A DNA stretch of 55,681 nt from Saprospirales bacterium. Its GTDB lineage: Bacteria; Bacteroidota; Bacteroidia; Chitinophagales; Saprospiraceae. The notes beneath the pieces are model-generated. The model saw only the letters and a program-made list of their open reading frames with translations, was not told the origin of the DNA and made no database searches. Below, piece by piece: positions 1 through 55,681 of this stretch. The stretch covers positions 1-55,681 of the forward strand of contig RECS01000088.1 in the NCBI GenBank assembly GCA_007693915.1, in the 5' to 3' direction. Positions within the stretch are counted from its first letter, which is position 1. Every line of letters begins with the position of its first letter. A program made the translations under genes and the position numbers.

Positions 1-54
1 TGTCAGTAATGAGGTAAAAATTTTGCACCGCAGAGGGACAGAGAACGCTGAGTT

Positions 55-74
55 TGCCACGCCAAGGCGTGGCA
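55..74. repeat. Perfect 9-bp-arm palindrome (REP-like)
   Basis: Arms TGCCACGCC and GGCGTGGCA are separated by AA, a perfect inverted repeat. It lies just past the broken end of the IS remnant, in GC-richer sequence than its surroundings. It could be a REP-like dispersed repeat or a hairpin; no function can be read from one copy. Confidence 0.6.
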
Positions 75-92
75 GAGAAAAATTGTAAAAGC

Positions 93-395
93 TCAGCCAC
101 CTCTTGGTGTAATAAACTTCTGGCCTTTTTTTAAGATTTCTATTTCTGATTGAACTTCCCTCAATTGCCTTTTTAGTTGTTTTATTTGCCTTTTGTCTTT
201 ATTGATCAATTCTTTTTCTTGATCCGGAAAGGCTTCCTCTGCCTCCCTAATATATTTACTTCTCCAGTAATAAATAGTATTCGCAGAAACATTAAATCGC
301 TCAGCTAGACCAACAACTGACTGATCCTCGTTCAGGCTCAACTTGACAATTTCAAGTTTCTGCTCTTTGTTGTATTTTCTTCGGATGTTTGACAT
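93..395 (-). CDS. IS3-family transposase OrfA (HTH subunit), C-terminus altered
   Basis: A short basic protein with an N-terminal helix-turn-helix (residues about 5-50; motif GLAERFNVSANTIYYWRSKY) of the HTH_Tnp_1 type and a C-terminal leucine-rich coiled coil (about 60-95), as in IS3 OrfA DNA-binding subunits. The ATG at 395 (MSNIRRKYN) is preferred over an upstream ATG at 419, because OrfA proteins usually start a few residues before the KYxxE segment. Intact OrfA normally runs into OrfB by frameshifting soon after the ILKK motif. Here the last residues after ILKKGQKF look foreign, and no OrfB catalytic domain follows. It is probably non-functional by itself. Confidence 0.75.
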   Translation of the reverse strand: MSNIRRKYNKEQKLEIVKLSLNEDQSVVGLAERFNVSANTIYYWRSKYIREAEEAFPDQEKELINKDKRQIKQLKRQLREVQSEIEILKKGQKFITPRGG

Positions 396-464
396 AAGTT
401 TAAAGTTAAAGTAATTCACAATACTAAGCTGGTTTGATGCTTAATTTTTGGAAGGGGCGGGTCA
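93..464 (-). mobile_element. Truncated IS3-family insertion sequence (left end plus orfA)
   Basis: Read on the minus strand, the element begins with TGACCCGCCCCTTCC (464 to 450), which looks like an IS3-type terminal inverted repeat starting with TGA. An orfA-type transposase gene follows about 70 nt later. No orfB follows: beyond the orfA stop the sequence changes to a REP-like palindrome and the window ends. The IS end lies only 8 nt beyond the stop codon of the neighbouring helicase gene (last base 473). I infer a remnant, although orfB could in principle lie outside the window if orfA itself is interrupted. Confidence 0.6.
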
Positions 465-472
465 CCCGGGAT

Positions 473-3025
473 TTAATTTACATTTTGCAATTCATTTAAT
501 TTTTCTGTTAATCTATTTAATTCGTTACTTTCAATTGTCCCGAATCGCAATATGGGGAAATTGTACTTATTAAAAATACTATCTTTCATTTTATCCCTTA
601 TTGCTTGTCGTGTTCCATCTTTGTGGAATTCAAAACCATCAACTTCTATCGCAAGGACAGGGTCTTTGGTTACTTTATTGTAAATCAGAAAATCTACATG
701 GGTCAAAAAATGGGATACGTATTTTTTCTCACGCTCATTCAATCCGGACAAATCTTTAATGAGCCCCCTAAGCGGAAAATGCAGAAGAACGCCATATCTC
801 GAAAATTTATCTTCTGTTAAAATGGTTTTAATTAGTCCATACATTAAATTTTCACTATCGTACTGCGATACCCTACCTGACTTGCTAATAAATTTTGCTC
901 GTTCTTCTTCGTAACCTTTATACAATAAATCAAAAATTGAGTTTAATTCACTCTGAAAAACTGAAAAGTTATTGTACTCAATATATTTTATCAGGTCAGA
1001 AATATTGTTGTCTTTTTCCATTTCGTTCCCATTAACCACTACAATCAATTGGTCAACAGCTCTGGAAACTGCAACATTTAAGCGATTGGGATTGTCTGTA
1101 AAATCTGAAATTTCGTTGTCAACCGTAGAAAGTATAATGACTTCATTCTCTCTTCCTTGAAACTTATCAACCGTATCCGCTTTGATCGAAGTTTCCCGAA
1201 AAGTTTCTTGTAATGCATTTGTTTGGTTGCGATAGGGTGTAACAATTCCTAAATCAACATTTTCGAGCTGTTCATTAGGAAAAATTTCTCTCTTGATAAT
1301 ATCTATCTGCCTTTGGTTCATTCTCTCTCTGGCGTGATTGCCTTTGGGTGTTTTGTAAATAACTAGTGGTTGGCGATCGCTTTTAGGCTCAGTGAGAACT
1401 ATAAGTTGATTGTCATAAAATTTCTTGTTGCAAAATTCAATGATTTTCGGATGACAGCGATAATGTTCTCTTAAAAGTGTTTTAGGAACATTTGGCAACA
1501 AAGCAAGTACGGATGAAAGTAAACTGTAATTGGAATAACGATAAGGTGCTTTCAGTTTGAACAAATTAAAAACCCTATCCGTCTTTATTTTCATTTCCTT
1601 GTCCACCACATTGGGTAATTGTTTGGTATCGCCAACTATTACTGCCCGTTTTGCACAAGATAAAGCAAGTGCACCTGTTACAAGATCAACCTGAGAAGAT
1701 TCGTCAATAATTACATAGTCATAAAAGATTTTGTCGGATAAACTCCGTCTCAAGGAGTAAGTCGTGCTCATAATCACGGGATAATCCCTGAGGAAGACAT
1801 CTGATTTCCTACGAAGTTCTGAGATGGTGTATGGTTCCCGCTTTTTATAATTGAATCGATTGCATAATTCGGCCTTGAAATATTGCATTGACAAATCTGT
1901 GTACAATTTCATTCTACTGTCAAATGAAAAATTCCTCAAAGCACTTTCTAATGATTTAATTTTCATTCTCAGTTCTCGTATTATTGACGGGTAGTACTCT
2001 TTCTGGCAAATAAAAATCATTTCTTCAATGGAATTTTCATAAAAGGACTTATCCCTGATACCGTATTTAAACCAAAAGAATAACCTCCTAAAGAACCCGT
2101 ATTTTTTTCGTCTTTCTCCAAGGGATTCAAGAGTCACCCACAATTGAAGTATTTTCTTGGCTTTAATATTCTTTTTGAATACTGTGGTTTCAGCTTTTTC
2201 GGCTTGATGCGTTTCTTTGAAATGTTCATATTCTGTCCTGATGTGCTCAATTTGTAGTTTCAGCAAAGCCAATTCATTTTTTTTGTGAAGATTCTCATTA
2301 AGTTGGGTAATGAGCTTTGCTGTCTTTACTTTTATTTTTTTCTGTTGTGTCCCGGATAATTTGAATTTTGATAAATCAGGTATTTCCTTCTGTGAATCAA
2401 TAAAGTCTCTTCTGTTTTGTGAATTTCCAAGAAATGCAGCTATAAATTCGACCCCGTTCTTTTCAAGTTTTTCGTACACATTTTTTGTCGCTGAATTATT
2501 ACTCGAAACAACGGCAACGCTTTGCCCATTTATAACAGCATTTGCAATAATATTCAGAATAGTCTGCGTCTTGCCTGTTCCGGGAGGTCCTTCTATTACG
2601 CTTAAATTGTTGGAAAAAGCCTTATTGATAGCATCTCGTTGACTGAGATTAAATCCGAAGGGAAAAATATCGCGGGTTATCGAGTGGTCTCTTCTTGTAG
2701 CTAATTTACCACTTAACAAACTTCCAAGAACACAATCCTTGGGGACTTCAGTAATTCTGTCGTAACTTTTTGCAAGGATATTGTCCCCCTCTTCAGTTTT
2801 TAATCCCACTACTTCAGCAATTTCGCGAAAATAATTGAACACTTTGAAGGCTTTGTCGTCACTTACTGCTGTTTTAACAATTTTTGCTCTGTTCCTCCCG
2901 TAATGAAATTCTTTGCTGCTATTTTTAAAAACAATTACACATTTGTCGCCCTTGTACGAATACTTAGCAATCTTGTCCGTTTCGTCTTTTCCGTCGATGA
3001 ATACCAACTCTCTTTTTAGCGACAT
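473..3025 (-). CDS. SF1 (Upf1-like) helicase with C-terminal PD-(D/E)xK-type nuclease domain
   Basis: This large protein carries all the main SF1 helicase motifs: Walker A EGPPGTGKT near residue 145, DEAD-box-like DESSQ near 440, motif III GDTKQLP, motif IV REHYRCHP, motif V DKFQGRE and motif VI NVAVSRA near 648. The last 90 residues contain AIEVDGFEFH, then RDKMK and LRFGT, the pattern of DUF559/Vsr-like endonuclease folds. The architecture resembles COG1112-type helicases that are common in defence islands. ATG at 3025 is chosen over a TTG at 3031. The gene stands alone, with an IS remnant right behind its stop, and has its own promoter box at 3109-3116. A DNA or RNA processing or antiphage role is inferred, not shown. 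Confidence 0.85.
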   Translation of the reverse strand: MSLKRELVFIDGKDETDKIAKYSYKGDKCVIVFKNSSKEFHYGRNRAKIVKTAVSDDKAFKVFNYFREIAEVVGLKTEEGDNILAKSYDRITEVPKDCVLGSLLSGKLATRRDHSITRDIFPFGFNLSQRDAINKAFSNNLSVIEGPPGTGKTQTILNIIANAVINGQSVAVVSSNNSATKNVYEKLEKNGVEFIAAFLGNSQNRRDFIDSQKEIPDLSKFKLSGTQQKKIKVKTAKLITQLNENLHKKNELALLKLQIEHIRTEYEHFKETHQAEKAETTVFKKNIKAKKILQLWVTLESLGERRKKYGFFRRLFFWFKYGIRDKSFYENSIEEMIFICQKEYYPSIIRELRMKIKSLESALRNFSFDSRMKLYTDLSMQYFKAELCNRFNYKKREPYTISELRRKSDVFLRDYPVIMSTTYSLRRSLSDKIFYDYVIIDESSQVDLVTGALALSCAKRAVIVGDTKQLPNVVDKEMKIKTDRVFNLFKLKAPYRYSNYSLLSSVLALLPNVPKTLLREHYRCHPKIIEFCNKKFYDNQLIVLTEPKSDRQPLVIYKTPKGNHARERMNQRQIDIIKREIFPNEQLENVDLGIVTPYRNQTNALQETFRETSIKADTVDKFQGRENEVIILSTVDNEISDFTDNPNRLNVAVSRAVDQLIVVVNGNEMEKDNNISDLIKYIEYNNFSVFQSELNSIFDLLYKGYEEERAKFISKSGRVSQYDSENLMYGLIKTILTEDKFSRYGVLLHFPLRGLIKDLSGLNEREKKYVSHFLTHVDFLIYNKVTKDPVLAIEVDGFEFHKDGTRQAIRDKMKDSIFNKYNFPILRFGTIESNELNRLTEKLNELQNVN

Positions 3026-3108
3026 TTTCAATGAATAGATTTGTTGACTTAGGCTAGTATGCTGAAGACATAGGGATAATAGCCAATGATCCCCAATTAT
3101 ACCCGCAC

Positions 3109-3116
3109 CAAAAGTA
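3109..3116 (-). promoter_or_regulatory. Bacteroidota -7 box of the helicase gene
   Basis: The minus strand reads TACTTTTG, matching TAnnTTTG, about 84 nt upstream of the ATG. A TTTCG about 18 nt further upstream may be a weak -33 element. Confidence 0.5.
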
Positions 3117-3237
3117 CGGATATTTATCGAAAGTCGAAATAAGCTTGTTGTACTTGGTCAAAACGTGGTTTGCAGTGGACCAAAACCCATGAGCCTAACG
3201 GTATCCCAAAGGTCATGTGTTTAGAGTGTATAAAACC

Positions 3238-3462
3238 TCATTTCAACAGGCTCATCAGTTTAGAGCCCTTAAATGATTTTGGATTGGGGTGATAAAAGTT
3301 TAACTTATTTTTGAGGAATTCGGAGAGCCAGGCGGAAAAGCGGAATCTATAAGGCCTTAAGTTACCCTTCAGGTCTATTGGGCTAGAAAACAGCATCACT
3401 ACATATCCACCTCCAAAATCATGTGTTACAAAGTTATCTTCTAATCCTGAATTGTTTGGCAT
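3238..3462 (-). CDS. Small hypothetical protein (doubtful)
   Basis: An open frame of 74 codons from ATG 3462 (or 79 from a TTG at 3477), rich in aromatic and basic residues, with no motif I recognise. It sits between the helicase promoter region and a lipoprotein gene on the other strand. No clear promoter box precedes it. It may be a real orphan, a gene fragment or chance. Confidence 0.25.
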   Translation of the reverse strand: MPNNSGLEDNFVTHDFGGGYVVMLFSSPIDLKGNLRPYRFRFSAWLSEFLKNKLNFYHPNPKSFKGSKLMSLLK

Positions 3463-3599
3463 CGAATAAATCTTCAATCAAATCCTGTTTATTAACTATC
3501 TTTACTCCTTGTAATTAGCTACAATAAGGGCATAATTTTATATCTTTTATAATGAAAAAAATACAAACAAGGAAATTATAATTAATCAATCTGAACACT

Positions 3600-4478
3600 A
3601 TGAATAAATTATTTTTTTTACTCGTCATTGTTATTAGTTTAAGTTCCTGTGCAAGCTCAACTTATTTTCAACTGCATGATCTTGAATCAGAAGATTTGGA
3701 ATTTACTGATGAGGGACTGATATTTAGAAATGAACATTTAATGATTGGCTATAATTTCTGGACTAATGGGGGAAGTGGAGCATTTGTAATAAAAAACAAC
3801 ACAGATTCCATCATATATATAGACCTTGCAAATTCTTATTCGGTACGGAATGGCTTAGCAACTCCCTACTATTTGAACAGGACATTTACAGAATCTTCCA
3901 CACAGACTGTCAGTAGTTATAACTTTTTCACCGATATACATCAATCATCCATCAGCTCCGGTAGCTCCTTTTTAAGTCTGTTTTCAGACGATTACCAAGT
4001 TCAGGGCTTTGTCAATAACCGTGGTAGTCGCAGCAGTCAAACTTCTGTAGGCAGAAGCGGTGAATCATTAACAGCTTCCAAAACATCCGGAATTGAAATC
4101 CGGGAGAGAAGAATAATTTCCATTCCGCCCAATGCTGCAAAGATAGTGAAAGGCAGCCCCTTTCTATCGCGCCCATTTGTTGATTGTGCAATTGAACGGA
4201 ACCCGAATAGAAATCAAGTATCTTCAATTTCATTTGAAAAACAGAATAGTCCCCTTCGCATCACTAATGTTATATCTTATTCATTTCAAGAGTCAGACAT
4301 TGATAATAAGGAGACCCTGGAAATGTCGTACTGGATATCACAAATATCCAATATGTCCTTTAACACCTTTACAGAGCGCAGTGCGGTAAGAGATTGTGAG
4401 AGGAAAGTACGAGGTGTAAGTTACCGAGCAAGGTACGGAGCACCTTATCGGTTTTTTATTCGATATTTTGGACCTTAG
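3600..4478 (+). CDS. Hypothetical lipoprotein
   Basis: The N-terminus is a lipoprotein signal peptide: a hydrophobic stretch LFFLLVIVISLSSC with the lipobox cysteine at about residue 17. The remaining 275 residues are probably periplasmic or outer-membrane anchored, with serine-rich segments near 110-160 and mixed beta-strand character. I do not recognise the family. The gene is monocistronic: upstream is a minus-strand region and downstream nearly 470 bases without a gene. No catalytic motif is visible. The secretion prediction is firm, the function unknown. Confidence 0.7.
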   Translation: MNKLFFLLVIVISLSSCASSTYFQLHDLESEDLEFTDEGLIFRNEHLMIGYNFWTNGGSGAFVIKNNTDSIIYIDLANSYSVRNGLATPYYLNRTFTESSTQTVSSYNFFTDIHQSSISSGSSFLSLFSDDYQVQGFVNNRGSRSSQTSVGRSGESLTASKTSGIEIRERRIISIPPNAAKIVKGSPFLSRPFVDCAIERNPNRNQVSSISFEKQNSPLRITNVISYSFQESDIDNKETLEMSYWISQISNMSFNTFTERSAVRDCERKVRGVSYRARYGAPYRFFIRYFGP

Positions 4479-4947
4479 AGATGGGGGGAAGGCGGGTGAA
4501 ACTAAATTGTAAAAAAAGATTTTTTTTTTTAACAAATGGGTCAATTGAAAAAAATGTTAGACCAAGTCATCTCTGAAATTGACCTTTTTGCCACTTCCAG
4601 GCTTGTTACTCATGTAGAATTGATAAATACTAAAATTAAGGTGTAATAGACAAAATGGTTGCTATTTTTTTAATTCGTTTTTTACTAAACAAGTGTAGGC
4701 TTATAAATTTGCATTATCAAGTCAAACGGACATAGGCTCTGCTGGAGAGCAACCTATTAGAGATACACTTGATGGCTGACAAAAATGTCAATTTAAAAGG
4801 GATTCATTTGAGCCCATTTTTTTGAGTAGGTTCATTAATCTGTATTTCCATAACCACCAAAAACACAAAAAAATACATCCCAAATAAAACAGCTATTTCA
4901 AAAGCTATTTTTATATTGTGAAGCATTGACTTTTTATCCTATCCATT
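4479..4947. other. Gene-free intergenic stretch
   Basis: It holds a run of 12 T near 4520, a weak hairpin (GCTCT-GCTGG-AGAGC) near 4736-4750, and a -7-like box listed separately. No ORF or RNA gene can be supported. Confidence 0.5.
4704..4711 (+). promoter_or_regulatory. Possible -7 box upstream of the ECF sigma gene
   Basis: TAAATTTG fits TAnnTTTG, but no TTG lies at the right distance and the leader to the ATG at 4948 would be about 230 nt. It may serve the sigma gene or nothing. Confidence 0.3.
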
Positions 4948-5484
4948 ATGTCTAAAGAAAAAAACATATTGATTAAAAAATGTATCAAAGGAGATAAAGC
5001 ATCTCAAAAGCATTTTTTTGAACAATATGGACCATATATAAAGGGAGTCATCTGGAGGTACTTTAAGGACAATGGAATGGTTGAGGATATTTTCATCAAA
5101 GCCATGTATAAAATCCTCACCAATCTGGACAGCCTGGATGATCATCAAAAACTTATGGGTTGGATGAAAAGAATAGCAGTAAATGAAAGTCTGATGGAGT
5201 TGAGAAAAAATAAAAACAATTACGAAGAACCTTTGAGTGAAGTCGCTTATCAAGTGGCAGACCCCGATCAGTACAGCCTTGATATGGATAAAATTAAAAT
5301 GGCACTCAATCAGCTACCCAATGGATATCGCACGGTATTTAATTTATATGAAATAGATGGATATAAACACCGGGAAATTGCTGATATACTTGACATTTCA
5401 ATCAATACATCAAAATCGCAATTGATCATGGCAAAGAAAAAATTAAGAGCAATATTGACAAATATGGGATTTACACCAGAATAA
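4948..5484 (+). CDS. ECF-type RNA polymerase sigma factor
   Basis: At 178 residues it has the normal ECF length. Sigma region 2 spans about 10-85 (FEQYGPYIKGVIWRYF, then FIKAMYKI and the MGWMKRIAVNE segment). Region 4 spans about 110-165 (LPNGYRTVFNLYEIDGYKHREIA followed by an HTH around ISINTSKSQL). It directs RNA polymerase to a dedicated promoter set. The next gene starts 14 nt downstream on the same strand and has one membrane segment, the usual place for an anti-sigma factor. Targets cannot be deduced from the window. Confidence 0.9.
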   Translation: MSKEKNILIKKCIKGDKASQKHFFEQYGPYIKGVIWRYFKDNGMVEDIFIKAMYKILTNLDSLDDHQKLMGWMKRIAVNESLMELRKNKNNYEEPLSEVAYQVADPDQYSLDMDKIKMALNQLPNGYRTVFNLYEIDGYKHREIADILDISINTSKSQLIMAKKKLRAILTNMGFTPE

Positions 5485-5498
5485 TTAAAAAAAAATCG

Positions 5499-6134
5499 AT
5501 GGAAAACATAAAAAAGCAACTCAAAAACCACAAAATACCAGTTACTAATACCGAATGGAATCGTCTGGAACAAAAACTCGACAGTTGGAACCCTGCATAC
5601 AAGAAACGTAACACCACCGGCTTTAGAAAATGGTTGACAATAGCCGCTACCCTACTGTTATTGATTTCAACCTACCTTTTATTCCAGTGGTCATCAGATA
5701 ATGAATCTAAACTAGTGGAGAGTACACATACCTTTCAACCTCAAGCCATAAATACGACTGCATCCGCAAACATGGATGTACTATCCCACAGAAAAAACAT
5801 CTCGGAAGAGTCAACTTTGGGTAGTGACAAAAAAAAGGGATTGATACCTTATTTGGCAAGTCTTCCAAATGGGGAAAAATGGCTGATCCAATTAAGCTTG
5901 ATCAGAGACACCGAAAAATGTATTGCAGAAATACACTCCATTAATGACAGACCTTATCCTGTTAATATGAAAGCAGGGGATGAAGAATGTCTGATTTTTT
6001 CATCGGATAAAAAAAATGCCAGTCTGCAACTAATCGATGAGGGCGAAAACACGGTACTACTTTTAGTCCTCAATCAAACGGAAAATGGTCATTTTCCCAA
6101 GGAAATAGCTCTTGAACTAAAACCGATTTTGTGA
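5499..6134 (+). CDS. Probable anti-sigma factor / sigma-linked membrane protein
   Basis: The 211-residue protein has a cytoplasmic N-terminus of about 45 residues (NIKKQLKNHKIPVTNTEWNRLEQKLDSW), one transmembrane helix at about 46-66 (WLTIAATLLLLISTYLLFQW) and a periplasmic domain of about 145 residues. This is the shape of Bacteroidota anti-sigma proteins, and the gene lies 14 nt behind an ECF sigma gene. No zinc-finger anti-sigma motif is visible, so the assignment rests on topology and position. The periplasmic part resembles no family I can name. Confidence 0.6.
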   Translation: MENIKKQLKNHKIPVTNTEWNRLEQKLDSWNPAYKKRNTTGFRKWLTIAATLLLLISTYLLFQWSSDNESKLVESTHTFQPQAINTTASANMDVLSHRKNISEESTLGSDKKKGLIPYLASLPNGEKWLIQLSLIRDTEKCIAEIHSINDRPYPVNMKAGDEECLIFSSDKKNASLQLIDEGENTVLLLVLNQTENGHFPKEIALELKPIL

Positions 6135-6152
6135 TGACTGTTCTCTATCCTA

Positions 6153-7355
6153 TTAATGAAAAACATTCCTCTTTCGAAAAGAAAAGCTATTGTAAAAATA
6201 CCCGTAGTAAATTGGGAAAAGCATTTTTCTAAAAAAACCAACAGGTCTAATTAAAACTCTAGATGGAACCGCCTTTGCACCAAAATCAGCTTTAACAATG
6301 TTAGCTGTTCTCCCTAAAACGAGGGACTTACTACCGGTTTGAATAGTCTTTTTAATCAGATCCATCAAAATAAACTTATATAGCTCATACTTATAAAGAT
6401 AAGCTTTATTATACCCCAAAAAATGCCCCTCGGTTACTCCATCATAATTAAACCAACTGTAAAATGCTATTAATTCACCTTTATGAAATATACCATTGAT
6501 ATGATAATCTAGATCATCCATCTGCATCAAATCAATAAAAAAACTCACCTCTGGTTCTAATAATGTATAACTTGAAGAATCAAGGACAGTCTTAAAAAGT
6601 CCCATTATTTCATCCCGATACACTTTGACATCATCTATAGTAAATTTACGAACTTCAAATGATTCAGATTTACTATTTACTGAGCGAATCTTTTTCTTGT
6701 ACCTGCTCCTTAATGCATTAAAGTAATCGCTAAAATTTCTCCATTCCTCTCTCAACTCTAATTCCATAATTGGATAAATGTCAGTTGACCTCCATTGAAT
6801 GAGTTGAGAAAATTCGGGTCTTTGGATTTCTTTTCCATTGGTAACAATTGCCAATGCTGCAAGTCTATTAATTCCTCCAAAGCTATTAGTAGCAACAGAT
6901 TCCATCACCATTGTCCACCAATTTTCTTTTAGTTCACCGGATAAATCATCCGTTATCCAGCAAGTCTTCAAACCGGACAAGAGTAGATGCCCTAAAACCA
7001 GAATTTCACCATCGAACAGCTTACCAGGCTTATATAAAAATTGTCGCACCAGGTTTCTCAACCTATCATTTTTGTCAAACCTCTCTACGTTTATATATTC
7101 AAAAAAACTAAAGTCAACAAGTTGTAGCGCTGCAAAAGCCACAATACCAGAAGGTGACTCAATAGTCAGATAATACTGTTTGAGATGTCTCGGGAATTGG
7201 GCTGATAAATAATTAAAGAGAGGAAAATTAAAATCCTTAAATGGAAAACTACTACCATGCTGATTCGTCGTAGTCATTTTCTGCAGAGCAGGAACCTCTG
7301 AACTGAGATTGAATTGCAGTTCCAGTGAATTAAATGTTTCAGTCCAGGTAATCAA
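6153..7355 (-). CDS. GNAT/FemAB-like acyltransferase
   Basis: A 400-residue protein whose central part (ALRSRYKKKIRSVNSKSE, about 200-225) and C-terminal half (GELIAFYSWFNYDGVTEGHFLGYN, then YKFILMDLIKKTIQTGSKSLVLGR) follow the FemAB/GNAT double-fold pattern in which acyl- or peptidyl-groups are moved onto amines. The start is uncertain: the frame opens with a TTG at 7355, and the first ATG in frame is at about 7277. It converges on the anti-sigma gene with only 18 nt between stops. The substrate is unknown; cell-envelope or lipid precursors are typical for the superfamily. Confidence 0.6.
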   Translation of the reverse strand: MITWTETFNSLELQFNLSSEVPALQKMTTTNQHGSSFPFKDFNFPLFNYLSAQFPRHLKQYYLTIESPSGIVAFAALQLVDFSFFEYINVERFDKNDRLRNLVRQFLYKPGKLFDGEILVLGHLLLSGLKTCWITDDLSGELKENWWTMVMESVATNSFGGINRLAALAIVTNGKEIQRPEFSQLIQWRSTDIYPIMELELREEWRNFSDYFNALRSRYKKKIRSVNSKSESFEVRKFTIDDVKVYRDEIMGLFKTVLDSSSYTLLEPEVSFFIDLMQMDDLDYHINGIFHKGELIAFYSWFNYDGVTEGHFLGYNKAYLYKYELYKFILMDLIKKTIQTGSKSLVLGRTANIVKADFGAKAVPSRVLIRPVGFFRKMLFPIYYGYFYNSFSFRKRNVFH

Positions 7356-7484
7356 AATGAGGTATACTAATTATATTTGAATATAAATGCGCTTGTATAA
7401 AAGGACAGCGCAAAGTTCAACTCATAAAATTGTAAAAGGTTTTGGAATAGGAACAGATAAAGTGACAAAAAATTGAAAAACAGA

Positions 7485-7894
7485 GGGTGAATGACAAAAT
7501 GCAAGTTCAGGCAACCAATTAAATTATTTCGGGTTTTAAGAGGCTTTGTGTGAGCACCAAAGGTGAGGTCATGATTAACATAGCCTGTAGGGCTTTGTAG
7601 GCAATCTAAAGATAAAATAAGCACCAAAGGTGCGAAATAAATTTATCCGGGAGCTACCAACTATCGAAGTCTATTATATACTTTTTGTAAAAGTCCAGAA
7701 CCACCCCTTGAAAATCAGGTTTTATGTTGCTCTGCTTGATTTGTGACATGTTTTTCTACAATGCTAATGTCATAAGGATTTATTGCAAAAATGCTGTAAC
7801 CTCTTTGTAAACTGTATGATTCGAGTCAGATAATTACGCACCGTTGGTGCTATTTGTATTATAATTTAACTTTCCTGCATTTTGTCATACACCC
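7485..7894. mobile_element. 410-bp MITE-like element with 19-bp terminal inverted repeats
   Basis: The left end GGGTGAATGACAAAATGCA (7485-7503) is the reverse complement of the right end TGCATTTTGTCATACACCC (7876-7894) at 18 of 19 positions. Inside are short dyads of the form GCACC-NNN-GGTGC near 7556, 7623 and 7842 (the first imperfect). No transposase-sized ORF lies between the ends. Flanks show no clean target duplication. A non-autonomous element fits best. Most of the 870-base gene-free gap 7356-8227 is this element; the remainder is plain AT-rich DNA plus the promoter of the next gene. Confidence 0.6.
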
Positions 7895-8159
7895 GAAACA
7901 AGATCTACTCAATAAAGTGGAATAGAAAACAGGTAATCGATCTAAAATAATGATTGGAATAAATTTAAATAAAAGGATGATTTTGGATTAATAGTCGAGC
8001 AATAAAGTAATAAAGAGAAAAGTGTAAAAATGGGAAACGCAAGCTACAATAGTTTGAGTGTTTGCCAATGATAATACCCTTAATCATTTTTTCTCCACAT
8101 CCAAAAATTTAAAGCTTGCGGTTAATTCATAGTTAATTACATAAAATTTATTAGATAAA

Positions 8160-8192
8160 TTGTCTTAATAAACTGATTTTAATTTACCTTTG
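8160..8192 (+). promoter_or_regulatory. Promoter of the OmpA-family gene
   Basis: TTG at 8160-8162 and TACCTTTG at 8185-8192 match the Bacteroidota -33/-7 elements with a 22-nt spacer, slightly long. The leader to ATG 8228 would be about 30 nt. Confidence 0.55.
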
Positions 8193-8227
8193 TATGAATA
8201 TTTTTTATAATATCTAAATCAAAAGCC

Positions 8228-9196
8228 ATGGCAAGAAACATCTTTTTCATATTCATTGGATTTTTACTTTTAAGCTCATGTGTTTCACAAAAAAAATACG
8301 ATGAACTTCTTTCGGCCAACAAAAGGCTTGAAAACAGGATAGACAGACTGGAAGAAGTTCGTAAATCTTATGATCAATTGGTCGGGGAACACAATCAGCT
8401 TAATCGTGAGAGAGAATCTTTAATGAAAGAAAAAACGGGGTTGGAACAGCAAATAACCGGTCTGAGAAAAGCAAACAATGATTTACAAGCCGAATATGAT
8501 GAAATACTGAATCAAAACCGGAATATACTTGCCTCAGCCACTGAAGATAGGCAAACTCTTATTGAGGAACTGGGTAAAAAAGAAAATGAAATCGCTCAGA
8601 CAGAGAGAAGGTTAAACAGATTGGAGTCTGAACTCAATGAAAAAGAGAACAGGCTTAATGATTTACAAAACTCTCTGGAAGAAAGGGAGCATAGGATCAA
8701 TGAATTAACCAGCCAGATTAATGCACAACAAAATGCTCTTAATGATTTAATGACCGGCTTGAACAATGCACTGCTCGGTTTCTCTGATGCTGAATTGAGC
8801 GTCTCTAAGAAAAATGGTCGCGTTTATGTATCACTAAGTCAGGAATTGCTTTTTGCTGTTGGAAGTGATGTAATTGATGCAAAAGGAAGGGAAGCAATTA
8901 TAACACTTGCTGAGGTGCTTAAACAAAATCCAGATGTTGCCATTACAGTTGAAGGACATACAGATTCAGACGGAAGTGCTGATCGGAACTGGGACCTAAG
9001 TGTGAGTAGGGCTACTTCCGTAGTAAAAATACTAACTCGCTCCGGTGTTGATCCAAAGAGAATAACTGCATCGGGGAGAGCTCTTTTTGATCCCGTCGCA
9101 CCAAATGATACACCTGAAAATAAAGCTTTAAACAGACGTACGGAAATTATTTTATCCCCTGATCTAGAAAAGTTATTTCAGTTGATAAGTAATTGA
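8228..9196 (+). CDS. OmpA-family outer-membrane lipoprotein
   Basis: A lipoprotein signal ending in LLLSSC (Cys about 18) is followed by a long coiled coil (about 25-180) rich in Glu, Arg, Asn and Leu heptads. The C-terminal OmpA-like domain (about 205-315) carries the peptidoglycan-binding pattern VEGHTDSDGSADRNWDLSVSRA and the closing NRRTEI. Such proteins tether the outer membrane to peptidoglycan, and the coiled coil probably spans part of the periplasm. The gene has its own promoter and converges on the next gene with an 18-nt gap. Confidence 0.9.
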   Translation: MARNIFFIFIGFLLLSSCVSQKKYDELLSANKRLENRIDRLEEVRKSYDQLVGEHNQLNRERESLMKEKTGLEQQITGLRKANNDLQAEYDEILNQNRNILASATEDRQTLIEELGKKENEIAQTERRLNRLESELNEKENRLNDLQNSLEEREHRINELTSQINAQQNALNDLMTGLNNALLGFSDAELSVSKKNGRVYVSLSQELLFAVGSDVIDAKGREAIITLAEVLKQNPDVAITVEGHTDSDGSADRNWDLSVSRATSVVKILTRSGVDPKRITASGRALFDPVAPNDTPENKALNRRTEIILSPDLEKLFQLISN

Positions 9197-9214
9197 TGTA
9201 ACAAGCAGCTTAAA

Positions 9215-10726
9215 TTAGTTCTTTAAGTTTTTTTCTAACATTTCAAGAACCATTTGCCAGAGATCCTCATAAGGTATAATCTCAACGTCAGCAGAACTGT
9301 TGCTAAATTCAGGTGTCATAGATGATAGTGTATTTAAATCCTTTTTGGTGTGCGCAATAACTCTAACCGGATGAAACGAAAGTTTGCCTACTTTAGTCAT
9401 CATTTTTATTATGCAATTGGCCCTAAAAGTATTTGCCTCTCCCAAATGCCGCCTTCGGTATTGCTGTAATGCCTCCAACCTGTCAATATATTTCCCATAT
9501 TCATTTCTGCCTAGAAAAAACATTAATTGAACCAAAAGAACAGCAACTTTTCTTCCTTGCTTTTCTTTTTGATAAACGGGAACATCATTAATGAATTTTT
9601 GAACTCTGAAAATTGATTTTTTGTCTTCTGTCTCAATTTTCCCAAACACTTTCAATAGTTCTACATATGCTTGTATAGTCAACCAGTATTCTTTTAATAT
9701 TGGGGATAGATACTTAGCATTATCTTTACTAATGGTTTCATCCAAAATTTTCGTTGCACCTTTGTAGTCTTTTAAATGCAGTAAAAACAAACACTTATAA
9801 TAAGTAGCTATATACCAATTTTGAGTATATGGTTTAGTGTGGTTCTTTGCTTCTTCAGCAATATTTATAGCTTTAGTTAGCTCCCCTAAATTGAAGTGAC
9901 TATTCATTTTCTTTACGTTCAATGAATAAATTAAAGTCCTGTTCTTAAAAGACTTTTGATCCACCAAATAAAGAACATCGTCAGCAAGTTGAATTATTCC
10001 ATGATAATTTTTGATATCGCTATAATATGAAGACTTGACATTTGAATAATACAATAGGAATCGCGTCGTAGCAATATCAGGAAAAAGTCCATCCAACTTT
10101 CCCATAACTTCAAAAAAGTCCTTGTAATCAGATTTTTTATCTTTCCTAGAATCAATTTTAATAAAAGAAATAAGGCTTAAGGCTTGCGCTGCTCGATGTT
10201 CTGCATCTAAATTTTTTTTAGCATCTTCATTAAAAGACTTGTAATAATTAAATTTTTTTCGATCCAACTCAAGTAAACCATAATGATTCATAAGATCAGA
10301 ACTAATCAGATAATTGAGTTCAGTAAATTCATATTTCATGGTTTGCTCAAACAAATGTTCAGCTAACCATATTGCGGAATTACGAGCGTATTTACTCAAC
10401 AATAACTTAACTAAAGCATATTCTTGATGACAATTGGCCATTGCCGTCCCATAATCAGCAAACCTCGCAGTATTAACGTCTATAAAAAAAAGGGTATTTA
10501 AAAGCCGTTCACGTAATCTTTGTTTCAATTTCAAATAGGCTGCAGACTTAGGTACGTCATTGTATAATAATTTAGACGCATCAGTATCAGAAGCAACTTC
10601 ATTATCTAAAATCGCATAATACAAAGCACCTAATTTTGTATCACTATCTAAATCCTGTCCTATCAATTGAATCTTCTTAATCTTAGAAGGAGGTAATAAA
10701 CCAATTAATTCTTTTAAAATTTTCAT
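9215..10726 (-). CDS. Hypothetical alpha-helical (TPR-like) protein
   Basis: About 503 residues from ATG 10726 (MKILKELIGLLPPSKIKK). A longer frame from GTG 10786 would add 20 hydrophobic residues that look like AT-rich chance coding. The body is nearly all helical, with paired amphipathic helices between about 90 and 430 (for example INIAEEAKNHTKPYTQNWYIATYYKCLFLLHL split over two helices), as in TPR-type scaffolds. There is no signal peptide from the shorter start and no catalytic motif. I recognise a type of protein common in Bacteroidota but have no function for it. It stands alone next to a large gene-poor region. Confidence 0.6.
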   Translation of the reverse strand: MKILKELIGLLPPSKIKKIQLIGQDLDSDTKLGALYYAILDNEVASDTDASKLLYNDVPKSAAYLKLKQRLRERLLNTLFFIDVNTARFADYGTAMANCHQEYALVKLLLSKYARNSAIWLAEHLFEQTMKYEFTELNYLISSDLMNHYGLLELDRKKFNYYKSFNEDAKKNLDAEHRAAQALSLISFIKIDSRKDKKSDYKDFFEVMGKLDGLFPDIATTRFLLYYSNVKSSYYSDIKNYHGIIQLADDVLYLVDQKSFKNRTLIYSLNVKKMNSHFNLGELTKAINIAEEAKNHTKPYTQNWYIATYYKCLFLLHLKDYKGATKILDETISKDNAKYLSPILKEYWLTIQAYVELLKVFGKIETEDKKSIFRVQKFINDVPVYQKEKQGRKVAVLLVQLMFFLGRNEYGKYIDRLEALQQYRRRHLGEANTFRANCIIKMMTKVGKLSFHPVRVIAHTKKDLNTLSSMTPEFSNSSADVEIIPYEDLWQMVLEMLEKNLKN

Positions 10727-10974
10727 AAATAAACTTAGTAAACTGATAATCAATAAAAAAAAAAGTAAATTAGTTAGAAAAACCACTAAAATGGTAGTCC
10801 ATAATTTCAGTTTTTAGTTTAAAGTTACAAAAAAGATACAATCTATATTTGCATTTGTAAAGACATATAGAACACATTTTACTATAAACAAGGTGCTGTA
10901 ATACAGTGCTTAATAAAAATTTTAATCGGATGTTAATAAAATATTGACAGTCCTAAGTTTGAGGTATTTGTTTT

Positions 10975-11003
10975 TTTGGTATTTGGGGTTAGATTTACTT
11001 TTG
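10975..11003 (+). promoter_or_regulatory. Strong Bacteroidota promoter ahead of a 21-codon ORF
   Basis: TTTG at 10975-10978, a 17-nt spacer and TACTTTTG at 10996-11003 match both consensus elements. The transcript would start near 11008 and reach an ATG at 11046 through an A-rich leader, as is usual in the phylum. Confidence 0.6.
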
Positions 11004-11045
11004 TAATATAATTCATTAATAAACTAATCTTAAAAACAAAAAATC

Positions 11046-11111
11046 ATGGATTTAATTACCGAAATACTCATACTGTTAGGATTGATTAACGAAGACTTGG
11101 ATGGTATCTAG
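11046..11111 (+). CDS. Putative 21-residue hydrophobic microprotein
   Basis: ATG to TAG encodes 21 residues: an acidic start (MDLITE), a hydrophobic core (ILILLGLI) and an acidic tail (NEDLDGI). Support is indirect: a near-consensus promoter at the right distance, an A-rich leader directly before the ATG, and a convergent small-RNA gene 17 nt beyond the stop. It could be a small membrane-active peptide, a leader peptide or chance. Only expression data would settle it. Confidence 0.35.
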   Translation: MDLITEILILLGLINEDLDGI

Positions 11112-11127
11112 ATAGGATACAAAAATA

Positions 11128-11199
11128 AAAAAAATAAGGGTTCGTACCACTCTTGGTACAAACCCTTACTAAAACCCTAATTTATAAAATTCCGTTGTA
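11128..11199 (-). ncRNA. Putative small RNA, copy 1
   Basis: On the minus strand a -7 box TATTTTTG (11203-11210) is followed, after 3 nt, by 32 bases identical to copy 2, then a 13-bp hairpin with one mismatch (arms 11155-11167 and 11136-11148, loop 11149-11154) and A plus eight T, the layout of an intrinsic terminator. Hairpin arms differ from copy 2 but keep pairing in the outer and inner stem. Sequence identity begins where the transcript should start. No ATG lies inside. The -33 element is poor; instead a dyad GGACAAG-N7-CTTGTCC (11212-11232) covers the promoter spacer and could be an operator. Confidence 0.55.
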
Positions 11200-11202
11200 C
11201 CG

Positions 11203-11210
11203 CAAAAATA
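11203..11210 (-). promoter_or_regulatory. -7 box of putative small RNA copy 1
   Basis: The minus strand reads TATTTTTG (TAnnTTTG). No TTG lies 17-21 nt upstream. The perfect 7-bp dyad at 11212-11218/11226-11232 fills the region between -7 and -33. Confidence 0.5.
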
Positions 11211-11211
11211 C

Positions 11212-11232
11212 GGACAAGTATCTTTCTTGTCC
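11212..11232. promoter_or_regulatory. Dyad GGACAAG-N7-CTTGTCC next to the small RNA promoter
   Basis: Perfect 7-bp arms. It could be an operator for the minus-strand promoter. Read on the plus strand, with the T-rich sequence after it, it could instead be a terminator for the micro-ORF transcript. Confidence 0.4.
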
Positions 11233-12100
11233 TAATATTTTGTTGTATTTTTTGATATTTTTTTTATTTTAATTTTTAGTATATTGATTATCAATCTCCT
11301 ACAACGTATCCTTTAGATTTAGTTGAGCAACTATTACCTTTACTCGTATATTCAACATATTTATTGAATCAATAAGCCGATTCAATCCAGTATTTATATA
11401 GCCTACGAAATAATACTGGAATTTGATTTAACATAATTTACTTCACTATCCTAGCTTAAAGAAAAATTTTAGGATTATTTCTTTGATTGGAAATTTCCAT
11501 TGAAAAGTTTTCCATCAGTGTAGACTGATAATTTTTTCTTGATGCTTCTCATAGGAATTACCAAGGTCACTCTCTTAAATCATTCAAGGCATAAAACCTC
11601 AGGCAAAAGATAAACAAAATTCTATTGTTTATACTTTAAGTTTGTGTTCAGAAATAATTTAAAAAAATAAGCTATGAAATAAAACAGTGTGTAAAAATTG
11701 GAATCGAAATGAATCTGACAACCAATTGAAAATCTTTAAAAGAAAGACCTATATCAGTTTTTTTTTTAGAGTGATGAAGTCTACGATAATTTTACAAACC
11801 ATAGGTCTTTTGCAAAGAGTGATGTGTTTTGATTTACCTTCTTTGAAAGTCCGAAGGCCAAGCTGGCTGGGTCTCGTCCAAAAGACGAGATAGGGTTTCA
11901 GAAAACTTGCTGGATGTCGAAATCGTCAAAATAAAGTTTATAGAACTAGCAAAACATGTATCAACAAAATTTTATATCATATCCATTATGAATTAACCCT
12001 TTTATTTGCTCTTATCTCGTAAAACTAGTCTATAAAGTATTGTTTGTTAAATTAGAAATTACATCAAACCTTTAAGGTATAAATCAAAACAATTACCTTA
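11233..12100. other. Gene-poor AT-rich stretch with several dyads
   Basis: No ORF here is convincing. Perfect inverted repeats are ATTGAATC-N8-GATTCAAT (11363-11386), AAAGACCTAT (11743-11752) with ATAGGTCTTT (11801-11810), TCTCGTC-CAAAA-GACGAGA near 11872-11890, and TAAGGTA (12073-12079) with TACCTTA (12094-12100). A nonamer AGAGTGATG occurs twice (11768, 11816). This density of paired arms suggests further RNA structures or decayed mobile DNA. Confidence 0.4.
11514..11537 (+). terminator. Intrinsic terminator-like hairpin
   Basis: ATCAGT-GTAG-ACTGAT followed by AATTTTTT. The stem is only 6 bp. No gene upstream is identified, so it may end an unrecognised transcript. Confidence 0.4.
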
Positions 12101-12101
12101 T

Positions 12102-12173
12102 AAAAAAATAAGGGTTCTAACCCTGGCAGGTTCGAACCCTTACTAAAACCCTAATTTATAAAATTCCGTTGTA
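12102..12173 (-). ncRNA. Putative small RNA, copy 2
   Basis: Same plan as the copy 900 bases away: -7 box TATATTTG (12177-12184), then the conserved 32 bases beginning TACAACGG (12173 down to 12142), a 13-bp hairpin with one mismatch (12129-12141 with 12110-12122, loop 12123-12128), then A and seven T. The inner stem sequence differs from copy 1, with paired changes on both arms. A TTG at 12205-12207 (minus strand), 20 nt from the -7 box, completes a canonical promoter, so this copy looks the better expressed. The next gene downstream on this strand is about 1.4 kb away, so it is not an obvious leader. Confidence 0.6.
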
Positions 12174-12176
12174 ATG

Positions 12177-12207
12177 CAAATATATAAACAATTCCATTAA
12201 TTGGCAA
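12177..12207 (-). promoter_or_regulatory. Promoter of putative small RNA copy 2
   Basis: Minus-strand TTG (12207-12205), 20-nt spacer, TATATTTG (12184-12177): both Bacteroidota elements at normal spacing. Confidence 0.6.
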
Positions 12208-12423
12208 TATAAAAATTATTTTTTTTTACATTTTTTTTTACATTTTTTTTTATGCAATATATATCTAATAGCAAATCCAATATTTATGAAATATTTTTAA
12301 TCATAGTTTTACCGAAGTTTGGTGACCCATGATTACTTTTAGGTCTCCTATGGTTTTAGCTTTTAGCAACCATTTTATCTCTCTGATGAAAAATAATTCG
12401 TTAAAAGTTTCTATTTTTGATGT

Positions 12424-13698
12424 ATGAGGTTTTTAATACAAGGTATTTTTTTATTTTTTTTTATTAGCTATCAAAGCTTAGCCCAAGAGCTTCGATATTT
12501 AAATCATAGATGTCAAGCTGAAGACTTTCTTTTGGAATCCATTGAAGCCAATCCAAGAAATTTAAACATTTTTCACATACAGGAAAAAGCCATACGAGAC
12601 TTTTTGGCGAACAAAAATTTTAGCATCCAAAGGTCGGAGATTATTATTCCAGTTGTTATCCATATCGTTTATCGAACTGATGAACAAAACATTAGTGACC
12701 TTCAGGTTCTTGATCAGTTAGATATCCTCAATCGCGCTTTTTCAAAGGAAAATAAAAATCTATACACTGTTCCTCCTCAATTCCGGACCTTAATAAGTAA
12801 TGTCGGTATTCAGTTTTGTCTTGCACGCCTGGATCCTGATGGCAAACCAACAAACGGAATCATTCGAAAACCAACCTCTGTTGAAAATATAGGTACGAAA
12901 AGGGCTGATGGAATTAAAGTAGCTGTTCACTTTGATGAATACGGTGGTTCAAATTCCTGGGATACTGAAAGATATCTAAACATCTGGGTAGCTGAAATGG
13001 AAAGTAACATAGCAGGAAGTGCAACCTTCCCGAATATGGCACCCTATCCGGAGGCTGATGGAATCATCATGAATTACAGGTACTTTGGTAGTATCGGTAC
13101 CGCTATACAAAGCACGCCCTATGACAAGGGAAAAACCCTGATTCATGAAGTAGGACACTACTTTAATCTTTTCCATCCCTGGGGTCCCGGATTTGGAGGA
13201 TGCGAAACAGATGACTTTGTCGATGACACACCCTTGCAGGAAGGACCATATTTTGATTGTAATCCATTAGATAATTTCTCATGTGGCTCCGAGGATATCG
13301 TTGTGAACTTTATGGACTATACTGAAGATGCTTGTCTCGCCATGTTCACTAATGGACAAAAAGAAAGAATGTTAGCTAGCATACAGTTATTTCGATCAAA
13401 TTTAATTAATAACCAATCTGCATGCCATAATAGTGAGGATACAACAACCAATAACTCTAAAGATTTTTTGATTGTCAAACCAGAGCGTATTGATCAAATT
13501 TTTATCTATTCGCCTGAGAAGAAGGTACTGGACTTTACTGTGGAAATATATACTATTGGCGGAAAAGAGGTATGGAGAGAGCAACTCAGCCAAACCTCTT
13601 TTCATACCATTAATGTTTCAACCCTATCAAGAGGAGTTTATATTGTTTGTATAACTACCTCTGAATATTTCAACTGTTCTAAAATACCTGTTTTCTAA
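12424..13698 (+). CDS. Secreted M43-family (cytophagalysin-like) zinc metalloprotease
   Basis: A signal peptide (about residues 1-20, ending SLAQ) precedes a metzincin domain. The zinc site HEVGHYFNLFH sits near residue 240 and matches HExxHxxGxxH with Phe-Asn in place of the usual residues before the third His. The Met-turn follows as VNFMDYTEDACLAMF near 297-311. The last 75 residues are beta-rich and end in a pattern like the type A T9SS sorting domain (VEIYTIGGKEVW, then LSRGVYIV), though weaker than usual. The protein is probably exported and surface-bound or released. The gene has its own transcription unit and converges on the next gene with a 7-nt gap. Confidence 0.85.
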   Translation: MRFLIQGIFLFFFISYQSLAQELRYLNHRCQAEDFLLESIEANPRNLNIFHIQEKAIRDFLANKNFSIQRSEIIIPVVIHIVYRTDEQNISDLQVLDQLDILNRAFSKENKNLYTVPPQFRTLISNVGIQFCLARLDPDGKPTNGIIRKPTSVENIGTKRADGIKVAVHFDEYGGSNSWDTERYLNIWVAEMESNIAGSATFPNMAPYPEADGIIMNYRYFGSIGTAIQSTPYDKGKTLIHEVGHYFNLFHPWGPGFGGCETDDFVDDTPLQEGPYFDCNPLDNFSCGSEDIVVNFMDYTEDACLAMFTNGQKERMLASIQLFRSNLINNQSACHNSEDTTTNNSKDFLIVKPERIDQIFIYSPEKKVLDFTVEIYTIGGKEVWREQLSQTSFHTINVSTLSRGVYIVCITTSEYFNCSKIPVF

Positions 13699-13705
13699 AA
13701 AGCCA

Positions 13706-13960
13706 TTAAACAACAGTTTTACTTTCCTCAATAATACCTTTGGCTAATTCAAGAATGTCAGTTCTGGACAGATGTACTATCCCACCATCAGGACCGGGTT
13801 GAATGTGATTACCGGTGACATCCCCTTCAGCAAATTTTGAAGCACCAAAATAATTTCGAACAGTTTGTTCATCTACCCCTATCTGAGTAGCAATTCGTTT
13901 AACACTTCCTGTTGGAAGTTGATGTTTAATAGCTCTAAGCTCATTGAAAGATATCTTCAT
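13706..13960 (-). CDS. Small HTH DNA-binding protein
   Basis: An 84-residue protein with an N-terminal helix-turn-helix at about 18-38 (VKRIATQIGVDEQTVRNYF), followed by a short linker rich in Gly and His and a C-terminal helix (DILELAKGIIEE). Similar tiny HTH proteins are widespread in Bacteroidota, often annotated only as DNA-binding protein. No partner gene is adjacent on its strand. Its target could be its own promoter or a chromosome-wide site set; nothing in the window decides this. Confidence 0.75.
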   Translation of the reverse strand: MKISFNELRAIKHQLPTGSVKRIATQIGVDEQTVRNYFGASKFAEGDVTGNHIQPGPDGGIVHLSRTDILELAKGIIEESKTVV

Positions 13961-14269
13961 AAAATTGGTATTAAGTGGTTAAAAATATATTGAAGTCTAA
14001 ATTTAGAACTGATTTTTAATTTTTCCAAATAAATAGAGAAAAATGTGGGAATAATTTAATTCCTAAATTTATGGAAGTAAATATCAAAAAGAATTCCATT
14101 TTAATAGATCATGAAATTAATCTGTTCGATTGACTTATGAATTTATTGCTAAATATTCTTATCCATCCTAAACTCTGAATAATGCAGTCATACAGTTTAA
14201 ACTTTTCTAAAATACTCTCTTTAACTTGTATAAGTTTAGTAATTTCGCGTCTTGAACAAAAACAGCCAA

Positions 14270-17125
14270 ATGGAATATAACGCTAGGGAAATTGAGCTAA
14301 AATGGCAAAGGAGATGGACTGAAGAAAATACCTATAAAGTTATTGCGGATACTACTAAGAAGAAGTTTTATATTTTGGACATGTTTCCTTATCCGTCGGG
14401 CGCAGGTTTACACGTAGGTCACCCATTGGGATATATAGCATCTGATATTATTTCAAGATATAAAAGACATAATGGTTATCAAGTCCTTCACCCTATGGGA
14501 TATGATGCTTTCGGGCTTCCTGCCGAACAGTACGCATTGCAAACGGGTATTCATCCTGCGGAATCTACAAGAAAAAACATCGCACGCTACAGAGAACAAC
14601 TCACTTCTCTTGGTTTCGATTACGATTGGTCAAGGTCTTTTGCTACTTGTGATCCAGATTACTATAAGTGGACACAATGGATCTTCTTAAAACTTTTTGA
14701 CCATTACTATTGTAAAAAAGCGGATAAGGCCCTACCTATTTCCAAACTTATTGAGGAATTTGAGAAAACAGGAAATATTCAAACAACAGCTTTTTCAAGC
14801 CAGCAACCTGACCCATTCGATGCTGATGAATGGAAAAAAATGAATAGACAGGAAAAAGATGAGGCACTCATGAATTACCGCCTTGCATACCGAAAGCTGG
14901 CATATGTTAACTGGTGCGAGGCTTTGGGAACAGTATTGGCCAATGATGAAGTGAAAGACGGGCTATCAGAAAGAGGTGGCTTTCCCGTTGAAAGAAAAGC
15001 TATGTTGCAATGGTCTATCAGAATATCTGCCTATGCAGACAGGTTATTGGTTGGCTTGGATAAGCTAGAATGGTCAGACCCGCTAAAAATTATGCAACGA
15101 AACTGGATAGGCAAATCTACAGGTGCAAAAATTTGCTTTGATATCGTAGGTTTTGAGGAAAAAATCGAAGTTTTCACCACACGCCCTGATACACTTTTTG
15201 GATCCACTTTCATGGTATTGGCTCCTGAGCACCCTCTGGTAGACTTAATTACAACTCCTGAGAATAAACCTTCAATAGAAAAATACCGTTCTCAAACAGC
15301 TGCACTTTCAGAAAAAGACAGACAAAGTAATATAGATCAAATCTCAGGAAAATTTACAGGTGGTCATGCTATACATCCTTTTACCGGAAAAAAACTACCG
15401 GTCTGGATTAGTGATTATGTATTAATGGAATATGGAACAGGTGCAATTATGGCTGTACCATCAGATGATGAAAGAGATAATAAATTTGCGAACCACTTTG
15501 GTCTACCGATAATTGAAGTCTATGATAAATCAAAGGGTGAGGACGAAAATGGATTCATAGCCATCAATTCAGACTTCATCAATGGCTTAGGGATCAAAGA
15601 GGCAAAGGAAAAAATGATAGATGAACTAAGTGCCAGAAATATCGGGGAGGCGCGTACTACATATAAGCTGAGGGATGCGAACTTTAGCAGACAGAGATAT
15701 TGGGGTGAACCCATTCCTGTCGTATATGACGAAGAAGGGGTTTGTATACCCTTAAAAGAAAAAGATTTGCCGGTGGAGTTGCCTGATACAGACAACTTCC
15801 AGCCCGGTAAAGATGGGAGGTCACCGCTCTCAAGAATTGAAGATTGGGTGAATTTGCCCGACGGCTATAAGAGGGAAACAGATACCATGCCTGGTTTTGC
15901 AGGCTCATCTTGGTATTTTCTGCGTTATATGGACCCTAAAAACACCCTGGCTTTGGCCTCAAAAGAAGCTATCACCTATTGGGAAAGTGTGGATTTATAC
16001 ATTGGCGGTACAGAGCATGCCGTAGGTCATCTCATTTATTCCAGGAGTTTTCATAAATTTTTATTTGACATAGGAATAGTCCCAACAGACGAACCCTTTA
16101 AAAAACTTATTAATCAGGGAATGATCCAGGGAATAATAGAATCTGTTTATCTGGATAAAAGAGTTAATTCGCCTTCTAGATTTGTTTGTAAGACTATTGC
16201 AGAAAGAGAAGGATTGGAGAACTTTAGTAAAATACTGGTACATGCAGATTTTGTTGAAAACTACGGAAATCCTGAATCTTTTTTGTCAAAACGTTCAATT
16301 GATCAGTTTTCAGAATGGCAGAAATCCTATCAAAATGCTATCTTTGAATGCAACAATGGTTATTACCAAAACGGTGTTTTTTCCACTAAAAAAGGAGCAA
16401 AAGTTAATGAATCTCATTTGATCACACATTCTGAAGTTGGAAAAATGTCTAAGTCTAAATTCAATGTCATCAATCCTGATGATGTCATCAATGAATACGG
16501 GACAGACTGCTTTAGGATGTATGAAATGTTCCTTGGCCCTATAGAACAGTCCAAACCGTGGGATACTATGGGAATCGAAGGCGTCTCTAAATTCCTTAAA
16601 AAGTTTTGGTCACTATTTTTCACAAGCAATCAATTTAATCTCAGTGATGGTGAGCCTTCAAAAGAGGCGTTAGTAATTTTGCACAATACCATAAAAAGGA
16701 TTAGGGAAGATATAGACAGATTTTCTTTTAATACCTGTGTAAGCCACTTTATGGTTTGCACTAATGAATTGAGAAAACTGAAATGCAATAACAGAGATAT
16801 TCTTGAACAACTCATTATCCTGATTTCTCCATTTGCCCCGCATATTGCTGAAGAACTGTGGAGTCTTTCCGGACATAAAACAACAGTTACCCAAGAGTAT
16901 TACCCAGCATTTAATCCGGAAATACTTGTCAAAGATGAAATCGTATATCCCATAGCAGTAAATGGTAAGAAAAGAACCGAAATTGCCTTCTCCAATAACG
17001 CTTCAAAAGAAGAAATTGAGGTTCTTGTCAGAGAAAATGAAGTAGTCAAGAAATGGCAGGCAAATAAAGAAATCAGAAGAGTAATTATTGTCCCCAAAAA
17101 AATGGTAAATATTGTAATTGGTTAA
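14270..17125 (+). CDS. leuS: Leucyl-tRNA synthetase
   Basis: This class Ia synthetase charges tRNA-Leu. The HIGH motif appears as HVGH (about residue 47) in PYPSGAGLHVGHPLGY, the KMSKS loop as KMSKS near 725, and the editing domain includes FTTRPDTLFGSTF and the YGTGAIMAVPSDDERD segment. An insertion of roughly 60 residues after the first Rossmann half (QPDPFDADEWKKMN region) and a long insertion before KMSKS are typical for Bacteroidota LeuRS. ATG 14270 (MEYNARE) is preferred over a TTG at 14252 because the family starts right before this segment. The length of 951 residues is normal. Confidence 0.97.
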   Translation: MEYNAREIELKWQRRWTEENTYKVIADTTKKKFYILDMFPYPSGAGLHVGHPLGYIASDIISRYKRHNGYQVLHPMGYDAFGLPAEQYALQTGIHPAESTRKNIARYREQLTSLGFDYDWSRSFATCDPDYYKWTQWIFLKLFDHYYCKKADKALPISKLIEEFEKTGNIQTTAFSSQQPDPFDADEWKKMNRQEKDEALMNYRLAYRKLAYVNWCEALGTVLANDEVKDGLSERGGFPVERKAMLQWSIRISAYADRLLVGLDKLEWSDPLKIMQRNWIGKSTGAKICFDIVGFEEKIEVFTTRPDTLFGSTFMVLAPEHPLVDLITTPENKPSIEKYRSQTAALSEKDRQSNIDQISGKFTGGHAIHPFTGKKLPVWISDYVLMEYGTGAIMAVPSDDERDNKFANHFGLPIIEVYDKSKGEDENGFIAINSDFINGLGIKEAKEKMIDELSARNIGEARTTYKLRDANFSRQRYWGEPIPVVYDEEGVCIPLKEKDLPVELPDTDNFQPGKDGRSPLSRIEDWVNLPDGYKRETDTMPGFAGSSWYFLRYMDPKNTLALASKEAITYWESVDLYIGGTEHAVGHLIYSRSFHKFLFDIGIVPTDEPFKKLINQGMIQGIIESVYLDKRVNSPSRFVCKTIAEREGLENFSKILVHADFVENYGNPESFLSKRSIDQFSEWQKSYQNAIFECNNGYYQNGVFSTKKGAKVNESHLITHSEVGKMSKSKFNVINPDDVINEYGTDCFRMYEMFLGPIEQSKPWDTMGIEGVSKFLKKFWSLFFTSNQFNLSDGEPSKEALVILHNTIKRIREDIDRFSFNTCVSHFMVCTNELRKLKCNNRDILEQLIILISPFAPHIAEELWSLSGHKTTVTQEYYPAFNPEILVKDEIVYPIAVNGKKRTEIAFSNNASKEEIEVLVRENEVVKKWQANKEIRRVIIVPKKMVNIVIG

Positions 17126-17172
17126 ACTATTTACATGATTCCAAATTTTATAATTTTAACAATTTATATTCT

Positions 17173-17568
17173 ATGTTTAAAAAAGGTCAAAAACTTTACT
17201 CAATTACCAATTATAAATGTCCAAAATGCCACGAGGGAGACCTCTACCCTACTAAATTATTTAGTTTTTCGAAGGCATTTGTGATGTATGACAATTGTCC
17301 TGAATGTAATCAGCCTTATGTAATTGAACCTGGCTTTTATTGGGGAGCAATGTACATTGCTTATATGCTAAGTTCCGGTACGATTTTAGGTGGTTTTGTC
17401 ATTCTCTTTTTTATAGTAAATCTGTCTATAATCCAGAGTTTTTTAATCATGATGACAATTGTCTTACTGATGTATGGTTTTATTTTTAGAACCGCACGTG
17501 CTATCTGGATTAATATATATGTCCACTATGATGCCAATCGAAAATTAATAAAGAAAAAAGATGACTGA
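17173..17568 (+). CDS. DUF983 family membrane protein
   Basis: A zinc-ribbon-like N-terminus with two CxxC pairs (CPKC near 16-19 and CPEC near 44-47) is followed by two transmembrane helices (about 60-84 and 88-108). This is the DUF983 pattern; the biochemical role is unknown. It lies 47 nt behind leuS and overlaps the next gene by 8 nt, so it is probably cotranscribed with the Crp/Fnr regulator. Confidence 0.85.
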   Translation: MFKKGQKLYSITNYKCPKCHEGDLYPTKLFSFSKAFVMYDNCPECNQPYVIEPGFYWGAMYIAYMLSSGTILGGFVILFFIVNLSIIQSFLIMMTIVLLMYGFIFRTARAIWINIYVHYDANRKLIKKKDD

Positions 17569-18211
17569 AAAGGACAAACTCCAAATTGAATTAAGGCGGT
17601 ATTTCCCACAACTTTCAGATGAAAAGTTACGAGAAGAAATTATGAGAGTTTCAAGAATCGTACCCATAAAGAGAGATGAAACCATCATCAATTATGGCTC
17701 TTTTGTTAAAATGATTCCTCTGGTAATCAAGGGCTGTATTCGGGTCACTCGCCAATTTGAAGATGGCAGAGAGCTATTTTTGTATCACCTTTATCCCGGT
17801 GAGACTTGTGCCATTTCAGTAAGTTGTTGCATGTCATTGGAGCCAAGTCCCTTTTTTGCCATTGCTGAGGATGATTCTGAAGTAATTGGTATTCCGGTTG
17901 ATTACATAGATATTTGGCAATCAAAATACACTGTTTGGAATAAATTTATGATTTCCGTTTACGAGGATCGATTTAAGGAGTTGGTTCTCTCGCTGGATGA
18001 TATTGCATTCAAAAAACTGGATGAAAGATTGCTGACCTACTTAAGAAAAAAATCGGAAGCGATGAACAGCTTTGATATCGATATCACACACCAACAAATT
18101 GCAGAGGAGTTGAATACAGCTAGAGAATCAATCAGCAGACTCCTCAAAGCAATGGAATCCAAGGGTTTGATTAAGTTAGGTCGAAACACCATTAAGATTT
18201 TGAAGAATTAA
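17561..18211 (+). CDS. Crp/Fnr-family transcriptional regulator
   Basis: The N-terminal cyclic-nucleotide-binding-like beta-barrel (about 20-135) contains GCIRVTRQFEDGRELFLYHLYPGETC. A C-terminal winged helix (about 150-215) has the recognition segment QIAEELNTARESISRLLKAME. A cysteine cluster TCAISVSCCM near residues 86-95 falls where cAMP-binding residues sit in Crp, so the signal may be redox or a metal rather than cAMP. The start codon lies inside the end of the DUF983 gene, implying translational coupling. Targets are unknown; the promoter of fhs just downstream is a candidate. Confidence 0.9.
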   Translation: MTEKDKLQIELRRYFPQLSDEKLREEIMRVSRIVPIKRDETIINYGSFVKMIPLVIKGCIRVTRQFEDGRELFLYHLYPGETCAISVSCCMSLEPSPFFAIAEDDSEVIGIPVDYIDIWQSKYTVWNKFMISVYEDRFKELVLSLDDIAFKKLDERLLTYLRKKSEAMNSFDIDITHQQIAEELNTARESISRLLKAMESKGLIKLGRNTIKILKN

Positions 18212-18255
18212 CCCATTACCTTTTAGAAATTATTAGGCAATTACTAACACTGATT

Positions 18256-18288
18256 TTGGTAGCCAAATTTCAAAATTTTCTATCTTCG
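18256..18288 (+). promoter_or_regulatory. Possible promoter of fhs
   Basis: TTG at 18256-18258 and TATCTTCG at 18281-18288 (one mismatch to TAnnTTTG) with a 22-nt spacer; the ATG follows 22 nt later. Confidence 0.4.
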
Positions 18289-18310
18289 GGCTTTTAAAAA
18301 TCAAAGGACC

Positions 18311-19978
18311 ATGACAGATATAGAAATCGCACGAAAAGCCGAAATGCAACCCATTTCAAAAATCGCTTCAAAATTAGGATTATCTGAAGATCACTTAAAT
18401 CCCATTGGCAAGTTCAAAGCCAAATTACCCTTGAGTCTCATCAATGAGGAAAAAGTAAAAAAATGTAAACTGATTCTGGTTACTGCCATATCCCCTACTC
18501 CCGCCGGCGAAGGCAAAACTACCATTTCGATAGGGCTGAATGAAGGGCTCAATAGGGTTGGCAAAAAATCAACAGTTGTATTACGAGAACCTTCCTTAGG
18601 GCCTGTTTTTGGTATAAAAGGAGGGGCAACAGGTGGAGGGTATGCACAAGTTCTTCCTATGGAAGACATCAATCTCCATTTTACAGGCGACTTTTCAGCT
18701 GTTGAAAAAGCACATAACTTATTGGCTGCACTCATTGACAATAACATCCAAAGTAAGACCCGTTCACTCAATATTGATCCCAGAACCATTTTGTGGAAGC
18801 GGGTTATGGATATGAACGACAGGGCATTGAGAAATACCGTTGTTGGACTAGGGGGTACAGGATCAGGAATTCCAAGACAAACAGGCTTTGACATTACAGC
18901 AGCCTCTGAAATTATGGCTATCTTGTGTCTTTCAAGGGATCTGGAAGATCTGAAAAATCGACTTGGAAATATATTTGTTGGGTTCACCTTTGACAAAAAA
19001 CCTATCTATGCAAAAGACCTAAATGCTCAAGGAGCTATGACCGCATTAATGAAAGATGCGATCATGCCGAATCTTGTTCAAACATTAGAAGGAAATCCGG
19101 CTATTATTCACGGAGGACCTTTTGCGAATATTGCTCAAGGAACCAATACAGTAATCGCAACTAAGACGGGGATGAGTTTAAGTGATTATGTAGTTACAGA
19201 AGCTGGTTTCGGTTGTGATCTTGGCGCAGAGAAGTTTTTGGACATCAAATGTCAAAGTGCTGAAATAGCGCCTGAGGCAGTCGTTATTGTAGCAACAGTA
19301 AGGGCATTGAAGTATCACGGTGGTGTAGGACTTAAAGAATTGAATGAACCCAATCCGGAGGCGGTATCAAGAGGATTAGAAAATTTGGAAAAACATCTGG
19401 AGAATGTCACTCAATTTGGCTTGCCGGCAGTTGTAGCAATAAATGCCTTTGTCTCGGACACTGAGGAGGAACATAGGGTTATCAAAAAAAGATGTGAGTC
19501 CTTAGGTGTAAAAGCAGTTTTGGCAGAAGTCTGGGCAAAAGGAGGCGGTGGAGCCATCGATTTGGCAAATGAAGTAGTTAGGGTGATTGATGAAGGAAAA
19601 GCTTCTTTTACTCCTATATATGACTGGTCTGAAGCTGTGGAAGAAAAAATTAAAAAAATTGCTACACAAATATATGGCGCTAGAGGTGTGGAATATGCAT
19701 CAAAAGCAAAACTTGACCTTAGACGAATACAACGTCTTGGTCTGGAAAACTTACCAATTTGTATGGCTAAAACTCAAAAATCACTAAGTGATAATCCACG
19801 TCTGATTGGAAGACCCCGAGACTTTATCATAACAGTAAGAGAAATAGAAATAGCTGCAGGAGCAGGTTTTTTGATTCCCATCACAGGAGACATGATGAGG
19901 ATGCCTGGTCTACCAGCTACACCTGCAGCAGAGAATATAGATATAGATATAGATGGAAATATAAGTGGTCTGTTTTGA
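18311..19978 (+). CDS. fhs: Formate--tetrahydrofolate ligase
   Basis: The enzyme makes 10-formyl-THF from formate, ATP and THF, feeding C1 units into purine and serine metabolism. The family P-loop TPAGEGKTT lies near residue 63, followed by the conserved REPSLGPVFGIKGGATGGGYAQV segment (split by family helices) and GGTGSGIPRQTGFDITAASE. The C-terminal ITGDMMRMPGLP is also a family signature. The 555-residue length is typical. It stands as a single gene 100 nt after the Crp/Fnr gene. A Mo-dependent oxidoreductase with an FdhD partner lies 10 kb away, but a metabolic link through formate is only a guess. Confidence 0.97.
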   Translation: MTDIEIARKAEMQPISKIASKLGLSEDHLNPIGKFKAKLPLSLINEEKVKKCKLILVTAISPTPAGEGKTTISIGLNEGLNRVGKKSTVVLREPSLGPVFGIKGGATGGGYAQVLPMEDINLHFTGDFSAVEKAHNLLAALIDNNIQSKTRSLNIDPRTILWKRVMDMNDRALRNTVVGLGGTGSGIPRQTGFDITAASEIMAILCLSRDLEDLKNRLGNIFVGFTFDKKPIYAKDLNAQGAMTALMKDAIMPNLVQTLEGNPAIIHGGPFANIAQGTNTVIATKTGMSLSDYVVTEAGFGCDLGAEKFLDIKCQSAEIAPEAVVIVATVRALKYHGGVGLKELNEPNPEAVSRGLENLEKHLENVTQFGLPAVVAINAFVSDTEEEHRVIKKRCESLGVKAVLAEVWAKGGGGAIDLANEVVRVIDEGKASFTPIYDWSEAVEEKIKKIATQIYGARGVEYASKAKLDLRRIQRLGLENLPICMAKTQKSLSDNPRLIGRPRDFIITVREIEIAAGAGFLIPITGDMMRMPGLPATPAAENIDIDIDGNISGLF

Positions 19979-20006
19979 TAATTTAAGGAGAATATATTTT
20001 AAATTT

Positions 20007-20014
20007 TACCTTTG
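20007..20014 (+). promoter_or_regulatory. -7 box of the broken gene at 20040
   Basis: TACCTTTG, 26 nt before the ATG; no TTG at standard spacing. Confidence 0.4.
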
Positions 20015-20039
20015 CTTGAGTCAAGTTATTACAATTACT

Positions 20040-20555
20040 ATGAGAAGCATCGCCCTTTATATTCTCATTCTTCTACCCTTTTCGGCATAAAGTCAGGATG
20101 CAGAAGACAAAAAAATTTACGGAAACATAATTGTTGAATATTTTGATGGCAACTCAATGAGGGCGCAAGGCGCTACCATTTATGAGGACTCAATAAAGTA
20201 TAGGGTAATTCATACCCAACACTACAAAAAAATTAGTCTTGAAAATGTAAGCCGAATAAAACAACGGACAGGAAGCTATGCAGGAAAGGGGTTTGCTTGG
20301 GGACTAGGCTTTGGTGCTGGGTACAGTTTGGCAGAAGCTATTTTTATTGAAGTTTCTCAAAATTATGAATTTCGAAAAAATGCAACTGCTAGATATGTCC
20401 TTTTCACAGGAATATGTGCCGCAGGAGGTGCATTAATCCCAATTCACCAAACGATTTATTTAGGAAATCTTCCATCTGTAGATGCAGTTCAATTAAAAAT
20501 AGAACCTATACTAGACTTTTCAACTACTGGACTTTCTTTTAAATTTCAATTTTGA
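20040..20555 (+). pseudogene. Exported hypothetical protein interrupted by one stop codon
   Basis: From ATG 20040 the frame encodes a good signal peptide (MRSIALYILILLPFSA), then TAA at 20088-20090, and continues in the same frame without another stop to 20555. Reading the stop as CAA gives FSAQSQD, a natural signal-peptidase region, so one C-to-T change probably killed the gene. The remaining open part from 20157 lacks the signal peptide. The mature part has two glycine-rich hydrophobic segments (GKGFAWGLGFGAGYSLAEA and the ICAAGGALIP region). The family is unknown. A sequencing error or recoding cannot be excluded. Confidence 0.7.
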
Positions 20556-20601
20556 AAAAGAGAAGGTCTTTCTAACAGTGTTAATTTGAAAATAATTTTT
20601 A

Positions 20602-22266
20602 TTACCTCGCGTAACTGATTGCTCGTTTTTCCCTAATTACAGTCACTTTAACATGTCCTGGATACTGCATTTCATCTTGAATCTTTTGGGAGATCATAAA
20701 AGAAAGATCGTCAGCAAAAGCATCTGTTACCTTTTCACTTTCGACAATTACTCTTAGTTCCCTTCCTGCCTGAAGTGCGTAGGCTTTTTGAACTCCATCA
20801 TATGCCATTGCCAATTCCTCGAGTTCACCAATTCTTTGCATATAACTTTCCAGAATTTCCCTTCTTGCTCCGGGGCGTGCACCTGAGATAGCATCACAGG
20901 CCTGCACAATTGGTGAAATGATATTATTCATTTCTATTTCATCGTGATGGGCTCCAACTGCATTGCAAACCAAATCGTTTTCTTTATGTTTTTCACACAT
21001 TTTCATACCCAGCAAAGCATGGGATAATTCAGATTCCTCTTCGGCAACTTTTCCAATATCGTGAAGCAGACCGGCTCTTTTAGCCTGCTTTACTAATTTT
21101 GGACTCAAGCCCAATTCAGATGCCATAATGGCACACAAATTAGCTGTCTCAATAGAGTGTTTCAGAAGATTCTGCCCATAAGAGGAGCGGAAACGCATGC
21201 GACCAACCATCCTGATCAAATATGGATGCAATCCGTGAATATCAAGCTCAATAACAGCTCTTTCTCCAATCTCAACAATCTGATCATTAAGTTCTTTCTG
21301 AACTTTATTTACCACTTCCTCAATTCTCGCCGGGTGGATTCTGCCATCAGCAACTAGACGTTTTAAGGCCTGTCTGCAAATCTCCCTTCTAATGGGATCG
21401 AAACTAGATATCACAATAGCCTCCGGAGTATCGTCAACCACTATCTCAGCACCTGTAGCTGCCTCTAATGCTCGAATATTTCTTCCCTCACGTCCGATTA
21501 TTTGTCCTTTCAAATCATCCGAAGTCAAATTAAATACTGTTACCGTATTTTCAATAGCCACCTCAGCACACATTCTCTGTATAGATTGAATGACAATTTT
21601 CTTGGCCTCCTTTCCTGCGTTTATTTTGGCCTCTTCAAGTGTTTGTTTTACAATAGACATAGCATCGTTTTCTGCTTTTGCCTTAACTGCATCGAGAAGC
21701 TCTTCTTTAGCTTCCTGCTCAGTCATTTTTGCGATAGTCTCCAGCTTTTTAATACGTTCTTCATTGATTTGCTCAATTTCTTCCCGTTTTCTGGCTAGTA
21801 TTTTTAGTTGTGTTTCTAAATTCAGTTTTGTGGCTTTTAATTCAGCTTCCTGTTGGTCGATGTTATCTTTCAGATTATTCAACTCATTGCGCTTTCTATC
21901 AAGGTCTTTCTCCTTTTCAACAACGTTAAGTTCCCTTTCCTTAAAATCAATTTTTAATTGTGCTCTCTTTTCATCTACCTCAGTTTTCATCTGACTAAAC
22001 TTCTGCTTAGCCTCCTGAATCTTTTTCTGTTTTATGGATTCATTTTTACTTTCGGCCCTCGACAAAACTTTTTCAGCTTGTGTTTCAGCATCTGAAACAA
22101 TTCTCTTAGCTGTAAGCCTGGCCTCCTTTATTTCAAGATCAGACTTTTTGTTAATTTCTTCAATTCGTTGTTTATTGGCTTTCTTATAGGAAGCATTAAT
22201 AAAGGTATAACTAATTATTCCCCCAATTATCAGTCCAATAATTCCTGCTATAATTACCATTTCCAT
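20602..22266 (-). CDS. rny: Ribonuclease Y
   Basis: This membrane-anchored endoribonuclease starts mRNA decay. Residues 1-24 form one transmembrane helix ([19 protein letters not shown]), followed by a long coiled coil to about 190, a KH domain ([18 protein letters not shown], about 245-262) and an HD domain with LLHDIGK near 390, whose His-Asp pair binds metal. The 554-residue length is normal. The gene follows zapA on the same strand after an 80-nt gap, the usual Bacteroidota order. Confidence 0.97.
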
Positions 22267-22346
22267 TGCTAATTCTGTTTAAAATTTAAATAATTTACAG
22301 CCACAAAAAAGTAACTGAATAAGAAAAAACTAAAGAAAAAGAGAAT

Positions 22347-22637
22347 TCAATTAAGAGCGTCTTGAAGAATTCGATCAATATTTCGTAAATGTTCCGTCAG
22401 ATCATCTGTTTGGCCGGAAGAATCAGACTGTTCAATATCCATGGCAAATGTAAGTAAAGCCATACTTAGGCAATCCTGGAGGTCTCTGTCCTTATAAATG
22501 GATTGAAAATACCTGACTTTCTCATTGATTTTTTTACCCGCGGATTGAACATTACGGATTTGAGATTCTTCTACCCTAACAGGATAGGACCTCCCACCAA
22601 TAATAACCGTTGTCGATTTTAGTTCTTTTTCACTCAC
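22347..22637 (-). CDS. zapA: Cell division protein ZapA
   Basis: The 96-residue protein has the ZapA plan: a short beta-strand head (VIIGGRSYPVRV) and helical tail that dimerise and bundle FtsZ filaments. Its start is 2 nt from the stop of a coiled-coil gene, so the two are translationally coupled, and rny follows. This gene order is common in the phylum. Confidence 0.9.
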   Translation of the reverse strand: MSEKELKSTTVIIGGRSYPVRVEESQIRNVQSAGKKINEKVRYFQSIYKDRDLQDCLSMALLTFAMDIEQSDSSGQTDDLTEHLRNIDRILQDALN

Positions 22638-22639
22638 TA

Positions 22640-22915
22640 TTAGTTCTTTTCAATCCACTGAATACATTCGTCTAATTCCTTTGTATATTGATCAAGCTGT
22701 TTAACAGCTTTTTTTAATTGCTTCAATCGCTCCTCCTCTAAACTATTCCCACTTTCAGCAGTTCTGTGATTTTCGTTGTTTGTATTTACACTTATTTTTA
22801 ATTTTTTGTTCTCAATAATTAATTCTGACACCTGATCCCTCAGTGCATCTCTTTCTTTGATAAGATGCTGAATTTTTTCAACTATATTCTCAACAAGTGA
22901 TTGCTCTTCTTTCAT
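22640..22915 (-). CDS. Coiled-coil protein preceding ZapA (ZapB-like in shape)
   Basis: About 91 residues from ATG 22915 (MKEEQSLVEN). The longer frame from 22942 is unlikely because the -7 box lies at 22940-22947, so that start would precede the transcript. The protein is almost wholly coiled coil, with a central polar break (NTNNENHRTAESGN). Position and shape suggest a division-linked accessory protein, but no homology to ZapB is claimed. Confidence 0.75.
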   Translation of the reverse strand: MKEEQSLVENIVEKIQHLIKERDALRDQVSELIIENKKLKISVNTNNENHRTAESGNSLEEERLKQLKKAVKQLDQYTKELDECIQWIEKN

Positions 22916-22939
22916 AGGGACATGTGAACATACAATCTG

Positions 22940-22947
22940 CAAATTTA
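22940..22947 (-). promoter_or_regulatory. -7 box of the coiled coil-zapA-rny unit
   Basis: The minus strand reads TAAATTTG, 25 nt upstream of the ATG at 22915. Its position fixes the start choice for the first gene. Confidence 0.5.
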
Positions 22948-23138
22948 AGTTTTTTATAATTAATTTCTATAATATTTATAATAAACTTTTATCCAACAAA
23001 CTAACACACGCATTTACAAGCTATTAATAAAGGTAAAAATTAAACAGTCTAAGGTTAACAATTATTTAATGTTACCAATGAAAAAAAAACAGAGAACCTT
23101 TAGATTTTTGCATCTTGATTCTCATCTAACTCGAATAA

Positions 23139-24101
23139 ATGAACATTGAGTTTATTGTAATGTGGGGAGGTTTCATCCTCGCGTCTTATGCGGTAGTCGG
23201 AAACGATGCTATACAGACACTAGGAACCTTTATCAGTTCTAATGAAAAGCGTCCCTGGTATATATTGTGGTTGTTTGCCTCTGTCGTACTTACAATTACT
23301 TTGGTTTATGGCTGGCATACTAGTTTTTCAGGTAATATGCCCGGAGATGTTTCATATGAAAGATTAACCCGATATCCTTTACCCGATCCTCTTGCCTGGT
23401 ATTATCTTTTACCACCTCTTGTACTTCTTACAATAACCCGTTTTGGGATACCCGTAAGTACTAGTTTCATGGTTTTGACCTTTTTTAATCCTGAAAACCT
23501 GGGGTCAATGATGTTCAAATCTGTTTCTGGCTACTTCGTGGCATTTGGTGCTGCAGTAATCGTTTATCTTATTGTCACCAATTTGTTGGAAAAGAAATTT
23601 ATGGAACGCCCCTTGTATGGACTAAATAAAACAATATGGTCTATTTTCCAAGTACTCTCTACAGGGTTCCTTTGGTCTATGTGGTTAATACAGGACTTTG
23701 CTAATATTTATGTTTATCTGCCCAGATCCCTTAGTTTGAACGAATTGATTGCCTCTTTGGTTATTATTCTTATTATGCTCGGTTTTATCTTTAGCGCAAG
23801 AGGGGGTAAAATTCAAGAAATAGTAAAAGTAAAAACCAATACCACAGATATCAGATCTGCGACAATTATTGACCTTACCTATGGCATCATCTTGTACTAC
23901 TTTAAAGAATTAAATAATGTTCCAATGAGTACAACTTGGGTCTTTATTGGTCTTTTAGCTGGTCGTGAACTGGCGGTAAGGTGGAGACTTGGCAAACTTG
24001 ATGGATCTGCATGGCGCAATGTACTTTTGGATCTGGGCAAAGTAAGCTTAGGTTTATTTATAAGTATTGCACTGGTTTACATTATTCGAGCTGTCGCCTG
24101 A
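23139..24101 (+). CDS. PiT-like phosphate permease family membrane protein
   Basis: A 320-residue polytopic protein with about nine hydrophobic helices. Two inverted signatures fit the PiT (Na/H-phosphate) family: GNDAIQTLGTF near residue 21 and RFGIPVSTSFMVLTFF near 108. A late segment, NNVPMSTTWVFIGLLAGRE, mirrors them and marks the second half of the internal repeat. It is shorter than classical PitA and may have altered substrate preference. A universal stress protein gene starts 33 nt downstream, so the two are probably cotranscribed. Confidence 0.75.
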   Translation: MNIEFIVMWGGFILASYAVVGNDAIQTLGTFISSNEKRPWYILWLFASVVLTITLVYGWHTSFSGNMPGDVSYERLTRYPLPDPLAWYYLLPPLVLLTITRFGIPVSTSFMVLTFFNPENLGSMMFKSVSGYFVAFGAAVIVYLIVTNLLEKKFMERPLYGLNKTIWSIFQVLSTGFLWSMWLIQDFANIYVYLPRSLSLNELIASLVIILIMLGFIFSARGGKIQEIVKVKTNTTDIRSATIIDLTYGIILYYFKELNNVPMSTTWVFIGLLAGRELAVRWRLGKLDGSAWRNVLLDLGKVSLGLFISIALVYIIRAVA

Positions 24102-24134
24102 TGATATTTACAATCACCTTAAATTACCTTAGTC

Positions 24135-24962
24135 ATGTTTAATATTCTCTGCCCGGTTGACTTTTCACCATGTTCATTAAATGCACTTTATTTTGCGTCT
24201 TTTCTTCATTCAAGACTAGAGCGCTCCAGCCTTCACCTCATTACAGTACAAACTGATGAATCCTCCTCTGGGCGATTCAGCGATCAAATTTTGGAAATGG
24301 TGGAGGATGAAAAATACCTTGATGCACTTAATTCTTTTAATGAATTGGCTTCATCTCAAATAGGATTAAAACTACATCCAAAGTTTTCCGTAATTCATTC
24401 CAATGACAAGGTTTCTGATGTTTTAAAAAATATTGCTGAGAAAGAGGGCACAGACCTCATTGTAATGGGAACTGAAGGTGCCAATCAGTGGAAAAAGAAG
24501 CTGCTTGGAAGTACCACACAAAATGTACTCGAAAAGGTTAAATGTCATGTTTTAGGAGTTCCTGCAAAAGCTGAATTTCATGGAATAAAAAAGATGGCAT
24601 TGGGTATAGACTATATGTATTTCAATGAAGAAGCCTTTGACCTTGCCTACCTATTTAGAGGTATAATCGGCCAGAATTTACATGTATTCGATGTTAATAT
24701 TGCCAATAATCCTTTGATGCAGGAAAGATTAGAGGAAATTAAGTTGCGCTACGCCAAATTGCAAAATGTTGTGTTTTCTCTAATTGACTCAATAGAAGTT
24801 GTTCAAGGAATTACTAAATTTACTCAAAATAATGCTGTTGATTTACTTATCCTTATTTCAAAAAAATATACCTTTCTTCAGAAACTATTTGAAAGAAGCT
24901 ATACCGAAGAACTTGTGTTGCACACCAATGTGCCGGTTCTTATTCTAAAGTTAGATAATTGA
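24135..24962 (+). CDS. Universal stress protein (two UspA domains)
   Basis: The first Usp domain (about 1-140) starts with NILCPVDFSPCSLNAL and ends with the nucleotide-binding loop VMGTEGANQWKKKLLGSTTQ, close to the ATP-binding G-x2-G-x9-G-(S/T) pattern. The second domain (about 145-275) has the same fold signals but lacks a clean loop (LLILISKKYTFLQKLFERS), so it probably does not bind ATP. It sits directly behind the PiT-like permease. Confidence 0.88.
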   Translation: MFNILCPVDFSPCSLNALYFASFLHSRLERSSLHLITVQTDESSSGRFSDQILEMVEDEKYLDALNSFNELASSQIGLKLHPKFSVIHSNDKVSDVLKNIAEKEGTDLIVMGTEGANQWKKKLLGSTTQNVLEKVKCHVLGVPAKAEFHGIKKMALGIDYMYFNEEAFDLAYLFRGIIGQNLHVFDVNIANNPLMQERLEEIKLRYAKLQNVVFSLIDSIEVVQGITKFTQNNAVDLLILISKKYTFLQKLFERSYTEELVLHTNVPVLILKLDN

Positions 24963-25129
24963 AAACAGCTGATGACTTATGCCCTGCTCCTTGCACCCCA
25001 ACCCGCCAAATAAATGGCAGTGCGGTTCATTGGTTAAAAGCACATCAACTCTTTTGAAAAGATAGTGGCTGCAGAAAGCTCAAATGATTCTACTTTCTAG
25101 TTTGAGGATAGCCTGTGGCTTTTGTTTTA

Positions 25130-25876
25130 CTAAACTTTCTCGGACTTAATTATTAAGCGATCAGAACTTTCTTCATCAAAAGGATTTAATTGATAATCTC
25201 CAAAAACTGTTAAAATCCTCAACCCTGCTTCTTCCATCATCTTTTGAAAGTCGGTATAATCAAAAGCCCTTACTCTTTCAGTAAATTCTAAGTTTTTATT
25301 CCTGTGTTTTAATTCAATTCTTTTTTGGATATATCCATCAACAAATTTTCTTTTTATAACAACCGGAATCCCTTCAAATATATGCTCTTCCTCTGCTATT
25401 AAATGATTTATAGTCTTTTTCACATTCAAAAAATCAAGAATAAAAATGCCCTTTGGTTTTAATCCGGCATAGATATTTTCAATTGTCGTTATATGATCTG
25501 CATCATTTTCGAAATAACCGAAACTAGTAAAGAAATTAAACACATAATCAAAGTAATTATGACGAAAAGAATTTCTCATGTCATGTTTAAAAAACTCAAC
25601 CTCAGAGGAAAGTCCAAGTTCTTTTGCTTTGCTAATAGCGTCAGTAATCTTGGATTCACTGATGTCTAGTCCGGTTACATCAAATCCCTTTAAGGCAAGG
25701 TAATGGCTAAATCTACCATTTCCACAGGCTAAATCAAGCATAAGGCTAGCCTTAGATGGGCTCAAGTGAAATAATAGCCTATCCAAAAAAGCTCTGGCTT
25801 CCTCCTCACTCCTATGACGGTATAACAAGTCATAATAAGGCGAGTTAAACCATTTCAAAAACCATTCATCCTGCAT
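25130..25876 (-). CDS. Class I SAM-dependent methyltransferase
   Basis: A Rossmann-like SAM-binding domain with motif I LDLACGNGRFS near 42-52, the acidic residue ending strand 2 in VTGLDIS, and motif II/III features HDMRNSF and FDYVFNFFTSFGYF. The C-terminal half has beta strands typical of small-molecule or protein methyltransferases. The substrate is unknown. It is monocistronic and converges on the Usp gene with a 167-nt gap that holds nothing recognisable. Confidence 0.88.
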   Translation of the reverse strand: MQDEWFLKWFNSPYYDLLYRHRSEEEARAFLDRLLFHLSPSKASLMLDLACGNGRFSHYLALKGFDVTGLDISESKITDAISKAKELGLSSEVEFFKHDMRNSFRHNYFDYVFNFFTSFGYFENDADHITTIENIYAGLKPKGIFILDFLNVKKTINHLIAEEEHIFEGIPVVIKRKFVDGYIQKRIELKHRNKNLEFTERVRAFDYTDFQKMMEEAGLRILTVFGDYQLNPFDEESSDRLIIKSEKV

Positions 25877-26068
25877 ATAAGAAAATTAAAGGGTGTATTG
25901 TAAAAAAGACAACAAAAGTAGGAAAAAGAAAGAACTGATTAGGTTGTCTATTGATTTAAAATTTCCTAAACTCATAATAGACCCATTGATTTAGCCATGA
26001 AATGGTAAAGAAGAAGGAAGTCCTGAACCCTTTGAAACAAAAATTTATTATATGCTCACAAAATTCTT

Positions 26069-26076
26069 TATATTTG
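26069..26076 (+). promoter_or_regulatory. -7 box of the acyl-CoA dehydrogenase gene
   Basis: TATATTTG, 22 nt before the ATG at 26099. No TTG at the expected distance. Confidence 0.5.
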
Positions 26077-26098
26077 TGCACTAAAAAAAAATCTATAT

Positions 26099-27262
26099 AT
26101 GAGTAATGCTGCTTTAGACCTGGACAACCTAAAAATAATAAGACAAAGTGCAAGAGACTTTGCTGAGACTTACATTAGACCCAATATTATGAAATGGGAT
26201 GAATCCCAGCATTTTCCTGTGGATGTAATGAAAAAAATGGGAGAATACGGTTTTCTGGGAGTTTTAGTACCTGTAGAATATGAAGGTGCTGGGTTAGGTT
26301 ATCAGGAATACATTACCGTAATTGAGGAAATTTCTAAAGTTGATCCATCTATAGGTTTATCTGTAGCCGCGCATAACTCTTTGTGTACGGGACATATACT
26401 AGCGTTTGGCAATGAGGAACAAAAGAAAAAGTACTTACCCAAATTAGCAACAGGCGAATGGTTGGGAGCGTGGGGATTAACTGAACCCAATACAGGAAGT
26501 GATGCAGGTAGAATGAAAACAGTAGCTGAGAAAAAAGGCGACAATTATATAATCAATGGTACTAAGTGCTGGATCACCCATGGAATTAGTGCTGAAGTTG
26601 CTGTTGTGATTGTAAGAACAGGAGAACTATTAGATTCTAGGGGGATGACAGCTTTTATTGTCGAAAGGAATACAGAAGGTTTTGCCGGCGGAAAAAAGGA
26701 AGATAAACTTGGAATGAGAGCATCAGAAACTGCTGAACTGATATTTGACGATTGTAAGGTTCCTGTTGCAAATATGCTTGGTAATGAGGGCGAAGGTTTT
26801 ATACAATCAATGAAAATTCTCGACGGAGGAAGGATCAGCATTGCAGCGCTTTCTCTTGGTATTGCAAAAGGTGCTTACGAAGCTTCCGTTAAGTATTCTA
26901 AAGAACGTCATCAATTTGGTCAACCCATTTCTAACTTTCAAGGGATCTCTTTTAAACTAGCCGACATGACTACCGAAATACAAGCAGCAGAGTTACTCAC
27001 ACGGAAAGCCGCAGACCTCAAAAATCGTGGAGAAAAAGTAACTAAAATCTCAGCAAGTGCTAAATACTTCGCATCTGAGGTTTGTGTAAAAGCAGCCACG
27101 GATGCTGTACAAATTTTTGGTGGCTATGGATATACCAAGGAGTTCCCGGTTGAAAAATTTTACAGAGATTCAAAACTCTGTACCATTGGGGAAGGTACTT
27201 CTGAAATACAAAAACTAGTAATTACCAGAGAGTTGATAAAGGAGAATAAATTGGATAGTTAA
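26099..27262 (+). CDS. Acyl-CoA dehydrogenase
   Basis: An FAD enzyme of fatty-acid or amino-acid catabolism that forms the alpha-beta double bond of acyl-CoA. Family signatures are present: WGLTEPNTGSDAG near 122-134, GFIQSMKILDGGRISIAA near 235, RHQFGQPISNFQGI near 275, and the C-terminal QIFGGYGYTKEFPVEKFYRD with IGEGTSEIQ. The Glu of GEGTSE fits the short-chain type catalytic base. Chain-length choice cannot be read directly. It forms a single unit, separated by 100 nt from the next gene. Confidence 0.95.
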   Translation: MSNAALDLDNLKIIRQSARDFAETYIRPNIMKWDESQHFPVDVMKKMGEYGFLGVLVPVEYEGAGLGYQEYITVIEEISKVDPSIGLSVAAHNSLCTGHILAFGNEEQKKKYLPKLATGEWLGAWGLTEPNTGSDAGRMKTVAEKKGDNYIINGTKCWITHGISAEVAVVIVRTGELLDSRGMTAFIVERNTEGFAGGKKEDKLGMRASETAELIFDDCKVPVANMLGNEGEGFIQSMKILDGGRISIAALSLGIAKGAYEASVKYSKERHQFGQPISNFQGISFKLADMTTEIQAAELLTRKAADLKNRGEKVTKISASAKYFASEVCVKAATDAVQIFGGYGYTKEFPVEKFYRDSKLCTIGEGTSEIQKLVITRELIKENKLDS

Positions 27263-27362
27263 TTTCTATTTACACAAAAAGATTTTCTACCATTCAAAAT
27301 CTATTTGTCCGTATTTTTTAAAAAAACCGTACCTTTAAATTTTTGATTTAAACGGTTTTATT

Positions 27363-29981
27363 ATGAACAGCTTTGCCATTTTTTCTTTTTTCGTCCCTTT
27401 TCTATTTTTATTCGCAAACAGCTTAACTGCTCAGGAAAAATCAATCACTCCACCTGAAGAGTTTTTTGGTTTTCAACCGGGAGATGACAGAAAATTATTC
27501 AACTACGAGGAAATGATTGCCTACCTTCAACTTTTGGAGGAACAATCTGACAAAATCCAATTGATCGAATCCGGAGAAACAGAACTAGGGCGTCCTATGT
27601 ATCTCTGTTTTGTATCCTCTTCGAACAATATTAATCAACTTGAAGAATTAAAAGGGATTAACCGCCAACTAGCTTTAAATTACCAGCTGGAAGATAAAGA
27701 ACGTGATGAGTTAATCAAGCGAGGAAAAGCCTTTTTCTTTATGACACTTTCTATGCACTCAACGGAAGTAGGAATGTCCCAGGCTGCTCCCCTAATTATT
27801 TATGAATTACTAACATCTGATGATCCCATTATAGAAAAAATCCTTGAAAATACTGTTTACATGATTACTCCGTCACACAATCCTGATGGAATGAATATGA
27901 TTGTAGAACATTATAAAAAATACCTTGGCACCAAATATGAGGGAAGTTTCATGCCCGGTGTCTATCACAAATATGCAGGGCACAATATCAACAGAGATTT
28001 TATAACCCTCTTGCTAAAGGAAAATCAAATGGTAGCAGATGCCTACAGTACTGAATGGTTTCCGCAACTTATGGTAGAAAGACATCAAATGGGTTCACTG
28101 GGACCAAGGTATTATATTTCACCCCCATCAGATCCTATCGCTGAGAATATTCAGGCAGGACTTTACAATTGGAAGAGAATTTTTGGATCCCGGTCGATAA
28201 CTGATATGACAAGGAATGGACTTAAAGGTGTTTCTGTAAATTACCATTTTGATTTTTATTGGCCCGGTCACACCACTACAGGAGCCTGGAAAGGAATAAT
28301 AGCCATGTTATCAGAAGCTGCAAGTGTCCGAATTGCTACCCCCATTTACATCGAACCAAATGAAATAAGATTCAGCGGTAAAGGCTTGTCTTCCAATGAC
28401 ATGAGTATAAATATGCCTGATCCCTGGAAAGGCGGATGGTGGAGACTTTCTGATATTGTAGAGTATGAAAGGGTAAATACTATTTCTTACCTGCATACTG
28501 CTGCAATCCACAAAAATGAAATTCTTTTATTTCGCAATGAATTGACTAAAGAGGAAGTACGTAGAGGAAAAGAATCTGCACCCTTTTATTATATACTACC
28601 TCAAAAACAACACGACCAGAGTGAATGGTCAGACTTAGTTAACTTACTTATGCGTCATGGTATAAGCGTTTTTCAACTCACGGATAACATGCATACTAAT
28701 CAGCACCGTCTGAATGAAGGAGATATTGTTATTCCATTAGCCCAGCCCTATAGAGCGTTTATAAAAGAGATAATGGAAACCCAAACCTATCCCATACGCA
28801 CTTATACGCTGGGCGGTCCTGTCATCCAACCCTATGACATCAATTCTTGGTCACTACCATTGCACAGGGGGGTAAATTCAATAGAAATCAACGATGCTGA
28901 CCTCAGTATTCCTGCTGAAAAATTACAGCTTATTCAGAGGCCATTTCATATCGAGTTTAAAAAGCCACAGGATTTTGATGGTTTTTTATTGCCTGTAAAT
29001 AATAATCACGCTTTCAAAACAGCTTTTCAGGCTAAAGGAATGGGGATGACAGTTAACCGTTTAACTGAGGAAATCACCATTGATGGAGAAAAAATCGAAT
29101 CAGGTAGCTTCTATATTCCTCTCCAAAGTGGAATTGACCAGTTACTTAATGAATTGAATTTTGAGCCGGTTTTTTATAATGGAGAGATAGAATTAAAAAC
29201 AATAGAACTTAGTTTGCCTAGGATTGCGCTTGTAGAAAGCTGGTTCCACGATATGGATGCCGGATGGACTAGACTACTATTAGATACCTATCAACTGCCT
29301 TATCAGGTATTAAGGCCGGTAGATTTAAGGAAAGATGATTGGATCAATCGCTATGATGTATTGCTTTTCCCTGATCAAAACGCTACCGTATTGAGGAGGG
29401 GGAGGTTTTCGCCTGACGGTATTCCACCCCCAGCACCGACACCATATACAAAAGGTATCGAAAATGAGGGGATGCAAAATATTTTTTCATTCATAAATAA
29501 AGGTGGGAAAATAGTATCGTGGGGAAGGTCAACAGATCTCTTCCTAGGAAATCAAAGTTTGGATTTAGCAGATGGCGCTAAGGAAGAATTTAGGCTGCCG
29601 GTAAGAAACATTGCCACTTCATTATCTGAACAAGGATTAAGTGTTACAGGTTCTTTTTTAAATCTAAATTTCAATACAGACCATCATATCAGCTCAGGTA
29701 TGCCTGAATCAGGTGGTGTATTTCACAGGGGCAATCCGGTGTTCGCAACGGAACTACCCGTTTTTGATATGGACCGAAGAGTACTTGCTACTTTTGCAAA
29801 TAAAAATGTTTTGTTAAGTGGATATGCAGTAAATGAAGAATTACTTGTAAACCATCCAGCTTTGGTTTGGACAAAAAAAGGTGACGGAGAATTGTATTTA
29901 TTTTCTTTCAGTCCGGTATTTAGAGGATCAACTCCAGCAACTTTTAAACTACTTTGGAATTCGATACTTCCCGAATTTTAA
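27363..29981 (+). CDS. Secreted M14-family zinc carboxypeptidase
   Basis: A signal peptide (about 1-24, ending NSLTAQ) precedes an M14 domain with the zinc ligands HSTEVG (HxxE, near 138-143) and a downstream His in the SHNPDG segment (near 178). The HNINRDF segment near 208-214 fits the substrate-binding region. The 872 residues include a long C-terminal part beyond residue 400 with a glutamine-amidotransferase-like fold signal (ALVESWFHDMDAGWTRLL and later VSWGRSTDLF). Such large M14 proteins are common in Bacteroidota and degrade peptides outside the cytoplasm. The next gene starts 12 nt downstream. Confidence 0.88.
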   Translation: MNSFAIFSFFVPFLFLFANSLTAQEKSITPPEEFFGFQPGDDRKLFNYEEMIAYLQLLEEQSDKIQLIESGETELGRPMYLCFVSSSNNINQLEELKGINRQLALNYQLEDKERDELIKRGKAFFFMTLSMHSTEVGMSQAAPLIIYELLTSDDPIIEKILENTVYMITPSHNPDGMNMIVEHYKKYLGTKYEGSFMPGVYHKYAGHNINRDFITLLLKENQMVADAYSTEWFPQLMVERHQMGSLGPRYYISPPSDPIAENIQAGLYNWKRIFGSRSITDMTRNGLKGVSVNYHFDFYWPGHTTTGAWKGIIAMLSEAASVRIATPIYIEPNEIRFSGKGLSSNDMSINMPDPWKGGWWRLSDIVEYERVNTISYLHTAAIHKNEILLFRNELTKEEVRRGKESAPFYYILPQKQHDQSEWSDLVNLLMRHGISVFQLTDNMHTNQHRLNEGDIVIPLAQPYRAFIKEIMETQTYPIRTYTLGGPVIQPYDINSWSLPLHRGVNSIEINDADLSIPAEKLQLIQRPFHIEFKKPQDFDGFLLPVNNNHAFKTAFQAKGMGMTVNRLTEEITIDGEKIESGSFYIPLQSGIDQLLNELNFEPVFYNGEIELKTIELSLPRIALVESWFHDMDAGWTRLLLDTYQLPYQVLRPVDLRKDDWINRYDVLLFPDQNATVLRRGRFSPDGIPPPAPTPYTKGIENEGMQNIFSFINKGGKIVSWGRSTDLFLGNQSLDLADGAKEEFRLPVRNIATSLSEQGLSVTGSFLNLNFNTDHHISSGMPESGGVFHRGNPVFATELPVFDMDRRVLATFANKNVLLSGYAVNEELLVNHPALVWTKKGDGELYLFSFSPVFRGSTPATFKLLWNSILPEF

Positions 29982-29993
29982 ATCAAAATCAAG

Positions 29994-30374
29994 ATGAAAA
30001 TAAGAATCAGAGAAAATTCAATAAGACTCAGACTGACTCAAGGCGAGGTGGTGTCGTTTAATCAAAATGGCTTTTTTGAACAAACTTGTACTTTTGGACC
30101 GGAAGCAGGGAACCGGTTAATTTACAGATTAGAAAAAAGTAAAAATCTGAAGGAACCGAATGCTCAGATTGAGGATGGCAAAATTACCGTTTTTTTACCT
30201 GAAAATGATGCTACTCACTGGGCTGGAGGTGATGAGGTTGGAATTGACTATACTAAATATCAAGACCGACCTGAAGAATTGCGGATTTTGGTGGAAAAAG
30301 ATTTTCAATGTCTCAAACCTAGACTGGAAGAAGATGAAAGCGATAATTTTCCCAACCCTCAGTCATTGAGTTGA
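29994..30374 (+). CDS. DUF7009 family protein
   Basis: A 126-residue soluble protein that begins MKIRIRENSIRLRLTQGEV and carries the ENDATHWAGGDEVGI segment, as in DUF7009, a family I recall near fdhD in Bacteroidota. It lies between the M14 gene (12-nt gap) and fdhD (3-nt gap). A role linked to the molybdoenzyme is inferred from position only. Confidence 0.7.
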   Translation: MKIRIRENSIRLRLTQGEVVSFNQNGFFEQTCTFGPEAGNRLIYRLEKSKNLKEPNAQIEDGKITVFLPENDATHWAGGDEVGIDYTKYQDRPEELRILVEKDFQCLKPRLEEDESDNFPNPQSLS

Positions 30375-30377
30375 TTC

Positions 30378-31235
30378 ATGGAAAACATGCTGACAGCATC
30401 TAAGAAAAGAGTAGTTTTTTACCGTCAATCAGCCTTGCCTGAGGAGCATGAGGATTACCTAACCAGGGAGGAACCTTTGGCCATCACCATATCGTATTAT
30501 GATAGTGCAAATAGATTACATACCTTTCCATTGTCTATCACCATGCGTACTCCCGGCAATGATGAAGAGCTTTGCAAAGGGTTCCTATTATCTGAGGGGA
30601 TAATTGATTCCAATGATCAAATAAAAAACATGACCTTCAAGAGAAGTTCAGAAAATCCTTTGTTGAGAGATCAGAGCATTCAGGTAACCTTACAAGATAA
30701 TTGTTTTTTCCAACCCGATCAGTTCAGAAGAAATTTCTACAGCAGCAGCAGTTGTGGTGTATGTGGAAAAAACTCAATCGAACAACTGGAAAGACAAATA
30801 AAGACCATTCTCCCAAAAGCCAAACCAATTATTGACAGAGAAAAAATTTTTTCTATCAATCAGATCATGAAAAAAGGTCAAACAACTTTTCATAAAACAG
30901 GTGGGATTCACGGGACAGCAGTCTTCAATGAACAACTTGAACTCGAATGCATTATGGAAGATGTAGGGAGACATAATGCAATGGATAAAGTCATTGGGAA
31001 CTTAATGAAAAGCAATGATCTTCCTGCAAAGAATAAAATTGTATCAGTTAGTGGAAGAGCCGGCTTTGAATTGGTACAAAAGGCGTTGGTGGCTGGTTTT
31101 GGTATTATGACAGCCGTTGGAGCGCCTTCAGATTTGGCAGTAGATCTGGCGCACACTTATGGAATGACCTTAATAGGTTTTTTGAAAAACGATCAGTTCA
31201 ATGTTTATTCACACCCGCAAAGAATTGTGGATTAA
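30378..31235 (+). CDS. fdhD: Formate dehydrogenase accessory sulfurtransferase FdhD
   Basis: FdhD moves sulfur to the bis-MGD molybdenum cofactor so that FdhF-type enzymes become active. The conserved CGVCGK loop (near residues 132-137, from SSSCGVCGKNS) holds the essential cysteines. The cofactor-binding MRTPGNDEELCKGFLLSEGI and the later VGRHNAMDKVIG, GRAGFELVQKA segments match the family. The stop is 9 nt before the molybdo-oxidoreductase gene, its likely client. Confidence 0.96.
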   Translation: MENMLTASKKRVVFYRQSALPEEHEDYLTREEPLAITISYYDSANRLHTFPLSITMRTPGNDEELCKGFLLSEGIIDSNDQIKNMTFKRSSENPLLRDQSIQVTLQDNCFFQPDQFRRNFYSSSSCGVCGKNSIEQLERQIKTILPKAKPIIDREKIFSINQIMKKGQTTFHKTGGIHGTAVFNEQLELECIMEDVGRHNAMDKVIGNLMKSNDLPAKNKIVSVSGRAGFELVQKALVAGFGIMTAVGAPSDLAVDLAHTYGMTLIGFLKNDQFNVYSHPQRIVD

Positions 31236-31244
31236 CCAAACTAA

Positions 31245-33581
31245 ATGAGAGAAAACAAAGACGGGAATCAAAAGCTAAAATTTGAAGCCAAAGAAGAGTT
31301 TACCGGATTAAAAACGGGGAAACGAAAAAAGAAATCAGCAGGTATACCGGGTGTTTTAAATGCATTGAAACACGCCTTTAAGTACATGCCGATTCCCAGT
31401 ATTTTTAAAGCCGCTTCAAAGCTAAATCAAAAAGGCGGTTTCGACTGTCCAGGTTGCGCATGGCCTGACCCGGACGACGACAGATCGGCTCTAGGTGAAT
31501 TTTGTGAAAATGGAATGAAAGCCATATCTGAGGAAATATCAAAGAAAATTATAAATGGAGACTTTTTTGAAAACAAGTCTGTCAGCGAGCTTAGAGAATA
31601 CAGTGATTTCGAACTGGGGAAATTAGGTAGATTGGGAGAACCCTTGATATACCACCAACACGATGATAAGTACCATCCTATTAGTTGGCAAAATGCTTTT
31701 AAGCTTATTGCTAAAGAGTTGCAAGATTTAGATCATCCTGATCAGGCATCTTTTTATACTTCGGGAAGAACGAGTAATGAAGCCGCCTTTCTCTACCAAT
31801 TATTTGTGAGAATGCTGGGAACCAACAACTTACCGGACTGTTCAAATATGTGCCATGAATCATCAGGGGTAGGACTGACAGAAACCCTTGGACTTGGTAA
31901 GGGATCTGTTACCTTAAATGACATGCACAGAGCTGAGGTGATTATCATAATGGGGCAAAACCCCGGAACCAACCATCCGCGCATGTTGTCCGCTCTTGAA
32001 AAATGTAAAGAAAATGGCGGAAAAATAATAACTGTGAATCCACTTCCGGAAGCAGGTTTGCTGACTTTTATCAATCCCCAGAATCCAATAAAAATCATGA
32101 GTGGTGGAACTACCCTTACTGATATCTTTTTGCAGGTTAAAATCAATGGAGATATTCCACTGTTAAAGGGTTTAATGAAAATACTGCTAATTAAGGATGA
32201 GGAAAGGGAAGGCAAAGTTCTGGACCACCATTTCATAGCAGATTACACTGAGAATTTCAATTTATTAAAGGAGCATCTGGATAAGGTGAGTTTAGATGAT
32301 TGTATAGAAAAAAGTGGAATTCCTTTAGACCTAATGGAGTCAGCAGTGGACCTCATTGCTGATAAAGAAAAAATCATTGTTTGCTGGGCGATGGGACTAA
32401 CCCAACATAAAAATGGTGTAAACAACATAAAGGAAATCGTTAATCTCCTGCTCCTAAAAGGAGCAATAGGAAAGGAGGGGGCAGGCACCTGTCCGGTTCG
32501 CGGACATTCAAATGTACAGGGAGACAGGACGATGGGTATTTATGAAGCTCCAAGTGAAGATTTTCTGAAAAGGTTAGACAAAGTCTTTAATTTTACTGCA
32601 CCACGAAAACATGGTTATTCAACTGTAGACAATATTCGGGCTATGGCAGATGGAAAGGTCAAAGTCTTTATGGCTATGGGCGGTAATTTTTTATCAGCTG
32701 CGCCAGATACTAACTTGACTGGAAGGGCAATGAGTAATTGTAAACTCACCGTACATGTTAGTACAAAATTAAATCGGTCCCATCTCGCTCCCGGTGAAGT
32801 CTCTCTGATTCTCCCCTGCCTTGGAAGATCTGAAAAAGATATTCAAAAAAGTGGTCAGCAATATGTTACGGTTGAAAATTCCATGGGGGTTGTCCACAGT
32901 TCTAAGGGAATACTCAAACCTTGCTCAAAAAACTTAAAAAGTGAAGTTGGAATCATCTGTGAGTTGGCGGAGACCACTTTAAATGGCAAAAGTAGCGTAA
33001 ACTGGAAAAAATTAACTACTAATTATGACAATATACGTGATCTGATTGAAAAGGCCATACCGGGATTTGAAAACTTCAATCAAAGAATTCGGAAAGACCA
33101 GCAGTTCTATCTTCCAAATGGTCCACGGACAAGAAAATTTAACACACCGAATGGAAAAGCTTTTTTCTCAATTAACCCATTCCCAATAATAGAAACTCAT
33201 TCTGAGGAACTTATAATGATGACAATAAGAAGTCATGACCAATTCAACACCACTATTTATGGATTAGACGATCGCTATCGTGGTGTATATAATGAAAGGC
33301 GGGTAATTATGATGAATCCAACAGATATGAAGGTGAGAAATCTGAAGTCCAAGGAGGTAGTCAACCTAAAATCAGATTATAAGGGGGTAAAGAGGTTAGC
33401 CAAAAAGTTCATTGTCATTCCATACGACATCCCAGAGGGTTGTGCAGCAACCTATTTTCCTGAAGCCAATGCCCTAATACCCTATGATGAGTTTGCAGAT
33501 AAGTCGAAGACACCCATTTCAAAATCGGTGAGAATCAAGATTGAAAAAAGTGCTGAAAAGGAATTGGTAGAAATGGCTTAA
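31245..33581 (+). CDS. FdhF/YdeP-family molybdopterin oxidoreductase
   Basis: This 778-residue bis-MGD enzyme opens with the family motif GGFDCPGCAWPDPDDDRS near 64-81 and has the cofactor segments FYTSGRTSNEAAFLYQLF, CSNMCHESSG, and MGQNPGTNHPRML. Late GRSEKDIQKSGQQYVTVENSMG and the C-terminal MoCo-binding part are also present. There is no 4Fe-4S motif of the classical FDH type before the catalytic region. YdeP-type enzymes have poorly defined substrates, so formate oxidation is not assured. FdhD directly upstream is the expected maturation partner. Confidence 0.92.
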   Translation: MRENKDGNQKLKFEAKEEFTGLKTGKRKKKSAGIPGVLNALKHAFKYMPIPSIFKAASKLNQKGGFDCPGCAWPDPDDDRSALGEFCENGMKAISEEISKKIINGDFFENKSVSELREYSDFELGKLGRLGEPLIYHQHDDKYHPISWQNAFKLIAKELQDLDHPDQASFYTSGRTSNEAAFLYQLFVRMLGTNNLPDCSNMCHESSGVGLTETLGLGKGSVTLNDMHRAEVIIIMGQNPGTNHPRMLSALEKCKENGGKIITVNPLPEAGLLTFINPQNPIKIMSGGTTLTDIFLQVKINGDIPLLKGLMKILLIKDEEREGKVLDHHFIADYTENFNLLKEHLDKVSLDDCIEKSGIPLDLMESAVDLIADKEKIIVCWAMGLTQHKNGVNNIKEIVNLLLLKGAIGKEGAGTCPVRGHSNVQGDRTMGIYEAPSEDFLKRLDKVFNFTAPRKHGYSTVDNIRAMADGKVKVFMAMGGNFLSAAPDTNLTGRAMSNCKLTVHVSTKLNRSHLAPGEVSLILPCLGRSEKDIQKSGQQYVTVENSMGVVHSSKGILKPCSKNLKSEVGIICELAETTLNGKSSVNWKKLTTNYDNIRDLIEKAIPGFENFNQRIRKDQQFYLPNGPRTRKFNTPNGKAFFSINPFPIIETHSEELIMMTIRSHDQFNTTIYGLDDRYRGVYNERRVIMMNPTDMKVRNLKSKEVVNLKSDYKGVKRLAKKFIVIPYDIPEGCAATYFPEANALIPYDEFADKSKTPISKSVRIKIEKSAEKELVEMA

Positions 33582-33597
33582 ATAGGAATAATCAGGA

Positions 33598-34098
33598 TTA
33601 AAGTTCAGAAAGATCTTCTTTTCTAATAAGCTTAATATTAGTCAGTTGATAATGGTCAATTACATCAACAACTAATGATTTACGGACGACCAGTATGATA
33701 GTTTGATTAATTTCTCCATTTTTTATTTTTTCTAAAAAATCGGTGAGCTCAGGTTCAAGACCTTCACCACGCAATTCCAAGGGTCCGATTTCATCAATAA
33801 TAAGAAAATCGGTATTCAGTGGTGGTTTCATTTTAAGCCATGATCCGGCTACCTTAAATGATTTCTTGCTAAATTTGAATTTACCTATTTCAAATACGCC
33901 ATCCCGTTCTTTAACAGATTTTGAGACCTCGGCGTTGATCTTCACATCCATATACGGATTATAAAAAAGTCGTTTTTGATTTTCAACAGGCATAAATATA
34001 CCGTGAACTCTTTTCTTGCCTTCATTCATCCAAGTTAAAAGGGCAGTAGTTTTGCCCTCACCTGTATCACCACTGAGAATTAATATATCTTTGATCAT
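33598..34098 (-). CDS. THEP1-like nucleoside-triphosphatase
   Basis: A single P-loop domain: Walker A SGDTGEGKTT near residues 9-18 and Walker B FLIIDEIGPLEL near 98-109, the hallmark of THEP1/DUF2478-type NTPases. At 166 residues it is of normal length. The gene converges on the molybdo-oxidoreductase gene with a 16-nt gap. Related P-loop proteins occur near molybdenum-cofactor genes, so a supply or chaperone role for Mo or MGD is possible but inferred. Confidence 0.75.
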   Translation of the reverse strand: MIKDILILSGDTGEGKTTALLTWMNEGKKRVHGIFMPVENQKRLFYNPYMDVKINAEVSKSVKERDGVFEIGKFKFSKKSFKVAGSWLKMKPPLNTDFLIIDEIGPLELRGEGLEPELTDFLEKIKNGEINQTIILVVRKSLVVDVIDHYQLTNIKLIRKEDLSEL

Positions 34099-34199
34099 TT
34101 TATCACTAGTCTCTTAAAATTTTGAAAGCACAAATTTAAATAAAGAAATTTAAGTTTATTTAAATATTACTAAGGCATGAATGACAAACTACCATAAAC

Positions 34200-34727
34200 A
34201 TGAAAATTCCATCTTTTTTTTCACCTCTTTTCGTTTTTACATTAATTTTATCCTTAGGTAGTTTACCAAATGGTATGAAAGCTCAACAGCCGGCAGAATT
34301 ATTTCTCCAGGTAGAGCGACAAAATAGATTAAAAACGATCAGAATTCTTCCGGGGGAGGTTTTTCAAATAAGAACCTACAACAATCCAAATAAATGGCAA
34401 AAAGTCAGACTTTATGATCTGGATGTTGATTCCCAGGAAATGATTACTGATTTCGGCTCATTCCATATAGATGATATCAGATCGCTGAGAACAGAACGGC
34501 AAGACAAACATGGTGATTTATTGGTCGGGCTTACTTTGACCTTTGCAGCAGGAACTGCACTCTTTAGTTTAGTAGATTTAATATACGGCAATCCATACAA
34601 TTGGGAATTCGTAGCAGTTGCGGGGGGTATATTTGGAGCTTCTTTTTTATATAAGTTAGTAAGCAGGGCATTCTACTACCGATTTGACCGTAAACATCGC
34701 CTAAGGATAATCGACATAAGCCTATGA
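34200..34727 (+). CDS. Hypothetical exported/membrane protein
   Basis: A signal peptide (about 1-28, ending GMKAQ) is followed by a beta-rich region and two glycine-rich hydrophobic segments (LVGLTLTFAAGTALFSLVDL near 112-131 and FVAVAGGIFGASFLYKLV near 141-158). The layout resembles the broken gene at 20040-20555, although I see no long sequence identity. No function is assigned. No terminator is visible in the short gap before atpG. Confidence 0.65.
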   Translation: MKIPSFFSPLFVFTLILSLGSLPNGMKAQQPAELFLQVERQNRLKTIRILPGEVFQIRTYNNPNKWQKVRLYDLDVDSQEMITDFGSFHIDDIRSLRTERQDKHGDLLVGLTLTFAAGTALFSLVDLIYGNPYNWEFVAVAGGIFGASFLYKLVSRAFYYRFDRKHRLRIIDISL

Positions 34728-34806
34728 AAGACCCACTAAACAACTAACTTAAACTTGAAGACAATAAAGGAAAATAGTAAATTGACTATAGCAATATTAG
34801 GAAAAA

Positions 34807-35700
34807 CTATCCAAGTGCATCGGCACCTGCTACTATCTCAAGTAACTCACCAGTAATGGCCTCTTGTCTTGCTTTATTGTAATGTATCTTCAAGTCCTTT
34901 AGCAAATCGTTTGCGTTTTCAGTCGCCTTGTCCATAGCTGTCATCCTCGCTCCGTGTTCAGCAGCATGAGTATCCAACAAACACTTATGAAACTGAATTT
35001 GAAGAATGGTCGGAACTAATTGGCGAATAAGTTCTTCTTTTTCTGGTTCAAAGATATAGCCAATTTCTGTTATATTTTCATCTTTATCTGTAGCCTGAAC
35101 TGCATCAACAGGAAGGAATCGTTCAACAGTTGGAATTTGGACACCAGCATTTTTAAAACTACCATAAACTACTTCAATTCGATCATACTTTTCTTGCTTG
35201 AAGCGGAGCATGATTAGTTTAGTAAGTTTATTGACATTTTCAAAAGACAAATCAGCAAACATGTCCACATAATCGTCAACAACTTTAACCTTCTTGTATC
35301 GTTTTTTGAAAAAATCGAATCCTCTTTTGCCAATGCAGGCTAAAACGAGGTTCCCGTTATCCCTTTGCTGTGCGTAATCGGTGTCGATCTTATTGGCTGT
35401 TGCTTTGATGATATTTGAATTAAACGCCCCACAAAGACCTCTGCTAGAGGTTACAACAACAACTAAAACCCTGTTAACCGGTCTTACTTTATTGTATTCA
35501 GTACTGGTATCACCCTCAAGACCAGCAAGTATTTTTGACATCATCTCCTCAAGCTTATTGGAATAAGGTCTTAGTCTAGTTATGGCGTCTTGTGCCTTTC
35601 TCAACTTAGCAGCAGAAACCATTTTCATGGCTTTGGTAATCTGTTGTGTTGAATTAACAGACTGAATTCTTTCTCTTACCTCTTTTAAATTAGCACCCAT
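34807..35700 (-). CDS. atpG: ATP synthase F1 gamma subunit
   Basis: The gamma subunit is the rotor shaft of F1. The N-terminal MGANLKEVRERIQSVNSTQQITKAMKMVSAAKLRKAQ and the C-terminal LDTHAAEHGARMTAMDKATENANDLLKDL helices match the family (297 residues). It is the last gene of the minus-strand atpBEFHAG unit, starting 44 nt after atpA ends. Confidence 0.97.
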   Translation of the reverse strand: MGANLKEVRERIQSVNSTQQITKAMKMVSAAKLRKAQDAITRLRPYSNKLEEMMSKILAGLEGDTSTEYNKVRPVNRVLVVVVTSSRGLCGAFNSNIIKATANKIDTDYAQQRDNGNLVLACIGKRGFDFFKKRYKKVKVVDDYVDMFADLSFENVNKLTKLIMLRFKQEKYDRIEVVYGSFKNAGVQIPTVERFLPVDAVQATDKDENITEIGYIFEPEKEELIRQLVPTILQIQFHKCLLDTHAAEHGARMTAMDKATENANDLLKDLKIHYNKARQEAITGELLEIVAGADALG

Positions 35701-35744
35701 AAGTCAGGTTATAGATCAATTATCAAATGATGACTATCAAAAAA

Positions 35745-37346
35745 TTATTTGTAACTTACTGACATTTCAGCAGCTAAGCTCTTTACAGATTCTAGAGCTG
35801 ATTCTGTTAGTTTACCTTCTTTAAAGTCTTTTAACGCCTCTGGGAATCTTTGTTCAAGGTTATTTAGGAATACCGCTTCGAACTCCCCGATTTTCTCAAC
35901 AGGAACATCTCTTAAAAGCGCATTGGTACCAAGATAAATCATGGCTACCTGCTTTTCAACACTGACAGGTGAGTATTGAGGTTGTTTAAGAATTTCAACA
36001 TTCCTTTTACCTTTCTCAAGTACTGCCATAGTTGCAGGATCAAGGTCAGAACCAAATTTCGAGAAAGCTTCAAGCTCTCGGTACTGAGCCTGATCAAGTT
36101 TAAGGGTTCCCGATACTTTTTTCATAGATTTAATCTGAGCTGATCCACCCACCCTAGAAACAGAGATACCAACGTTAATTGCAGGTCGAATACCGGCATT
36201 AAACAAGCCGGACTCTAGGAATATCTGACCGTCAGTAATCGAAATTACGTTAGTTGGAATATATGCAGATACGTCACCGGCTTGCGTTTCAATAATAGGA
36301 AGAGCAGTCAAAGAACCACCACCTTTTACAATTGGGTTACCGTCCTCATCTTTCGCATTTTTAAGACTATTAGGAAGGTCATTCATTTGGCGAGCAATAT
36401 CGTCATTTTCAATAACCTTAGCTGCACGCTCTAGCAGTCTAGAGTGAAGATAGAAAACATCACCAGGGTAAGCCTCACGACCTGGAGGTCTTCTAAGAAG
36501 AAGAGAAACTTCACGATAAGCAACGGCCTGCTTTGAAAGATCATCATATATGATCAATGCCGGACGTCCTGTATCTCTAAAGTATTCACCAATTGCAGCA
36601 CCCGCAAATGGAGCATAGAACTGAAGCGGTGCGGGATCAGATGCAGAAGCAGATACAATGATGGTGTAATCCATCGCACCATTGTCCTTAAGGGTCTTAG
36701 CCACCTGCGCGACCGTAGAAGCCTTTTGTCCGGAAGCCACGTAAATACAATAGACAGGTTCTCCTTTATCGTAAAACTCCTTTTGGTTTATAATGGTATC
36801 TATTGCGATAGCTGTCTTACCGGTCTGTCTGTCTCCAATGATTAACTCACGCTGACCTCTACCAATTGGAATCATGGAGTCAATCGCCTTGATACCAGTC
36901 TGAAGTGGTTCATATACCGGCTGACGATAAATTACACCCGGAGCTTTTCGCTCAAGTGGCAATTCATATCTTTTGCCTTCAATTGGTCCAAAACCGTCAA
37001 TAGGTTCTCCAAGTGGATTCACCACTCTTCCGATAAACTCCTCACCCACTTTTATAGAAGCGATACGGTTGGTCCTTCTAACTGTAGAACCCTCTCTTAT
37101 TCCTTCACCTGACCCCATCAATACCACACCCACATTATCTTCCTCAAGGTTAAGGGCAATAGCCTGGTCACCATTTTCAAACTCTACCAACTCTCCAGCT
37201 TGCACACTGGTAAGTCCATATATACGTGCAATACCGTCTCCCACCTGCAAAACAGTACCTACCTCCTCTAGTTCACTTTGAGATTTAAAACCCGAAAGCT
37301 GTTGTTTAAGAATTGCTGAAATTTCGTCTGGTTTAATTTTACTCAT
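35745..37346 (-). CDS. atpA: ATP synthase F1 alpha subunit
   Basis: The non-catalytic nucleotide-binding subunit, 533 residues. The P-loop [13 protein letters not shown] lies near 170-182, the VGD-type N-terminal barrel near 40-95, and the SISDGQ-like [15 protein letters not shown] with the family arginine region [20 protein letters not shown] near 360-390. Length and order in the operon are normal. Confidence 0.98.
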
Positions 37347-37379
37347 TGTATATGAATTTATTTTTTTTCAAATATTTTT

Positions 37380-37940
37380 TTAAGTTATAGCTCCTTTTAT
37401 CTGAGCTGAATAAAACCTTTTCTTTATAACGTTCAATTCGTGTTTTACACTTGCATCAATTAAATGATCTCCAAAATCAACAATCATTCCTCCAATCAAG
37501 TCCGGATTCACTTTTGTAGTTAGTTCAACCTGTTTGATACTTGGAGATTTGGTTAAAGCAACAACTAATTTATCGATTAATTTCTGACCGGCAGGAACAG
37601 CAGTAATCAATCTTACTTTTGTTATTCCCCTCACGTTTCTATAGTGATCTAAAACGCCATTGAGAATTTCAGGAAGCATCTTCTCCCTTCCTTTTCTAAT
37701 CAGAATAGCAATGAACTTAGCTGTAATTTCAGATATTTTACCGATAAATATCTGATCAATTACTTTCTGCTTTACCGAAGGCTTTACAACAGGACTTTTT
37801 ACCAATAAGAACAAATCTCTGTTTTTCAAGGCCTCCAGTATATTATTAACGTCCTGTACTACAGCATCTGTTGAATTGCGCTCTTCTGCAATTTCAATAA
37901 GGCTTTTAGCATAACGCGATATGATACTGAAATTAGACAT
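37380..37940 (-). CDS. atpH: ATP synthase F1 delta subunit
   Basis: The delta subunit joins F1 to the peripheral stalk. The 186-residue protein has the N-terminal RYAKSLIEIAEE helix and the C-terminal segment NPDLIGGMIVDFGDHLIDASVKHEL, which is diagnostic. It lies between atpF (26-nt gap) and atpA (33-nt gap). Confidence 0.96.
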   Translation of the reverse strand: MSNFSIISRYAKSLIEIAEERNSTDAVVQDVNNILEALKNRDLFLLVKSPVVKPSVKQKVIDQIFIGKISEITAKFIAILIRKGREKMLPEILNGVLDHYRNVRGITKVRLITAVPAGQKLIDKLVVALTKSPSIKQVELTTKVNPDLIGGMIVDFGDHLIDASVKHELNVIKKRFYSAQIKGAIT

Positions 37941-37966
37941 AATTATTATTAATATGAAAATTGAAA

Positions 37967-38479
37967 TTAATTCAACCTAATATCGTCAACCAACTTACTG
38001 ACATATTCTTCTTGAGCCTGATCATTGTTCAGTTCTCTTTGTATTATCTTCCCTGCAATATCTACAGCCATACCTGCAACCTCGTTTTTCAATTCTTTGA
38101 TAGCAGCTATTTTCTGATTTTCAATATCATTTCTGGCATTTTGCACAATTACTGCTGCCTCCTCTTTGGCTTTTTTCTTAGCCTCAGATATCATGTAATC
38201 TCTGGCTTCTTTTGCCTCTTTGATTATAAGTGTACGTTCTTCTCTTGCCTTTGCTAATAGTTCCTCATTTTCCTCTTTGAGGTTTTCCATTTCCGCTCTG
38301 GCAATCTTTGCAGCATCTAGTGCATTTTGAATATCATGTTCTCGTCTTTTGAGGGCTGCAACAATAGGTTTAAATGCAAACTTACCTATTACAGCAAGGA
38401 ATGTAAGAAAGATTATAGTGGTCCAGATAACTAAACCCGGATCTGGCCTAAATACAGTAAATTCAGCTAGAAATAACAT
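37967..38479 (-). CDS. atpF: ATP synthase F0 b subunit
   Basis: One N-terminal membrane helix (VIWTTIIFLTFLAVIGKFAF, about 18-37) is followed by a long charged coiled coil rich in Ala, Glu and Lys, forming the peripheral stalk. The 170-residue length is normal. It starts 71 nt after atpE ends, in a gap that carries a strong hairpin. Confidence 0.96.
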   Translation of the reverse strand: MLFLAEFTVFRPDPGLVIWTTIIFLTFLAVIGKFAFKPIVAALKRREHDIQNALDAAKIARAEMENLKEENEELLAKAREERTLIIKEAKEARDYMISEAKKKAKEEAAVIVQNARNDIENQKIAAIKELKNEVAGMAVDIAGKIIQRELNNDQAQEEYVSKLVDDIRLN

Positions 38480-38509
38480 TAATTATTGTTTTTAATTTTA
38501 AATAAAAAG

Positions 38510-38535
38510 GTTGTACCGGCAAAAACCGGTACAAC
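38510..38535 (-). terminator. Perfect hairpin between atpE and atpF (attenuator or RNA-stabilising)
   Basis: Arms GTTGTACCGG and CCGGTACAAC pair over 10 bp with a 6-nt loop. On the transcribed minus strand the stem is followed by CTTTTTATTT. This looks like a partial intrinsic terminator or a 3-prime stabiliser of the upstream atpB-atpE message. Either would raise c-subunit output over the distal genes. Confidence 0.7.
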
Positions 38536-38550
38536 ACTTTTGAAATGTAA

Positions 38551-38754
38551 CTACGCAATTAACATCAAAACCATAGAGATCAATGCAGCACCTTCAATGA
38601 AGGCAGCCATAAGGATCATATTACCTCTGATGTCATTTGCAGCTTCTGGTTGTCTTGCTATAGCTTCCATAGCTTTTCCACCAATGTGACCAATGCCAAT
38701 CGCAGCAGCCAAAGCGGAAATAGACAAACCAATAAAAATCAACGTTCCAGTCAT
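38551..38754 (-). CDS. atpE: ATP synthase F0 c subunit
   Basis: A two-helix hairpin protein that forms the rotor ring. TM1 contains the glycine-rich AAAIGIGHIGGKAM, the polar loop ARQPEA is intact, and TM2 carries the ion-binding Glu in AAFIEGAAL (about residue 54). A Glu followed by Gly-Ala, with no TM1 Gln or following Ser, points to protons rather than sodium. At 67 residues it is shorter than most c subunits; no in-frame upstream ATG exists. Confidence 0.95.
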   Translation of the reverse strand: MTGTLIFIGLSISALAAAIGIGHIGGKAMEAIARQPEAANDIRGNMILMAAFIEGAALISMVLMLIA

Positions 38755-38774
38755 GATTAAAAAATATTTAGTGA

Positions 38775-40040
38775 TTAATGATGTGCTTCTTCAGTTGCAG
38801 CTCCTAAATAAGAAGCTGTAAGTATTGTAAATACGAAAGCCTGTACCAATGCAATGATCAATTCAATTGCCATCATAAACAAAGTCAAAGGAAATGCCAT
38901 AATAACTCCCCATATAGATCCACTCATATTTGCACCAGAGTCCCCAAAAATAAATATCAAACTTACGAACGCAACCATTACAATATGACCTGCTGTAATA
39001 CTAGCAGATAAACGTAACATCAACGTAAAGGGCTTGATAAACATTCCAATAAATTCCACAGGAGTAAGGATGAGTTTTATAGGAGCGGGAATTCCTGGCA
39101 TCCAGAAAATATGCTCCCAATAGTGTTTGTTCCCAACAAAGTTTACAGTAAAAAACGTAAACAAAGCCAATACCATAGTCACAGTCAAATTACCCGTAAC
39201 ATTTGCACTTCCCGGAAAAAATGGAACCTGACCAAATAAATTAAGTGCCAGAATAAAAAAGAATATACATAATAAAAACGGTAGAAACCGATCGTATTTT
39301 TTTCCTAAAAATGGCTTAGCAACATCATCCTGAATGAAGACTATAATAGTCTCCATAAAATTCTGCAATCCCTTGGGTGCCAATCCATCTCTCTTGCGAT
39401 AAGCCTTTGCAACGGTAAGAAATAACCAAGTCAGAAATATAAAGACCAATAGCATTGAAAATACATTCTTGGTAATTGAAAAATCATAATAAGAGGTAAT
39501 TGAACCACCAAAGAAACATCCATCAATAGTACTTTTCCACTCTACTTGATACTCCTGACCACTATATTTAACAAAAATTGTAGGCACCATTTCACCACAT
39601 CTGTTTTCCGCCTCTCTCTTAGTAAATCCATCAATATCAACTCTTCCATCAGGAAAGGAATTATCGATAACTCTATAAATAGTGCCGTGATTTAAAACAA
39701 ATCGATTAATAGCAATTGTGCCATCTCCATAAGATTCAGGTTTAAATTGACGAGTGGAACTAAGGGTTGTCCATCCAGCACCGGGAGCAAAAAGAATAAC
39801 CGGCAAATGAAAAAACAAATTTCCACCAATATGAAATGCATTGGCATCGACAATATGACCAATGGCTTTCTCTCCTGGATCAAACTCTTTTTCATCGAGC
39901 CCTTCTATAGGCGTCTCAATAATTGGATCAGGTTCTTCCTGTTGAACACCAGCAGCAAAAAGTACTCCTGAGCTAAAAACAAGTCCAAAACACATGAATG
40001 AAACCAGGAACTTCCTCATCAACATATATTTAATTTTCAT
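38775..40040 (-). CDS. atpB: ATP synthase F0 a subunit with long periplasmic N-terminus
   Basis: The C-terminal 230 residues form the channel subunit with about five membrane helices. The key arginine is in LMLRLSASITAGH (about 342), and GNLTVTMVLALFTFF and AFVFTILTASYLGAA are also family segments. Ahead of this is a signal peptide (MRKFLVSFMCFGLVFSSGVLF) and an extra-cytoplasmic region of about 150 residues with two cysteines (ENRCGEM, DGCFFGG). Starts at 40040 or 40019 are both possible. It is the first gene of the unit; no atpI/atpZ gene precedes it in the window. Confidence 0.96.
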   Translation of the reverse strand: MKIKYMLMRKFLVSFMCFGLVFSSGVLFAAGVQQEEPDPIIETPIEGLDEKEFDPGEKAIGHIVDANAFHIGGNLFFHLPVILFAPGAGWTTLSSTRQFKPESYGDGTIAINRFVLNHGTIYRVIDNSFPDGRVDIDGFTKREAENRCGEMVPTIFVKYSGQEYQVEWKSTIDGCFFGGSITSYYDFSITKNVFSMLLVFIFLTWLFLTVAKAYRKRDGLAPKGLQNFMETIIVFIQDDVAKPFLGKKYDRFLPFLLCIFFFILALNLFGQVPFFPGSANVTGNLTVTMVLALFTFFTVNFVGNKHYWEHIFWMPGIPAPIKLILTPVEFIGMFIKPFTLMLRLSASITAGHIVMVAFVSLIFIFGDSGANMSGSIWGVIMAFPLTLFMMAIELIIALVQAFVFTILTASYLGAATEEAHH

Positions 40041-40060
40041 ATGGATTTTAAAAATCGGTG

Positions 40061-40068
40061 CAAAGGTA
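40061..40068 (-). promoter_or_regulatory. -7 box of the atpBEFHAG unit
   Basis: The minus strand reads TACCTTTG, directly followed by CACCG, as also seen before atpD. It lies 20 nt upstream of the first ATG. No TTG is found at the standard -33 distance. Confidence 0.6.
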
Positions 40069-40153
40069 TAATTTTAAATTTAATTGGAACTTAAAAAATA
40101 ATAAATTTCGAAAAGGTTTTTCTAAATGACAAAATAGTGATGATAATTAACAC

Positions 40154-40186
40154 AGAAAAAGGGGAACCACAATAGGCCCCCCTTTT
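40154..40186 (-). terminator. Intrinsic terminator of the PKD metalloprotease gene
   Basis: Arms AAAAGGGGGGCC and GGTTCCCCTTTT (minus strand) pair over 12 bp, two of them G-T, with loop TATTGT and a following T-run. It lies 26 nt past the stop at 40213 and separates this gene from the atp promoter. Confidence 0.75.
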
Positions 40187-40212
40187 AAAGTATCATTTAA
40201 TTGAAATGGTAT

Positions 40213-43200
40213 TTATCGACCGAACAACTGTATTGGTAAGACTACATTTCCTTTTTTAGTACTTATCACCAGCTGATACATCCCTGATGGAAATTCGGTA
40301 AAATCAAATTGTTGACGCTCACTACCGGCAGGGATTTCACCCTCTTTTATAAGTTGTCCAATGGAATTGAAAACATTGAACCTTTGATTCACACTTATTG
40401 GATCGTATTTTAATATCACATTACCTGAAGTAGGATTTGGATACAAAGTAAAATTCATACCTTCGTAATCAACTACTGAAACCCCTGTATAATTTACCTC
40501 AAGTTCAAAAGTATCTCGACTGCAATAGTTTGAAGCAATTAATCTAACTATGTAAACACCTGTTTCTGCATATTCATGTTCAGGATGAATTAAGTCTGAT
40601 TCACTTCCATCACCAAAGTCCCATTCAAATTCTTCAGAATAGTTGGATAGGTTATGAAACTCAAAAACACCAGTCTCAATTTCTATAAATTCAAAATTTG
40701 CAACTGCAGGGGTGTCAACTAATATATAATCTGCCCTATCAAGTGTATTAGATCCCAAAGCATTAACTACTCTCAATGAGACAGAATATACTCCGGGTTC
40801 ATTGTAGGTAACTTCAGGATTAGGTTCATTGGATGTTTCCGGGATCCCTCCTTCAAAAGTCCATTCAAACGCATCTACGCTTGACAATACATTATTTTCA
40901 AATTGTACTTTGAAAGGAGCACAGCCTTGACGATTTGATGTCGCTGTAAAATCAGACAATGGGAAATCTCCTACCGAAATTTGCTTACTCAAGCTCACTG
41001 TATCACATTGGTTCCAAGCAACCAAGCGGACAGTATAAATGCCGTGGTTTTCGTATGTATATATAGGTGACATTTCTGTAGATTGGGAACCATCACCAAA
41101 ACTCCATTCTAAGCCGTCAACATGCTCAAAATCAGGAATAAATGAAACAACTCTATCTTCAATTTCGGTATCAAAATCAATTACCGGAATAGGTAAAATC
41201 TCTACCATATTTCCAATAACAACTGTATCTGAACCAGCAGGATTAGAAACAATTAAAGTAACAGAGTAGGTGCCCGACTCATTCCACTCTACCCATACAC
41301 TATCACTATCAGAAGTTTCGGGAGACCCACCTTCAAATATCCACTCTCTTTCAAAAACAATACCTTCAGTTCGATCGATAAAGTGAACTAAAAAAGGAGC
41401 ACAATCAGATAGTTCACTACCTCCATCTGCATTTACTGCACCAATATCTCCGGAAGGCAAGTTATATGCCTGCACAACTTGTTGCCATATTGTGGTATCG
41501 CACTCGTTTATTGCGTATAGCGTAACAAGGTAATCACCATCAATTTCAAAAGTATGCTCCGGATTTTCTTCAGCACTTTGGTTGCCATCGCCAAAGTCCC
41601 AAGAAACTTCATTGGTAAAAGTTAAATCTGTTTCAAACTGAATTGTTCTTTGATTAGGCGAATAGGAAACTTCAACCTCAGGACTATTCTTTATCTCAAC
41701 GAACTCATTCATAACCAATGTATCTGATCCGGCAGCAGCAAAAACAATAAGAGTAACATCATAAAAACCCGCATTTTCATAGGTAACTACAGGATTATCT
41801 TCATTTGAAAGTTCAGGATTGCCGCCTTCAAAAATCCATATAACACTATCTACATTGTTTGTAGACTGATTTACAAAAGTTACCTCAGCAGGAGAACAAA
41901 ATACAGAATCTAAAGTAGCAAAAGCTGCTATTGGGAATGAGGTAAATTCAATAGTTAAGGATGCTGTATCAGATCCACATAAATTACTTACCACCAAAAC
42001 AACTTCATACTCTCCATCATTTTCATATGCATGAACAGGTTCGAATTCAGAGGAACTATTACCATCACCAAATTTCCATAGAAAATCTGCAGGTATTGAA
42101 GAAAGATTATCAAAGAAAACGGAATCACCAATAATATCTACATTAAATTCAGCTTCTGGTAGGTCAAATACTGTTATGAAGTCATGTTTAAATATTGTAT
42201 CACTACCCGAATCATTAAATACAATCAATTCAACATCATAAACTCCAGATTCGGTATAACTTACTGTAGGATTAAAAGATGTTGAAGACGAAGGATTACC
42301 TCCTGGAAAACTCCAAACTAGATCTGTCACATTTGGTGAAGATTCATTAAAAAACTGAACTGAGAGAGGTGCGCAACCTTCCTCTTCAGATGCACTAAAA
42401 TCAGCTTCAGGATAATCCAATACAAAAATAAATTCAAACAATTGTGATTCTCCACAATCATTGAAGGCAAACAGACGCACTTCATATTCACCTTCAAGAG
42501 CATAAGTGTGAACGGGATTATCCAAAACACTAACATTGCCATCACCAAATTCCCAAAAATAGGAATTGGCATTTTGAGAATTATTGAAAAAGCTTACTTC
42601 GAGGATATTAATTTCATATGAAAAATCTACAATAGGAACATCATCTACTGCAATCATGTTAGGGACAGTGAGCTCTGATGAACCAACAATATTAGCAACT
42701 TCTAAAGTTACATCAAATGAACCCTGATTATTATAGGTTACTACAGGATTTTCTTCAGTAGATTGCGACGGGTCGCCACCTGGAAAAGTCCAGTTCCAAC
42801 TTATAGGAAGCTCAAAGGAATTATCGAAAAATTCAACAGTTAAAGGAGCACATCCAAAAGTAGGCCAGGCATCGAAACTAACCGTAGGCGGATCGGTAAT
42901 TTGACAACTGGAAAAAACCATCACTCGATTAATAAACATATTATTTCCACGACCTGTCACGTTTTCAATTTTTAAAACTACTGATTCTTGATCATTGTAT
43001 TGAGATATATCAAGTAAAAGACAGCTATTCCCAAATCCACCTTCAACACACCAATCAGAATCTTCCTGTGGCAAGAAAAAAGCAGTTGATTGTTGAAGTG
43101 TAGCAAAATTGCCATTCCCATTTTCAGTGTCACCAAAAACTTTTACGGGAAAAGTTTGACCCCCATCAAAGGATAAATATATATTTAAGGAATCTCTTCT

Positions 43201-44961
43201 ATTTGCACTATGCCTTCTATATGCATACTCCAACTCTAAAAAGATTTCCTCTCGTCCGGTGAAATCCATTTCCTGAGAAATCAGAGCATCCTTTTGTCCT
43301 ATGTTCGTGTAGCCATGATTATTTATACCTACCCCTCTAGTTCCATAAGGCATGTATGAGTTTTGAGTGAGCACCCACGTAATACCATTATCGGGATTAT
43401 CAATAGTCCAATTACTAAGTCCTGTATCATCGAAATCATCATAAAGTACAACATCATATCCATCTGTACCACTGACAAAAACTGCACCAAATATGGTAAC
43501 TTCATTTGATCCATTTAAATTAGTAGCAGTTAGAGTCACATCATAGACCCCTTCCTGATTGTAAGTCACAGATGGATTCCTATCGGTTGAAAATGATGGG
43601 GTGCCACCGGGAAAACTCCAATTCCACTCTGTAGGTGAATTTTCTGAAATGTCATAAAAGTGGATGGTATTGCCTGGGCAAATTTCATCAATACTCATAA
43701 AAAAATCAGCCATCGGAGGATCAGGTGGTGGGCAATCTTCTAAGCAATTTTGTATATTTGCCCTGTTGGCAATATAACCACTAATCTGATTGAAGGATTG
43801 ATTACTCCAATTATTTGTATTGTTTACTGCTGGAGCCATTATGGTATTCGAGCCAGCAGCATCATGAGTCGCACTCCAATTGTGTCCCAATTCATGAGCC
43901 AAAAGCACTCTGATTAAATCCTGATTAGTTGAAAAGTCCTGATTGACATTGTATTTATTCGTATTGCAAATTCCATTTAGGTATGCTATCCCAATAGTAG
44001 ATCCCGCTAGGTTTCTATTGGTCCAAAGTGTACCGTTTCCAAAATTAACACCAAATCCACCACCATTTCCCCAATTCCTAAAAGACCCTAATAGCGTACC
44101 TGCTTCGTTACTATTTGTCCATGGATCACAAGTACTGCAGGTCGAAATAAACTGAGTAACAATATTGTATTGTATATCAGCCTCAAATTCATCAGTATAA
44201 TTACCTTGTACATTATTGGTCACACCAATATTTCGCATTTCCAATTCATCAACATCCTGCCCATATTTATTGAACATCAACCAATCACTGGCAATTGCAT
44301 AATCCAGAACATAACAGTCATCAGCCCTTGAATGTATGGGATGCTGTTCCCCCATCCACATCTGACGAATCATTTGCTTTCGATTTATTTCAAGTTCTTC
44401 AGCCGCACAAAAATTTTCAGGCATAGTTTCAAGGATACTTTCTGCCTCGTAAAAAATAAATAAATCCTGTGAATCATCGCCAGTCATAAACCTCAATGGT
44501 TCAATAAAAAAGCGCTTTTCTCCAATATGAATATATCCATAAACAAAATTGTGGTCCACAGTCAAACGGACAATATTATCTAAATCACCATTAGCAAATC
44601 CTTTAAAGGCAATATTCCGATTTCTCCTGATGATTTCTGTCTCACCGTCCTCATGCTGCAAAGTAATAAAATAATCAGGTGACAAAATCCTTGAGGGCTC
44701 TAGTGTTATATTAAAAACATGTTCTCTCCCTAGCTTGAAATCAATTTTCATTTCAAACTTGACATTTTTCAAGCTATCACTCCAGCTTGTTGGATCTAAT
44801 TGAACTATCAAATAATCACTAAATTTATCCTCAAGTAAAGCATGCTGCTCTTCTGTAGGTTCTAAAACCCCAAAATCCACAAGATAATCACTGCAATAAA
44901 CAGAAGCAGAAAATGTTATTGAAAGTATAAAAAGAAATAAAGGTCGTAAAAAATTCATCAT
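40213..44961 (-). CDS. Secreted M12B-like (reprolysin-type) metalloprotease with 11 PKD domains and T9SS sorting tail
   Basis: A signal peptide (about 1-23) leads into a propeptide-like region (25-180) and a metzincin domain with HELGHNWSATHD at 356-367, the adamalysin zinc site, followed by an IMAP Met-turn. PKD domain 1 (about 416-502) precedes a jelly-roll/MAM-like domain (504-690). Ten more PKD domains (690-1490) alternate between an F(P/E)GGxP type and a shorter FGDG type. The last 80 residues (LYPNPTSGNV onward) form a type A T9SS sorting domain. The protein should cross the outer membrane by T9SS and act on or near the cell surface. A -7-like box was not found. Confidence 0.92.
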   Translation of the reverse strand: MMNFLRPLFLFILSITFSASVYCSDYLVDFGVLEPTEEQHALLEDKFSDYLIVQLDPTSWSDSLKNVKFEMKIDFKLGREHVFNITLEPSRILSPDYFITLQHEDGETEIIRRNRNIAFKGFANGDLDNIVRLTVDHNFVYGYIHIGEKRFFIEPLRFMTGDDSQDLFIFYEAESILETMPENFCAAEELEINRKQMIRQMWMGEQHPIHSRADDCYVLDYAIASDWLMFNKYGQDVDELEMRNIGVTNNVQGNYTDEFEADIQYNIVTQFISTCSTCDPWTNSNEAGTLLGSFRNWGNGGGFGVNFGNGTLWTNRNLAGSTIGIAYLNGICNTNKYNVNQDFSTNQDLIRVLLAHELGHNWSATHDAAGSNTIMAPAVNNTNNWSNQSFNQISGYIANRANIQNCLEDCPPPDPPMADFFMSIDEICPGNTIHFYDISENSPTEWNWSFPGGTPSFSTDRNPSVTYNQEGVYDVTLTATNLNGSNEVTIFGAVFVSGTDGYDVVLYDDFDDTGLSNWTIDNPDNGITWVLTQNSYMPYGTRGVGINNHGYTNIGQKDALISQEMDFTGREEIFLELEYAYRRHSANRRDSLNIYLSFDGGQTFPVKVFGDTENGNGNFATLQQSTAFFLPQEDSDWCVEGGFGNSCLLLDISQYNDQESVVLKIENVTGRGNNMFINRVMVFSSCQITDPPTVSFDAWPTFGCAPLTVEFFDNSFELPISWNWTFPGGDPSQSTEENPVVTYNNQGSFDVTLEVANIVGSSELTVPNMIAVDDVPIVDFSYEINILEVSFFNNSQNANSYFWEFGDGNVSVLDNPVHTYALEGEYEVRLFAFNDCGESQLFEFIFVLDYPEADFSASEEEGCAPLSVQFFNESSPNVTDLVWSFPGGNPSSSTSFNPTVSYTESGVYDVELIVFNDSGSDTIFKHDFITVFDLPEAEFNVDIIGDSVFFDNLSSIPADFLWKFGDGNSSSEFEPVHAYENDGEYEVVLVVSNLCGSDTASLTIEFTSFPIAAFATLDSVFCSPAEVTFVNQSTNNVDSVIWIFEGGNPELSNEDNPVVTYENAGFYDVTLIVFAAAGSDTLVMNEFVEIKNSPEVEVSYSPNQRTIQFETDLTFTNEVSWDFGDGNQSAEENPEHTFEIDGDYLVTLYAINECDTTIWQQVVQAYNLPSGDIGAVNADGGSELSDCAPFLVHFIDRTEGIVFEREWIFEGGSPETSDSDSVWVEWNESGTYSVTLIVSNPAGSDTVVIGNMVEILPIPVIDFDTEIEDRVVSFIPDFEHVDGLEWSFGDGSQSTEMSPIYTYENHGIYTVRLVAWNQCDTVSLSKQISVGDFPLSDFTATSNRQGCAPFKVQFENNVLSSVDAFEWTFEGGIPETSNEPNPEVTYNEPGVYSVSLRVVNALGSNTLDRADYILVDTPAVANFEFIEIETGVFEFHNLSNYSEEFEWDFGDGSESDLIHPEHEYAETGVYIVRLIASNYCSRDTFELEVNYTGVSVVDYEGMNFTLYPNPTSGNVILKYDPISVNQRFNVFNSIGQLIKEGEIPAGSERQQFDFTEFPSGMYQLVISTKKGNVVLPIQLFGR

Positions 44962-44993
44962 AAATAAATTGGTTGTTATATGCTAAATTTGCA

Positions 44994-45001
44994 AATCATT
45001 A
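44994..45001 (+). promoter_or_regulatory. Possible -7 box of the OMP-DUF5682 unit
   Basis: TAAATTTG, 33 nt before the ATG at 45035; no TTG at standard distance. Confidence 0.4.
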
Positions 45002-45034
45002 AAAAGTTCTAAATATTAAGGTAAAAATAACTAT

Positions 45035-45655
45035 ATGCTTAAACCACTGATCATCATTAAGATATTATTAACGGCATCCATAACACTTTTTAACAGCATA
45101 AATCAGGCAGAAGCTCAAGTAAGGTTGCAGGATCCGGAAGAAAGTACTAAATCATTTAGCGAGCGATTATGGTATGGGGGAAACATCAATCTAGGGTTTC
45201 AAGGAACAAATAACTATAATGTGTTTTTCTTTGGAATTAGTCCAATGGCTGGCTATAAAATAACAGAAGATTTTTCTGTAGGACCAAGAATGGAGTTGTT
45301 TTACACCTATTATAAAGCCTTTGTGTGGAGAGAAGGTGCTTATTTCACCACTCACCCAATTTCCTACTCAGGCGGTATTTTTTCAAGGTATAAATTCCTC
45401 AATAATTTTTTTGGCCATCTGGAATACGGAATTGAAAAAACAACATTTTTACTGACATCAGGAGGAGACTTCGTTGTAATTGACAATAAGTTAGCAACAA
45501 CTTCTAAGTATTTTGACAACTTCTACATCGGAATTGGCTACACTTCAGGAGGGAGATTTGGTAGCGAAATCAGTATACTTTACAATGTCATTCAAAATTC
45601 ACAGACTCTCGATATTCCAATTTCCATCAGAATAGGCTTCAACTATAATTTCTAG
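45035..45655 (+). CDS. Outer-membrane beta-barrel protein (hypothetical)
   Basis: A 206-residue protein with a signal peptide (about 1-27, ending AEAQ) and alternating amphipathic strands (GGNINLGFQG, SISIRIGFNYNF-like ends). It closes with an aromatic residue (NYNF), as expected for BAM-assembled barrels. Eight strands are likely from the length. Its stop is 9 nt before the DUF5682 gene, so the two probably share a transcript. Whether the barrel is linked to DUF5682 function or merely a neighbour is unknown. Confidence 0.7.
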   Translation: MLKPLIIIKILLTASITLFNSINQAEAQVRLQDPEESTKSFSERLWYGGNINLGFQGTNNYNVFFFGISPMAGYKITEDFSVGPRMELFYTYYKAFVWREGAYFTTHPISYSGGIFSRYKFLNNFFGHLEYGIEKTTFLLTSGGDFVVIDNKLATTSKYFDNFYIGIGYTSGGRFGSEISILYNVIQNSQTLDIPISIRIGFNYNF

Positions 45656-45664
45656 TCTGCGACT

Positions 45665-47884
45665 ATGGCAGATAAAACAAAATCTAAGACCGAAATAAAA
45701 TTTGCAGGGATACGGCATCATGGCCCGGGTACATCAAGGGCTTTAACAAAATGGCTCAAAGCCTTTAAGCCAGATGTCATTTTATTAGAATGCCCTGCAG
45801 ATGCCAAATCTAAGTTGGATCAATTGGAGATCGAAGAAATACGACCTCCTGTAGCACTTGCTATCTATTCAGACAAGTCGTTGCAAAACACTATGTTACT
45901 ACCCTTTGCATCCTTCTCCCCTGAGTGGGTGGCTATCCAATATGCCAAATTAAATCATCTGGATATTTACCCTATTGACCTACCCTCTTACGGCTGGAAT
46001 ATTACCGAAGAAAAAGACATTCAGGATTATGGCAAAGATAGCTTGAAACAGGCTTTCAAGCTGGCTGGAATTGAGGATCAGGAGAAATGGTGGGACAGCT
46101 CAATTGAGGAAAGCGATGAGGAGGAAGATGTCTTTTCTTTCATCACTACTCTTATGGATAATTGGAGAGCCCTTGAAGAAACAACCAATCCGCTGAATGA
46201 ATTGCGGGAAGCTTTTATGCGAACAGAAATCCGCAGACTGAGAAAAAGCTTAAAGAATAAAAATATAGCTGTAATAACCGGCGCTTATCACAGTCCGGCA
46301 ATAATAGATTTTAATTCTAAAAAGTCGGAGGACCAACAACTCTGCAAGTCCATAAAAAAAGAAAAATCCATTGCTAATTGGATTCCATGGTCCTATCAGC
46401 GTCTTTCCTCCTCAATTGGTTATGGAGCGGGTGTCAAATATCCATCTTGGTACGAACACCTTTATATATACGGATTTAAAGCACCGGAATTATGGTTTAC
46501 TAAGGCTGCTTTAACTCTCAGAGAAAAAGGTATTTATGTATCCACAGCTGAAGTTTTGGATGGCATAGAATTGTGCTCCAAATTGGTGCAGTTAAAAAAC
46601 AAAGTCTTTCCCTCCCTTGAAGACTTAAAAGAAGCAATAAACAGCTCAGTTTTTCATGGTAAACAAACCTATTGGGACATCATAGAGGAAGAGTTACTTA
46701 TAGGAAAAAGCTTTGGAAGTCTAGGGAAACTTGAAGAATTACATCCGATAAGAAAAGACTTTGAACAACAGATAAAAAAATATCGGCTTAGTGCACTCAT
46801 AAAAAGAAAAGACACAAAGAGCCGCAAACTTGACCTTCGAAAGGAACAACACCTAGAAATGAGCTTCTTCCTCCATCGTCTAAATATTTTAGGCATTTAT
46901 CTCGGAACCTTGGATATGTCAGAGAAATCATCACATAGTAATTTTAATGAAACCTGGGAGTTAACCTGGTCCGAAGATGATGAAATTACCTTGATTCAGT
47001 GCGGAATGTATGGCAACACCATAGACGAAGCAGTTCCCAATCTGATGAAGGAAAAACTGGACAAAGAAAAATCACTGGTAAGAATATCTGAATACATGGT
47101 TAAATTATTGCTTGCAGGTTTGACAAATGAGGTTATTTATTGCCTTAAAATACTAAACCGACTAGCCATCAATTCACTGGATAATTCACAATTAATTCCA
47201 CTTTGCAGACAGTTGGTACTAGGGTCTAAATATGGCAACCTCAGAAATTTCCCACCTGATAAATTACTCAATATCCTTGAGGACCTACTTCCTCGAGTTT
47301 TTGGAATATTCCCCTCTCAATGTATTCATATTGATGAAAAAAAAGCTAGAGAATCCCTAGAGGAATTAACTCTACTAAGGAATATCTGTGGAATATTGGA
47401 TAAAACTAATACAAATAAAATGTGGTTACAATTACTATCCCATTTGGATCAAAGTGATTTTGTTCATCCAATACTAAAAGGGGCCACATTACGACTTTCG
47501 TTGGATAATGGATTGATCAGTCGGGAAATAGCTAGTCCAAGAGTATCCTATGCCCTGCGAGGCAATAAAGAACCCATTGAAAAAGCCCAATGGTTAGAAG
47601 GGTTTTTATCATTTGGAGTTCTGGGTATTTTATATGAAACCGAAACCGTTAAACTGCTCGAAACTTTTGTTGGTGAGCTAGAAGAAAGCGAATTCCGAAA
47701 AATCTTACCATCGTTAAAAAGGAGTTTTAATCAACTTTCTAAAAGTGAAAAACAAAGATTGTTTTCATTAATAAAGACAAAAATGCCTTCTACTGAAAAC
47801 ACCATTCATTCTGACAAAAGAACAGCACTGTGCCAAGAACAAAATAAAGAAATTCCTGAATTAGTAAACTTAATTTTAACTTAG
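45665..47884 (+). CDS. DUF5682 family protein
   Basis: The N-terminus has the DUF5682 signature GIRHHGPGTSRAL (about residues 13-25) followed by DVILLECPAD and the DIYPIDLPS segment, which resemble the ChaN/TraB-type fold. The remainder is mostly helical. Families DUF5682, DUF5691, a MoxR-type ATPase and a VWA protein commonly form one cluster in other bacteria. Here DUF5691 and MoxR lie 4.8 kb downstream on the same strand. The activity of the cluster is not established. The TAG stop overlaps the TAA of scpA on the other strand (47881-47884). Confidence 0.85.
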   Translation: MADKTKSKTEIKFAGIRHHGPGTSRALTKWLKAFKPDVILLECPADAKSKLDQLEIEEIRPPVALAIYSDKSLQNTMLLPFASFSPEWVAIQYAKLNHLDIYPIDLPSYGWNITEEKDIQDYGKDSLKQAFKLAGIEDQEKWWDSSIEESDEEEDVFSFITTLMDNWRALEETTNPLNELREAFMRTEIRRLRKSLKNKNIAVITGAYHSPAIIDFNSKKSEDQQLCKSIKKEKSIANWIPWSYQRLSSSIGYGAGVKYPSWYEHLYIYGFKAPELWFTKAALTLREKGIYVSTAEVLDGIELCSKLVQLKNKVFPSLEDLKEAINSSVFHGKQTYWDIIEEELLIGKSFGSLGKLEELHPIRKDFEQQIKKYRLSALIKRKDTKSRKLDLRKEQHLEMSFFLHRLNILGIYLGTLDMSEKSSHSNFNETWELTWSEDDEITLIQCGMYGNTIDEAVPNLMKEKLDKEKSLVRISEYMVKLLLAGLTNEVIYCLKILNRLAINSLDNSQLIPLCRQLVLGSKYGNLRNFPPDKLLNILEDLLPRVFGIFPSQCIHIDEKKARESLEELTLLRNICGILDKTNTNKMWLQLLSHLDQSDFVHPILKGATLRLSLDNGLISREIASPRVSYALRGNKEPIEKAQWLEGFLSFGVLGILYETETVKLLETFVGELEESEFRKILPSLKRSFNQLSKSEKQRLFSLIKTKMPSTENTIHSDKRTALCQEQNKEIPELVNLILT

Positions 47885-48639
47885 CTCTCAGAATAAGCCT
47901 TGCCTTTTTCAATAAAAAAGTCATTCACCCCTGAGCCCGAAGTCAACCTCAGTATTTTCTGATTGAGCATTTCAAGAATTGCAAGGAAAGTAAAAATAGC
48001 CTCTATTCTATCCTGCATCCCCATGACCAAGTCATTGAAATTGATTTTTTTACTCTTCCCCAATTTGTTTTTCAGGAACTGCATTTGCCCATTTGAAGTG
48101 TACGGGTATTTGTAAACCTTGTGCACTACCCTCTTTCCCCTGAGGTCAAAATCTTTTTGAAGTCGATGAAAAGTTTCCATCAATTTAAACAAACTGATAG
48201 ATTCCATTTCAGCGTCAACTAAAGCTTTCTGCGCCAAGGTATTCAGTTCTGAAGCTGCATTTCCTCTGCCAAACCTTTTCATTTGAATCTCTTCAAGAAC
48301 TTCAAACTCCCCAACAACTTCCTTAAATCGTTTGTATTCAATAATTTGCTGCATAAAGTCCTTTCGGGGATCAATCTCTTCACCGAACTCATCCAGTTCT
48401 TTTCTTGGAAGCAGCATTTTGGACTTAATTCTAACTAGGGTGGCAGCTACAAGAATAAATTCGCTGGCTAAGTCGATATCCATTTCCTCCAATAAACGAA
48501 TGTAAGCCAAAAAGTCATCAGTGATTTTTGCAATGGGGATATCATGAATATCTAATTCATCCCGCTGAATGAAAAATAGAATCAGGTCAAAAGGACCTTC
48601 AAATTCCTCCGTTTTAATATGGTATGTAGAAGTACTCAA
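47881..48639 (-). CDS. scpA: Segregation and condensation protein A
   Basis: ScpA is the kleisin that bridges the SMC dimer. The N-terminal YHIKTEEFEGPFDLILFFIQRDELDIHDIPIAKIT matches the family head domain, and the C-terminal winged helix lies near 200-245 (EAIFTFLAILEMLNQKIL). At 252 residues the length is normal. No scpB or smc is in the window. It converges on DUF5682 with overlapping stop codons. Confidence 0.95.
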   Translation of the reverse strand: MSTSTYHIKTEEFEGPFDLILFFIQRDELDIHDIPIAKITDDFLAYIRLLEEMDIDLASEFILVAATLVRIKSKMLLPRKELDEFGEEIDPRKDFMQQIIEYKRFKEVVGEFEVLEEIQMKRFGRGNAASELNTLAQKALVDAEMESISLFKLMETFHRLQKDFDLRGKRVVHKVYKYPYTSNGQMQFLKNKLGKSKKINFNDLVMGMQDRIEAIFTFLAILEMLNQKILRLTSGSGVNDFFIEKGKAYSES

Positions 48640-48660
48640 ATTAATGTTTGAAACGCAAAG

Positions 48661-49035
48661 TTAAATATTTCTGACAATGGTCCACAGAATTAATATAAAC
48701 AAAACAACAAAAGCCGCCTTGCTGCTAAAAAGTACTATCCCAAGGCGTTCTGGCAACATACTCCAAACTCTTTTGAAATAGAAAAAAACAAATCCCAATA
48801 TTAGATATGGCAACAAAATAAATAAAATGGGATTTTGCAAAAAAGCTTCTCGATATTCAAAGCTTAAAAGATGTAAGAAAGCCCTTTGCGAACCACAACC
48901 TGCACATTCTAGCCCAGTATATGAATAGAGTGGACAATTGATGGCTCCAATCTCCGAATCAATTCCTACATAAGATAGAACAATCAGATAACCTAAGACC
49001 AAAATTAGACTCATTCCGATTAAAATTTTTCCCAT
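48661..49035 (-). CDS. DUF2752 membrane protein
   Basis: A 124-residue protein with three hydrophobic helices and the DUF2752 core CPLYSYTGLECAGCGSQRAF (residues about 34-53), whose cysteines form CxxCG. The function of the family is unknown. It follows the CD225 gene by 9 nt, a pair that recurs in Bacteroidota. Confidence 0.85.
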   Translation of the reverse strand: MGKILIGMSLILVLGYLIVLSYVGIDSEIGAINCPLYSYTGLECAGCGSQRAFLHLLSFEYREAFLQNPILFILLPYLILGFVFFYFKRVWSMLPERLGIVLFSSKAAFVVLFILILWTIVRNI

Positions 49036-49044
49036 TTTTAGCTA

Positions 49045-49551
49045 TTACATTCCAGCACCTAAGGCTATTATAAAATAGAAAAGGACAAAACCAGCTGTTA
49101 AAAACAAGCCAATTTTAGTAAACAATGCTGCATTATCTGATGCCTTTTTTGCCCCTTCATAATCACCCTTGGTAAATTTCGATTCAACCTGAGCTGCGTA
49201 TATAATTGCTACAATACCAAGAGGCTGACAACAAAAAATAGTAAGCAGAATGGATTCTACTAACCAGGGATATGGCATTTTTTTGAAATGCCCATCGAGC
49301 TTACTTTCCGGAATTGAGGCTGGGATCATCTCCTGCATTTGCTGCTCAAGTTCCTCGTCACTCAATTCAACAACAGGCTTTTTAACAAAACCTAATTCCT
49401 CCTTTATGAGTGCAGCGTCAGAGGCAGCTGTCCATTCCTCCAGACCTTGATACCAGATAAGCGTATCGGGCTTAATCGGTTTTTCCTTTAACTCTTCGAT
49501 AGTAAACGGACCAAATTGATTTTCACCATCGCTATAAAAAAAACGTTTCAT
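49045..49551 (-). CDS. GYF_2 (DUF4339) plus CD225/dispanin membrane protein
   Basis: The N-terminal 50 residues (FFYSDGENQFGPFTIEELKE and the IWYQGLEEWTAASD segment) form a GYF_2 domain. The C-terminal 75 residues hold a CD225 region: one re-entrant or membrane helix (LVESILLTIFCCQPLGIVAII), the basic loop QVESKFTKGDYEGAKKASDNA, and a final transmembrane helix. Bacterial dispanins have no firm function. It is likely cotranscribed with DUF2752 and possibly scpA. Confidence 0.85.
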   Translation of the reverse strand: MKRFFYSDGENQFGPFTIEELKEKPIKPDTLIWYQGLEEWTAASDAALIKEELGFVKKPVVELSDEELEQQMQEMIPASIPESKLDGHFKKMPYPWLVESILLTIFCCQPLGIVAIIYAAQVESKFTKGDYEGAKKASDNAALFTKIGLFLTAGFVLFYFIIALGAGM

Positions 49552-49758
49552 TTTTAAATATTTATACTCTGGGGTTGAATATTTTAATTTTCACAGCTTC
49601 ATTAAAGAGTAAAAAAAATAAAGATAGGATAAGTTTATAGTACTGAACAAAATTCAGCTCAAAAAAGTAATTTGCAAAATATCACTCTCCTAAAACTCAT
49701 TAGTTTTGTCATATGAATTTAAAGTAAATATATTTTTTCCTAAAGATAACCCAATTTG

Positions 49759-49788
49759 TTGTTGCATACAAATAAAGCATTATCTTTG
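49759..49788 (+). promoter_or_regulatory. Promoter of atpDC
   Basis: TTG at 49759-49761, 19-nt spacer, TATCTTTG at 49781-49788 followed by CACCG. Both Bacteroidota elements are present. The ATG lies 40 nt downstream. The -7 region closely resembles that of the atpB unit. Confidence 0.7.
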
Positions 49789-49821
49789 CACCGTTTTTTA
49801 AAAATCCATCATAGAAGATAA

Positions 49822-51339
<1,518 letters not shown>

Positions 51340-51365
51340 TTATCCAATAGCTAAAAATAACAAAA

Positions 51366-51620
51366 ATGAAATTAATTGTTCTCTCACCGGATCGTGAAAT
51401 CTTCAATGGCGAAGTTACTTCAATAAAAGTCCCAGGTTCTGGTGGTTCATTTGAACTACTCAATAATCACGCCCCTATAGTTAGCTCTCTTGCTCATGGA
51501 GAAGTAAGGGTGCGCACTAAAACTGATGAATTCAAATTTAAAGTAGAAAAAGGGTTTATCGAGTTGCTGAATAATGAAATATCACTGCTTGTTCAGGGAT
51601 ATGAGGAAATATCAGAATAA
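51366..51620 (+). CDS. atpC: ATP synthase F1 epsilon subunit (short form)
   Basis: The 84 residues correspond to the N-terminal beta-sandwich only (LIVLSPDREIFNGEVTSIKVPG). The C-terminal two-helix arm that inhibits ATP hydrolysis in E. coli is absent, as in many Bacteroidota. The gene is 26 nt behind atpD and is followed by a strong terminator. Confidence 0.92.
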   Translation: MKLIVLSPDREIFNGEVTSIKVPGSGGSFELLNNHAPIVSSLAHGEVRVRTKTDEFKFKVEKGFIELLNNEISLLVQGYEEISE

Positions 51621-51642
51621 TTAGTTTTTTAAAAGAAAAACC

Positions 51643-51679
51643 AGCCCGGTCAGAATTTAATCTTACCGGGCTTTTTTTT
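51643..51679 (+). terminator. Intrinsic terminator after atpC
   Basis: AGCCCGGT-N14-ACCGGGCT forms a perfect 8-bp stem followed by seven T. The next ORF starts 17 nt downstream, so that gene needs its own promoter or readthrough. Confidence 0.85.
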
Positions 51680-51695
51680 AAAACACCTCTAAAAA

Positions 51696-52709
51696 GTGAA
51701 AAGTAAAAAAAGTGAAGAAGGATTAATCTCCATTCTAATGCCGGTAAAAAATGCGGTTCTTTTTTTAGCAGAAACTCTTGAATCTATTATTAATCAATCA
51801 TACACCAATTGGGAATTAATCAGCGTAGATGACCATTCTTTAGATGACAGTTCAGGTATTCTGAATTATTATGCTCAAAAAGACAAACGAATAAAGGTTT
51901 TTGAAAACAGAGGTAAAGGAATAATTGACGCACTACAGACAGCAGAATCATTAGCTTCAGGTGAAATGGTCAGCAGAATGGATGCGGATGATTTATTGCC
52001 AATTAATCGCTATGAAAATCAATTCCGTTTATTGAAACAATCTGGACATGGTCATTTGATAACAGGGAAAGTCAAGTATTTTTCTAGCGATAAAAAATTA
52101 CAGCAGGGTTTTCTAAATTACGCCAATTGGCTCAACCAACTATCTGAAAACAACTGTCACTTTAAAGAAATTTATAAAGAATGTGTTATCGCCTCACCAT
52201 CTTGGATGATGTTCAGAAACGATTTTAAAGAAATCGGTGGATTTTCAGGATTAGTTTATCCTGAAGATTATGATTTTGTTTTCCGAATCTACTCCCATGA
52301 TATAAAGGTTTTAGCTATTCCTGAAGTAGTTCTCCATTGGAGGGATCACCCTGAACGTGCATCCAGAAACTTACAGCAATATCGCGATGTAACATTTTTT
52401 AAGCTAAAGTGGAAAAGATTTTTAGAATTGGACAGAGCACGGGAGAAGTCTCTTGTTCTTTACGGAGCAGGTCCCAAAGGAAAAAAGTTGGCCAAAATTA
52501 TCCTTGCTGATACCACTGACTTCTATTGGGTTAGTGGAAATCAAAACAAAATCGATCACGACATCTATGGAAAGACCATCAAAAGTGAAGTGATAATGCA
52601 AGGATTGCCTGTTGCGTTTCAATTGATTGTTGCCATATCCTCCCCAGAACAGCTAAATGAAGCAAAAAAACATATACCTAATCATGCAGAGATTTTTTAC
52701 TTTTGTTGA
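51696..52709 (+). CDS. Family 2 glycosyltransferase with C-terminal Rossmann-like tail
   Basis: A GT-A fold domain (about 8-240) with SILMPVKNAVLFLAETLESI, the ISVDDHSLDDS strand-loop and the metal-binding DxD-like MDADD near 90-94 transfers a sugar from a nucleotide donor. Residues about 245-337 form a second domain with a nucleotide-binding loop LYGAGPKGKKLA and a beta-strand ending VSGNQNKID, as seen in some GT2 proteins. The likely start is a GTG at 51696. The TGA stop directly abuts the ATG of DUF5691, implying translational coupling. The acceptor is unknown. Confidence 0.85.
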   Translation: MKSKKSEEGLISILMPVKNAVLFLAETLESIINQSYTNWELISVDDHSLDDSSGILNYYAQKDKRIKVFENRGKGIIDALQTAESLASGEMVSRMDADDLLPINRYENQFRLLKQSGHGHLITGKVKYFSSDKKLQQGFLNYANWLNQLSENNCHFKEIYKECVIASPSWMMFRNDFKEIGGFSGLVYPEDYDFVFRIYSHDIKVLAIPEVVLHWRDHPERASRNLQQYRDVTFFKLKWKRFLELDRAREKSLVLYGAGPKGKKLAKIILADTTDFYWVSGNQNKIDHDIYGKTIKSEVIMQGLPVAFQLIVAISSPEQLNEAKKHIPNHAEIFYFC

Positions 52710-54140
52710 ATGCAACTATCGAAAGACGATATAGAAACCCTGATAAATGGGCTTTATCTGGTAAAAAAAAAGGAAAACCACGATCGATCTGCAAAGATAG
52801 AAAAGGGACTATTACATCCTGTTGAAATGTTTATCAATGATTTGATAGCATTAAATTTTTGTATTGAAAATAAGGAGATTGAAAAAAATCTAACTTCCAA
52901 TAATGTTTTCTTTTCACCTTTACAAAAAGGCTTAGCATTAAACAAAAACAAAAATACTGACTTCCTCAAGGAATACCTACACCTATGTCGGACTTATAAA
53001 ACACCTCTCCATCCTATAATCGCATACTATCTTTTTCAGAAGACAAGTAAAGCTCATGAGAAAGCGGTTATCCTCAATCATTGCTGCGCGGAAACTAGTG
53101 ATAAAATGATTCAACTCGGTTGGATTCATCCTAGTGTATTTAAAAACCATGGTGGTGAACTGAATGAGGTTGAGGACCTGTTACTTCAGATGTTTTTAAA
53201 TATTGAATCCAAGGAATACAGAGAATCAATTTACCAAAAGTTATACCAATTAGAAGACATCAAAAGTAAAAGAGCCTTTCTGGAGAACCTTAGCCAAAAG
53301 CAAAAGTTTTTAATGCCGGCATCTAATGAAAGTCTTTATAGGTCAGCATCGAAAAAATGGAACAGACAGTTTCTGGAATTACAGTTATCTATTGACAATT
53401 CACCTGCTCAAATTGCAGCTGTTGAACAAATTTCTTTGTGGATTGACTCGAATAATTCGGAAAACAAATGGACTAAATGGAGCCACGAAGGTATGTCCAG
53501 TTGCGGAATCAACTCTGAGGAAGAATGGATTTTCTTTTTAATTTCATATACTGACATTTCTATCCTTTTTGATACATTCACAGACTTTGGATTAGAAATA
53601 TTTTCTGTTAATTTTACTCCTGCCTGGCTTCAAAATGCGCTATATTTTCAAAATTCAGCGATTATAAAAAACATTTCAGAAAAAATGGATGCTAAGGCAC
53701 TAATCAAAGAATTAGAAAAAGTAAACTCAGCCATCCATCATATTGATCTGAGTTGGGAATTTATAAAAACGACAATCAGCAGTTTGCATTTTTCCTCGGA
53801 AAGTTTAAAATGGAAAGTCTATTCCCTTCTAATGAAACATTATAGAGCTTTTATACCGGATAGTTTTACCATAGAACTGATTATTAAAATAAAAGATAGT
53901 GACTCCAAAACATTAATGAGTGAAGACGGTGTGAAATTAATGTCATTCCTAACAGGAAAGTTATCTTTACAAGCAAATCCACTTCACCTTTCTAAACTGG
54001 AGAATTACAAAAATGATATCCTTTATGACCCATTGGAAAAAGATTTGGATAAATTAATCGCGTCATGGAAATTTCGACTGGAAATGAGAAAAGATTTTGA
54101 GCGAGAAAAAAAGAGATATACAAGAGATGAAAAAAAATAA
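52710..54140 (+). CDS. DUF5691 family protein
   Basis: A 476-residue, mostly helical protein. I assign DUF5691 from its general features and from its place directly before a MoxR-type ATPase. Positions near 250-290 (AQIAAVEQISLWIDSNNSENKW split over helices) and the C-terminal RKDFEREKKRY match what I recall of the family. Its start codon touches the GT2 stop, and its end overlaps MoxR by 14 nt. It probably works with the ATPase, but the mechanism is unknown. Confidence 0.7.
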   Translation: MQLSKDDIETLINGLYLVKKKENHDRSAKIEKGLLHPVEMFINDLIALNFCIENKEIEKNLTSNNVFFSPLQKGLALNKNKNTDFLKEYLHLCRTYKTPLHPIIAYYLFQKTSKAHEKAVILNHCCAETSDKMIQLGWIHPSVFKNHGGELNEVEDLLLQMFLNIESKEYRESIYQKLYQLEDIKSKRAFLENLSQKQKFLMPASNESLYRSASKKWNRQFLELQLSIDNSPAQIAAVEQISLWIDSNNSENKWTKWSHEGMSSCGINSEEEWIFFLISYTDISILFDTFTDFGLEIFSVNFTPAWLQNALYFQNSAIIKNISEKMDAKALIKELEKVNSAIHHIDLSWEFIKTTISSLHFSSESLKWKVYSLLMKHYRAFIPDSFTIELIIKIKDSDSKTLMSEDGVKLMSFLTGKLSLQANPLHLSKLENYKNDILYDPLEKDLDKLIASWKFRLEMRKDFEREKKRYTRDEKK

Positions 54141-55218
54141 TGAAGCATTGCGCAAACCAGCCGAATTGCTTTTTAAAAAAGAACTTACAGCACTAATAAA
54201 AACGGATCAATATCCCAAGCCTCCTAATTGGCGACTTTCCCCTAAAAAGGTAGTGGACTTTATTATGGGCACTGAATTAGAGGATGGAACAAAAATCAGC
54301 CCAAAGTATTTCGGACAACGATCTTTGATAGAGATTGCCGTAGCCACTCTCGCTACTGACAGAGCGCTTTTGTTGACTGGCATTCCGGGCACTGCTAAAA
54401 CCTGGGTATCAGAAAATCTTGCAGCTGCCATAAGCGGAAGTTCAAGATTATTGGTTCAGGGAACAGCCGGAACCCATGAAGAGCAGTTACTTTACGGTTG
54501 GAATTATCCTATCCTTTTAGCTAAAGGTCCTGTACCGGAAGCCCTTGTACCCTCCCCTATTATGCGCGGGATGGAAACGGGTTCTATAGTTAGGATTGAG
54601 GAGCTCACCCGTATGCCATTCGAGATTCAAGATGCTTTGATTACCCTTCTTTCAGAAAAAAGCATGCCGATACCTGAACTTGATGAGGAATCTAATGCCA
54701 TAAGCGGATTCAATATAATAGCTACTGCGAATGACAGGGATAAAGGCATACACGAGATGTCTTCTGCCTTAAAAAGAAGATTCAATACAGTGGTCTTACC
54801 TCTACCTGCAACAATAGAAATGGAACTTGAAATAGTCAGGAGCAGAATAGCACCTGATCTTATGGCCCAAAGAGACAAAAAAGCAGATAAAAGCAGCATA
54901 GAAGAAATTAAAAGGGTTATTACTATTTTCAAAGAATTGCGAGACGGTAAAACTATGGATGGAAAACTTAGCCTCAAAAGGCCAGCATCAACATTAAGCA
55001 CTGCAGAAATCATTGGGCTCGTTAATAATGCATTGGCTATGGCGGTTTATTTTGGAAAACGAAAAATAGATGGTGAGCTACTGGCCAGAAACCTTAAAAA
55101 CACAATAGTAAAAAACCACGATACGGATCTCATCCCCTGGAATGAATATGTAGAAATGGTAATGAAAAAGAGAGAGGAATACGACCATTTTTATCAAGCC
55201 GTTTCGAGTTTGAAGTGA
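54127..55218 (+). CDS. MoxR-family AAA+ ATPase
   Basis: About 363 residues from ATG 54127 (MKKNNEAL); a TTG at 54097 is less likely. Walker A TGIPGTAKT lies near 83-91, Walker B region SIVRIEELTRMPFEIQDALITLL near 145-167 with Glu-Glu in place of Asp-Glu, sensor 1 NIIATANDRDKG near 191-202, and arginine finger region SALKRRFN. MoxR proteins remodel partner complexes, usually with a VWA protein. No VWA gene follows: the remaining 463 bases are non-coding. DUF5691 is translationally coupled upstream. Confidence 0.9.
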   Translation: MKKNNEALRKPAELLFKKELTALIKTDQYPKPPNWRLSPKKVVDFIMGTELEDGTKISPKYFGQRSLIEIAVATLATDRALLLTGIPGTAKTWVSENLAAAISGSSRLLVQGTAGTHEEQLLYGWNYPILLAKGPVPEALVPSPIMRGMETGSIVRIEELTRMPFEIQDALITLLSEKSMPIPELDEESNAISGFNIIATANDRDKGIHEMSSALKRRFNTVVLPLPATIEMELEIVRSRIAPDLMAQRDKKADKSSIEEIKRVITIFKELRDGKTMDGKLSLKRPASTLSTAEIIGLVNNALAMAVYFGKRKIDGELLARNLKNTIVKNHDTDLIPWNEYVEMVMKKREEYDHFYQAVSSLK

Positions 55219-55681
55219 GTTTGTGGCTTCTGTCGCGCCACCTCAATACCCAACCAGTCAATCCGCCAATTCGTCAACTCATTGGGAACACAGTTAATTG
55301 GGACGTTAATTAGGTGGGAACACAGCAATTTAATGATGGGTCTGGTAATTTTTGTTGCGTATCTATTACTTTTTTGAGAAAAGCGGAAAATAATACTAAA
55401 ACCTTTCTACGATGCAAGATTAAAAGTCTATCATTAAGTTCAGAATAATTTTGATATTAAGACAAAAAGAAAAAAGAAATCATCATAAATATTTTTATCG
55501 AAATGTCATCTATTAGTCATAAAGTTCTTACAAAAAAAAATCTTTATTTATTAAACAATTATCAAAAGTAAATTTAATTTTTCTTACTTATACCATTAGT
55601 ATTTTTAATTTGTAATTTTTAAATTTACGCCTTTTATACAAAATATAATTTTATTTATTTTTTTTATATGTTTTAATTAAA
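55219..55681. other. Gene-free AT-rich end of the window with a short direct repeat
   Basis: GGGAACACAG occurs at 55284-55293 and 55316-55325, 32 bases apart, near a GGGACGTTAATT between them. This may be the end of a mobile element or a set of operator half-sites. From about 55400 the DNA is nearly all A and T. No ORF, RNA or promoter is supported. Confidence 0.5.

Follow-up and report, generated by a model that had tools for sequence, protein, structure and literature searches.

The closest described counterparts of the elements reported here are the FopS small RNAs of Bacteroides thetaiotaomicron, which are 65–70 nt long and consist of a single-stranded seed followed by a terminator. The FopS/GibS group comprises fourteen paralogs with a canonical Bacteroidota promoter, a conserved 5′ seed and a divergent 3′ part; FopS is bound by the RRM protein RbpB and pairs with susC-like mRNAs (PMC11697453). 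A second type of system, the RRNPP pairs of the Firmicutes, combines a peptide with a TPR receptor, and is characterized by a secreted propeptide, a basic N-terminus and an HTH domain (PMC10075063). Regulatory RNAs appear to be little described in the Saprospiraceae: there is no Rfam match at the locus, and our literature searches found no paper on a small RNA (sRNA) of this family. To judge by sequence and conservation, the two segments described below look like members of a new, genus-restricted family of short regulatory RNAs.

The window, the whole stretch of 55,681 nucleotides that was analyzed, belongs to an uncultured Saprospiraceae-type genome of 3.43 Mb (G000), whose named relatives are metagenome-assembled genomes (MAGs) of Saprospirales and Saprospiraceae. 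Two units on its minus strand share the same layout, a TAnnTTTG box, 3 nt, TACAACGGAATTTTATAAATTAGGGTTTTAG, a hairpin and a run of seven to eight T. Copy 1 (11127–11199) begins with the 5′ core ACAACGGAATTTTATAAATTAGGGTTTTAG, followed by the terminator hairpin and 8 T (11127–11134); copy 2 (12102–12173) has the same core, a hairpin at 12109–12142 and 7 T (12102–12108). The −7 box is TATTTTTG in copy 1 (11203–11210, a column block conserved in seven homologs) and TATATTTG in copy 2 (12177–12184), in each case exactly 3 nt before the conserved block TACAACGG. Copy 2 also has a −33-like TTG (12205–12207) at 20-nt spacing upstream of its box. These features had been noted in a preliminary description of the locus, as had a block of 32 identical bases, which we find to be 32 of 33 over positions 11168–11200 at an offset of 974; a BLAST comparison of the two copies gives E = 4.9e-20. 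At this offset the flanks agree far less: 24% of the bases match over the 100 nt past the T-run, 47–55% over 90 AT-rich nt upstream of the box, and 32% farther out. Since identity drops on both sides, the unit extends from the promoter box to the T-run, in line with the earlier proposal that the limits of identity coincide with a predicted promoter and terminator.

TAnnTTTG agrees with the known Bacteroidota promoter consensus. It is kept across the aligned copies while its two free positions vary; on this agreement and conservation the boxes are read as predicted promoters. A dyad, GGACAAG-N7-CTTGTCC, lies directly upstream of the copy 1 box (11211–11232, minus strand; shuffle p about 0.001) and is a possible operator. 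Other dyads (GGATAT..ATATCC) occupy the same place in G002, G003 and partly G005, with a p of about 0.01 from genomes that are not independent; none is significant in the spacers of the remaining copies. A conserved spacer operator was thus rejected, significance being confined to window copy 1 and the related G002, G003 and G005.

Neither copy contains an ATG, as the preliminary description had stated. A tiny coding ORF inside the sRNA was rejected on this ground and on the loss, in the window copies, of the TTG frame seen in the core of G002–G004. Both copies fold more stably than their shuffled counterparts, with z-scores of −5.8 (copy 1, −27.3 kcal/mol) and −3.6 (copy 2). Neither BLAST over the element nor a covariance model detects further full copies in the G000 genome. 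In other genomes BLAST finds one more copy, in the congener G001. A first covariance model of these three copies (two from the window and that of G001) recovers diverged copies in G002, G003, G004 and G005, and the model rebuilt from seven copies adds a second copy in G004 (E 1e-9, from a shortened calibration, as are the other E-values of these models). It scores copy 1 at 95.9 bits and copy 2 at 93 bits. The family thus totals eight copies in six genomes of the same genus (G000–G005), with two per genome at most; two other congeners, G006 (85% complete) and G007 (74%), have no covariance-model match, the MAGs being of unequal completeness.

Conservation within the family is concentrated in the parts expected of a transcription unit. 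Pairwise column identity reaches 0.84 for the −7 box, 0.86 for the 5′ core and 0.80 for the T-run; it is 0.48 for the −33/spacer region and 0.27 downstream, and the most conserved part is the core of about 28 nt. Common to the aligned copies are the TAnnTTTG box, ACAACGGAA, GGGTTTT and a terminator. Six genomes thus conserve box, core and terminator but not the flanks. This agrees with the earlier reading of the segments as non-coding RNAs of about 72 nt that start at a promoter of the Bacteroidota type and end at an intrinsic terminator; we consider it highly probable that they form a real family of sRNA genes. A suggested relation to Flavo-1, likewise a non-coding RNA of Bacteroidota, was not borne out: the Rfam covariance models, Flavo-1 included, give nothing at the gathering cut-off in the window and, over the locus at E up to 10, only chance-level matches. 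On the sister loci the only Rfam match is a group II intron. A cmscan search against Rfam 15 gave no FopS match either, the FopS model, which is reported as deposited in Rfam, being unconfirmed in the copy used.

Covariance matches outside the genus were mostly terminators without the TAnnTTTG box and core, and were rejected; these family-wide scans used stricter filters, with which weak matches are lost. The best look-alike lies behind ftsZ in G058 (L112, 1370–1446, minus strand) and reads TACATTTG-ATTTAT-ACAACAGAATTGTATAATATTAAGGGTG followed by a terminator. Its box and core-like sequence have no ortholog within its own genus, and the element is a candidate, unproven relative. No match to the element was found in plasmids, in phages or in one pattern scan of viral contigs.

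The terminator hairpin of copy 1 spans 11135–11168 (minus strand). The preliminary description had assigned to both copies a hairpin of 13 bp whose inner bases differ and remain paired. The arms do differ, and covariation is clear across seven copies, but the stem of copy 1 extends up to 17 bp and that of copy 2 contains one inner G/A mismatch. Between the two copies identity is 85–86% in the outer arms and zero at the six bases around the loop. In the seven-copy alignment 92% of the cells of the stem are paired, and double changes occur at 7 of its 15 pairs. None of 500 shuffles reaches the stem's values for paired cells, double-change cells or covariation. When the partner is slid by one to three columns, the covariation score falls to 0.16 or less, compared with 0.48 for the true pairing; kinship among the copies weakens the shuffle control, not the slid one.

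A group II intron in G001 bears on the function of this hairpin. It lies directly after the T-run (CTTTTT), in the orientation of the sRNA, with GTGTGCC as its apparent 5′ end; it matches Rfam group-II-D1D4-3 at 112.9 bits, and its ORF has domains for reverse transcriptase and maturase but none for an endonuclease. Class C group II introns insert after intrinsic terminators (PMC4424553), and the position of the G001 intron fits, as expected, an insertion of this class; since its class is not formally assigned, the terminator function of the hairpin is supported rather than proven.

The second G004 copy separates the core from the rest of the unit. It lies behind uvrA and has the box TATCTTTG and an unrelated hairpin, and the core AACGGAAATTGGTTATTTTGGGGTTTTTAA is present in both G004 copies. 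The same core joined to a different hairpin indicates selection on the core, not on the locus. Within a genome the core is near-identical (32/33 in G000) yet it differs between clades (ATTTTATAAATTAGGG vs AATTGGTTATTTTGGGG), a pattern that would fit sibling sRNAs with common targets. We infer from these features that the RNA is transcribed and acts in trans by base-pairing; its predicted build, an unpaired 5′ seed and a terminator, and its size are those of FopS. Each copy would start at a primary-sigma (TAnnTTTG) promoter of its own and stop at an intrinsic terminator of its own; the functional part would be the 5′ core (ACAACGGAA...GGGTTTT), and the terminator would serve as an exchangeable 3′ end. 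The core would most likely base-pair in trans with mRNAs near their start codons, as FopS/GibS do in Bacteroides, and the copies would be sibling sRNAs acting on the same targets. Duplex energies of the core against the start regions of 42 window genes give no clear outlier. In the window copies the core may not be fully single-stranded, since RNAfold predicts a weak G-U rich helix there, and the core could bind a protein instead of an mRNA. As a whole, paralogous sRNA genes of about 72 nt with their own promoters and terminators, whose core pairs in trans, are our best explanation, to which we give about even chances.

Copy 1 faces a further gene that an 80-aa ORF cut-off hides, located between it and the next gene. 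This gene (11046–11111, plus strand) encodes a micropeptide of 21 aa, MDLITEILILLGLINEDLDGI, which is short and hydrophobic with an acidic tail; it has its own −7 box, TACTTTTG (10996–11003, plus strand), and in the g1 genomes, the genus of the window, a TAnnTTTG box lies 46–50 nt before the ATG. Orthologs occupy the same position, convergent with the sRNA, in G002–G005 (profile match E 4.5e-8). A profile of the five peptides gives weak matches in other genera, and 12 of the 15 that were fetched adjoin a homolog of the neighbouring gene for a protein of 503 aa; since that gene was not part of the search, the pairing of peptide and TPR protein is independent evidence. The peptide of L190 reaches a position-specific score of 44, and everything else upstream of 39 other TPR homologs (ATG ORFs of 14–32 aa) remains below 1. 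Over 18 peptides pN/pS is 0.48 in frame, compared with 0.95 and 1.72 in the shifted frames.

Homologs are found at L103–L106, L148–L158, L161, L162 and L190 and, in named MAGs, at L203, L204, L211 and L247, where the peptide ATG is 316–333 nt from the TPR gene. Together they define a family of about 21 aa with a core like I-L-x-L-L-G-I-I-x-D-D-x-D-G-L, divergent from a TPR-like gene of about 500 aa, in many Saprospiraceae genera. No Pfam family matches the micropeptide, no other copy occurs in the window or near the second G004 sRNA copy, and no paper describing a micropeptide–TPR pair was found.

Further elements accompany the micropeptide gene. In L148, L152 and L190 a block of about 110 nt, TATAAAGAATCATTAGTTCTTTTTTGGGTGTTATGCAATGACCACCTGCTTCT...AGTAGGTGGTTTTTTTTT, follows the ORF directly on its strand (L152 about 3865–3980); it is near-identical between genera, more conserved than the peptide codons, and has no Rfam match. 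L150 and L155 have two consecutive conserved pieces 3′ of the micropeptide on the same strand, each with GGGTGT and a terminator-like hairpin. In the window a second TATATTTG box (10844–10851, plus strand) lies upstream of the micropeptide, followed by a hairpin with apparent counterparts in sister genomes; this may be a further small transcript or a long leader.

The 503-aa gene (9215–10726, minus strand; longest ORF 9215–10786) is divergent from the micropeptide gene. A profile of its product matches TPR chains of the PDB (E 9e-8), and the AlphaFold2 model is all-helical with a pLDDT of 83.6. A fold search with the protein returns generic TPR proteins, including the AimR receptor, and no match has an E below 0.001. 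In a quick tree of 82 TPR homologs the peptide-bearing ones require six changes, compared with 14 by chance, and lie mostly outside one large clade of 64 that is nearly without the peptide. This suggests an old association that was lost in the 64-member clade, a picture that undetected diverged peptides could alter. Other TPR paralogs have a different conserved companion: at L185, L189 and L195 an acidic ORF of 31 aa (MEDEGEIYESMEDIWPDYPRKDDFLFNEDEY) lies about 390–580 nt upstream of TPR homologs on the same strand.

TPR gene, micropeptide and both sRNAs lie in a 3.2-kb insert between an OmpA-family gene (8228–9196, plus strand) and a gene for an M43 metallopeptidase with a Por secretion tail (12424–13698, plus strand). 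The latter is divergent from sRNA copy 2 and is a neighbour of the sRNA in G001 as well. In G004 and G006 the M43 gene directly follows the OmpA gene; in the window 3.2 kb separate the two. The sRNA, micropeptide and TPR genes of G003 and G004 follow two other genes, which we take from their sequence to be folD-like and prmA-like. It thus seems that the three elements moved as a group, an argument that they form a unit, at least in this genus. Copies away from the micropeptide–TPR module also exist.

Convergent type I toxin–antitoxin pairs such as TxpA/RatA, BsrG/SR4 and Fst/RNA II consist of a gene for a small hydrophobic peptide and, facing it, a short RNA gene. Copy 1 might likewise be mainly a cis-antisense RNA of the micropeptide gene, where a read-through mRNA would pair over the whole sRNA and be less well translated or less stable. 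All five g1 genomes with the micropeptide preserve the convergence, and in them the micropeptide gene has no terminator of its own ahead of the sRNA gene; at eight loci in other genera there is one on the same strand, 22–114 nt past the stop. An mRNA that ran on would be perfectly complementary to the sRNA. The peptide is also of the appropriate kind, short and hydrophobic with its acidic tail, and a convergent TAnnTTTG box and hairpin face the micropeptide in L153 and L157 (genus g121). These boxes and hairpins are of unrelated sequence and perhaps belong to an analogous sRNA. A purely cis role, however, needs neither window copy 2 nor the second G004 copy, which keep the core with no micropeptide nearby; most micropeptide loci of other genera are without such an sRNA; the 5′ regions of sRNA and micropeptide are no more complementary than shuffles (p 0.35–0.91); and the peptide, a putative toxin only, is tied to a TPR protein instead of standing alone. 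We regard a mainly cis-antisense role, the chief rival of the preferred reading, as possible but doubtful. As the copies elsewhere are also complementary to a read-through mRNA, action in cis and in trans are not exclusive.

The element lies on the same strand as the TPR gene and at a similar distance upstream of it (about 340–420 nt) in five genomes, as would a leader or attenuator of that gene that is no independent sRNA. Against this, the micropeptide gene is interposed between the two on the opposite strand and has a conserved promoter box of its own, no conserved alternative pairing undoes the terminator, and window copy 2, the G001 copy and the second G004 copy have no TPR gene directly downstream; a leader is very unlikely. 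The position of the module in the ompA–M43 insert, which means that the module has moved, would also be compatible with a repeat that has no function, in which a mobile element or a chance duplication copied a fragment bearing a terminator. The promoter box, the core and the pairing of the stem are, however, kept in six genomes, the stem by compensatory change, and this covariation nearly refutes the idea; no transposase gene is seen between the ends of the insert, and there is no plasmid or phage match. The larger transposable element without promoter conservation that the preliminary description had named as a counter-case does not describe the locus, where the promoter box is kept in six genomes. 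We hold a non-functional repeat to be hardly credible and retain sRNA paralogs that act in trans as the preferred reading.

Compared with the type I pairs, the locus has the same arrangement of peptide and RNA gene, predicted here from sequence, but the sRNA core is conserved in copies without a peptide gene, and the peptide carries an acidic tail and is paired with a TPR protein. The likeness to the RRNPP pairs is that the gene for a peptide of about 20 aa adjoins one for a TPR protein of about 500 aa, counted here within the 250–500 aa of the receptors. However, the peptides, as judged from sequence, mostly start with M(D/E/N) and show neither a basic N-terminus nor an evident secretion signal, an HTH domain is not detected in the TPR protein, the host is one of the Bacteroidota rather than the Firmicutes, and the model matches unrelated TPR proteins as well as AimR. 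The pairing could be a peptide–receptor or a peptide–toxin module, systems that are scarcely described in Bacteroidota. It is conceivable, though we think it unlikely, that sRNA, micropeptide and TPR protein form one regulatory module, the first such in Bacteroidota, in which a leaderless peptide of about 21 aa would occupy the TPR groove, its level would be set in one genus by the convergent antisense sRNA, and the spare copies would be antidotes acting in trans on the same mRNA.

With FopS the window family shares size, promoter type, a conserved 5′ seed, the terminator end and its presence in several copies, though the window cores contain the weak G-U rich helix. It differs in occurring in the Saprospiraceae, in having at most two copies per genome compared with fourteen, and in that one copy is tied to a micropeptide–TPR module. 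The Saprospiraceae thereby gain a defined sRNA family with predicted ends, orthologs and paralogs, whose nearest likeness is to the FopS RNAs of Bacteroides.
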